Source of the DNA: a virus
Direction: 5' to 3' (one strand)
Virus record (IMG/VR): IMGVR_UViG_3300020172_001010
Span: 1-30,831 of that record
DNA length: 30,831 bases
Of this stretch, positions 1 to 30,831 are shown in pieces. The translations under genes and the position numbers were made by a program. The notes under the pieces were generated by a model. The model was not told the origin of the DNA. It saw nothing but the letters and a program-made list of their open reading frames with translations, and made no database searches. How positions within the stretch are numbered: position 1 is the first letter of the stretch; every line of letters begins with the position of its first letter.

Positions 1-1
1 A

Positions 2-130
2 GCAAATACAAGCGATTTGGCATTTTTTGATGATGTTTCTGTAAATAAAGATATTAGAATTAGTGCAGATGGTGGTAATTTATTAACTTATATAGGTAAT
101 AGTGGGTGGGTTATTACTCCAATAGTATGA
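2..130 (+). CDS. C-terminal fragment of a fibre-like protein (partial)
   Basis: Open from the left window edge, giving 42 residues that end in SGWVITPIV and a TGA stop. The start lies outside the window. The stop codon overlaps the ATG of the next gene (ATGA), so the two are translationally coupled. The fragment has short beta-strand-like stretches and resembles ends of tail or collar fibre proteins, but it is too short for assignment. It does not continue in frame from the gene cut at the right edge, so the two may be different genes or parts of one gene with sequence missing between them. Confidence 0.6.
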   Translation, partial: ANTSDLAFFDDVSVNKDIRISADGGNLLTYIGNSGWVITPIV

Positions 131-888
131 TAAGATATAATGCTAAACCATATATTGCAGTACCACAAGGGTGTACTAATCTACTTGCAAACAACTATGA
201 TAGTGATGCAGTAATAGATAATAACTCGTGTACTTTTACACCTGCTACAATACCTGCTATGATTAACGATGGCTATGAGTTACACGCACAAATAACAAAG
301 ACTGCGTTTGATGATAACTCAATGTTTGATGCTACGATATTTAACAACAGAGATGAGGACTTATTCGAGTATGCTGATGCAATCGGTACAAAGTTAATTA
401 TTAAGTCTTATACGGGTTTATATTCTCATATTCCATTAGCAACTCAATATTATCCCGATGTATTAATGTTTATGCCTTTAGGTTCAAATCAAAATATTGA
501 ACTTACAAACCCAAATACACTATCAGTTATCGTTTCGTGTGGTGCGGGGCTAACTACTCAAAACCAAACGGGATATGGGAATGGATTGGAATTTTGGGAT
601 GTGGATACATACGGCTCTGCAAGTGCTGAAAGTTCTTATACTAACCCTATTGTAGCTGCTAAATTATTAGCTATTAAAGAAGCCCGTAATTGTGGATGGT
701 TTGAAGCCCGATATTGTGCAAGGTTTACTGCTGATAGAACAGAAATAACACATCCAAGCGATGAGTATTGGAATAAAAATAATGGCTTTGGGAAAATCAA
801 TGTTACTAATGCGATAGCTTACAATGGGACAATACCAAATGACCCTTTTTTGAACAATGGTAATGTATTTATCCCTTTTATTCCTTAA
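127..888 (+). CDS. Degenerate subtilase-fold protein with Bacteroidota Cys motif
   Basis: 253 residues. I chose the ATG at 127 because it overlaps the upstream stop as ATGA; a GTG at 106 would add seven residues. Residues 15-35 (GCT...ANNYDSDA..DNNSC) match the 'GCTDpxAxNYdpxAtxDdGSC' motif common in secreted Bacteroidota proteins. The rest resembles subtilases (S8): SSYTNPIVAAKLL (about 169-181) lines up with the GTSxAxPxVAAxxLL catalytic-serine segment, with Ser170 in the nucleophile position, and NNGFGKINVTNAI resembles the usual C-terminal GYGxVNAxxAV. Canonical DTG and HGT motifs are not visible (only a lone His53), so it is probably an inactive, structural or receptor-binding version. 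It lies between fibre-like and lysis genes, which fits a virion surface role. The fold call is inference. Confidence 0.55.
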   Translation: MIRYNAKPYIAVPQGCTNLLANNYDSDAVIDNNSCTFTPATIPAMINDGYELHAQITKTAFDDNSMFDATIFNNRDEDLFEYADAIGTKLIIKSYTGLYSHIPLATQYYPDVLMFMPLGSNQNIELTNPNTLSVIVSCGAGLTTQNQTGYGNGLEFWDVDTYGSASAESSYTNPIVAAKLLAIKEARNCGWFEARYCARFTADRTEITHPSDEYWNKNNGFGKINVTNAIAYNGTIPNDPFLNNGNVFIPFIP

Positions 889-893
889 TTTTG
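886..893 (+). promoter_or_regulatory. -7 box TAATTTTG of lysis genes
   Basis: Exact match to the Bacteroidota -7 consensus TAnnTTTG, ending four bases before the ATG at 898. Transcription would start at about the A of the ATG, giving a leaderless message. I see no TTG at 19-20 bases upstream, so the promoter may need help. Confidence 0.45.
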
Positions 894-897
894 TAAT

Positions 898-1149
898 ATG
901 AGTGAAATAGAACAACTAAAAGAGATGAATGCACAGATGACCTATTGTATAAAAGCAGTAGAGAGAATTGAAAGTGCATTAGTAGGAGATAAGTTTAATG
1001 GCGATGGTTTAATTCATAGAATTGAAACGATAGAGGGTAAATTAAAGAAATTAGATAAATATTTGTGGATGCTTATAGGGATGTTTTCATTAGGGACTAT
1101 TCCATTAGGCACAAGGATTTTACCATTACTTAAAGATTATTTAAAATGA
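898..1149 (+). CDS. Coiled-coil plus membrane-anchor lysis-cassette protein
   Basis: 83 residues. Residues 1-55 are charged and look like a coiled coil (EIEQLKEMNAQ; RIETIEGKLKKLDKY). Residues 56-78 (LWMLIGMFSLGTIPLGTRILPLL) form one membrane segment, followed by a short basic tail. This layout resembles XhlA-type hemolysin/holin-helper proteins and similar small proteins beside phage holins. It lies directly ahead of the two-segment holin candidate and the lysozyme, with a 4-base ATGA-type overlap. A role as holin partner or antiholin is inferred from context. Confidence 0.55.
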   Translation: MSEIEQLKEMNAQMTYCIKAVERIESALVGDKFNGDGLIHRIETIEGKLKKLDKYLWMLIGMFSLGTIPLGTRILPLLKDYLK

Positions 1150-1352
1150 TAAGAAAAGATTTTTATGCACCTACACCAAAATATTGGCGACAAGTTGGCG
1201 ACTTTGCCCTTGTGTTGTTAGTAGCTATCCAACCGATGGTGGATTCAATGCCTATTAGCGATACCCCTAAATATTGGGTAGGATTTGGTTTGACAATTCT
1301 TTTAGTAGGGATTAAGTTTTGGACTAATACTAAATCAGTTCACTCGAAATGA
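1146..1352 (+). CDS. Putative holin (two membrane segments)
   Basis: 68 residues with two hydrophobic segments, about 16-33 (VGDFALVLLVAIQPMVDS) and 43-60 (YWVGFGLTILLVGIKFW), short polar ends and a basic tail. Size, topology and position directly before the lysozyme fit a class II holin, which would form the inner-membrane pores that release the lysozyme. Its start overlaps the upstream gene and its stop overlaps the lysozyme start (ATGA). Holins are too variable to assign by sequence alone. Confidence 0.6.
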   Translation: MIRKDFYAPTPKYWRQVGDFALVLLVAIQPMVDSMPISDTPKYWVGFGLTILLVGIKFWTNTKSVHSK

Positions 1353-1801
1353 ATATAAGCAAAAAAGGTATAGAGTTTATTATTGCTTTTGAGGGGGTTA
1401 GAACAAAGCCTTACCTCGATAGTATCTCGCTACCCACTATTGGGATTGGCACAACGATTTACCCAAACGGAATAAAGGTATCAATGACCGATAAGCCGAT
1501 AACATTAGACCAAGCAAAAGAGTACCTAAATCACGACTTGCAAAAGTTTGTTAAGGGAGTGAATGAATTAATAGGTAAAACAAAGTTAAATCAAAACCAA
1601 TTTGATGCTTTGGTATCGTTTGCTTATAATTGTGGATTAGGCAATTTAAAGGCTTCTACGCTCTTAAAACTTGTTAAGGCAATGCCAACAAGCGAAGCTA
1701 TCTTTAATCAGTTCATACGATGGAATAAAGCAGGTGGAAAAGAAATCTCTGGGCTTACAAGAAGAAGAAAAGCCGAAGCAGAACTGTATTATAGTAACTA
1801 A
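1349..1801 (+). CDS. Endolysin, T4-type lysozyme (GH24)
   Basis: 150 residues, normal length for a phage GH24 muramidase, which cleaves the MurNAc-GlcNAc bond of peptidoglycan. The T4 lysozyme triad is visible with exact spacing: Glu15 in FEG, Asp24 in YLD and Thr30 in PTIGIGT (T4: Glu11, Asp20, Thr26). The C-terminal helical lobe is present (NQNQFDALVSFAYNCG; GLTRRRKAEAELY). There is no signal peptide or SAR anchor, so export must depend on a holin. It is the last gene of the 898-1801 cassette; no clear terminator follows, only the A1 palindrome. Confidence 0.93.
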   Translation: MNISKKGIEFIIAFEGVRTKPYLDSISLPTIGIGTTIYPNGIKVSMTDKPITLDQAKEYLNHDLQKFVKGVNELIGKTKLNQNQFDALVSFAYNCGLGNLKASTLLKLVKAMPTSEAIFNQFIRWNKAGGKEISGLTRRRKAEAELYYSN

Positions 1802-1816
1802 CTCAATCATTTTGCA

Positions 1817-1877
1817 ATTTAGAACAATTCTAAATGTAAAAAAATACTTGTTTAAGTAATCTTTATTTTCTAATTTG
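1817..1877 (+). promoter_or_regulatory. Palindrome A1 and promoter
   Basis: The 19-base palindrome ATTTAGAAC-AATTCTAAAT (1817-1835; 8-base arms, 3-base centre) is followed after 12 bases by TTG (1848-1850) and by a weak -7 region, CTAATTTG (1870-1877). The -7 start lies 35 bases after the palindrome. This is the same geometry as sites A2-A5. It drives the gene at 1884, again with almost no leader. Confidence 0.65.
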
Positions 1878-1883
1878 CGTTCG

Positions 1884-2021
1884 ATGCAGTTCGACAATAT
1901 GGATATAGTTGTGTGGAATCAGATAATAACGTATTACGCTATTATCAAGGGAATTGTTAACGAAGATGAGATAACACTTGCAAACGATATAGAAATTTCA
2001 CTTTACTCACGGAACTTATGA
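1884..2021 (+). CDS. Small protein of unknown function, 45 aa
   Basis: Starts MQFDNMDIVVWNQ and ends SLYSRNL; its TGA overlaps the ATG of the metallophosphoesterase gene (ATGA), which is the main reason to accept it. It sits seven bases after the -7 region of promoter A1. It has a weakly hydrophobic middle (IITYYAIIKGIV) and an acidic stretch (NEDEIT). It may serve as a leader for translational coupling or be a small helper of the downstream enzyme. No family recognised. Confidence 0.6.
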   Translation: MQFDNMDIVVWNQIITYYAIIKGIVNEDEITLANDIEISLYSRNL

Positions 2022-3211
2022 CACGAAAAGAAATCATTGAAAAGCATTTGAATGTATTTAATGAAGATAAAAGCCAAATTGGTTACGCAAGGTTTTTAAA
2101 ATCCAAATACCCTAATGAATTTACAAGTATAGAGGGTATTAGGCAGTCTATTAAAAGCTATCTTTTATCTAATGAAGAAAGTACAACAAAAACAATTCCA
2201 GTTACTTTAGATGAGTTCGCAATCATTAAAGAGTATAGAGATAAACACGAAGCCTTATTAAAAGAGTGTGAAGAAAAAGGAATACCAAAAGATGAAGTAA
2301 AACACTATTGGTTTAAGAGTGAGCATTTTTCTCTTTTTGTGGGTAATAAAACAAAGCCTTTTGATTTATTTGAGAAAGAGTTATTTGCTTACATTGACAA
2401 GAAAAAAATACAATACCCTATAATAAAATACCCTAAATTAAAAGATGGAAATCTTTTAGTAATTAATCCTGCTGATATTCATATAGGTAAATTAGCCAGT
2501 GAGTTTGAAACAAACGATGCCCACAATAATGATTTAATTATTAAACGTGTTAAGGATGGTATTTTAGGGATTTTAGAGAAATCTAAAGGGTTTGATGTGG
2601 ATAAAATATTATTCATCATTGGTAATGATATTTTACACGTTGATAACACCAAAAGAACAACGACAAGTGGAACACCACAAGACACGGATGGAATGTGGTT
2701 TGATAACTTTTTACTCGCACAAAAGCTATACATTGAGGTTATAGAGATGCTTATGCAAATAGCACCTATACATATCCAATTTGATGCTTCAAACCACGAT
2801 TATACAAATGGTTTCTTTTTGGCACAAACTATAAACGCTTGGTTTAGGAATGCAAAAAACATAACCTTTAACGTAGGCATATCGCATAGAAAATACTTTA
2901 CTTATGGTAAAAATTTAATAGGTACTACTCACGGAGATGGAGCAAAAGAGGTAGATTTACCTTTAGCTATGGCACAAGAAGCGTCTGAACATTGGCATAA
3001 TTGCCCTCATAGGTACTTTTATACTGCACATATACATCATAAAAAATCAAAGGATTACGGAAGCGTTTGCGTAGAAAGTTTCAGAAGTCCAAGTGGAACT
3101 GACTCGTGGCATCATAGAAATCTTTTTCAACACGCACCAAAAGCCATAGAAGCGTTTATACATCACAAGGAACAAGGTCAGATTGCAAGAATTACACATA
3201 TATTTTGTTAA
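2018..3211 (+). CDS. Calcineurin-like metallophosphoesterase with N-terminal helical domain
   Basis: 397 residues. The metal-binding motifs of the calcineurin-like phosphoesterase superfamily appear in order: D153-x-H155 (ADIHIG), G202-N203-D204, N259-H260-D261, H305-G306-D307 and H338-x-H340 (TAHIHH). These residues hold two divalent metals for phosphodiester hydrolysis, so a Mre11/SbcD-like nuclease is possible, but there is no ATPase partner in the window. Residues 1-60 (KEIIEKHLN...YARFLKSKYP...IRQSIKSYL) look like a DNA-binding helical domain. Its start is coupled to the 45-aa gene. The -33 box of the next promoter lies in its last codons. Substrate unknown. Confidence 0.85.
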   Translation: MTRKEIIEKHLNVFNEDKSQIGYARFLKSKYPNEFTSIEGIRQSIKSYLLSNEESTTKTIPVTLDEFAIIKEYRDKHEALLKECEEKGIPKDEVKHYWFKSEHFSLFVGNKTKPFDLFEKELFAYIDKKKIQYPIIKYPKLKDGNLLVINPADIHIGKLASEFETNDAHNNDLIIKRVKDGILGILEKSKGFDVDKILFIIGNDILHVDNTKRTTTSGTPQDTDGMWFDNFLLAQKLYIEVIEMLMQIAPIHIQFDASNHDYTNGFFLAQTINAWFRNAKNITFNVGISHRKYFTYGKNLIGTTHGDGAKEVDLPLAMAQEASEHWHNCPHRYFYTAHIHHKKSKDYGSVCVESFRSPSGTDSWHHRNLFQHAPKAIEAFIHHKEQGQIARITHIFC

Positions 3212-3234
3212 TTGGCATATAATGGGTATCTTTG
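3205..3234 (+). promoter_or_regulatory. Consensus promoter of HNH endonuclease gene
   Basis: TTG (3205-3207), 19 bases, TATCTTTG (3227-3234): perfect -33/-7 pair of the Bacteroidota type. The ATG at 3238 begins three bases after the -7 box, so the message is probably leaderless. The -33 box lies inside the end of the upstream gene, so the endonuclease brings its own promoter. Confidence 0.7.
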
Positions 3235-3237
3235 TAT

Positions 3238-3732
3238 ATGGAAATTTTTAAAGCAATAAAAAGTACTAATAATACTTACGAGGCAAGTAATATTGGTAAT
3301 ATTAGAAGAATAGGTGGTAAAATATTATCACCTAAAACTAAATCAAATGGGTATAAAGAAGTGGGTATCTATGTAAATAAAATTGGTAAAAGTAGATATG
3401 TGCATAGATTAGTTGCAGAGGCATTTTTAGGGGATTTAAATGATAAAATAATAAACCATAAAGATGGTAATAAAGCAAATAATAGTATTGATAATTTAGA
3501 ATGTGTAACATATTCAGAAAACTCTTTACATTCAGTTAAGGTACTTGGGAATAAACCATCATTCTTTTTAGGTTCTAAACACGGGATGGCAAAGATAAAT
3601 GAGAATATTGTACTGGCTATTAGAGATAAATATAAAGTTAACAACTCATTAAAAGTACTTTCTGATGAGTATAATATACCATATTCAACAATAGCAAAAA
3701 TATGTTATAGACAAACTTGGAGGCACATTTAA
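3238..3732 (+). CDS. HNH homing endonuclease with NUMOD4-like and HTH domains
   Basis: 164 residues from the ATG at 3238; a TTG two codons upstream is inside the -7 box and is rejected. Residues 1-35 (EIFKAIKST..YEASNIGNIRRI..KILSP) match the NUMOD4 DNA-binding module of free-standing phage endonucleases. Residues 38-100 are an HNH domain: YVHRLVAEAFLG (His56), NHKDGNKANN (His74) and NLECVTYSENSLHS. Residues 110-164 (GSKHGMAKINE..VLAIRDKY...LSDEYNIPYSTIAKICYRQTWRHI) form a helix-turn-helix tail. Such genes spread by cutting alleles that lack them. It separates the phosphoesterase from the 3752 operon and has its own promoter, fitting an inserted selfish gene. Confidence 0.88.
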   Translation: MEIFKAIKSTNNTYEASNIGNIRRIGGKILSPKTKSNGYKEVGIYVNKIGKSRYVHRLVAEAFLGDLNDKIINHKDGNKANNSIDNLECVTYSENSLHSVKVLGNKPSFFLGSKHGMAKINENIVLAIRDKYKVNNSLKVLSDEYNIPYSTIAKICYRQTWRHI

Positions 3733-3747
3733 TAAATCGTAAATTTG
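3717..3747 (+). promoter_or_regulatory. Consensus promoter of 3752 operon
   Basis: TTG (3717-3719), 20 bases, TAAATTTG (3740-3747). The ATG at 3752 begins four bases after the box, again predicting a leaderless message. No A or B palindrome is attached. Confidence 0.65.
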
Positions 3748-3751
3748 CAGT

Positions 3752-3955
3752 ATGGCTGAAGATATAAATTTAGAAGATATTGAAGAGGTTGAGGATTCTC
3801 AAACCCTAATGGAAATAGAAACTTTTTTCGATATGGCTATGAAGTTAGAAGAAAATAATTTTAACCTTTATCCACAAGAGGGGAAAGAAATACAACGAAC
3901 ATTAATAGACCTAATAAAACAAAGATTGGAATTTTTTAGATTTGAAGATGAATGA
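3752..3955 (+). CDS. Acidic protein of unknown function, 67 aa
   Basis: Very acidic N-terminus (MAEDINLEDIEEVEDSQ) followed by a probable helical region (MEIETFFDMAMKLEENN; EIQRTLIDLIKQRLEFF). First gene behind its own consensus promoter and overlapped at its stop by the 36-aa frame. Acidic small phage proteins sometimes mimic DNA or bind host enzymes, but nothing here identifies such a role. Confidence 0.65.
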   Translation: MAEDINLEDIEEVEDSQTLMEIETFFDMAMKLEENNFNLYPQEGKEIQRTLIDLIKQRLEFFRFEDE

Positions 3956-4058
3956 AATAGACAAACTAATTAAAGAAATAAAAGATTTGTACGCACAAAT
4001 TGAAAGTAAAAAAAAACTAATAAGAACTAAACAAGCAGAAAAATGGAAGATAAAATAA
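3948..4058 (+). CDS. Small coiled-coil protein, 36 aa
   Basis: Reads MNEIDKLIKEIKDLYAQIE and ends AEKWKIK. The start overlaps the upstream gene by 8 bases and the stop overlaps the DUF3310 start by 16, which fits a compact operon. The heptad pattern (I, L, I, L, I at regular spacing) suggests a short coiled coil with a basic tail. Unknown function; it could also be a spurious frame bridging two genes. Confidence 0.5.
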   Translation: MNEIDKLIKEIKDLYAQIESKKKLIRTKQAEKWKIK

Positions 4059-4249
4059 ACCCTAATCACTACCATCTTAAAATAGAGCCAATAAAGTTTA
4101 TTACCGATAACTCATTAGGCTTTTCAGAGGGTAACGTAATTAAATACATTTGCCGTTACAAGCAAAAAAACGGAGTAGAGGACTTAAAAAAAGCGAAACA
4201 ATACATAGATTTTTTAATAGATGAATATGAAACTAAAAGCGATAGATAG
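4043..4249 (+). CDS. DUF3310 family protein
   Basis: 68 residues, essentially the whole DUF3310 motif: INPNHYHLKIEPIKFI near the N-terminus, then GNVIKYICRYKQKNGVEDLKKAKQYIDFLI. The family is widespread in phages and often labelled as related to nucleotide kinases, but its biochemistry is unsettled. It overlaps the next gene by 29 bases in another frame. Confidence 0.85.
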   Translation: MEDKINPNHYHLKIEPIKFITDNSLGFSEGNVIKYICRYKQKNGVEDLKKAKQYIDFLIDEYETKSDR

Positions 4250-4628
4250 GTTATTACTTATCTACATAGCCATTATTTACCTGATGACATTGGTTGGGTG
4301 CAAAACAAAGCACGTTACAACCCAGCATATTGATAGTGTGGTTAAAGAGGTTTATTCTGTACACGATAGCGTACATACTCAAACGATTTTCGAGTATGAA
4401 ACTATATTTGATACGGTGCGAAAAGAATACACTACACACATTAAGCGAATAATTGCCGAACAAAGCCAAAATAAGAGCCTACAATCGACTAAAGATGTAA
4501 AGGTGGTAAAAGATACCAAAGAGGTAGTAAAAGAGCCTATAAAGGCTAATTTTGGTAGATGGTTATTGATTGGATTTATTTTAGGTATATTATTAGTTGT
4601 TTTAGTTAGAAAATTTGTACATTTGTAG
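4221..4628 (+). CDS. Putative unimolecular spanin (lipoprotein with C-terminal membrane anchor)
   Basis: 135 residues. The N-terminus is a lipoprotein signal (LLLIYIAIIYLMTLVGC, Cys27). A central polar region of about 80 residues is rich in beta-branched and charged residues (HIDSVVKEVYSVHDSVH), and residues about 113-130 (RWLLIGFILGILLVVLVRK) are a membrane segment near the C-terminus. A lipid anchor in the outer membrane plus an inner-membrane anchor in one chain is the defining layout of u-spanins such as T1 gp11, which fuse the two membranes at the end of lysis. An ATG at 4227 is an alternative start. A terminator follows 26 bases downstream. It is separated from the holin-lysozyme group by about 2.4 kb. 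Confidence 0.68.
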   Translation: MNMKLKAIDRLLLIYIAIIYLMTLVGCKTKHVTTQHIDSVVKEVYSVHDSVHTQTIFEYETIFDTVRKEYTTHIKRIIAEQSQNKSLQSTKDVKVVKDTKEVVKEPIKANFGRWLLIGFILGILLVVLVRKFVHL

Positions 4629-4654
4629 CGTTTTCATAAAGTTTGTTTAGGTCG

Positions 4655-4686
4655 GAAAGGTAGTAGAAATGCTACCTTTTTGTTTA
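4655..4686 (+). terminator. Intrinsic terminator after spanin gene
   Basis: Stem AAAGGTAG (4656-4663) with CTACCTTT (4672-4679), loop of 8 bases, followed by TTGTTT. Perfect 8-base stem. It closes the 3752-4628 operon just before promoter A2. Confidence 0.8.
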
Positions 4687-4692
4687 TACCTT

Positions 4693-4753
4693 ATTTAGAT
4701 TAATTCTAAATTGCAAATAATCCTTGACAAACTAAAAATACGTTGTATATTTG
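4693..4753 (+). promoter_or_regulatory. Palindrome A2 and strong promoter
   Basis: ATTTAGAT-TAA-TTCTAAAT (4693-4711; 7 of 8 arm pairs), then TGCAAATAA, 12 bases from palindrome to TTG (4724-4726), 19-base spacer, and TATATTTG (4746-4753). The -7 box starts 35 bases after the palindrome. This is the best -33/-7 pair among the A sites. Predicted start near 4758, giving a leader of about 27 bases. Confidence 0.75.
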
Positions 4754-4784
4754 AATCGTCAACCACAAGGAAGGCACTCGCAAA

Positions 4785-4988
4785 ATGAAAACATTTAAAA
4801 CACAATTATCTGAAACACCAAGAACATTTACTAATAATGAAGATTTATTAGAAATTGGGTTTAGTGAACATTTAAACTTATTTACATTGAACTTTAATTC
4901 AAAGTTCGAGTTTTTTAAAACTTGGAATGGCTTAAATAATAGAAGCCAAAAATTAATTAGTAAGCATAACCTTACAATTAAAAACTAA
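4785..4988 (+). CDS. Small protein of unknown function, 67 aa
   Basis: Starts MKTFKTQLSETPRTF and ends KHNLTIKN; no domain recognised. A purine-rich stretch (AAGGAAGG, 4767-4774) could be the ribosome site. The bases at the start codon (ACTCGCAAAA, 4776-4785) are perfectly complementary to the bases just after the stop (TTTTGCGAGT, 4990-4999), so its translation may be regulated by its own RNA structure. It is the first gene after strong promoter A2, probably expressed early or mid infection. With Phe-rich centre (LNLFTLNFNSKFEFF) it may be a compact beta-rich protein. Confidence 0.6.
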   Translation: MKTFKTQLSETPRTFTNNEDLLEIGFSEHLNLFTLNFNSKFEFFKTWNGLNNRSQKLISKHNLTIKN

Positions 4989-4989
4989 C

Positions 4990-5040
4990 TTTTGCGAGTA
5001 GCCGAAACTTCGGGAGTAGGCTATCGCTAAAATATCCCGA
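4990..5040 (+). other. Pseudoknot-like RNA element
   Basis: Stem 1: GCGA-TAGCC (4994-5003, bulged G4998) with GGCTATCGC (5019-5027), 9 pairs. Its loop holds TCGGGA (5010-5015), which can pair with TCCCGA (5035-5040) as stem 2, giving an H-type pseudoknot with short connecting loops. Stem 1 competes with pairing of 4990-4999 to the start region at 4776-4785, so two mutually exclusive folds exist. It begins six bases after the stop codon at 4988. I match it to no known riboswitch or ribozyme. Confidence 0.5.
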
Positions 5041-5141
5041 CAAGGAAGCGTTCTTTATACCCTTAAATAAAAAGAATTTTTTATTGTTTGTAAGGGGTTT
5101 GGATGGTATGGTCTTGAAAAGTCAAGGTATCATTAACATTG

Positions 5142-5194
5142 AATGGGGGGATAATTAAATAATGTTGTTGTAGGCACTTTGAAAATCCCCCATT
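5142..5194 (+). other. Leader hairpin before the 5208 gene
   Basis: AATGGGGGGAT (5142-5152) can pair with ATCCCCCATT (5185-5194), 10 pairs with one bulged G and a 32-base loop. It ends 13 bases before the ATG at 5208 and could affect its translation. The rest of 4989-5207 holds the pseudoknot element; I see no further gene there. Confidence 0.45.
5168..5194 (+). repeat. Dispersed intergenic repeat, copy 1
   Basis: TTGTAGGCACTTT followed by an A-rich run and ATC-CCCCATT. The same 13-base start and CCCCATT end recur at 14104-14131. Both copies lie in front of a gene start. Function unknown. Confidence 0.55.
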
Positions 5195-5207
5195 AAATTT
5201 AAACAAT

Positions 5208-5876
5208 ATGAAAATACTAATAGCTTGTGAAGAAAGTCAAGCAGTAACCATTGAGTTTAGAAAGTTGGGTATAGAAGCATTTAGTTGTGATTTACTGCCT
5301 TGTTCTGGAGGGCATCCAGAATGGCATTACCAAAAAGATATATTTGATGTTATAGATATGGGTTGGGATTGTATGATTGCTTTTCCACCTTGTACTCATT
5401 TAACCGTATCAGGAGCAAGGCACTTTGAACAAAAGCGAAAAGATGGCAGACAACAACAAGGTATTGATTTTTTTATGGCAATGATAAATGCACCAATAAA
5501 ACATATTGCAGTTGAAAATCCAATAGGTATAATGAGTACTGAATATCGGAAGCCAAATCAAATAATTCAACCTTATTACTTTGGTGACCCATTCCAAAAA
5601 ACTACTTGCTTGTGGCTTAAAAACTTACCAATGTTGCAATATAATTTAGAGCCTAATTTATTTGAGCAATCAGTTACAGCAACAAAAGATAAAGGGGAGT
5701 TTGTAGAATTTATGTCGAAAAAAGGGGTTATGAAAAAGCAATCTAAATGGTATTTTGATGCACTTAAAAACGCAAAAACAAAAGAAGAACGCTCAACAAT
5801 AAGAAGTAAAACATTTCGAGGTATTGCAAACGCAATGGCAACACAATGGAGTAAATATTTAATCAATCAATTATGA
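5208..5876 (+). CDS. DNA cytosine methyltransferase-like protein
   Basis: 222 residues. It resembles phage proteins annotated as C5-cytosine methyltransferases. Visible are an N-terminal cofactor-like segment (ILIACEESQAVTIEFRKLGIEAFSCDL), FPPCTHLT (Pro-Cys at 61-62, the position of the catalytic Cys) and AVENPIG (Glu103-Asn104-Pro105, in place of the usual ENV). The motif order is correct, but the usual C-terminal motifs and target-recognition domain are short or absent, so activity or specificity may differ. It overlaps the AP2-like gene (ATGA), which in turn overlaps a complete C5 methyltransferase gene. Probable role: DNA modification or base-modification chemistry. Moderate certainty. 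Confidence 0.7.
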   Translation: MKILIACEESQAVTIEFRKLGIEAFSCDLLPCSGGHPEWHYQKDIFDVIDMGWDCMIAFPPCTHLTVSGARHFEQKRKDGRQQQGIDFFMAMINAPIKHIAVENPIGIMSTEYRKPNQIIQPYYFGDPFQKTTCLWLKNLPMLQYNLEPNLFEQSVTATKDKGEFVEFMSKKGVMKKQSKWYFDALKNAKTKEERSTIRSKTFRGIANAMATQWSKYLINQL

Positions 5877-6109
5877 ATTACGGACAAAGAAAAACAGCCA
5901 CAAGGCTAAAAGAAGATACTGGATTTAAATATGTTTATTGTATCATCAATCGGTCAGGGCTTAAATGCTACGAAGCTAAAGTAAGAATAAATGGAAAAGA
6001 TACTTGCTATTACTTTGAAACTGCACGAGAGGCAGCGAAAAAGGTAGATTTAGAACTAATTAAAGCAGGTAGGAAACCTATTAATGGAATTTTAAGTAAA
6101 GCGATATGA
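5873..6109 (+). CDS. AP2-like DNA-binding protein, 78 aa
   Basis: 78 residues resembling the AP2/ERF-type DNA-binding module found in phage homing endonucleases and integrases: YVYCIINRSGLKCYEAKVRINGKDTCYYFETAREAAKKVDLELIKAGRKPING. No nuclease domain is present. It is translationally coupled to the methyltransferase genes on both sides (ATGA at 5873 and 6106). It could be a remnant of a mobile endonuclease or a small DNA-binding subunit guiding the neighbouring methyltransferases. Both options are inference. Confidence 0.65.
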   Translation: MNYGQRKTATRLKEDTGFKYVYCIINRSGLKCYEAKVRINGKDTCYYFETAREAAKKVDLELIKAGRKPINGILSKAI

Positions 6110-6951
6110 ACGTATTAAGTTTATTTGATGGGATGAGTTGCGGTCAGATAGCCCTAAATCGTGCAGGTATTAAATATGATAATTATTTTGCATCTGAAAT
6201 AAAAAAACACGCAATACAATGTACTATGGATAATTACCCTGATACCATACAATTGGGGGATGTAACAAAAATAAATGCAAAAGACTTACCTAAAATAGAT
6301 TTATTAATAGGTGGCAGCCCTTGTCAAGACTTTAGCAGAGCTAATAATACAAGGGATGGTTTAAAAGGGACTAAATCAATGTTGTTTTACGAGTATGTAA
6401 GGTTATTAGAAGAATTAAAACCTAAATATTTTTTACTTGAAAATGTAATAATGGATGAATTAGGTTATGCAACAATTAGTAATATTTTAGGGATTGAGCC
6501 AGTTAGAATATGTGGGTCAAGAGCTAGTGCAGCGTTAAGAGATAGATTGTATTGGACAAATATTGGGCCTAAATTTACTGATTTATTTGGAGGTATTAAA
6601 TGTGCAATACCACAACCTAAAGACAAAAAAATAATGTTAAATGATATATTAGAGTATGGGTACTCTGATAAATATAAACATACTTGTTTAAATACATCTT
6701 GTGGAGTAAGCCCATCACAAAGATATATGTTACATAGAGCAAATACAACAGGAATGACAACTATAATATATAATGATATAAATTTTGATAAATCAAAAGG
6801 AGTTAGATATTGTACACAAAATGAATTAGAAATATTACATAATATCCCGACTGGATATACTCGTAATTTAAGTAAAAGACAAGCTGGTAATTTAATTGGG
6901 GTTGGTTGGACAATAGATATTATAGCACATATTTTCGGATATATTAAGTAA
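6106..6951 (+). CDS. C5-cytosine DNA methyltransferase (DNMT3-like)
   Basis: 281 residues with a full set of C5 methyltransferase motifs: I VLSLFDGMSCGQIAL (3-17, S-adenosylmethionine binding), IV GGSPCQDFS (catalytic Cys73), VI LLENV (Glu112), VIII ALRDRLYW (Arg145, Arg147), and X AGNLIGVGWTIDIIAHIF near the C-terminus. It transfers a methyl group to carbon 5 of cytosine in a specific DNA site and would protect phage DNA or mark it. The N-terminal wording (SLFDGMSCGQIAL) is typical of phage DNMT3-like enzymes. No partner restriction enzyme is encoded nearby. Recognition site unknown. Confidence 0.9.
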   Translation: MNVLSLFDGMSCGQIALNRAGIKYDNYFASEIKKHAIQCTMDNYPDTIQLGDVTKINAKDLPKIDLLIGGSPCQDFSRANNTRDGLKGTKSMLFYEYVRLLEELKPKYFLLENVIMDELGYATISNILGIEPVRICGSRASAALRDRLYWTNIGPKFTDLFGGIKCAIPQPKDKKIMLNDILEYGYSDKYKHTCLNTSCGVSPSQRYMLHRANTTGMTTIIYNDINFDKSKGVRYCTQNELEILHNIPTGYTRNLSKRQAGNLIGVGWTIDIIAHIFGYIK

Positions 6952-7068
6952 AGCGATAGCTTTAAAATAGGCTAACTAACTTAAAGTAATAGCTTTAAAT
7001 TATCGGAATTAATATCGGAATTGTTGCATAAATGAAAAACGTGTTTAAATTTCAATAAAAAATAAATT
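6952..7068. other. Non-coding region with short direct repeats
   Basis: No gene is visible. It holds ATAGCTTTAAA twice (6956-6966 and 6989-6999) and TATCGGAATT twice (7001-7010 and 7013-7022). It precedes the promoter of the replication-type HTH genes. An origin or regulator-binding region is possible but unproven. Confidence 0.4.
7001..7022 (+). repeat. Tandem 10-base direct repeat TATCGGAATT
   Basis: Two identical copies 12 bases apart, about one DNA turn, so bound proteins would lie on the same face. They sit 47 bases upstream of the -33 box at 7069. Candidate iterons or activator sites. Confidence 0.5.
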
Positions 7069-7098
7069 TTGATAAGTGGAATTAAATAGTTAATTTTG
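7069..7098 (+). promoter_or_regulatory. Perfect consensus promoter
   Basis: TTG (7069-7071; TTTTG in context), 19-base spacer, TAATTTTG (7091-7098). No A or B palindrome, so it probably works without phage factors and may be an immediate-early promoter. Predicted start about 7103, leaving a leader of about 100 bases. Confidence 0.75.
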
Positions 7099-7102
7099 CA
7101 TA

Positions 7103-7192
7103 AACGAAGTTGACAGCGTTTCAAAGCAAAGAAATTCATAATTAGTAGTAGCCTTGTACTCTGTCAACATTAGTCAAGGCTATTTTTATTTT
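7103..7192 (+). ncRNA. Structured leader or small RNA with terminator and pseudoknot pairing
   Basis: About 90 bases between the predicted start and a terminator. GTTGACAG (7109-7116) is perfectly complementary to CTGTCAAC (7161-7168), which lies inside the loop of the terminator hairpin (7149-7182). The two stems can form together as a pseudoknot or exclude each other. Either a free small RNA or an attenuator controlling 7202-8175 would fit. Not a family I recognise. Confidence 0.55.
7149..7192 (+). terminator. Intrinsic terminator or attenuator
   Basis: TAGCCTTG (7149-7156) pairs with CAAGGCTA (7175-7182), 18-base loop, then TTTTTATTTT. It lies 10 bases before the ATG at 7202, so it stands between the promoter and the gene, as an attenuator does. 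Confidence 0.7.
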
Positions 7193-7201
7193 AAATTAAT
7201 T

Positions 7202-7504
7202 ATGAATCAACAAACTATACAATCTTTAATAGAAAAATATAAGCACATAGATGGGTCAAAAGACTTTATTATATTGGCTTATGTATCATTATCTAATAAA
7301 TATAAACAAGCAAGAATTAAGCAGTTTATAAAAGGGGTTTTAAATCAAGAACATTTTAACGAATATATTTTAATTACTAATGAATCATTAGAAAATATGA
7401 TTATACATTGGGAAAAAGTATATATTAAAAAAAGAAGTAATAGTGAAAATCATTTAAGAGAACTATTTACATACAAAGCCCTAAAATTAATGTTAAGTTT
7501 ATAA
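7202..7504 (+). CDS. Protein of unknown function, 100 aa
   Basis: Starts MNQQTIQSLIEKY at the ATG at 7202. An upstream TTG start at 7154 would place the start inside the terminator and is rejected. Predicted mostly helical, basic (KYKQARIKQFIKG; VYIKKRSNSENHLREL). It stops two bases before the HTH gene at 7507 and shares the attenuated transcript. Possibly a partner of the replication-type protein that follows. No family recognised. Confidence 0.65.
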   Translation: MNQQTIQSLIEKYKHIDGSKDFIILAYVSLSNKYKQARIKQFIKGVLNQEHFNEYILITNESLENMIIHWEKVYIKKRSNSENHLRELFTYKALKLMLSL

Positions 7505-7506
7505 AA

Positions 7507-8175
7507 ATGACTAAAGGATTACAACATTTTAACTTTCTAAATTTTTGCTTTATGGCGAAAAGGCAGTATGTTAATTCTGTTGTTTTAGGCTCTTTAAATC
7601 AAATATCAAAGAAACTTAATATATCAGACTACCTTTGCAGGACTTATGTAAACTATGGGCTTAAAAATGGGCTTATCGTTAAAATAAAAGGCGGTTATGT
7701 CTTTGCTAAATATGAAGAAGTATTTAAGCACATCGGATTAGAAAACCCTAAAATTTATTCATTTTGCAAATTTGGTAATTTTCAGCAACTATTAGAACGT
7801 AACACCTATGCAATCGCAAGGGCAAATTTTAAACAACAAGAATTTATTATAAAACAAAAAACAAGATACTTCACGATTAAGAATAAGATTGAAACAGGAA
7901 AATACATCAAGAAAGCAGATATTCGCTTTTTCAATAGCAAGTGTGTTCAATCAGTAAACAAATCAATAGTAACTGGACAAAAACATTTAAGCAACCTTTT
8001 AGGACTTTCACAAGGTAAGGCTTATAAATTATTAATTAAGTGGGTAGAGTTAGGTTTTATAACTCGTAAGGTATCCTTTTCTAAAAACTTTGACCGATTT
8101 GAAGATAACCGATTATTAAGGTTAGAAATAGGTAACTTTATTTGTGATGGTAGTGTAATCAAACTATTAGTATAG
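7507..8175 (+). CDS. Winged-helix DNA-binding protein, probable replication initiator
   Basis: 222 residues, or 207 if the ATG at 7552 (MAKRQYVNSVV) is the true start. Two helix-turn-helix-like regions are visible: LNQISKKLNISDYLCRTYVNYGLKNGLIVKIKGGYVFAKY near the N-terminus, and GQKHLSNLLGLSQGKAYKLLIKWVELGFITRK near residues 157-188. Two winged helices around a basic linker (KQKTRYFTIKNKIETGKYIKK) are typical of phage replication initiators and transcription regulators of Bacteroidota phages. It follows direct repeats and a structured leader, as many initiator genes do. Alternatively it is the regulator of the palindromic promoters. Confidence 0.6.
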   Translation: MTKGLQHFNFLNFCFMAKRQYVNSVVLGSLNQISKKLNISDYLCRTYVNYGLKNGLIVKIKGGYVFAKYEEVFKHIGLENPKIYSFCKFGNFQQLLERNTYAIARANFKQQEFIIKQKTRYFTIKNKIETGKYIKKADIRFFNSKCVQSVNKSIVTGQKHLSNLLGLSQGKAYKLLIKWVELGFITRKVSFSKNFDRFEDNRLLRLEIGNFICDGSVIKLLV

Positions 8176-8228
8176 GTTGTGGTGATAAGATGTATTAGTA
8201 GTAACATATATTTAAAAAAGGGCTTAAA

Positions 8229-8426
8229 ATGGATTTAAAACGACTAAAAGAGCAATTCCCTTACATTATACCAAAGTCAGAAAATTGGTATTATAATGAG
8301 AATACTAAAAGGTGGATTAGTGCAAAGAACTTGCCATCGTATTTATCCTTTATAATAACTAATGAAATTGATAAGAGTAAAAGTAAGTTTAAGCAGGTAG
8401 ATAGTTTTAAGCAAAAAAGGAAGTAG
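8229..8426 (+). CDS. Small basic protein of unknown function, 65 aa
   Basis: MDLKRLKEQFPYIIPKSENWYYNENTKRWISAKNLP..., with a Lys-rich tail ending FKQKRK. It may bind nucleic acid, but no family is recognised. It is the last gene before palindrome A3, 53 bases after the HTH gene, and probably on the same transcript. Confidence 0.6.
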   Translation: MDLKRLKEQFPYIIPKSENWYYNENTKRWISAKNLPSYLSFIITNEIDKSKSKFKQVDSFKQKRK

Positions 8427-8428
8427 TT

Positions 8429-8490
8429 ATTTAGAAGCGTTCTAAATTGCAAATAAAAGATACAACCTATTAAAACCCTTTGTATATTCG
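8429..8490 (+). promoter_or_regulatory. Palindrome A3 and promoter of recombination operon
   Basis: ATTTAGAA-GCG-TTCTAAAT (8429-8447, perfect 8-base arms) followed by TGCAAATAA exactly as at A2. A near-consensus -7 box TATATTCG (8483-8490) starts 36 bases after the palindrome; no TTG lies at the -33 position, which suggests dependence on an activator. First gene starts at 8511. Confidence 0.65.
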
Positions 8491-8510
8491 CTTATTCAAA
8501 CAAACAAAAT

Positions 8511-8762
8511 ATGATAAACGATTTAGAACTAACAACGGTAATAGATGCACAAGGTGTATTGACGCCAGTATTCAATGATGAAGATAATGCTTTATTAGAT
8601 AGTCGCATCGCAGATTATAATGAGCATTTATTTCGTACAATGTCAATGGATTTTTTTAACGTTTCATTCTTATCGCAGAAACTGGCAATTATTGATAGGA
8701 TGAAATTTTATAACCATCCCGATTTACAAGAATTTATAACAACATTACAAGATGAATTATAG
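8511..8762 (+). CDS. Protein of unknown function, 83 aa
   Basis: MINDLELTTVIDAQGVLTPVFNDEDNALLDSRIADYNEH..., acidic. First gene of the operon that carries the ERF recombinase. The C-terminus (KFYNHPDLQEFITTLQDEL) overlaps the next gene by 11 bases. No domain recognised. Confidence 0.7.
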   Translation: MINDLELTTVIDAQGVLTPVFNDEDNALLDSRIADYNEHLFRTMSMDFFNVSFLSQKLAIIDRMKFYNHPDLQEFITTLQDEL

Positions 8763-8982
8763 ACTTAAAAAAGTGCAGTCACTTCAAGATTACGAGGTAA
8801 TGCTTGTAAACCTTGCTCGTAGGCAAAAGGTAAGTATTGAATACTTGCAGAGCCACAATATGCACAACGACCCTTACAATGGGATAACCTTTCATTCAAA
8901 GAATTTAGGAACGTATGCACTAATAAAAGCGAGATTAAGAAACCGAGTAAACACACTACTAAAAGAACTAAGCTATGAATAA
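8752..8982 (+). CDS. Basic protein of unknown function, 76 aa
   Basis: MNYRLKKVQSLQDYEVMLVNLARRQKVSIEYLQSHN... with helical, basic ends (KARLRNRVNTLLKELSYE). Overlaps both neighbours, so it is part of the recombination operon. Possible nucleic-acid binding, unproven. Confidence 0.68.
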   Translation: MNYRLKKVQSLQDYEVMLVNLARRQKVSIEYLQSHNMHNDPYNGITFHSKNLGTYALIKARLRNRVNTLLKELSYE

Positions 8983-9139
8983 ACGATTAGAAAAGGTTAC
9001 ACGACTAACTAACCAAGCAAGAGCCGATAGAAACGCTGAAAAGGTGTTACAAGGCGAGTATTTAAAGTACCAAATAAGAGAAAGAGAAAACGAACAATTT
9101 ACTAAACAATTACAACGATGCAGACAAGCGACAAATTAG
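8975..9139 (+). CDS. Small charged helical protein, 54 aa
   Basis: MNKRLEKVTRLTNQARADRN..., ending QLQRCRQATN. Almost entirely charged and helical, probable coiled coil. It overlaps the upstream gene by 8 bases and the ERF gene by 22, continuous with the operon's packing. Unknown function. Confidence 0.55.
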   Translation: MNKRLEKVTRLTNQARADRNAEKVLQGEYLKYQIRERENEQFTKQLQRCRQATN

Positions 9140-9648
9140 AACAACTACCAAAGGCACTTTTAGAGTTCCATAAAAAAGTAGGTAAGATTATCAAATCAGA
9201 TAATAACCCTTTCTTTAAATCGAAGTACGCTTCATTAGCTACGATATTAGACGTTATTACAGAGCCATTGACAGATTGTGGCTTAATTATTATTCAGTTC
9301 CCTACTGGCTTGTATCAACTTACTACGAGGTTACAACATACATCAGGAGAGTATATGGAAAGCACTTATGAGATGCAACCAGTAAAACATAGCCCACAAG
9401 ATGCAGGTAGTGTGATAACCTACCAGAGAAGATATGCAATAGGGGCTATTCTTAACCTTAACATTGATGAGGATGATGATGGTAACAAAGCAAGTCAAGG
9501 GGATAAATTGGATAAGAACGTAATTGATTTAATTGCTAAAGCCGATAGCGTACAAGAGTTAGAAAAGGTATTTTTGAATAATAAGAACTTACATAAGAAT
9601 AACGAGTTTTTAAAATTGGTAAAAGAGAAAAAAGAATTTTTACAATAA
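9118..9648 (+). CDS. ERF-family single-strand annealing recombinase
   Basis: 176 residues. Signature segments of the ERF superfamily (phage P22 Erf type) are clear: KSDNNPFFKSKYASLATILDVI (27-47), QHTSGEYMESTYEMQP (73-88) and DAGSVITYQRRYAIGAILNLNIDEDDDGN (95-123). These proteins anneal complementary single strands during phage recombination and genome circularisation or repair. The C-terminal third is variable and helical, as usual. An SSB-like protein (9911), a DnaA domain IV-like protein and NinG lie downstream, making a recombination-replication module. No exonuclease partner is obvious. Confidence 0.9.
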   Translation: MQTSDKLEQLPKALLEFHKKVGKIIKSDNNPFFKSKYASLATILDVITEPLTDCGLIIIQFPTGLYQLTTRLQHTSGEYMESTYEMQPVKHSPQDAGSVITYQRRYAIGAILNLNIDEDDDGNKASQGDKLDKNVIDLIAKADSVQELEKVFLNNKNLHKNNEFLKLVKEKKEFLQ

Positions 9649-9911
9649 TGGATTTTAGCGAATTAGATAATATCGAATTTGAGATAGTAGATGATAGTAA
9701 AATTGAATGGCTATTATCACTCTTAAAGAGTAGTGGACTTTCAAATGAGGTTAAGGAATTGTTAGAGGTGGAACTTGAAACATTTAGTGTAACACCTGAA
9801 AGATTTGAGCAGTTGAGTACGATGATACACAATTCTCAAATAGATATTATCAACGCTGGATTCAATTATAGTCAAACGGATATTAACAGAAAACTTAAAA
9901 AAGAAATATAA
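9648..9911 (+). CDS. Acidic protein of unknown function, 87 aa
   Basis: MDFSELDNIEFEIVDDSKIEWLLSLLKSSGL..., acidic N-terminus, basic end (DINRKLKKEI). It sits between ERF and the SSB-like gene with TAATG junctions on both sides, so expression is tightly linked to them. Could be an accessory factor of annealing or an exonuclease inhibitor; nothing in the sequence decides this. Confidence 0.68.
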   Translation: MDFSELDNIEFEIVDDSKIEWLLSLLKSSGLSNEVKELLEVELETFSVTPERFEQLSTMIHNSQIDIINAGFNYSQTDINRKLKKEI

Positions 9912-10174
9912 TGGCAGAAAAAAAGTATGTTGGAAATAGCAAGGCTATTAAAGGCAAATTTGGAGTATTTTACAACCTATCAATGAAGTTAACTGATTTA
10001 GAAAAGTTACCTACCAATGATAAAGGTTACATTCGAGTAACAATGAGTGAACTAAAAGAGCCTGATAAGTTCGGGAATACTCATACGCTTTATCACGATG
10101 ATTATGTGCCAAAAGCAAAGAGTAACGATGCAAACGAGGATATTGCAGAAGATTTAAATTCACTACCATTTTAA
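9911..10174 (+). CDS. Compact SSB-like protein with acidic-hydrophobic tail
   Basis: 87 residues. The first about 60 residues (VGNSKAIKGKFGVFYNLSMKLTDLEKLPTNDKGYIRVTMSEL) have the alternating pattern of a small beta barrel, and the C-terminus is acidic and ends in DLNSLPF. The ending parallels the DDDIPF tip by which bacterial single-strand binding proteins dock partner enzymes. With ERF two genes upstream, a role in coating single-stranded DNA is reasonable. It is shorter than standard SSBs (about 110 or more residues), so the OB-fold call is an inference. Confidence 0.55.
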   Translation: MAEKKYVGNSKAIKGKFGVFYNLSMKLTDLEKLPTNDKGYIRVTMSELKEPDKFGNTHTLYHDDYVPKAKSNDANEDIAEDLNSLPF

Positions 10175-10183
10175 TTTTAACAA

Positions 10184-10199
10184 GCCCCTTAAGTGGGGC
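10184..10199 (+). other. GC-rich hairpin between genes
   Basis: GCCCC (10184-10188) and GGGGC (10195-10199) with a 6-base loop, the most GC-rich stretch nearby. No U-run follows, so it is not a standard terminator. It lies 14 bases before the ATG at 10214 and may affect RNA stability or translation. Confidence 0.5.
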
Positions 10200-10213
10200 A
10201 TAACCTTAAACAA

Positions 10214-10408
10214 ATGAAAACACAATTAGAACTAATTAAAAACCACCTTGAAATATACGGGAATATAACAAGTTGGGAAGCAATCCAACATTACAGGATA
10301 ACAAGACTTGCTCATTATATCCACGTTTTACGAAATGAGGGTAAAATAATAATAAGCGAAAGAGTAGAAAGTAACGGAAAGAATTTTGTAAACTATAAAT
10401 TAAACTAA
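10214..10408 (+). CDS. Helix-turn-helix protein (HTH_39-like), 64 aa
   Basis: 64 residues from the ATG at 10214; the GTG at 10193 lies inside the hairpin stem region and is rejected. Pattern MKTQLELIKNHLEIYGNITSWEAIQHYRITRLAHYIHVLRNEG then KNFVNYKLN matches the short phage winged-helix family HTH_39. It probably binds DNA or acts as a small regulator. Followed by the DnaA-like gene with a TAATG junction. It is one candidate to recognise the A or B palindromes. Confidence 0.75.
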   Translation: MKTQLELIKNHLEIYGNITSWEAIQHYRITRLAHYIHVLRNEGKIIISERVESNGKNFVNYKLN

Positions 10409-10839
10409 TGTATATAAACGCAGATGAACTCTTTAAACTGGTAGGAATAACACCAACTAAAGAGGCAGTAAACCTTATCAATGATAGGTTTTACATTAGG
10501 AATAAGATTGTCCAATTACATTCGGTAGAATCAATTATAGATATCATCACGGAGGTTGCAAAGGTAAATGGATTATCGTACACGGAGGTAAAGAATAACT
10601 GCCGAAAACGTATAGTAGTAGATACACGAGCAGAAGCAACCTATGTATTAAACCTTTTAGGTTTCAGGGATTGCGAAATTAGGCGAGTATTTGGGAAAGA
10701 CCATTCTACTATCAACTATTACCGAGATAGAATAAAAGACCAAATGAGTATTGATTCAAGATATAAGGTAAGTTTTTACAATAGATACTGCCATATTTTA
10801 GAACGATTCCAAATAGCAAATAATTTGAATATGAATTGA
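10408..10839 (+). CDS. DnaA domain IV-like DNA-binding protein
   Basis: 143 residues. Residues 66-112 (RKRIVVDTRAEATYVLNLLGFRDCEIRRVFGKDHSTINYYRDRIK) match the C-terminal domain of DnaA, including the signature GxDHST (96-101) that reads the DnaA box. The AAA+ ATPase domain is absent. The N-terminal 50 residues are separate and unrecognised. The protein may bind DnaA-box-like sites to start phage replication or recruit host factors. Palindrome A5 lies in its last codons (about 130-136) as a promoter for the next operon. Confidence 0.75.
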   Translation: MYINADELFKLVGITPTKEAVNLINDRFYIRNKIVQLHSVESIIDIITEVAKVNGLSYTEVKNNCRKRIVVDTRAEATYVLNLLGFRDCEIRRVFGKDHSTINYYRDRIKDQMSIDSRYKVSFYNRYCHILERFQIANNLNMN

Positions 10840-10856
10840 AATATTACCGATATTTG
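10796..10856 (+). promoter_or_regulatory. Palindrome A5 (variant) and promoter inside a gene end
   Basis: TTTTAGAACGATTCCAAAT (10796-10814) matches the A consensus at 17 of 19 bases and is followed by AGCAAATAA, like A2 and A3. A 7-of-8 -7 match, GATATTTG (10849-10856), starts 35 bases after the palindrome. It would start transcription about 25 bases before the ATG at 10884. The site overlaps coding sequence, so some matches are constrained by the protein. Confidence 0.5.
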
Positions 10857-10883
10857 AAAAAACAAACGAAAAACCTAAACAAA

Positions 10884-11195
10884 ATGAACAAGCAAGAACT
10901 CAAAGAATTTATAGATAGAATCACGCAAGGTCGTAAGCTATCTTTTGAAGTGTACAACGCTACACGCATTGAAAATGATGAGATTGATGTTATTAACGTC
11001 GAAATTGATGTGCAAGGTGAAGAGTACGAATTTCACTATAAGACCGATACATTTATAGATTGGGCATTTAGCGAGGGATTGCATAAGTTTAACTGGTTTG
11101 GAGGGGAAAAAGAAATGAGTAGAGAAAATTGGATAAACTTAACAGAAGATGAAAGCCTAATACCTTACACTAAAATGTTTTTATTTGAATTATGA
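10884..11195 (+). CDS. Protein of unknown function, 103 aa
   Basis: MNKQELKEFIDRITQGRKLSFEVYNATR..., starting at the ATG at 10884 after AAACAAA; a TTG start at 10836 is judged unlikely. Alternating strands and a tryptophan-rich C-terminal part (DWAFSEGLHKFNWFGGEKEM) suggest a small alpha-beta domain. It overlaps the next gene as ATGA. First gene downstream of A5. Confidence 0.68.
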   Translation: MNKQELKEFIDRITQGRKLSFEVYNATRIENDEIDVINVEIDVQGEEYEFHYKTDTFIDWAFSEGLHKFNWFGGEKEMSRENWINLTEDESLIPYTKMFLFEL

Positions 11196-11557
11196 AATCG
11201 GAAATTAAACAAGGCTTTGTAAGAGTATATTGCAGAGCCTTTGATATAGGAGCAGAGCAAACGGAATTAATGCTTACACTTGTTCAAGAACCTAAATGGA
11301 AAAGCAAAACTGAAACTGCAATAAGACTGGCAATAAAGAAGCTATCAGAGTTTAACCCAGAATACCAAAAGGTTCTAATAGAACAAGCAATAGCAGGAGG
11401 TTATCAAGGGCTTGTATTTTCAGATAGTAAACAAAAAGAACAAATATATTTAAAGCAAAATGGAGATAGTAAAATTTCAAGACTCGAAAGGATTATCGCT
11501 TCAGGGAATAATAACATCCAAATCGAAGCATTTAGCAACACTTCGAAACGAGGATAA
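11192..11557 (+). CDS. Replication-region protein of unknown function, 121 aa
   Basis: MKSEIKQGFVRVYCRAFDIGAEQTELMLTLV..., helical, with AIRLAIKKLSEFNPEYQKVLIEQAIAGGYQGLVF in the middle. The last 98 bases are also read in another frame by the next gene, so the C-terminal 32 residues are constrained by two proteins. The region between the SSB-like gene and ninG often holds helicase loaders and their partners in related phages. No family can be named with confidence. Confidence 0.65.
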   Translation: MKSEIKQGFVRVYCRAFDIGAEQTELMLTLVQEPKWKSKTETAIRLAIKKLSEFNPEYQKVLIEQAIAGGYQGLVFSDSKQKEQIYLKQNGDSKISRLERIIASGNNNIQIEAFSNTSKRG

Positions 11558-12104
11558 CTCAAACATAACCATTAACCTTACTGCTTTACTTATTGAGGTA
11601 TGTAGCGTTTATAAGGTAGATGAGCATAAGAGTTTAAGCGATGAAGAAATTAAAGAGGTTGTTAATATTATATTAGCAGATTATTTTTTTCTAAAGTGGG
11701 AAGATATGCTACTATTTGTTAAGAATGTAAAGATGGGTAAGTATGGTAAAATCTATGGTAGTTTTGATATGCCTACTTTCTTTATGATGCTGGAAACGTA
11801 CTGCGAAAATAGAACTGCTGAAGCAGCCAGTATAAACCGAGTAAAAGCAGAAGAGCAAAAGAAAGAGCCAATGAGTGATGCGACAATGAAAATGATTTCA
11901 GAGTTTAAGGCAAAGCAAAGCGAGAAAAGAAAAGCCCAGTACATTGTTCAGGAGTTAAAGGAATTAAGCGAGGAACAAAAGTTAGTAAATGAGTGGATTG
12001 CAGACTTTAAAAAGCAGGTAGGATACTTGCAGGGATTTTTAGAGGTGGATGGTAAAATGTTATCAATAGAACAATATTTAAGATATAGAAATGAAAATTT
12101 GTAA
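11460..12104 (+). CDS. DUF6633-like replication-region protein
   Basis: 214 residues. The core KSLSDEEIKEVVNIILADYFFLKWEDMLLFVKNVKMGKYGKIYGSFDMPTFFMMLETYCENR resembles a family common in Bacteroidota phages and prophages next to replication genes (I recall it as DUF6633; not checked). It is followed by a long charged helix (KAEEQKKEPMSDATMKMISEFKAKQSEKRKAQ). The layout is compatible with a helicase-loader-like adaptor, but this is inference. The 5' end overlaps the previous gene by 98 bases, and the 3' end overlaps ninG by 14. Confidence 0.65.
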   Translation: MEIVKFQDSKGLSLQGIITSKSKHLATLRNEDNSNITINLTALLIEVCSVYKVDEHKSLSDEEIKEVVNIILADYFFLKWEDMLLFVKNVKMGKYGKIYGSFDMPTFFMMLETYCENRTAEAASINRVKAEEQKKEPMSDATMKMISEFKAKQSEKRKAQYIVQELKELSEEQKLVNEWIADFKKQVGYLQGFLEVDGKMLSIEQYLRYRNENL

Positions 12105-12624
12105 GCGTTGCGAAAAGGAAAAGAGAATTTGGGCAAGGGGATTGTGTAAGTCTTGCGATATTGTAGAAAATCCACAAAAATATATGATTGAGCGTAAAAA
12201 AGTAGAGAAGAAAAAGAAGCCTGAAAGTATCACGAGTTTAAAAAAGAAGTTAGACACTATTTTTTCTTTGTATATCCGGTTAAGGAATGCAGATGAGAAT
12301 GGGACTATTGAGTGTTTTACAAGCGGTCAGTTGATGCACTATAAAAAAGCACACGCCGGTCATTACATATCACGCCGTCACTTATCTACAAGGTGGGATG
12401 AAACAAATGTTCAAGCTCAGAGTGTTAAAGAAAATATTTTTAATCAAGGGAATGCTCCGGTATATGCTATTAAATTAGATGAGCGTTTTGGGGATGGGAC
12501 TGCAAAGTCTTTAGTGGATAAAAGCCTAATTAACTTTAAAGAAAGTAAAGATTGGTATATTCAGCAAATAGAATATTACTCCGGAGTAGTTAGTAAACTA
12601 AAATCTAAAATAAACGACATATAA
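12091..12624 (+). CDS. ninG: NinG/Rap-like recombination protein
   Basis: 177 residues. A zinc-finger-like N-terminus (Cys4, Cys7, Cys19, Cys22) precedes the NinG core: LKKKLDTIFSLYIRLRNADENG (50-71), AHAGHYISRRHLSTRWDETNVQAQ (87-110) and FNQGNAPVYAIKLDERFG. Lambda NinG (Rap/Orf) is a structure-selective nuclease acting on Holliday junctions and D-loops. The usual CxTCG is reduced to ECFTSG and the later Cys-Asn to Glu-Asn, so one metal site of the HNH-like core may be lost. Bases from 12276 onward carry CCGG sites that are absent in the rest of the window outside the next gene, suggesting that the 3' two thirds of this gene was replaced by transfer. Confidence 0.83.
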   Translation: MKICKRCEKEKRIWARGLCKSCDIVENPQKYMIERKKVEKKKKPESITSLKKKLDTIFSLYIRLRNADENGTIECFTSGQLMHYKKAHAGHYISRRHLSTRWDETNVQAQSVKENIFNQGNAPVYAIKLDERFGDGTAKSLVDKSLINFKESKDWYIQQIEYYSGVVSKLKSKINDI

Positions 12625-12648
12625 TTACAATATTACATATTAAATATG

Positions 12649-12656
12649 TAACTTTG
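12649..12656 (+). promoter_or_regulatory. -7 box of second HNH gene
   Basis: TAACTTTG, exact TAnnTTTG, ending four bases before the ATG at 12661. No TTG lies 19-20 bases upstream. Leaderless message predicted. Confidence 0.5.
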
Positions 12657-12660
12657 TAAT

Positions 12661-13320
12661 ATGAGAAGATTAGATTTAAAAAATGGAGATAAATTCAATA
12701 AGCTAACATTTATTGAATATGCCAGTAAAAAAGAATTACCATCCGGACAAAAGATTTTAGTTGCTAAATGCAAATGTGATTGTGGTAATTATAAAGATAT
12801 TTTAGTTCTTCATTTAGTAAGAGATAGAATTAAGTCTTGTGGATGTTTAAACCCAATACACAATATGTCCGGCACTAAATTACATACTATTTGGAGGGCT
12901 ATGTGTAATAGAGTAAAGCCAACATATCACGAAAGGAAGTATTATTTTGATAAAGGTATTACTTTATATAGTGAGTGGGGTTCTTTTATAAAATTTAAAG
13001 ATTGGGCATTACAAAGTAATTACAAAGATGGTTTACAAATTGACCGAATAGATAATTCAGCCGGTTACCATCCGGATAATTGCCGGTTTGTTACACAAGA
13101 GCAAAATTTAGCAAATAGGGATATAACAAAGAAATATGAGTACGCCGGAGAGTTGTTATCTATTTCAGAATTATGCAGGAAGTATAATAAAGACTATAAT
13201 TTAGTATATCGTAGAATATTAGCTGGAAAAGATATTAAATATGCTTTAGAGCTTCCGGTTAGGGTTTTTAGAGGTAAGATTATAAATACAGAAAATAAGC
13301 ACACACAATGCACGATGTAA
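12661..13320 (+). CDS. HNH homing endonuclease with zinc motif
   Basis: 219 residues. The N-terminal third holds a Cys cluster (CKCDCG at 37-42; CGC at 60-62), typical of a zinc module. The central part is the free-standing HNH pattern: HTIWRAMCNRV, YYFDKGITLYSEWGSFIKFKDWA, LQIDRIDNSAGYHPDNCRFVTQEQNLANRD. The tail (LSISELCRKYNKDYNLVYRRILAGKDIKYALE) is a NUMOD1/HTH-like module. It is inserted between ninG and the 13308 gene, whose start it overlaps by 13 bases, and has its own -7 box. Seven of the 11 CCGG sites of the window are here, so it and the 3' part of ninG probably arrived together. Confidence 0.87.
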   Translation: MRRLDLKNGDKFNKLTFIEYASKKELPSGQKILVAKCKCDCGNYKDILVLHLVRDRIKSCGCLNPIHNMSGTKLHTIWRAMCNRVKPTYHERKYYFDKGITLYSEWGSFIKFKDWALQSNYKDGLQIDRIDNSAGYHPDNCRFVTQEQNLANRDITKKYEYAGELLSISELCRKYNKDYNLVYRRILAGKDIKYALELPVRVFRGKIINTENKHTQCTM

Positions 13321-13703
13321 TAAAAAAAATAAAGTTAGCCATAGCAGAAGCGAATAAAACGCACTCTATCGCTGAATTAATCGACCTTAATCTAAAGTTA
13401 GCAGGGTATTTAGCTTACCTTGTCGAAGTGCAAACGGCAGCACACAAAGGGTATAACGATGCTTACGCATTAAGGAAGCAAGAGTATGCAAACAAGGTAA
13501 TAAACGGGGATGGTAGTATGGGAGATAGGCAAATGAGAGCCGAATTGGAAATAAAAGAATTTCGAGATACTGAAAATAGATTTGATGAAAGGTACTCCGA
13601 ATTAAAAAACTATTCCTTTGCTACTTCAAGTTTTATTGATGTTTTAACACAAAAGATAGCCTATTTAAGAAAAGAGCAAGAAATCACTAAACAAAATACA
13701 TAA
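13308..13703 (+). CDS. Protein of unknown function, 131 aa
   Basis: MHDVIKKIKLAIAEANKTHSIAELIDLNLKLAGYLAYLVE..., helical throughout with a predicted coiled-coil second half (ELEIKEFRDTENRFDERYSELKNY). Its first codons lie inside the end of the HNH gene. TAATG junction with the lipoprotein gene. It resembles small replication-region coiled-coil proteins of phages; no name can be given. Confidence 0.68.
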   Translation: MHDVIKKIKLAIAEANKTHSIAELIDLNLKLAGYLAYLVEVQTAAHKGYNDAYALRKQEYANKVINGDGSMGDRQMRAELEIKEFRDTENRFDERYSELKNYSFATSSFIDVLTQKIAYLRKEQEITKQNT

Positions 13704-13933
13704 TGAGAAAATTACTACTAATCTTACTTGCTATCGGAATGATAGGATGTAAAAGCTATGCATTAAAGGTTACCGAAAAAGGTAAGTGTGTAAGAGTGGA
13801 TAAAACGTGGGCTTACTTTGAAATTGAGTATAACTGCAAAATGGCTTACCCTTGTGTGAAGTCTGCTTATGCACGAAATACTGGAGGGTATAAGGTTGGT
13901 AAAATGTACAGGATAACACAAATAAGATGGTAA
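13703..13933 (+). CDS. Small phage lipoprotein
   Basis: 76 residues with an N-terminal lipoprotein signal: MRKLLLILLAIGMIGCKSY, Cys16 as the lipid-carrying residue. The mature part is about 60 residues with three further Cys (CVRVD, YNCKMAYPCVK) and could be a small disulfide-bonded domain. Small lipoproteins of phages often block superinfection at the surface (as Llp of T5) or assist lysis, but the position among replication genes rather than lysis genes favours the first. This role is inference. Confidence 0.65.
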   Translation: MRKLLLILLAIGMIGCKSYALKVTEKGKCVRVDKTWAYFEIEYNCKMAYPCVKSAYARNTGGYKVGKMYRITQIRW

Positions 13934-14109
13934 ACTACTGGACTTGTAAGGTAAAAGTAAACGGACAACTTCGAGAAATTGAAATAGTAGCAGAAAATCC
14001 TACCTTTGAAAAGTACGAAAGTAGGATAAGGAGAGAGTTAAACGCAAAGGATAAGGATAAAATTGAGTTTGTAGCATTTGCCTTAAAAGTGGATAAATTG
14101 GGTTTGTAG
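13927..14109 (+). CDS. Protein of unknown function, 60 aa
   Basis: MVNYWTCKVKVNGQLREIEIVAENPTFEKYESRIRREL..., a small beta-rich sequence with a single-domain look. It overlaps the lipoprotein gene by 7 bases. Its last codon (TTG TAG) begins repeat copy 2. Confidence 0.62.
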   Translation: MVNYWTCKVKVNGQLREIEIVAENPTFEKYESRIRRELNAKDKDKIEFVAFALKVDKLGL

Positions 14110-14131
14110 GCACTTTAAAAAATCTCCCCAT
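14104..14131 (+). repeat. Dispersed intergenic repeat, copy 2
   Basis: TTGTAGGCACTTT then an A-run and ATCTCCCCATT; same head and tail as copy 1 at 5168-5194. Unlike copy 1, no complementary G-run lies upstream, so the leader hairpin is not shared. Confidence 0.55.
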
Positions 14132-14168
14132 TTTAATAACATAAGTTAATATTTAAAACCAAACTAAA

Positions 14169-14285
14169 ATGAATAGAAAGCAAACATTACAATGGCTTAA
14201 AATAAAGCGATTAGAGAGAGAATACCAAAGTTTGGCACAATGGTATCTATCTAAACTTAAACAAGCAAGAGAGCGCTTAAAATAG
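14169..14285 (+). CDS. Small basic helical protein, 38 aa
   Basis: MNRKQTLQWLKIKRLEREYQ... ending QARERLK, strongly basic and helical. It lies alone between the repeat and the terminase promoter; a leader of at least 37 bases. May be a small regulator or a spurious frame. Codon composition is like the neighbours. Confidence 0.45.
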   Translation: MNRKQTLQWLKIKRLEREYQSLAQWYLSKLKQARERLK

Positions 14286-14290
14286 CCTTG

Positions 14291-14321
14291 TTGCGTAAAT
14301 AAAAGTAATTATGTACCTTTG
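14291..14321 (+). promoter_or_regulatory. Terminase promoter
   Basis: TTG (14291-14293), 20 bases, TACCTTTG (14314-14321). Both boxes match consensus and no palindrome is attached. Leader of about 23 bases to the ATG at 14350, with a purine-rich TAAGGCGAAATAGGGA. Confidence 0.65.
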
Positions 14322-14349
14322 TTCTAAAAATAAGGCGAAATAGGGAACT

Positions 14350-14658
14350 ATGGCACGATTTGTAAAAGGAGAGGGAGGAAGACCAAAGGGTGTTCAGAAT
14401 AAACTAACAAGAACGGTAAGAGAAACTATTTTAGATGCTTTTAATAAGTTACAGGAAGACCCAAAGGTTAATATAATAGCTTTTGCTAAAGATTACCCAC
14501 GAGATTTCTACCAAATAGCAGCTAAATTGATACCTACGGAAATAAGGGGTACTATCAATACAAGCGATGAGGTGGATTATTCTAAACTATCAGATGCAGC
14601 ATTAGAAGAAATTATCAATGCAAGTACTAAAGACGAAAGCGAAAGCAGAGAGGTGTAA
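14350..14658 (+). CDS. terS: Terminase small subunit-like protein
   Basis: 102 residues. GGRPKGVQNKLTRTVRETILDAFNKLQEDPKVNIIAFAKDYPRDFYQIAAKLIPTEI matches the phage DUF5681/TerS-like pattern (GGRPKGxxNK start, KLIPTE end). It would recognise packaging sites and hand DNA to the large subunit. The basic start suits DNA binding; the C-terminal part is acidic (DESESRE). It overlaps the large subunit gene by 41 bases, normal for the pair. Confidence 0.82.
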   Translation: MARFVKGEGGRPKGVQNKLTRTVRETILDAFNKLQEDPKVNIIAFAKDYPRDFYQIAAKLIPTEIRGTINTSDEVDYSKLSDAALEEIINASTKDESESREV

Positions 14659-16015
14659 AAGAGATTTTTTCTTATTTGTGCAGGAATTTTGGGCTGAAAT
14701 AATACCCGATAGTCCAGTATGGAATTGGCATATAGAGTATATTTGCGATGAACTGCAGGAATTAGGGCGTAAGATAGTAGCAAGGGAGTTTAAAGAATAT
14801 GACCTAACTATTAATATCCCTCCAGGTACTTCAAAGAGTACGATAGCAACGGTAATGTTTCCTGCTTGGATATGGACTATTGACCCAACTATTCGAGTGC
14901 TTACAGCTTCTTATTCATCATCATTAAGTTTAGACCACGCTATCCGTTCAAGGGATATTATCCAAAGTGATAAATATAAAGAGTACTTTGGAGATATTGA
15001 ACTAAAAGCCGACCAAAACAACAAAGGACACTATAAGAATACTAAAGGTGGGGAACGTTACGCTACATCAGTAGGTGGAACTATTACAGGTTTCCACGCC
15101 CATTTAATAATAGTAGATGACCCTTTAAACGCAAAAGAAGCGAGTAGCGAAGTACAAAGGAAGTCAGCAAATGAATTTATGGATACTACCCTATCAACTC
15201 GTAAAGTAGATAAAGAGGTTACGCCAACTATTCTAATTATGCAAAGGCTTCACGAAGATGACCCAACAGGTAACTGGTTAAAGAAACGAGATAAGAAGAT
15301 TAAACATATTTGCCTACCTGCTCAATTAAGCGAGGATATTAAACCGATTGAACTAAAGGATAAGTATATAGATGGGTTATTAGACCCAGTTCGATTGAGT
15401 GCTAATGTGCTTCACGATATGAAGATAGATTTAGGCTCTTATGGTTTTGCAGGTCAAATGATGCAACGCCCAGCCCCTTTGGATGGTGGTATATGGAAAA
15501 AGTGGTTTAAGATTATTCCTGATTCAGATTTTCCACAAAATTTAGTAAGTAAAGCAACCGATTGGGATTTAGCGTACACCGAAAAAGAAACTAATTCAGC
15601 AAGTGCCTATGTAACAAGTGGTAAGGTAGGTAAAGATATGTACATTGAGGATATAGGCTTTGAGTGGTTAGAATTTCCCGACCTCATCAATTATATGAAG
15701 TTAAGACAAGCACCACACCACATCGAAGCTAAAGCAAGTGGTAAGAGTGCTAAACAATCACTAACTAAAATGGGTATTCCTGCGATTGAGGTTAAAGTAA
15801 CTGGAGGGGATAAGATAGCAAGAGCAACACAAGTTACACCATTTGCAGAAGCAGGAATGATATACATTAAAGAGAGTTTAGTTAACAAGTTATATCACGA
15901 TGACAAGCAAGGTATATTGAATTTCCCTAATGGACAACACGATGACTTGCAGGATGCTTTAGTACAAGCTATATTTCGATTACTTGTTAAGTCGTTTGAG
16001 TTCGTTGCAATGTAG
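14618..16015 (+). CDS. terL: Terminase large subunit
   Basis: 465 residues. ATPase half: Walker A-like INIPPGTSKSTIA (66-77, deviant P-loop), coupling LTASYSSSLS, Walker B LIIVDDP (163-169), and ILIMQRLHEDDPTGNWLKK (205-223). Nuclease half: KATDWDLAY (Asp315), HHIEAKASG (Glu370) and NGQHDDLQDALVQA (Asp442/443/446), a plausible RNase H-type metal cluster. It pumps DNA into the prohead at the portal and cuts the concatemer. It follows TerS and precedes the portal gene in the usual order. Confidence 0.92.
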   Translation: MQVLKTKAKAERCKRDFFLFVQEFWAEIIPDSPVWNWHIEYICDELQELGRKIVAREFKEYDLTINIPPGTSKSTIATVMFPAWIWTIDPTIRVLTASYSSSLSLDHAIRSRDIIQSDKYKEYFGDIELKADQNNKGHYKNTKGGERYATSVGGTITGFHAHLIIVDDPLNAKEASSEVQRKSANEFMDTTLSTRKVDKEVTPTILIMQRLHEDDPTGNWLKKRDKKIKHICLPAQLSEDIKPIELKDKYIDGLLDPVRLSANVLHDMKIDLGSYGFAGQMMQRPAPLDGGIWKKWFKIIPDSDFPQNLVSKATDWDLAYTEKETNSASAYVTSGKVGKDMYIEDIGFEWLEFPDLINYMKLRQAPHHIEAKASGKSAKQSLTKMGIPAIEVKVTGGDKIARATQVTPFAEAGMIYIKESLVNKLYHDDKQGILNFPNGQHDDLQDALVQAIFRLLVKSFEFVAM

Positions 16016-16016
16016 T

Positions 16017-16047
16017 TTGTTTATTGCTAAAAGTTTTAGTATTTTTG
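16017..16047 (+). promoter_or_regulatory. Late promoter with palindrome B1 (portal)
   Basis: TTG (16017-16019), 20-base spacer containing CTAAAA-G-TTTTAG (16027-16039), TATTTTTG (16040-16047). The palindrome ends directly at the -7 box. Leader of about 12 bases to the ATG at 16065. Confidence 0.72.
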
Positions 16048-16064
16048 CTTAAATTGTTTCCAAT

Positions 16065-17360
16065 ATGAATGTATTTCAAAGTTTTAAACATAAAGCAGCA
16101 AGTTTCTTTAGTAATTCCAGCGATGTTGTAAATAAGTTAAATCAGGCAGTATATAGTTTCTTTTCAGGTTACTTCTACACCTTGCAAAATGGTAAGAGAA
16201 CTTATGTTGAGGAGGGCTATAGAAAGAATTTAGATGTGTACGCTATAATTAAATTGATAGCTTCTAAAGCAGCAGATGCTCACTTCAGAGCAGTAACTTA
16301 TAAAGATAATAAAGAAGTAAATTTACCACCAACAGACCTATTAAATCAAATCCTAAAGAAGCCTAACGAAAATGAAAGGCAACAACAATTTATAGAAGCA
16401 TTAGCTTCTTATCTATTAATTACAGGGGATATTTACATCTACAAACTTCGTTTTATTTCAGGACCAAACAAAGGCAAGGTTAATAAACTTTACTATTTAC
16501 CATCTCAATTTGTGCAGATTATCGGAGGTGGTTGGATGAATCCAGTATCAGGGTATAAGTTAATTATAGGCGACCAAGAAATTACCTTTACCCCTGAAGA
16601 AGTAACTCACGTTAAATATTTTAATCCTGATTGGGATATATCAGGTAGTCAGCTATACGGACAAAGTCCTTTAGAAGCAGCATTAAATACTATTCAGTCA
16701 AGTAATGAAGCAGTTAACTCAAAGATTAAAGCGTTCTTAAATGGTGGTGTAGCAGGTTTATTATCGAGTGCAGACCCTAATAACGCAATGAGTGTTGAGC
16801 AGATAAGCCAACTAAACGAACTTATTGCTGGTAAGATAACAGGAACTAATAACACTAAAAAGATTTCAGCAACTAATGGAGCAGTAACCTATCAACAAAT
16901 AGGATTAAGCCCTGCAGATATGGAAGTGTTAAAATCTATTCAGTTTGATGCTAATCAATTATGTAAAGTATTTGGAGTAGACCCTGTTTTATTCGATAAT
17001 AGTTCAGCGAGTTATAACAATAAAAAGGAGGGCTATAAATCTTTGGTATCAAATGTGGTTACTCCATTACTTAACTTATTAAAGGATGCTTTGGATGATT
17101 GCTTTTTGGAAAGCGATAAAGGTGTAGCGTATTCGATTGCTCATTTCCCTGAAATGCAACAGGATTTAGGAGAAATGGTTAACTCATTAGATAAGGCGTG
17201 GTGGTTTACTCCTAACCAAAAGTTAACAATGATGAACGCAGAAGTATCTAAAGACCCTCTGATGGATAAAATATACATACCGAGTAGTTATGTACCATTA
17301 GATGAGGTTTCAACTCCTATGGATGTTAATTTAAAGAACTTCGATTACTCGAATGACTAA
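16065..17360 (+). CDS. Portal protein (HK97-type)
   Basis: 431 residues, normal length for HK97-like portals. Typical features are DVYAIIKLIASKAADAHF near residues 57-74, LLNQILKKPNENERQQQFIEALASYLLITGDIYIYKLR, the GQSPLEAALNTIQSSNEAVNSKIKAFLNGGVAGLL stretch and DPVLFDNSSASYNNKKEGYKSL near residue 305. The dodecameric ring is the vertex through which the terminase packages DNA. First gene after late promoter B1. Confidence 0.9.
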   Translation: MNVFQSFKHKAASFFSNSSDVVNKLNQAVYSFFSGYFYTLQNGKRTYVEEGYRKNLDVYAIIKLIASKAADAHFRAVTYKDNKEVNLPPTDLLNQILKKPNENERQQQFIEALASYLLITGDIYIYKLRFISGPNKGKVNKLYYLPSQFVQIIGGGWMNPVSGYKLIIGDQEITFTPEEVTHVKYFNPDWDISGSQLYGQSPLEAALNTIQSSNEAVNSKIKAFLNGGVAGLLSSADPNNAMSVEQISQLNELIAGKITGTNNTKKISATNGAVTYQQIGLSPADMEVLKSIQFDANQLCKVFGVDPVLFDNSSASYNNKKEGYKSLVSNVVTPLLNLLKDALDDCFLESDKGVAYSIAHFPEMQQDLGEMVNSLDKAWWFTPNQKLTMMNAEVSKDPLMDKIYIPSSYVPLDEVSTPMDVNLKNFDYSND

Positions 17361-18180
17361 AGAGGAAAAGATAGTAAAAGAATGGGAAGCGTTTAGGCTT
17401 CGACTATATTTGTTAGGTTATGCTAAATTTACAAAGGCATTAAAGAAACAGATAGAGCCTATTATTGCATCTTTAGAGGGTACACAACAGATAGTGCTGA
17501 TTAATGCTATGAGTACGGAGTTAATCACTACGTTACCCATTCAACAAGCATTTAACGAGTTTGTCTCGGTAGTTGGCGATAGGTCAGCAAAAAAGACATA
17601 TCAGTTATTTATGAGGTCTTTGCCCGAAAGTGCTAATATCTCTGTTGGCTTTGGCTCTGATATTTTTAAGGCTCAAATGCAGGAGTATTTAAACACAGTA
17701 GGCAACCAACACATAAAAGATATTACAGATACTACTCGTAAGTTAGTAGGGAAAGCGTTCACGGATGGAATAGAGGCAGGAGATACGACAAGGCAGTTAA
17801 GCAAAAGGATTGAAAGCTATACATTAGGGAGTAATGGAAGTGGATTAGAGGGTAGAATAAACGTAAAAGCAAGAGCATTGATGATAAGCAAAACCGAAAC
17901 ATTGATGGCTTCAGAGATTGCAAAGGACTTACAAATAGATGAAAGCGTTTATTTGTATGAAAAGAAATGGCATCACGACCATCCTAAAACACCACGAAGT
18001 ACACATTTAGCAGTAGCGAGTAATAAGCCTATTGACAAGGATAAACCTTTCAATGTAGGTGGTGTCAATATGATGTATGCAGGAGACCCAAAAGGTGGAG
18101 CAGAAAATGTAATAAACTGCAAATGTTCAACAATCTACATTCCTAAAGAGGATAAGAAAGGGGACTTAATAAAAAAATGA
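17353..18180 (+). CDS. Minor head protein (SPP1 gp7 / Mu F-like)
   Basis: 275 residues. The C-terminal half carries the head morphogenesis motif: TETLMASEIAKDLQI, HHDHPKTPRSTHLAVASNKPIDKDKPFNVGGVNMMYAGDPKGGAENVINCKC. The final NCxC and the spaced Asp/His pattern are diagnostic of the SPP1 gp7 family (PF04233). Several copies sit inside the head near the portal. Overlaps the portal gene by 8 bases and the next gene as ATGA. Confidence 0.88.
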   Translation: MTKEEKIVKEWEAFRLRLYLLGYAKFTKALKKQIEPIIASLEGTQQIVLINAMSTELITTLPIQQAFNEFVSVVGDRSAKKTYQLFMRSLPESANISVGFGSDIFKAQMQEYLNTVGNQHIKDITDTTRKLVGKAFTDGIEAGDTTRQLSKRIESYTLGSNGSGLEGRINVKARALMISKTETLMASEIAKDLQIDESVYLYEKKWHHDHPKTPRSTHLAVASNKPIDKDKPFNVGGVNMMYAGDPKGGAENVINCKCSTIYIPKEDKKGDLIKK

Positions 18181-18608
18181 AAGTTCAAGGAGTAACAACG
18201 GTAACAAATGCGATAAAACGCAAAGGTAAGGCTATTGAGGATGGTGTAAAGATGAACGTGGAGAAGTACGGAGCATTAATAGCAGCACAAGCACAAGGTA
18301 ATTTACCAAGTGCAACGTGGGCAGATATTAGAATTGACCATAACCCAACAAAAGCAGGCTTATCATATATTATTCAAGCGAGAGATGGAGCAAGTGGAGA
18401 GTTTGCAGCATACTTTGAATTTGGAACTGGAAAAAGTTATTTACAAATGCAAGGCAGCTACACCCCTGAAATGAAACGAATAGCGACAACTTATTATAAG
18501 ACAGGTAAAGGAACAATCAAAGCACACCCATACTTATTCCCTGCTTATTACAAGTATAGAAAAGAGTTTATAAAGGCAATTAGTCAGTTAGTTAAAAAAG
18601 TTGTTTAA
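18177..18608 (+). CDS. HK97 gp10-like head-tail/tail-completion protein
   Basis: 143 residues. Signature segments of the HK97 gp10/SPP1 gp16.1-like family: AQAQGNLPSATWADI, SGEFAAYFEFGTG (about 77-89) and KAHPYLFPAYYKYRKEF (about 117-133). These proteins form the last tail ring or tail terminator/completion complex. Its stop codon overlaps the stop of the reverse-strand gene at 18605, with no terminator between the convergent units. Confidence 0.82.
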   Translation: MKVQGVTTVTNAIKRKGKAIEDGVKMNVEKYGALIAAQAQGNLPSATWADIRIDHNPTKAGLSYIIQARDGASGEFAAYFEFGTGKSYLQMQGSYTPEMKRIATTYYKTGKGTIKAHPYLFPAYYKYRKEFIKAISQLVKKVV

Positions 18609-19210
18609 ATCTTTGCTTTTACTTCTATTTGAAGAATAGTTATAAATAACTCATTAAGCATTAATTCTCTTTCTTTCTCATTCCAACACTTATCAATTCG
18701 TTTAGTTAATGCTATTATAGTATCATACTTAAACTTACTTGCTTTACTTTTTACATTGTAGTTTACATAATCTCTTATTACTCTCAATGTATTAGGTCTT
18801 AAATCATCAATATAACCATTATCTAATCTAATCATATCAATAGCATCAATAATGTTAATATAAGTAAATATTTTAGGTGATGAGCATAAATAAGCTACTA
18901 CATTCTTATCAGATAGGTTGTTACCTCTACTTCTATCGCAATAATTAGTATTGTATAGTTTAATATATTCACCAAATATTGGTAATAATATTTCCTCTAT
19001 ATGAAAGTCTGTTAAATATGAGTTCTTGTGCTTATGATTATATTCTGCAACTTTTAGCCTTAAATACTCATTACATATAGATAGTTTAATATAGCAACCA
19101 TTAACATAATCAGTAAGCAGATAATATCTTTTTAAGCATCTTTCATCTTCAATACCATTAGAAAACACACAACCACAATGATTGTGTGTTATTTCTTTAA
19201 AAGTACCCAT
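18605..19210 (-). CDS. Unknown protein of reverse-strand cassette, 201 aa
   Basis: MGTFKEITHNHCGCVFSNG... with His9, His11, Cys12, Cys14 and Cys24 grouped at the N-terminus, possibly a metal site. The rest is helical with no recognised motif (ELMLNELFITILQIEVKAKI at the end). Second gene of a two-gene unit that points against the late genes and is coupled to the first by TAATG. A late-operon insertion of this sort (a moron) often carries host-changing, exclusion or anti-defence functions. I do not recognise its family, and the function is open. Confidence 0.65.
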   Translation of the reverse strand: MGTFKEITHNHCGCVFSNGIEDERCLKRYYLLTDYVNGCYIKLSICNEYLRLKVAEYNHKHKNSYLTDFHIEEILLPIFGEYIKLYNTNYCDRSRGNNLSDKNVVAYLCSSPKIFTYINIIDAIDMIRLDNGYIDDLRPNTLRVIRDYVNYNVKSKASKFKYDTIIALTKRIDKCWNEKERELMLNELFITILQIEVKAKI

Positions 19211-19449
19211 TAGTCTACTATTTTGGTTTCTGCTTCTCTTAATTCAATATCAGAGTTAAAATTAGCATTATGTTGCTCAATTTCAATTCTTACTTTAGCC
19301 CTATCTAACTCGTATTTTAATGAGTTATTAACTTGTTTAGCAAGGTCTGATTGAGCCTTTGCTTTTTCCACACTAATAACATCGTTATCTAACTTATCCA
19401 TTTGGTCGAATAAGAAGTGGATTAATGATTTGTTGTTTACTGGTCTCAT
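19210..19449 (-). CDS. Small coiled-coil protein of reverse-strand cassette, 79 aa
   Basis: MRPVNNKSLIHFLFDQMDKL..., start at the ATG at 19449; an in-frame ATG 14 codons upstream falls in the leader after the -7 box and is less likely. The second half is a strong coiled coil (AQSDLAKQVNNSLKYELDRAKVRIEIEQHNANFNSDIELREAETK). Short proteins beginning MRPVN-K-SLI-FL are, as I recall, widespread in Bacteroidota phages and mobile elements, often as unknown small genes. First gene of the cassette controlled by A4. Confidence 0.65.
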   Translation of the reverse strand: MRPVNNKSLIHFLFDQMDKLDNDVISVEKAKAQSDLAKQVNNSLKYELDRAKVRIEIEQHNANFNSDIELREAETKIVD

Positions 19450-19473
19450 AATGTTTATTTTTTGATTTAAGCC

Positions 19474-19535
19474 CAAATTTAATATTATCAATAATACCTT
19501 GTATAAACTATTTTCAATTTAGAACGATTCTAAAT
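19474..19535 (-). promoter_or_regulatory. Palindrome A4 and reverse-strand promoter
   Basis: ATTTAGAACGATTCTAAAT (19517-19535, perfect arms). On the reverse strand a TAAATTTG -7 box (19481 to 19474) starts 36 bases beyond the palindrome, the same geometry as A1-A3. The -33 position reads ATA, not TTG. It drives the 19449-18605 cassette with a leader of about 25 bases. The palindrome is shared with the divergent late promoter B2. Confidence 0.65.
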
Positions 19536-19542
19536 CATAATT

Positions 19543-19573
19543 TTGAATATTGCTAAAATTTTTAGTATTTTTG
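19543..19573 (+). promoter_or_regulatory. Late promoter with palindrome B2 (tail genes)
   Basis: TTG (19543-19545), 20-base spacer with CTAAAA-T-TTTTAG (19553-19565), TATTTTTG (19566-19573). Identical architecture to B1. The ATG at 19578 is four bases after the box, predicting a leaderless message. A4 sits 7 bases upstream of TTG. Confidence 0.75.
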
Positions 19574-19577
19574 TGTT

Positions 19578-20021
19578 ATGAAAGATTGCGTAGAGATTTT
19601 ACAACAAAAGTATTATGAAGCCCTTAACGGGGTTTTATCTTACAATGGTGTAACTATACCAGTTTATGATAGTTCTTCGATTCCTGCCGATGCTTTGCAG
19701 CCCTATGTACTTTTATCCGATGTATTTGCAACGGAGTTAGGCGAGGGTAGTAAATCAAGTTACGGACAAGAGGTAATTTTTGAGTGTAGAGTAGTAACGA
19801 AATACTTAAACGCTTTTGGAGGTAAAAAACAAGCGAGTAACATCGCTGACCAAATTATCCAAAGAATAAGAACACGACAAGCAGGATATTTAGACTTAAG
19901 CCCTGATTTTTATATGATAAAATCGGAGTTGGAAAGTACAAATACTTTAGAGGAATTGGTTTCTGATGGGGTATTAATAAGTAGAATAATAAGATTTAAT
20001 CACACAATTCAAGAAGTTTAA
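19578..20021 (+). CDS. Tail completion/terminator protein (DUF3168-like)
   Basis: 147 residues. Pattern GVTIPVYDSSSIPADALQPYVLLSDVFATEL... then FECRVVTKYLNAFGGKKQASNIADQIIQRIRTR and a final FNHTIQEV fits the DUF3168/gp10-gpU-like tail terminator group that caps the tail tube for joining to the head. It precedes the major tail protein, as usual. It is the first gene of the tail operon. Confidence 0.72.
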   Translation: MKDCVEILQQKYYEALNGVLSYNGVTIPVYDSSSIPADALQPYVLLSDVFATELGEGSKSSYGQEVIFECRVVTKYLNAFGGKKQASNIADQIIQRIRTRQAGYLDLSPDFYMIKSELESTNTLEELVSDGVLISRIIRFNHTIQEV

Positions 20022-20040
20022 CAATTTAAAATAAAAGAAT

Positions 20041-20445
20041 ATGGCTGTATTTAATGGCGATTTAATGGTAATCAAGGTTGGCACAACAGTAGTTGCAGAG
20101 CTAACTAATTGCGAGTTGACGGCATCAACTAATATGTTCGAAATTACGAGCAAAGATAGTGGTGGAATGAAAGAAATTTTAGCAGGTAACTCTGAATGGA
20201 GTGCAACGGCTGATATCAATGTAGATTTCATTTCAAGTAATTGGGATGCTGCAGATATGTGGGCTGCTTGGAGTGCTAAAACTGCTTTGTCAATCACAAT
20301 CACAAATGGAGTAATTGGAGATAAACAATTTGTAGGAACTGCTTATGTTGATAACGTAACTTACACTGGACCTCAAGGGGATAAAGCAAGTGGTACGGTA
20401 TCATTCGCAGGAACTGGAGCATTAACAATTTCTACTATTGCATAA
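20041..20445 (+). CDS. Major tail protein (tail tube, TP901-1-like)
   Basis: 134 residues. Pattern MAVFNGDLMVIKVGTTVVAELTNCELTASTNMFEITSKDSGGMKEILAGNSEWSATADINVDF is typical of the TP901-1-like major tail protein family: a beta-sandwich that stacks into the tube. It precedes the tail chaperone and tape-measure genes, which confirms the role. TAATG junction with the chaperone. Confidence 0.85.
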   Translation: MAVFNGDLMVIKVGTTVVAELTNCELTASTNMFEITSKDSGGMKEILAGNSEWSATADINVDFISSNWDAADMWAAWSAKTALSITITNGVIGDKQFVGTAYVDNVTYTGPQGDKASGTVSFAGTGALTISTIA

Positions 20446-20813
20446 TGGCAGGAACAATCGAGATTAAACTTGGAAACGAAGTAAGAGGGTTACGTTTTGG
20501 TAATTATGCCTTAATGACTTATAACTCTCTTACAAATACTGATGCTTTATCGGTAAAAGAATTAGATGAAACATACCAATACATTGACTTTGTAAGGGAT
20601 ATTGTTTTTTGTGGTTTAAAGGGTTGGTATAAAGTTAATGGTAAGTTATGCGACTTTACTCTTAACGATGTAACTGAATGGGTTGATTCAATGGACTTCA
20701 ATAACATCAAATTAATTGTTGATGAATGGACTGCTTCAATTCAATCAAGTGAGATGATAAAGCAAGGTATAGAAGCATTGAATACTGGCGAAAGTGAAGT
20801 AAAAAAAAAATAA
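20445..20813 (+). CDS. Tail assembly chaperone G-type protein
   Basis: 122 residues ending ESEVKKK at a TAA. Position between major tail protein and tape measure, plus a 10-A run right before its stop, identifies it as the short form of the G/GT tail chaperone pair. The chaperone binds the tape measure before the tube polymerises around it. Expected ratio is excess short form and a small amount of frameshifted long form. Confidence 0.8.
   Translation: MAGTIEIKLGNEVRGLRFGNYALMTYNSLTNTDALSVKELDETYQYIDFVRDIVFCGLKGWYKVNGKLCDFTLNDVTEWVDSMDFNNIKLIVDEWTASIQSSEMIKQGIEALNTGESEVKKK
20801..20810 (+). other. A10 slippery site for -1 frameshift
   Basis: Ten A residues directly before the TAA of the short chaperone. 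Shifting by -1 within AAA AAA AAA moves ribosomes to a frame that is open as ITWCDIYDQAISEIGLNPD to 21151. Polymerase slippage on the A-run would give the same product. Confidence 0.75.
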
Positions 20814-21151
20814 CTTGGTGTGATATTTACGACCAAGCTATATCTGAAATCGGATTAAACCCTGATGAATTTGAGGATATGACTTGGTCAAACTACCAGA
20901 GGGTTGTTATACATCATTACAAGCAAGAAGCTAAAGAATGGGATAGAACAAGGGTTTTAGCATCATTGATATTAAACACCAATGTAGGTAAAGCACATCA
21001 AAAAACGCCAATGCAGTTAATCCCTTTATGGATTGATAAATTTGGTAGAAAACGAAAAGGGATAACCGAAGCAGACCGAGATAGAATATTAGCATCATTA
21101 AAAAGAACAGAGGAAAATGAAAGAGGAATTAATAGTATCCCTATCGGCTGA
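20810..21151 (+). CDS. Frameshift-encoded T segment of tail chaperone
   Basis: 113 residues in the -1 frame after the A-run (ITWCDIYDQAISEIGLNPDEFEDMTWSNYQRVVIHHYKQEAKEWDRTR...). An internal ATG at 20879 would give a 90-residue product, but the in-frame upstream extension to the slippery run, the position, and the T-domain-like pattern favour expression as a fusion of about 235 residues with the G-type protein. It overlaps the tape-measure gene by 35 bases. Confidence 0.75.
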   Translation: MTWCDIYDQAISEIGLNPDEFEDMTWSNYQRVVIHHYKQEAKEWDRTRVLASLILNTNVGKAHQKTPMQLIPLWIDKFGRKRKGITEADRDRILASLKRTEENERGINSIPIG

Positions 21152-23075
21152 CATAAAAGATTTAAAAGCCAACCTTGATAAAGCTACTAATACTATTAAA
21201 GGTTTCTCTGATAAATCTGGTAATGTAGTAAAAGAATCCTCTGATAGTTTCGGTCAATTAGGAGGTGCAGCGAATAAGTTAGGAGGAATGTTAGCAGGTG
21301 CATTTGCAGTTGGTAGTATTATTTCATTTGGCAAATCTGTAATTGATACTACTGCAGAATTTCAAAAATTTGAAGCAGTATTAAGTAATACATTAGGTAG
21401 TAATTCTGCTGCTCAAATGGCAATGGATTCTATTGTTGAATTCGCAAGTAAAACACCTTTTCAGGTTAATGAATTAACAGGAGCATTTGTTAAATTAGCA
21501 AATCAAGGGTTTAAACCTACTATGGATGAGATGAAATCTTTAGGAGATTTGGCAGCATCTACAGGTAAATCATTTGACCAATTAGCAGAGGGTATATTAG
21601 ATGCACAAACTGGAGAGTTTGAAAGACTTAAAGAGTTTGGTATCAAGGCAAAGGATATGGGCGATAAAGTCCAATTTACATTTAAAGGAGTAAAGACAGA
21701 AGTTGATAAAACTTCAGATGCAATGAAAAACTACATTGTATCATTAGGTAATGCCAATGGTGTTACAGGTGCAATGGATAAAATATCTAAAACATTAGGT
21801 GGTCAATTATCTAACTTATCGGATAATTGGACTACGTTAATGAAAAATTTAGGGGATAGTAATACGGGAGTAATGAGTAAAACCGTAGACTACCTAAACC
21901 AAATGCTTGGAGCGATTAATAAGATAGGTAAAGCAGATAATTTAACATCGAAGTTAGGAATAGACCAAAGGGGTAAGAGTTGGACTGAAGTTCCATTTTC
22001 AGAAATGATTAATCTTATTGGAGGTGTTACGGTTGGACAAGCAGAAAATTTAAAACTTGCTGAAACTTATGATGCTTTAGGTAAGAAGATTCAAGATGCA
22101 AGTACATCAGTTGTTAAATTACAAAATTTAGGTTTAATATTTACACAACAAAGAAATGCATTAAGTAAAGAAAACCCTGAATGGACTATTTATAACCAAA
22201 GGATTAAAGATGCAGGAGAAGCATTAAACGCTTTAAATATTGAAAGGCAAAAAACAAAAGATACAAAAGGTAGTGCTATTGTAGTTAATACTAACTCGTT
22301 AGCATTTGCGACTGCAGAAGTAAAAAGGCTTAATGATGAAATCTTTAAAACAAATGTAGGTACAAGTAGATATGATAAATTAAATAAGGAATTAGATATA
22401 GCTATAGCCAAGTTAAAAGAATTAGAGCATCAAGCATTAGTATCAAGAATTGGTAAGGATATTACACAAGGACCAACAATGGATGAGCAGTTTGCAAGGT
22501 CTACAGAAGTAGATTTAAGTTCATTACAACCTGCAGTAAAAGAGGTAAACGATTTACAAGCAGGGTTAAACCTTGTATTAGACCAATCTAAAGAATTAGA
22601 GGTTATTGGTGGGGTAATGTTTACACCAATGCAAAATGGTATAGAAGCCATTAAGACGCAAACAAGTGAATTTAGTATGGTACTAACAGAAATGTTTAGT
22701 TCATTTGCTATGGGTGCAACTGCAGCGTTTGAAAGTGCAATAAGTGGTACACAAACCTTTGCACAAGCATTTGGGCAAATGATAAAAAGTATGATTGTTA
22801 AACTTGCTGCAGCGTTGGCAGTAGCAGCACTTCTTGCCATTGCAGTAACTATTGCTACTGCAGGAACAAACACAATAGGTGGTAAGGTAATGGGATTTAA
22901 AGAGATATTTGCTTTAACAAGTGGCATAAATTTAGGGAGTGGTGGTGGTGCTAAACGAGTTAACACTGGAGTAACCAACACAGGAATAGGTGGCTCTGTA
23001 GATTTTGAGATAAGAGGAGATAAATTATACGGTGTATTGCAAAATTATCAAGGCAGATTAGATAAGTTAGTATAA
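21117..23075 (+). CDS. Tape measure protein
   Basis: 652 residues. The N-terminal 200 residues match the tape-measure core (LANLDKATNTIKGFSDKSG; KFEAVLSNTLGSNSAAQMAMDSIVEFASKTPFQVNELTGAFVKLANQGF). A long helical middle follows, and a hydrophobic segment lies near 560-582 (LAAALAVAALLAIAVTIATAG). Length of the protein sets tail length, so the tail should be short to medium for a siphovirus, about 100 nm by the usual 0.15 nm per residue rule. It lies right after the frameshifted chaperone. Confidence 0.9.
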   Translation: MKEELIVSLSADIKDLKANLDKATNTIKGFSDKSGNVVKESSDSFGQLGGAANKLGGMLAGAFAVGSIISFGKSVIDTTAEFQKFEAVLSNTLGSNSAAQMAMDSIVEFASKTPFQVNELTGAFVKLANQGFKPTMDEMKSLGDLAASTGKSFDQLAEGILDAQTGEFERLKEFGIKAKDMGDKVQFTFKGVKTEVDKTSDAMKNYIVSLGNANGVTGAMDKISKTLGGQLSNLSDNWTTLMKNLGDSNTGVMSKTVDYLNQMLGAINKIGKADNLTSKLGIDQRGKSWTEVPFSEMINLIGGVTVGQAENLKLAETYDALGKKIQDASTSVVKLQNLGLIFTQQRNALSKENPEWTIYNQRIKDAGEALNALNIERQKTKDTKGSAIVVNTNSLAFATAEVKRLNDEIFKTNVGTSRYDKLNKELDIAIAKLKELEHQALVSRIGKDITQGPTMDEQFARSTEVDLSSLQPAVKEVNDLQAGLNLVLDQSKELEVIGGVMFTPMQNGIEAIKTQTSEFSMVLTEMFSSFAMGATAAFESAISGTQTFAQAFGQMIKSMIVKLAAALAVAALLAIAVTIATAGTNTIGGKVMGFKEIFALTSGINLGSGGGAKRVNTGVTNTGIGGSVDFEIRGDKLYGVLQNYQGRLDKLV

Positions 23076-25294
23076 TGGTTTATAACGATAAATACTTTTT
23101 AGAATTTGATACTTTAAAAACTGCTGATGCTGAAATAAAGTATTATAGAGTACTATTCTCTAAAAAAGAAGATACTGCTATTACTTATCCATTAGTAGAA
23201 ATGCAAGGCTCTAATGCTCCATTTGTACTAACTTATAGAAGTGCAGAAGATAACGCATTTAGCCCTATTAAAACAAGTTCAGCAGAGATAAATATATTCT
23301 ACCCATTAAATGCTGCATCTGATATACCAACACCTACAACTTTTTTTGATGCTACATTAGAATATAATTGGAGGGTTCAACTATTCGAGATAACTGATAA
23401 CGGAGCGACAAGCACATTAAAGTGGCAAGGTTTTTTAATTAATTCTGATATTCAGTATGAGTGGCAAGATGCTTACTATTATCGTTTAACTGCAACAGAT
23501 AACCTTTCGGTATTAAAGGATAAAAAATATACTGCTGATGATGCTTTTAGATGCCCAACATACGACCCAATAACGGGAATACAAGTAAAGGATTTTATTA
23601 TTGAGTTAGTAAACTTTGCAGGTAATCTTATTAATTATAAGATGGCTTGGAATTTATACAACGATACAACAGAGATACGATTAGATGATATTTACACTTC
23701 AAAATATAATGGAGTAGATTGGGCTACATACCAACCAAGAAATGTAAACGATTTACTAAAGAATTTATTAGAAAGTATTGGAGCAATTTTATATTTAGAC
23801 AATAACGATTGCTCTTGGACTGTTTTAAATGTTTCAGAGGTTGGAACAAGAACTGGTAATTTAGTACCATACGATTTATACGACTATGCGACTACTTATA
23901 TTTCATCAGGAGATATAAACCTAAATTCAAGTATTAATACAGGTGGAACGGATTTAGTATGGAGAGATACAAATCAAATTGTAACACTAAATAAGCCTTA
24001 TGGTAGAGTTCAATTTAAACATAAATATATTGCTAAAAACTTACTTGCTAATTATGGATTTGGGCAGGATTTAAGCCATACGGATTGGTATGATGTAGGT
24101 ACATTTATAAGTGCAGTAGATGCAACGGCATATAGAAGAACTGGTATAAACTACGATAAAAATTTAATTGATATTAATTCAAGTGAAAGCAAAGCAGGTT
24201 CAGTAGATATATCAAATTATTTTAAACAAGATATTAACTTATATGATAGCCCCGTAGTAAGTGTATTAGGGATGGCTGACTTTTGGGCTATATATATTGA
24301 AATGGATACTTGGCAAATTCCAGAAGCAAACTCAGTAGGTGAGGGGTTTAATTATCAACTTGTAAAGTACAGAACATCACAAAATTATACTTATGATTTC
24401 TCAACACAAGCACAAATAGATATTGGTGGTAGCTTTCAAAGTAACAATACGGGGAGGATACCAGTATTTGCACAAAAAAGTCCATTTGTAAAAGTAAAGA
24501 CATTTACTCAATATTTCCCTATTGAAAATCAAAACCCTACATATAGTTTAAGATTTTTAAAATATAGATACGACCCTGCGACCAGTTCAAGTGGGGGTTA
24601 TTATGTTGATAATGTTAGGTTTTGTATAACTCCATTTATGTATAAGACTGTTGAAGAATTAGGATTTATAGCAACACTATATCCTGAAAGAGCAACACTT
24701 GAAAAACAATCTTATTTTCACGGAGGTATTAATGATTCAGATTGGTATGTATTCGAGGGTGCTTTAGGGCTTAAAGATGGTGGTACAAATACTTTTTATT
24801 GTAATGCTTTATGGAATAGGCATTTTGATGACCATACAGAGTTAAACTACAACTACCTTAATGCAATAGTAGCAAAAGAAATATTATCATTTTATAGGGG
24901 TATTTCTCGCAAGATGGTGGGTAATATTTATGGCGAAGATATTTCTTACCCTAAATACTTTGAGGTGCAAGGTTCATCAAGTGTAGGTATCTATTCAGAT
25001 GTTTACGGTGCATTTGAGGCACGAGTACTGGCAGATGGTGGGACAATAGAAGATACTACTTGTGGCTCTGACTTTTTAAGGGAGTTTTACGATATACCTG
25101 CAAAATTCTTAATGGTAGAAGCTACATTCGATTATAGAAATAGTACGACAAGTGTAAACATTCACGAAGATTTAACAAATACGATAGAAACAAACTTTGA
25201 GGCAGGGTTCGGTGGGTTTACTTTTGGTAACGGAATATTCCCTCAACAATTTGGTAGTACAACGAGTGGGCAATTAGAAGTAACAACGGGGTAA
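23075..25294 (+). CDS. Tail tip / distal tail baseplate protein
   Basis: 739 residues directly after the tape measure. It opens MVYNDKYFLEFDTLKTADAEIKYYRVLFSKKED and is beta-rich, with many aromatic residues, which fits a Dit/Tal-type hub that binds the tape measure end and carries fibres. The ends of the sequence (GFGGFTFGNGIFPQQFGSTTSG) are Gly-rich. No peptidase or endolysin motif seen. Similar large proteins of Bacteroidota siphoviruses occupy this position; individual domains cannot be named with certainty. Confidence 0.65.
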   Translation: MVYNDKYFLEFDTLKTADAEIKYYRVLFSKKEDTAITYPLVEMQGSNAPFVLTYRSAEDNAFSPIKTSSAEINIFYPLNAASDIPTPTTFFDATLEYNWRVQLFEITDNGATSTLKWQGFLINSDIQYEWQDAYYYRLTATDNLSVLKDKKYTADDAFRCPTYDPITGIQVKDFIIELVNFAGNLINYKMAWNLYNDTTEIRLDDIYTSKYNGVDWATYQPRNVNDLLKNLLESIGAILYLDNNDCSWTVLNVSEVGTRTGNLVPYDLYDYATTYISSGDINLNSSINTGGTDLVWRDTNQIVTLNKPYGRVQFKHKYIAKNLLANYGFGQDLSHTDWYDVGTFISAVDATAYRRTGINYDKNLIDINSSESKAGSVDISNYFKQDINLYDSPVVSVLGMADFWAIYIEMDTWQIPEANSVGEGFNYQLVKYRTSQNYTYDFSTQAQIDIGGSFQSNNTGRIPVFAQKSPFVKVKTFTQYFPIENQNPTYSLRFLKYRYDPATSSSGGYYVDNVRFCITPFMYKTVEELGFIATLYPERATLEKQSYFHGGINDSDWYVFEGALGLKDGGTNTFYCNALWNRHFDDHTELNYNYLNAIVAKEILSFYRGISRKMVGNIYGEDISYPKYFEVQGSSSVGIYSDVYGAFEARVLADGGTIEDTTCGSDFLREFYDIPAKFLMVEATFDYRNSTTSVNIHEDLTNTIETNFEAGFGGFTFGNGIFPQQFGSTTSGQLEVTTG

Positions 25295-25304
25295 AAAGAT
25301 AATT

Positions 25305-25335
25305 TTGTAAAATGCTAAAAATATTAGTATTTTTG
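25305..25335 (+). promoter_or_regulatory. Late promoter with palindrome B3 (protease-capsid)
   Basis: TTG (25305-25307), 20-base spacer with CTAAAAATATTAG (25315-25327; 5 of 6 arm pairs), TATTTTTG (25328-25335). The leader holds AAAGGAG ending two bases before the ATG at 25351, unusually close for a ribosome site. Confidence 0.7.
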
Positions 25336-25350
25336 TGTAAATAAAGGAGT

Positions 25351-26049
25351 ATGCAGTTTAAACAAGTATCACACGAGATAAAAGAGTTAGATGATGCCAA
25401 AGGTATTGTTGTGGCTTATGCAAGTGTTTACAATAACATAGATGCTGATAAGGAAAGAATCGTACAAGGTGCTTTCACAAAGACTATACAAGAGAATCAG
25501 AAACGTATCAGAGTACTAAAAGACCATAACCCAACAATAGGGTTAGGAGTGCCTTTAGAGATTAATGGTAATGACCCTTACGGATTACTTACTACTACTC
25601 AATTTAACCTTAAAAAAGAGGTTTCGAGAGATATGTACGAAGATATTAAGTTATTCCTTGCGAATGGCTTAAATGCTGAATTAAGTATCGGATTTCAAAC
25701 AATTAAGAGCATCGAAGAACAAACAGACGAGGAAAATGAAGTAGAAACGATTACAGAGGTTAAACTTTGGGAATACTCGTTTTTATCGAATTGGGCAGCG
25801 AATGATAGAGCAATCGTTCAAGATGTAAAGAATAAAAAACAGAGTGCTATGGATTTATTGGTAAGTATGTACAATTTACCTTATTCAGATAGCCGATTAA
25901 AAGCAGTAGAATCATTACTATTATCACTTGAAAATGAGCCGTTAGAAGCTAACACTCCAATTTTAGAGCCGATAAATGAAACGGATGCACAAGCAAAAGA
26001 ATTATTTAACTATTTATTATTAAAAGGAGTATTAAAAAATGGAAATTAA
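25351..26049 (+). CDS. Prohead protease (HK97 gp4-like, S78)
   Basis: 232 residues. Catalytic His59 (KDHNP), Ser112 (ELSIGF) and Glu141 (LWEYSFL) appear with spacing close to HK97 gp4 (His65, Ser115, Glu148). The enzyme cleaves the scaffold part of the capsid protein inside the prohead. It is the first gene after B3 and overlaps the capsid gene by 11 bases. The C-terminal 60 residues are low in motif content and probably target the protease for incorporation. Confidence 0.88.
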   Translation: MQFKQVSHEIKELDDAKGIVVAYASVYNNIDADKERIVQGAFTKTIQENQKRIRVLKDHNPTIGLGVPLEINGNDPYGLLTTTQFNLKKEVSRDMYEDIKLFLANGLNAELSIGFQTIKSIEEQTDEENEVETITEVKLWEYSFLSNWAANDRAIVQDVKNKKQSAMDLLVSMYNLPYSDSRLKAVESLLLSLENEPLEANTPILEPINETDAQAKELFNYLLLKGVLKNGN

Positions 26050-27187
26050 AGACGTAGTTGATGCAGTAGCATCACAAATCGAAACGAAGTCAGTAGAGTT
26101 CGATTCAAAAGTAAACGCAGTTAAGACTGACGTTAACGCAAAATTAGAAGAAAAATCAGTAGAGATTGAAAACCTTAAAGGTCAAATCACTAAAATTACT
26201 GAAAGAGCAGATGAGTTAGATGCTTTAGTTGCTAAAGGTAAATCTACTAAAGTAGAAACTAAATCTTTTGGCGAAGCATTAGCAGACGCTGCTGACAATG
26301 AAATGGGTAACATCGAAAAGGCGTTAAAGTCGCAAGGTGGTTCTCATACAATCCAATTAAAAACAGTAGGTAATATGTTACTTTCATCTTCATTAACTGG
26401 AGATTCAGTAGCAAGTTACTCTAATCGTCAAGCAATTTTACCTGCACAAGCATTGAACTTTAGAGATTTAGTTCCTTCAGTTTCGAGTGCAACAGGTACT
26501 TATGTACAATATCGTGAAACTGGTTCAGAGGGTTCTATTTCTGCTCAAACAGAGGGTTCTTCTAAAACACAAATTGACTACGATTTAACAGAGGTTAAGA
26601 CCGTAAACGCATACATTGCAGGTTACGCTACTTACTCAAAACAATTTGCTAAATCATTACCTTTTATGCAAGGTACATTGTCAAGAATGTTGTTAAGAGA
26701 TTTCTTCAAAGCAGAGAACGCTTCTTTCTTCTCAACTGTTTCAGGTGCTGCAACTGGTGTTACAACTATGACTGCAACTAATGATGTTGAGCAAATTGTT
26801 GAGTTAATTGCAAACACTAAAAATGCAAACTATAACGCATCATTCGCTTTAGTTAGCCCATCACAAATGGCACGTTTAATTATCGCTACATTTGCTAAAG
26901 GTTACTACGCAGGTGCAGGTGCTATTATCTTAAATGGTGCAGGTGGTGTTACAATTTGGGGTACTCCAGTATTAGAGGCTTCTTGGGTAACTGATGACAA
27001 AGTATTAATCATCGACAGAGATTTCATCGAAAGAGTTGAAGTTGAAGGATTAAATGTAACATTCTCTTACGAAAATGGAACTAATTTTGTACAAAACCTC
27101 GTAACGGCCCGCGTTGAATGTTACGAAAATATAAACCTCATGATGCCAGCATCAGCGATATATGCTGACCTTGGGAATGTCATCTAA
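26039..27187 (+). CDS. Major capsid protein (HK97 fold)
   Basis: 382 residues. The N-terminal about 95 residues are a charged coiled coil (ASQIETKSVEFDSKVNAVKTDVNAKLEEKSVEIENLKGQ), the delta/scaffold domain to be removed by the protease. From about 130 on comes the HK97 capsid fold (SNRQAILPAQALNFRDLVPSVSSATGTYVQYRE; FALVSPSQMARLIIATFAKG; VWGTPVLEASWVTDDKVLI-type end). The last 27 codons use unusual codons (CTC, GCC CGC, GTC ATC) in contrast with the TTA/AGA/GCA-rich rest. A strong terminator follows, which would favour high expression of this unit alone. Confidence 0.92.
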   Translation: MEIKDVVDAVASQIETKSVEFDSKVNAVKTDVNAKLEEKSVEIENLKGQITKITERADELDALVAKGKSTKVETKSFGEALADAADNEMGNIEKALKSQGGSHTIQLKTVGNMLLSSSLTGDSVASYSNRQAILPAQALNFRDLVPSVSSATGTYVQYRETGSEGSISAQTEGSSKTQIDYDLTEVKTVNAYIAGYATYSKQFAKSLPFMQGTLSRMLLRDFFKAENASFFSTVSGAATGVTTMTATNDVEQIVELIANTKNANYNASFALVSPSQMARLIIATFAKGYYAGAGAIILNGAGGVTIWGTPVLEASWVTDDKVLIIDRDFIERVEVEGLNVTFSYENGTNFVQNLVTARVECYENINLMMPASAIYADLGNVI

Positions 27188-27222
27188 GAAGTAATTGATT
27201 ATCAATTAGTTAAAGCAAATAT

Positions 27223-27258
27223 AAGGTGGGTACTTAACTGTATCCACCTTTGTTTTTT
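27223..27258 (+). terminator. Intrinsic terminator after capsid gene
   Basis: AAGGTGGGTAC (27223-27233) pairs with GTATCCACCTT (27240-27250), 11 pairs including one G-T, 6-base loop, then TGTTTTTT. The strongest terminator of the window; it isolates the protease-capsid unit. Confidence 0.88.
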
Positions 27259-27280
27259 ATATGATTTTTTTGTAAATTTG
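27250..27280 (+). promoter_or_regulatory. Promoter of GIY-YIG gene
   Basis: TTG (27250-27252), 20 bases, TAAATTTG (27273-27280). The -33 box lies within the terminator tail. Leader of about 17 bases to the ATG at 27302. Confidence 0.6.
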
Positions 27281-27301
27281 TAATGCTTTAATTAATATAA
27301 T

Positions 27302-27919
27302 ATGATAGGGATATATAAAATCACTTCTCCAAGTGGTAGAATCTATATAGGTCAAAGTATAGATATAAATAAAAGGTTTAGAAAGTATTATAATCTTAAA
27401 TGTACCCAACAACCTAAACTATATCACTCACTATGTAAGTACGGAGTAGATGCTCATAAATTCGAGGTTATTGAAGAATGTACACAAGAGCAATTAAACA
27501 ATAGAGAAAGGTATTACCAAGAGTTTTTTAATTCAGTAGAAACTGGTCTAAATTTACTTTATGTAAAATCAGAGCATTTTAATGGTAGGCATAGTGAAGA
27601 AAGTAAAAAGAAAATTAGTGATGGGTTAAAAGGTAAGCCAATTCACGAAAATACAAGATTAGCACTTATAGAATCAAATAAGAATAGGGTAATATCAGAA
27701 GCGACAAAAGAGAAACATAGAATAAACGGAACTGGTAAAAAGGCATCAGAAGAAACCAAAGAAAAACAACGACTAAAGAGATTAGGCAGTAAGCGTTCCG
27801 AAGAAACAAAACGCAAAATGTCTGAATCTGCAAAAAGAGTAATTAAAAAGCCTATTAGCGAAGAAACTCGTATTAAAATGTCAATAGCACAATTAAAGAG
27901 GTTTTCTAAAGAATACTAA
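27302..27919 (+). CDS. GIY-YIG homing endonuclease with NUMOD3 repeats
   Basis: 205 residues. GIY (3-5) and YIG (15-17), Arg25 (INKRFRK) and Glu69 (NNRERYY) are the catalytic elements of GIY-YIG nucleases. The C-terminal half is a run of NUMOD3 DNA-binding modules (HSEESKKKISDGLKGK; SEATKEKHRINGTGKK; SEETKEKQRLKRLGSK; SEETKRKMSESAKR; SEETRIKMSIAQLKR). It stands between the capsid terminator and the 27951 operon, with its own promoter. The nearest edge of the capsid gene is altered in codon use, which suggests the intended cutting site or a transferred flank. Confidence 0.92.
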   Translation: MIGIYKITSPSGRIYIGQSIDINKRFRKYYNLKCTQQPKLYHSLCKYGVDAHKFEVIEECTQEQLNNRERYYQEFFNSVETGLNLLYVKSEHFNGRHSEESKKKISDGLKGKPIHENTRLALIESNKNRVISEATKEKHRINGTGKKASEETKEKQRLKRLGSKRSEETKRKMSESAKRVIKKPISEETRIKMSIAQLKRFSKEY

Positions 27920-27946
27920 AACTTTTAGCAATTATTTGTATATTTG
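27916..27946 (+). promoter_or_regulatory. Promoter with palindrome B4
   Basis: CTAAAA-C-TTTTAG (27916-27928) and TATATTTG (27939-27946); ATG at 27951 four bases later. Unlike B1-B3, the palindrome ends 10 bases before the -7 box and there is no TTG at -33, so the geometry differs. The palindrome overlaps the stop codon of the endonuclease gene. Confidence 0.5.
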
Positions 27947-27950
27947 TATT

Positions 27951-28175
27951 ATGAAAGTTATATCAAAAATGGACTTTATCCACGATGGCGATAGGTTCAG
28001 AAGAGGGTTTACTTATGAAGTAAAATCAACACCTAAAATACTTGAATTTGTAAAGGTAGGCTACTTGAAAGAGGTTGAAGAAGTTATTGAAGAAATTAAA
28101 GAAGAAGTAACCGAAAAAGAACTTAAAGAGGTAAAGAAAACAAAGGAGTTTAAAGGCAAAGTTAAAACCAAATGA
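27951..28175 (+). CDS. Small head-region protein, 74 aa
   Basis: MKVISKMDFIHDGDRFRRGFTYEVKSTPKILEFVKVGYLKEVE..., from the ATG at 27951; a TTG 5 codons upstream lies in the promoter. The first 45 residues resemble small phage proteins found between capsid and connector genes (pattern F..dG..y..G....v......l...Gyl.ev). The tail is highly charged (EEIKEEVTEKELKEVKKTKEF). Function unknown; possibly a head accessory protein. Confidence 0.65.
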   Translation: MKVISKMDFIHDGDRFRRGFTYEVKSTPKILEFVKVGYLKEVEEVIEEIKEEVTEKELKEVKKTKEFKGKVKTK

Positions 28176-29449
28176 TAAAGACCGAAGCATATAACGATAG
28201 TTTGCAATTTTTAAGCCTTACAAAGAAGAACGGAGTAGGTGTTAATACTTTGTACTCAATGAAGCCGACTAATGCAACTGGGGACTTTATTTGGGGTCGT
28301 GCTTTAGATTCTTATCGTTTAAACGCTTCAGGGGTTTTAGAATCAGTTGCAAGTGGTGTACCTCGAATAGATTACACGAATACCTGCCCTGAATTACTTA
28401 TAGAGGGAGCGAGAACAAACATAGATAAGCAAAGCCAAAATTTAAGCAATGCAACGTGGACTAAAACGACCACAACGGTATCAAGTACGGAGGTTGCTCC
28501 CGATGGAACAAGTACGGCTTATTCAATGAGCGATACTTCTGCTGCTGCTTTTCAGTACTTTTCACAAACGATTACTTATACGACTTCAAGTGTTTATACA
28601 AGGTCTTACTATATAAAAAAAGCATCAAGTGCGTTGACTTATTGGAGCGGAATAGATATTGTTTCAGGGGCAAACTATGTAAGGTGTATTTTTAATAATT
28701 ACAATGGTACTTATGTAACTGCGACTGGAGGAACGGCAGTTTTAGTAGGTGTTAAAGTTTACGATGTTAACGGATACTACCGACTATGTATAACTTATCA
28801 GTTTGTTAGTGGTACTTCTTCGACTTTTTATGTTTATCCTGCATTGTCAAGTAACGGAACAAGTACGAGTGTTGCTGCAATGGGTGCAAATACATTTTGG
28901 GGATTTCAAAACGAATTAGGATATAATGCGACAAGCTACATACCAACGACAACGGCAAGTGTAACACGACCTGCTGACATTGGCTATAATTCTACAATAG
29001 CATACGGCTTAAAAGGTACTATTTTTATTCGAGCAAGGATATTTAGTTCGAATTATACAAAGGTTGATACTTTATTTAGTTTGACCGATGGGACTTTAGA
29101 TGATTATATCACTTGTTCGACAAATTCGAGTAGGTCAATATTTATAGAAACTTTAGGAGGTGGAGCAGATTTAAACGCTTATAATTATTCTTTGGCGAGT
29201 GATGGGATTTACTCTATAGCTATTGGTTATGATTTTACAGGTGTAAATAACAACCTAAACATAGTAATAAACGGAGTATTAAAAAGGGCAAATTCAGCAC
29301 AAGTAAATAACCCTCCAACTACATTAGATAGATTTGATTTAGGCAGTTTAGACGGAACATTAACACAAGTAGATAATAGAATAATAGGTCAAATGTATTT
29401 TGCAGACCAATTAAGCGATACAGATTTAACAGCATTAACAGTACAATAA
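28172..29449 (+). CDS. Fibre or decoration protein with LamG-like fold
   Basis: 425 residues, Ser/Thr/Gly-rich and beta-rich. GVPRIDYTNTCPELLIEGARTNIDKQSQN (about 63-91), followed by ...WTKTTTTVSSTEVAPDGTSTAYSMSDTS, is a pattern seen in phage fibre proteins that carry concanavalin/LamG-like domains (PxLLIExxRTN, APDGTxTA). Such domains usually bind sugars. Its place between capsid and connector genes suggests a head fibre or decoration protein rather than a tail fibre, but that is inference. ATGA and TAATG junctions to its neighbours. Confidence 0.65.
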   Translation: MIKTEAYNDSLQFLSLTKKNGVGVNTLYSMKPTNATGDFIWGRALDSYRLNASGVLESVASGVPRIDYTNTCPELLIEGARTNIDKQSQNLSNATWTKTTTTVSSTEVAPDGTSTAYSMSDTSAAAFQYFSQTITYTTSSVYTRSYYIKKASSALTYWSGIDIVSGANYVRCIFNNYNGTYVTATGGTAVLVGVKVYDVNGYYRLCITYQFVSGTSSTFYVYPALSSNGTSTSVAAMGANTFWGFQNELGYNATSYIPTTTASVTRPADIGYNSTIAYGLKGTIFIRARIFSSNYTKVDTLFSLTDGTLDDYITCSTNSSRSIFIETLGGGADLNAYNYSLASDGIYSIAIGYDFTGVNNNLNIVINGVLKRANSAQVNNPPTTLDRFDLGSLDGTLTQVDNRIIGQMYFADQLSDTDLTALTVQ

Positions 29450-29964
29450 TGGAAATTAAAATAATTACAGATTTGGCATCAGAGCCAGTTACGGTTGCAG
29501 AAGTAAGAGATTATTTAAGAATAACCACGACTGCTGAAGATACTTTATTAGGAGAATTAATAACCGATGCGAGGGAGCGATTAGAAAAGTTTACAAACCT
29601 TTCATTTGGGGCAAAGACTTTAAAGTGCAGATGGGATGTATTGGATGGGTGGGCTGAAATTCCCTACCAACCTAATGCAGTAATTTCTGCTTGTGTTAAT
29701 GATGCAGGTACTACATTGAGTTACGATACAAAAGGACTTGAATATAAGTACTTGTGGTGCATTAATTCTACTGGTGTTACAATAACATACACGGCTGGAT
29801 TTACAACGCTACCAAAGGCTTTAAAAGTGGCAATAATGAAAGAGGTTGCGACAAGCTACGAGAATAGGGAAAACTTTTACATAGAGGGTACTTTTAATGA
29901 GTTATCAAACGATGCAAAAAGAATGGCACAAAGTTACTCACGAAATACTATATTAGGTATATGA
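29449..29964 (+). CDS. Head-tail connector (HK97 gp6-like)
   Basis: 171 residues. VTVAEVRDYLRITTTAEDTLLGELITDARERLEKFTNLSF (17-56) is the classic gp6-like connector start (four-helix bundle), and ALKVAIMKEVATSYENRENF is the second part. The protein forms a ring below the portal. Next gene is the head-closure protein, as expected (ATGA). Confidence 0.87.
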   Translation: MEIKIITDLASEPVTVAEVRDYLRITTTAEDTLLGELITDARERLEKFTNLSFGAKTLKCRWDVLDGWAEIPYQPNAVISACVNDAGTTLSYDTKGLEYKYLWCINSTGVTITYTAGFTTLPKALKVAIMKEVATSYENRENFYIEGTFNELSNDAKRMAQSYSRNTILGI

Positions 29965-30353
29965 TAGGTAAACTTCGAGATAGGATAAGTTTAATAAACT
30001 ACTCAACTACTCCAAACGGAAGTGGTGGAACGGATGCAACGGAGCGTACTGATATTACTCTTTGGGCAAAGGTTACGCCTTTGAATGGTTCGAGGGGTGT
30101 AGATGGTGGACAAATTACACTTAATCAGGCTTATGAGATACACATTAGGTATGAAGATTACCCGCCATTGAATAAAAAAATAAGGATACAATTTGAGAAT
30201 AGAATATTAATAATACACGCTTTTCAAATAGTACAAGAAAGAAAGAAATATTTTAAGATAATAGCGATGGAGGATGCAGGGCGTGATGAGATAATTTACG
30301 ATGAGCAATTTCAGCCTATTGTTGATGAACAAGGAAACTATATAATTAAATAA
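29961..30353 (+). CDS. Head-closure / head-tail joining protein (SPP1 gp16-like)
   Basis: 130 residues. LRDRISLINYSTTPNGSGGTDATERTDITLWAKVTPLNGSRGVDGGQI and YEIHIRYED, then RILIIHAFQIVQERKKYFKIIAMED, match the PF05521-type stopper family (SPP1 gp16/HK97 gp7). It seals the packaged head until tail attachment. Gene order gp6-like then stopper is conserved in many siphoviruses. Confidence 0.86.
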   Translation: MIGKLRDRISLINYSTTPNGSGGTDATERTDITLWAKVTPLNGSRGVDGGQITLNQAYEIHIRYEDYPPLNKKIRIQFENRILIIHAFQIVQERKKYFKIIAMEDAGRDEIIYDEQFQPIVDEQGNYIIK

Positions 30354-30354
30354 T

Positions 30355-30831
30355 ATGCCAAGATTTGATGAGGGCGAAAGCCTAACGAAATTTGAATATA
30401 ATGATTTGTTAATGGCAGGGTCGCCTGATAACTTTTCAAAGATATTAGCACAAGATTTTTACGCTGAAAGTATCACATATGCAAACTTAACTACATTAGT
30501 TACTAATAGCCAATGTGTACAAGGTAAATGGTATAAGATAACTAACGCTACAAGTGCATCGTTTAACCTATTAGTACAAGCGGTAACATCTAATAAAATT
30601 AGTTGCGATGCTAAAGACCCTTTGTATCCCAATGATAAGGTAATGTATAATTTTGGCTCAAATGTTATTACTTGGAGGTGGGATACGGTTTTAAACATTA
30701 GTGCTGGTGTTGACTTTAGAAATAGCAACGAAGTTTCAATAGGCACTGGATGTTCAAATATTACAATTGGAACAAGCCCGAGTTCAATATCTATTGGTAA
30801 TAATTGTACAAATATAATTATTGGTAATGAT
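30355..30831 (+). CDS. Repeat-rich fibre protein, N-terminal part (cut by window end)
   Basis: 159 residues to the right edge without a stop. Starts MPRFDEGESLTKFEYND. After about 130 residues it enters short repeats with the pattern V/I-S-I-G-x-G-C-S-N-I-T-I-G (VSIGTGCSNITIGTSP; ISIGNNCTNIIIGND), which make beta-helix stacks in phage fibres and spikes. It probably is a receptor-binding or collar fibre. The reading frame does not join the fragment at the left edge directly. Confidence 0.68.
   Translation, partial: MPRFDEGESLTKFEYNDLLMAGSPDNFSKILAQDFYAESITYANLTTLVTNSQCVQGKWYKITNATSASFNLLVQAVTSNKISCDAKDPLYPNDKVMYNFGSNVITWRWDTVLNISAGVDFRNSNEVSIGTGCSNITIGTSPSSISIGNNCTNIIIGND

Follow-up and report, generated by a model that had tools for sequence, protein, structure and literature searches.

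Bacteroidetes possess a non-canonical LexA that joins an HTH_3 domain to a Peptidase_S24 domain, and the SOS box of this regulator, CTAA-N5-TTAG, has been validated by EMSA (Sanchez-Osuna et al. 2021, PMC8565304). In that report, the P. actiniarum regulator binds CTAA-N5-TTAG in EMSA, the dyads and the five-base spacing being essential and the letters of the spacer not, and its regulon includes dinB, ssb, parE and the regulator gene itself.

The closest precedent for a phage is GIL01 of Bacillus, in which host LexA acting with gp7 represses the promoter P1 and the late promoter P3 (PMC6182141, PMC4551915), and gp6 later activates P3 (PMC6182141). The principle of host-LexA control over a late promoter is therefore already known. 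GIL01, a tectivirus, is temperate and has a single late promoter with tandem boxes, together with the helpers gp7 and gp6. We found no report of LexA-controlled Bacteroidota phages in the literature that we searched.

Here, we describe a window of 30,831 nt, one strand of the IMG/VR record IMGVR_UViG_3300020172_001010, in which a palindrome termed motif B, CTAAAA-N-TTTTAG (CTAAAANTTTTAG), accompanies the late promoters. As in GIL01, where the promoter concerned serves capsid and lysis genes, the putative LexA boxes overlap virion-gene promoters and a CI-type phage repressor is lacking, in our case in the sense that none was detected. Unlike GIL01, the phages described here are tailed and have single boxes at four to six dispersed late promoters, the LexA would belong to a different family, and no lysogeny module was detected. 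The phage boxes also differ from those of PMC8565304 in that they lie in virion-gene promoters, a use that the accessible part of that report does not mention and that is predicted here from sequence.

Results

Motif B at the late promoters of the window

The window carries four copies of motif B (Table 1), and the functions of the operons were assigned with Pfam and PHROGs. Three copies match the full palindrome exactly (16027, 19553 and 27916), against 0.03 expected from dinucleotide shuffles of the window, and at least three exact copies were reached in 0 of 100 such shuffles; the copy at 25315-25327, CTAAAAATATTAG, has one mismatch. The first-pass annotation had described a palindrome abutting the late promoters, with TTG exactly 20 bases upstream of three -7 boxes and a different spacing at copy 4, and all of this was borne out. 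The three TATTTTTG boxes (16040-16047, 19566-19573 and 25328-25335) are each adjoined by motif B, and TTG lies exactly 20 bases 5' of each, at 16017, 19543 and 25305. If the -7 box is taken as -12 to -5, box 1 is centred at about -19. Copy 4, which shares a 21-base stretch with copy 1 when read on the minus strand, ends 10 bp, or one helical turn, before the TATATTTG -7 box rather than 0 bp; the gap is also 10 bp in the nearest relative and 0 bp in more distant ones (CTAAAAGTTTTAG-TATATTTG). The predicted early promoters of the window are free of the box. Frequent occurrence of the palindrome away from promoters had been named as evidence against its role, and the window holds two further CTAA-N5-TTAG sites, both intragenic, close to the 1.24 expected by chance.

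Table 1. Promoters and CTAA-N5-TTAG sites in the window.
Feature	Position	Strand	Genes or context	Sequence or remark
Late promoter	16017-16047	+	portal, MuF-like and neck genes	TTG, 20-base spacer, TATTTTTG
Late promoter	19543-19573	+	tail terminator, major tail protein and tape-measure operon	
Late promoter	25305-25335	+	prohead protease (25351-26049) and major capsid protein (26039-27187)	
-7 box	27939-27946	+	head-tail connector operon (27951-30353)	TATATTTG
Predicted promoter	14291-14321	+	terminase genes	no SOS box (contrast)
Motif B copy 1, SOS/LexA-type box	16027-16039		portal promoter	CTAA-AAGTT-TTAG
Motif B copy 2, SOS/LexA-type box	19553-19565		tail promoter	CTAA-AATTT-TTAG
Motif B copy 3, SOS/LexA-type box	25315-25327		protease-capsid promoter	CTAA-AAATA-TTAG
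Motif B copy 4, SOS/LexA-type box	27916-27928		10 bp 5' of connector -7 box	CTAA-AACTT-TTAG
CTAA-N5-TTAG	27773-27785		within GIY-YIG gene, no promoter	taken as chance match
CTAA-N5-TTAG	30590-30602		within 3'-terminal ORF, no promoter	taken as chance match

A GIY-YIG/NUMOD3 homing-endonuclease gene (27302-27919) lies directly 5' of the connector promoter, with its stop codon inside SOS box 4. Both the window and its sibling G021 have a GIY-YIG gene at this place and a connector box 10 bp further from the -7 box; in G025 and L021 the box is without this shift, and the gene was not matched there. Two minus-strand ORFs (201 and 93 aa; 18605-19491) without a family match stand between the portal and tail operons. 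The window is cut at its 3' end (30355-30831) within a fibre-like open frame, at least 159 aa long, and its 5' end (1-130) likewise falls within an open frame. The contig may therefore represent an almost complete genome in permuted form.

Correspondence with the Bacteroidota SOS box

Judged by its sequence, motif B is CTAA-N5-TTAG, the SOS box to which the Bacteroidota non-canonical LexA, with its CI-type HTH and S24 peptidase, binds. It shows the properties published for that box (PMC8565304): exact dyads, a spacing of exactly five bases and free spacer letters, which at phage promoters read AAGTT, AATTT, AAATA, TAATT, AAAAA, GATTT and others. The dyads of the CTAA-N5-TTAG core are exact in all four window copies, including the one with a mismatch to the longer palindrome; with CTAA-N5-TTAG as the predicted functional core, copy 3 is not degenerate in the relevant sense.

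We scanned the genomes of 84,980 bacterial and archaeal species for the box followed by TAnnTTTG. Many of the composite matches outside Bacteroidota look like chance matches in AT-rich genomes. On Bacteroidota chromosomes, the composite recurs before lexA-like genes (HTH_3 and Peptidase_S24), dinB (PF00817), ssb (PF00436) and parE (PF00204). The box stands directly before TAnnTTTG as in the phages, and the two gaps to the -7 box that the phages use, 0 and 10, are also those of these host promoters. LexA-like proteins, whose sequences display the Ala-Gly motif and the Ser...Lys pattern, are encoded in 18 of the 20 genomes with such composites, and several of their genes have CTAA-N5-TTAG upstream of themselves; the 13-mer of window copy 3 occurs identically upstream of a Lutibacter lexA-like gene. 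Whole-genome counts of a 17-bp box exceeded the backwards control in only two of four host genomes, so that counts alone do not define a regulon. The CTAA-type consensus is that of Bacteroidetes LexA, and the host of these phages may carry a LexA of another type.

The composite also stands before genes for a BlaI-type regulator (Prevotella, contig L058), a MerR/B12-binding regulator (Flavobacterium, L113), a 2'-5' RNA ligase-like protein (Pedobacter, L094) and an OmpH-like protein (Muriicola, L061); these possibly represent further LexA targets, or other regulators. One more gene (L149), ImuA-like by eye but without a Pfam match, was left out of the count.

Conservation and spacing among phage relatives

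The first-pass annotation had proposed a motif scan of relatives and claimed that the operators are locked to virion-gene promoters. A scan of IMG/VR for the box with the -7 box returned 49 stretches with 56 sites, against one match for an arm-swapped control of the same letters, and about 45 of the 56 sites stand 4-31 bases 5' of a virion gene, in agreement with that claim; these downstream ORFs, like those of the divergent group, were labelled by eye from their translations and from similarity to window genes. On whole contigs, boxes precede the genes for portal, tail terminator, tail tube, protease and connector, most relative contigs being fragments, and the box is kept at virion genes although the proteins diverge to 35-60% identity. 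A relaxed scan added a more distant phage group with boxes at the same protease and connector positions and with other spacer letters (AAAAG, AAATC, AAATA and AAAAC).

Since the strict pattern favours sites at gap 0 and with an AANTT spacer, homologues were gathered by protein. In this homology-first sample, CTAA-N5-TTAG was present in all 14 distinct group-1 portal upstreams and in 27 protease upstreams, the latter always at gap 0; over portal and protease boxes together, the gap was 0 in 38 of 41 and 10-12 in the other three. The divergent group-2 portals had the box in 0 of 39 cases, and one protease promoter (L511) has lost the box and kept the -7 box. The box is therefore not indispensable everywhere, and the wiring differs between groups.

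The palindrome could be mere promoter architecture, that is, AT-rich -18 and -28 elements read by the sigma-ABfr holoenzyme and copied between late promoters. Flavobacterium johnsoniae promoters do contain AT-rich motifs centred at -18 and -28 (PMC6847099), near the two registers of the box, which at phage promoters are gap 0 (23 sites) and gap 9-11 (6 sites). This explanation is nevertheless highly improbable, as the dyads retain their C and G, the box is absent from the predicted early promoters, and near -7 boxes only the N5 spacing is used. In 189 kb from seven contigs, 29 of 39 sites with N5 spacing have a -7 box 0-12 bases downstream, compared with 3 of 83 for the other 11 spacings (N1-N12), and among 53 portal upstreams, none had CTAA and TTAG at a spacing from N1 to N11 other than N5. 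A control scan with N6 spacing retrieved a different phage family with a different set of promoters, not those of virion genes, and was set aside.

Repression or activation from the spacer

Binding in the promoter spacer had been proposed to act either by repression or by MerR-like twisting of the DNA. A dimeric protein, LexA or another, might activate late transcription by untwisting or by contact with the polymerase. Most sites have the box in the middle of the spacer, conservation of the -33 TTG is weak, as it is at activator-dependent promoters, and the authors of PMC8565304 formally leave open that these regulators activate. After removal of duplicates, only 13 of 46 promoter-like viral sites, a set that takes in some sites of unclear phage type, have TTG at spacer 20; the -33 element does not belong invariably to the composite, and the box is not always within an over-long spacer. 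A weak -33 element is, however, normal in F. johnsoniae promoters (PMC6847099), several boxes, including that at 27916, lie 9-12 bp further upstream, where the same MerR-type mechanism is not possible, and the matching regulator family is one of repressors. We therefore regard activation as very unlikely; the identity of motif B as a host LexA/SOS box favours the repression half of the earlier proposal.

Search for a phage-encoded regulator

No Peptidase_S24 or HTH_3 repressor was matched in 11 phage records, one of which (G024) has a map that is complete on the evidence of a 123-bp exact end overlap, and a tblastn search of an initial set of the phage loci with lexA-like proteins gave no match. 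A phage repressor of this type was thus set aside as the regulator, and host LexA is the simplest regulator that would fit these phages. Alternatively, a repressor encoded by the phage, CI-like or a LexA mimic, might use the box, its likeness to the host SOS box reflecting descent or convergence. According to PMC8565304, phage CI-type repressors are the presumed ancestors of the host non-canonical LexA, so that the same site could also serve a phage protein. Other types of HTH protein are encoded in the window, namely HTH_39 (10193-10408) and a DnaA-C-like protein (10408-10839), and the repressor could have a fold outside the tested families. In view of the empty searches for S24, HTH_3 and lexA-like proteins, a phage-encoded repressor seems to us unlikely, if less so than activation.

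A prophage state was also considered and gained no support from these searches. Tyrosine integrase, resolvase and ParA-type proteins were not matched in the 11 phage records, and no prophage virion gene was recognised among 112 chromosomal matches of the composite. A search for portal relatives in 395 sampled Bacteroidota genomes, run without a positive control, found none.

Discussion

We consider that host LexA probably represses all late operons of these phages and is released through the SOS response and/or because replicating genomes titrate it, a reading to which we assign a probability of about 0.75. The promoter of each of the four virion operons carries one box, which overlaps the region just 5' of the sigma-ABfr -7 element, as in the host lexA, dinB, ssb and parE promoters. 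With the -7 element running from T-12 to G-5 (PMC6847099), the box covers about -25 to -13. From this position and the known role of the family, we infer that a dimer of host LexA bound there would block promoter recognition by RNA polymerase, and that, early in infection or in a dormant state, the portal, tail, protease-capsid and connector operons would remain silent.

Three routes of release can be envisaged. RecA filaments formed during infection may trigger LexA self-cleavage, the replicating phage genomes may outnumber LexA and titrate it away, or, if a dormant carrier state exists, host DNA damage may provide the signal. The data do not choose among RecA-stimulated cleavage, titration and damage in a carrier state. 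A wider proposal, which we advance tentatively and rate slightly below an even chance, is that a lineage of apparently virulent tailed phages of Bacteroidota, without a late-gene regulator of its own, has every virion operon wired into the host SOS regulon for late timing. These operons would be switched on by RecA-dependent LexA cleavage, arising from phage replication and DNA processing, or by titration of LexA, and virion synthesis would thereby be coupled to replication. That a virulent phage would benefit from waiting for the SOS response is an argument, not a result.

Host-LexA control of the late operons would explain the palindrome and connect, in a testable way, a known host repressor with the timing of phage late genes. 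If it is true, LexA control of phages extends to Bacteroidota and to dispersed late promoters, with no evident lysogeny module, and the SOS competence of the host is suggested to affect phage yield. The signature CTAA-N5-TTAG next to TAnnTTTG before virion genes may also link metagenomic phages to hosts with a CTAA-type LexA.

Flavobacteriaceae mainly use GGA-N5-TCC as their box. The distant isolates Flavobacterium phage 11b and Cellulophaga phage phi10:1 have homologous portal and capsid proteins of about 27-32% identity, and neither CTAA-N5-TTAG nor GGA-N5-TCC was found at their virion promoters, so that an SOS box, or a switch to the flavobacterial type, was discarded for these two phages.

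A second palindrome, motif A (TTTAGA-N5-TCTAAA), occurs in the window at 1818, 4694, 8430 and 19518 and recurs in relatives. It is often followed by TTGCAAATAAT, with TTGACA about 15 bases on, upstream of early-gene promoters. By its sequence, motif A is a separate, conserved operator. The division proposed earlier, with motif B on virion promoters and motif A on early ones, stands for motif B and only partly for motif A, one copy of which lies directly 5' of the tail promoter, in the divergent region between the minus-strand ORFs and the tail operon. Finally, L305, L312, L319, L346 and others, from a phage family other than that of the window, carry TGCTAA-N6-TTAGTATATTTG in a long conserved leader that precedes early-type genes of various kinds; with its six-base spacing, this looks like a related operator.
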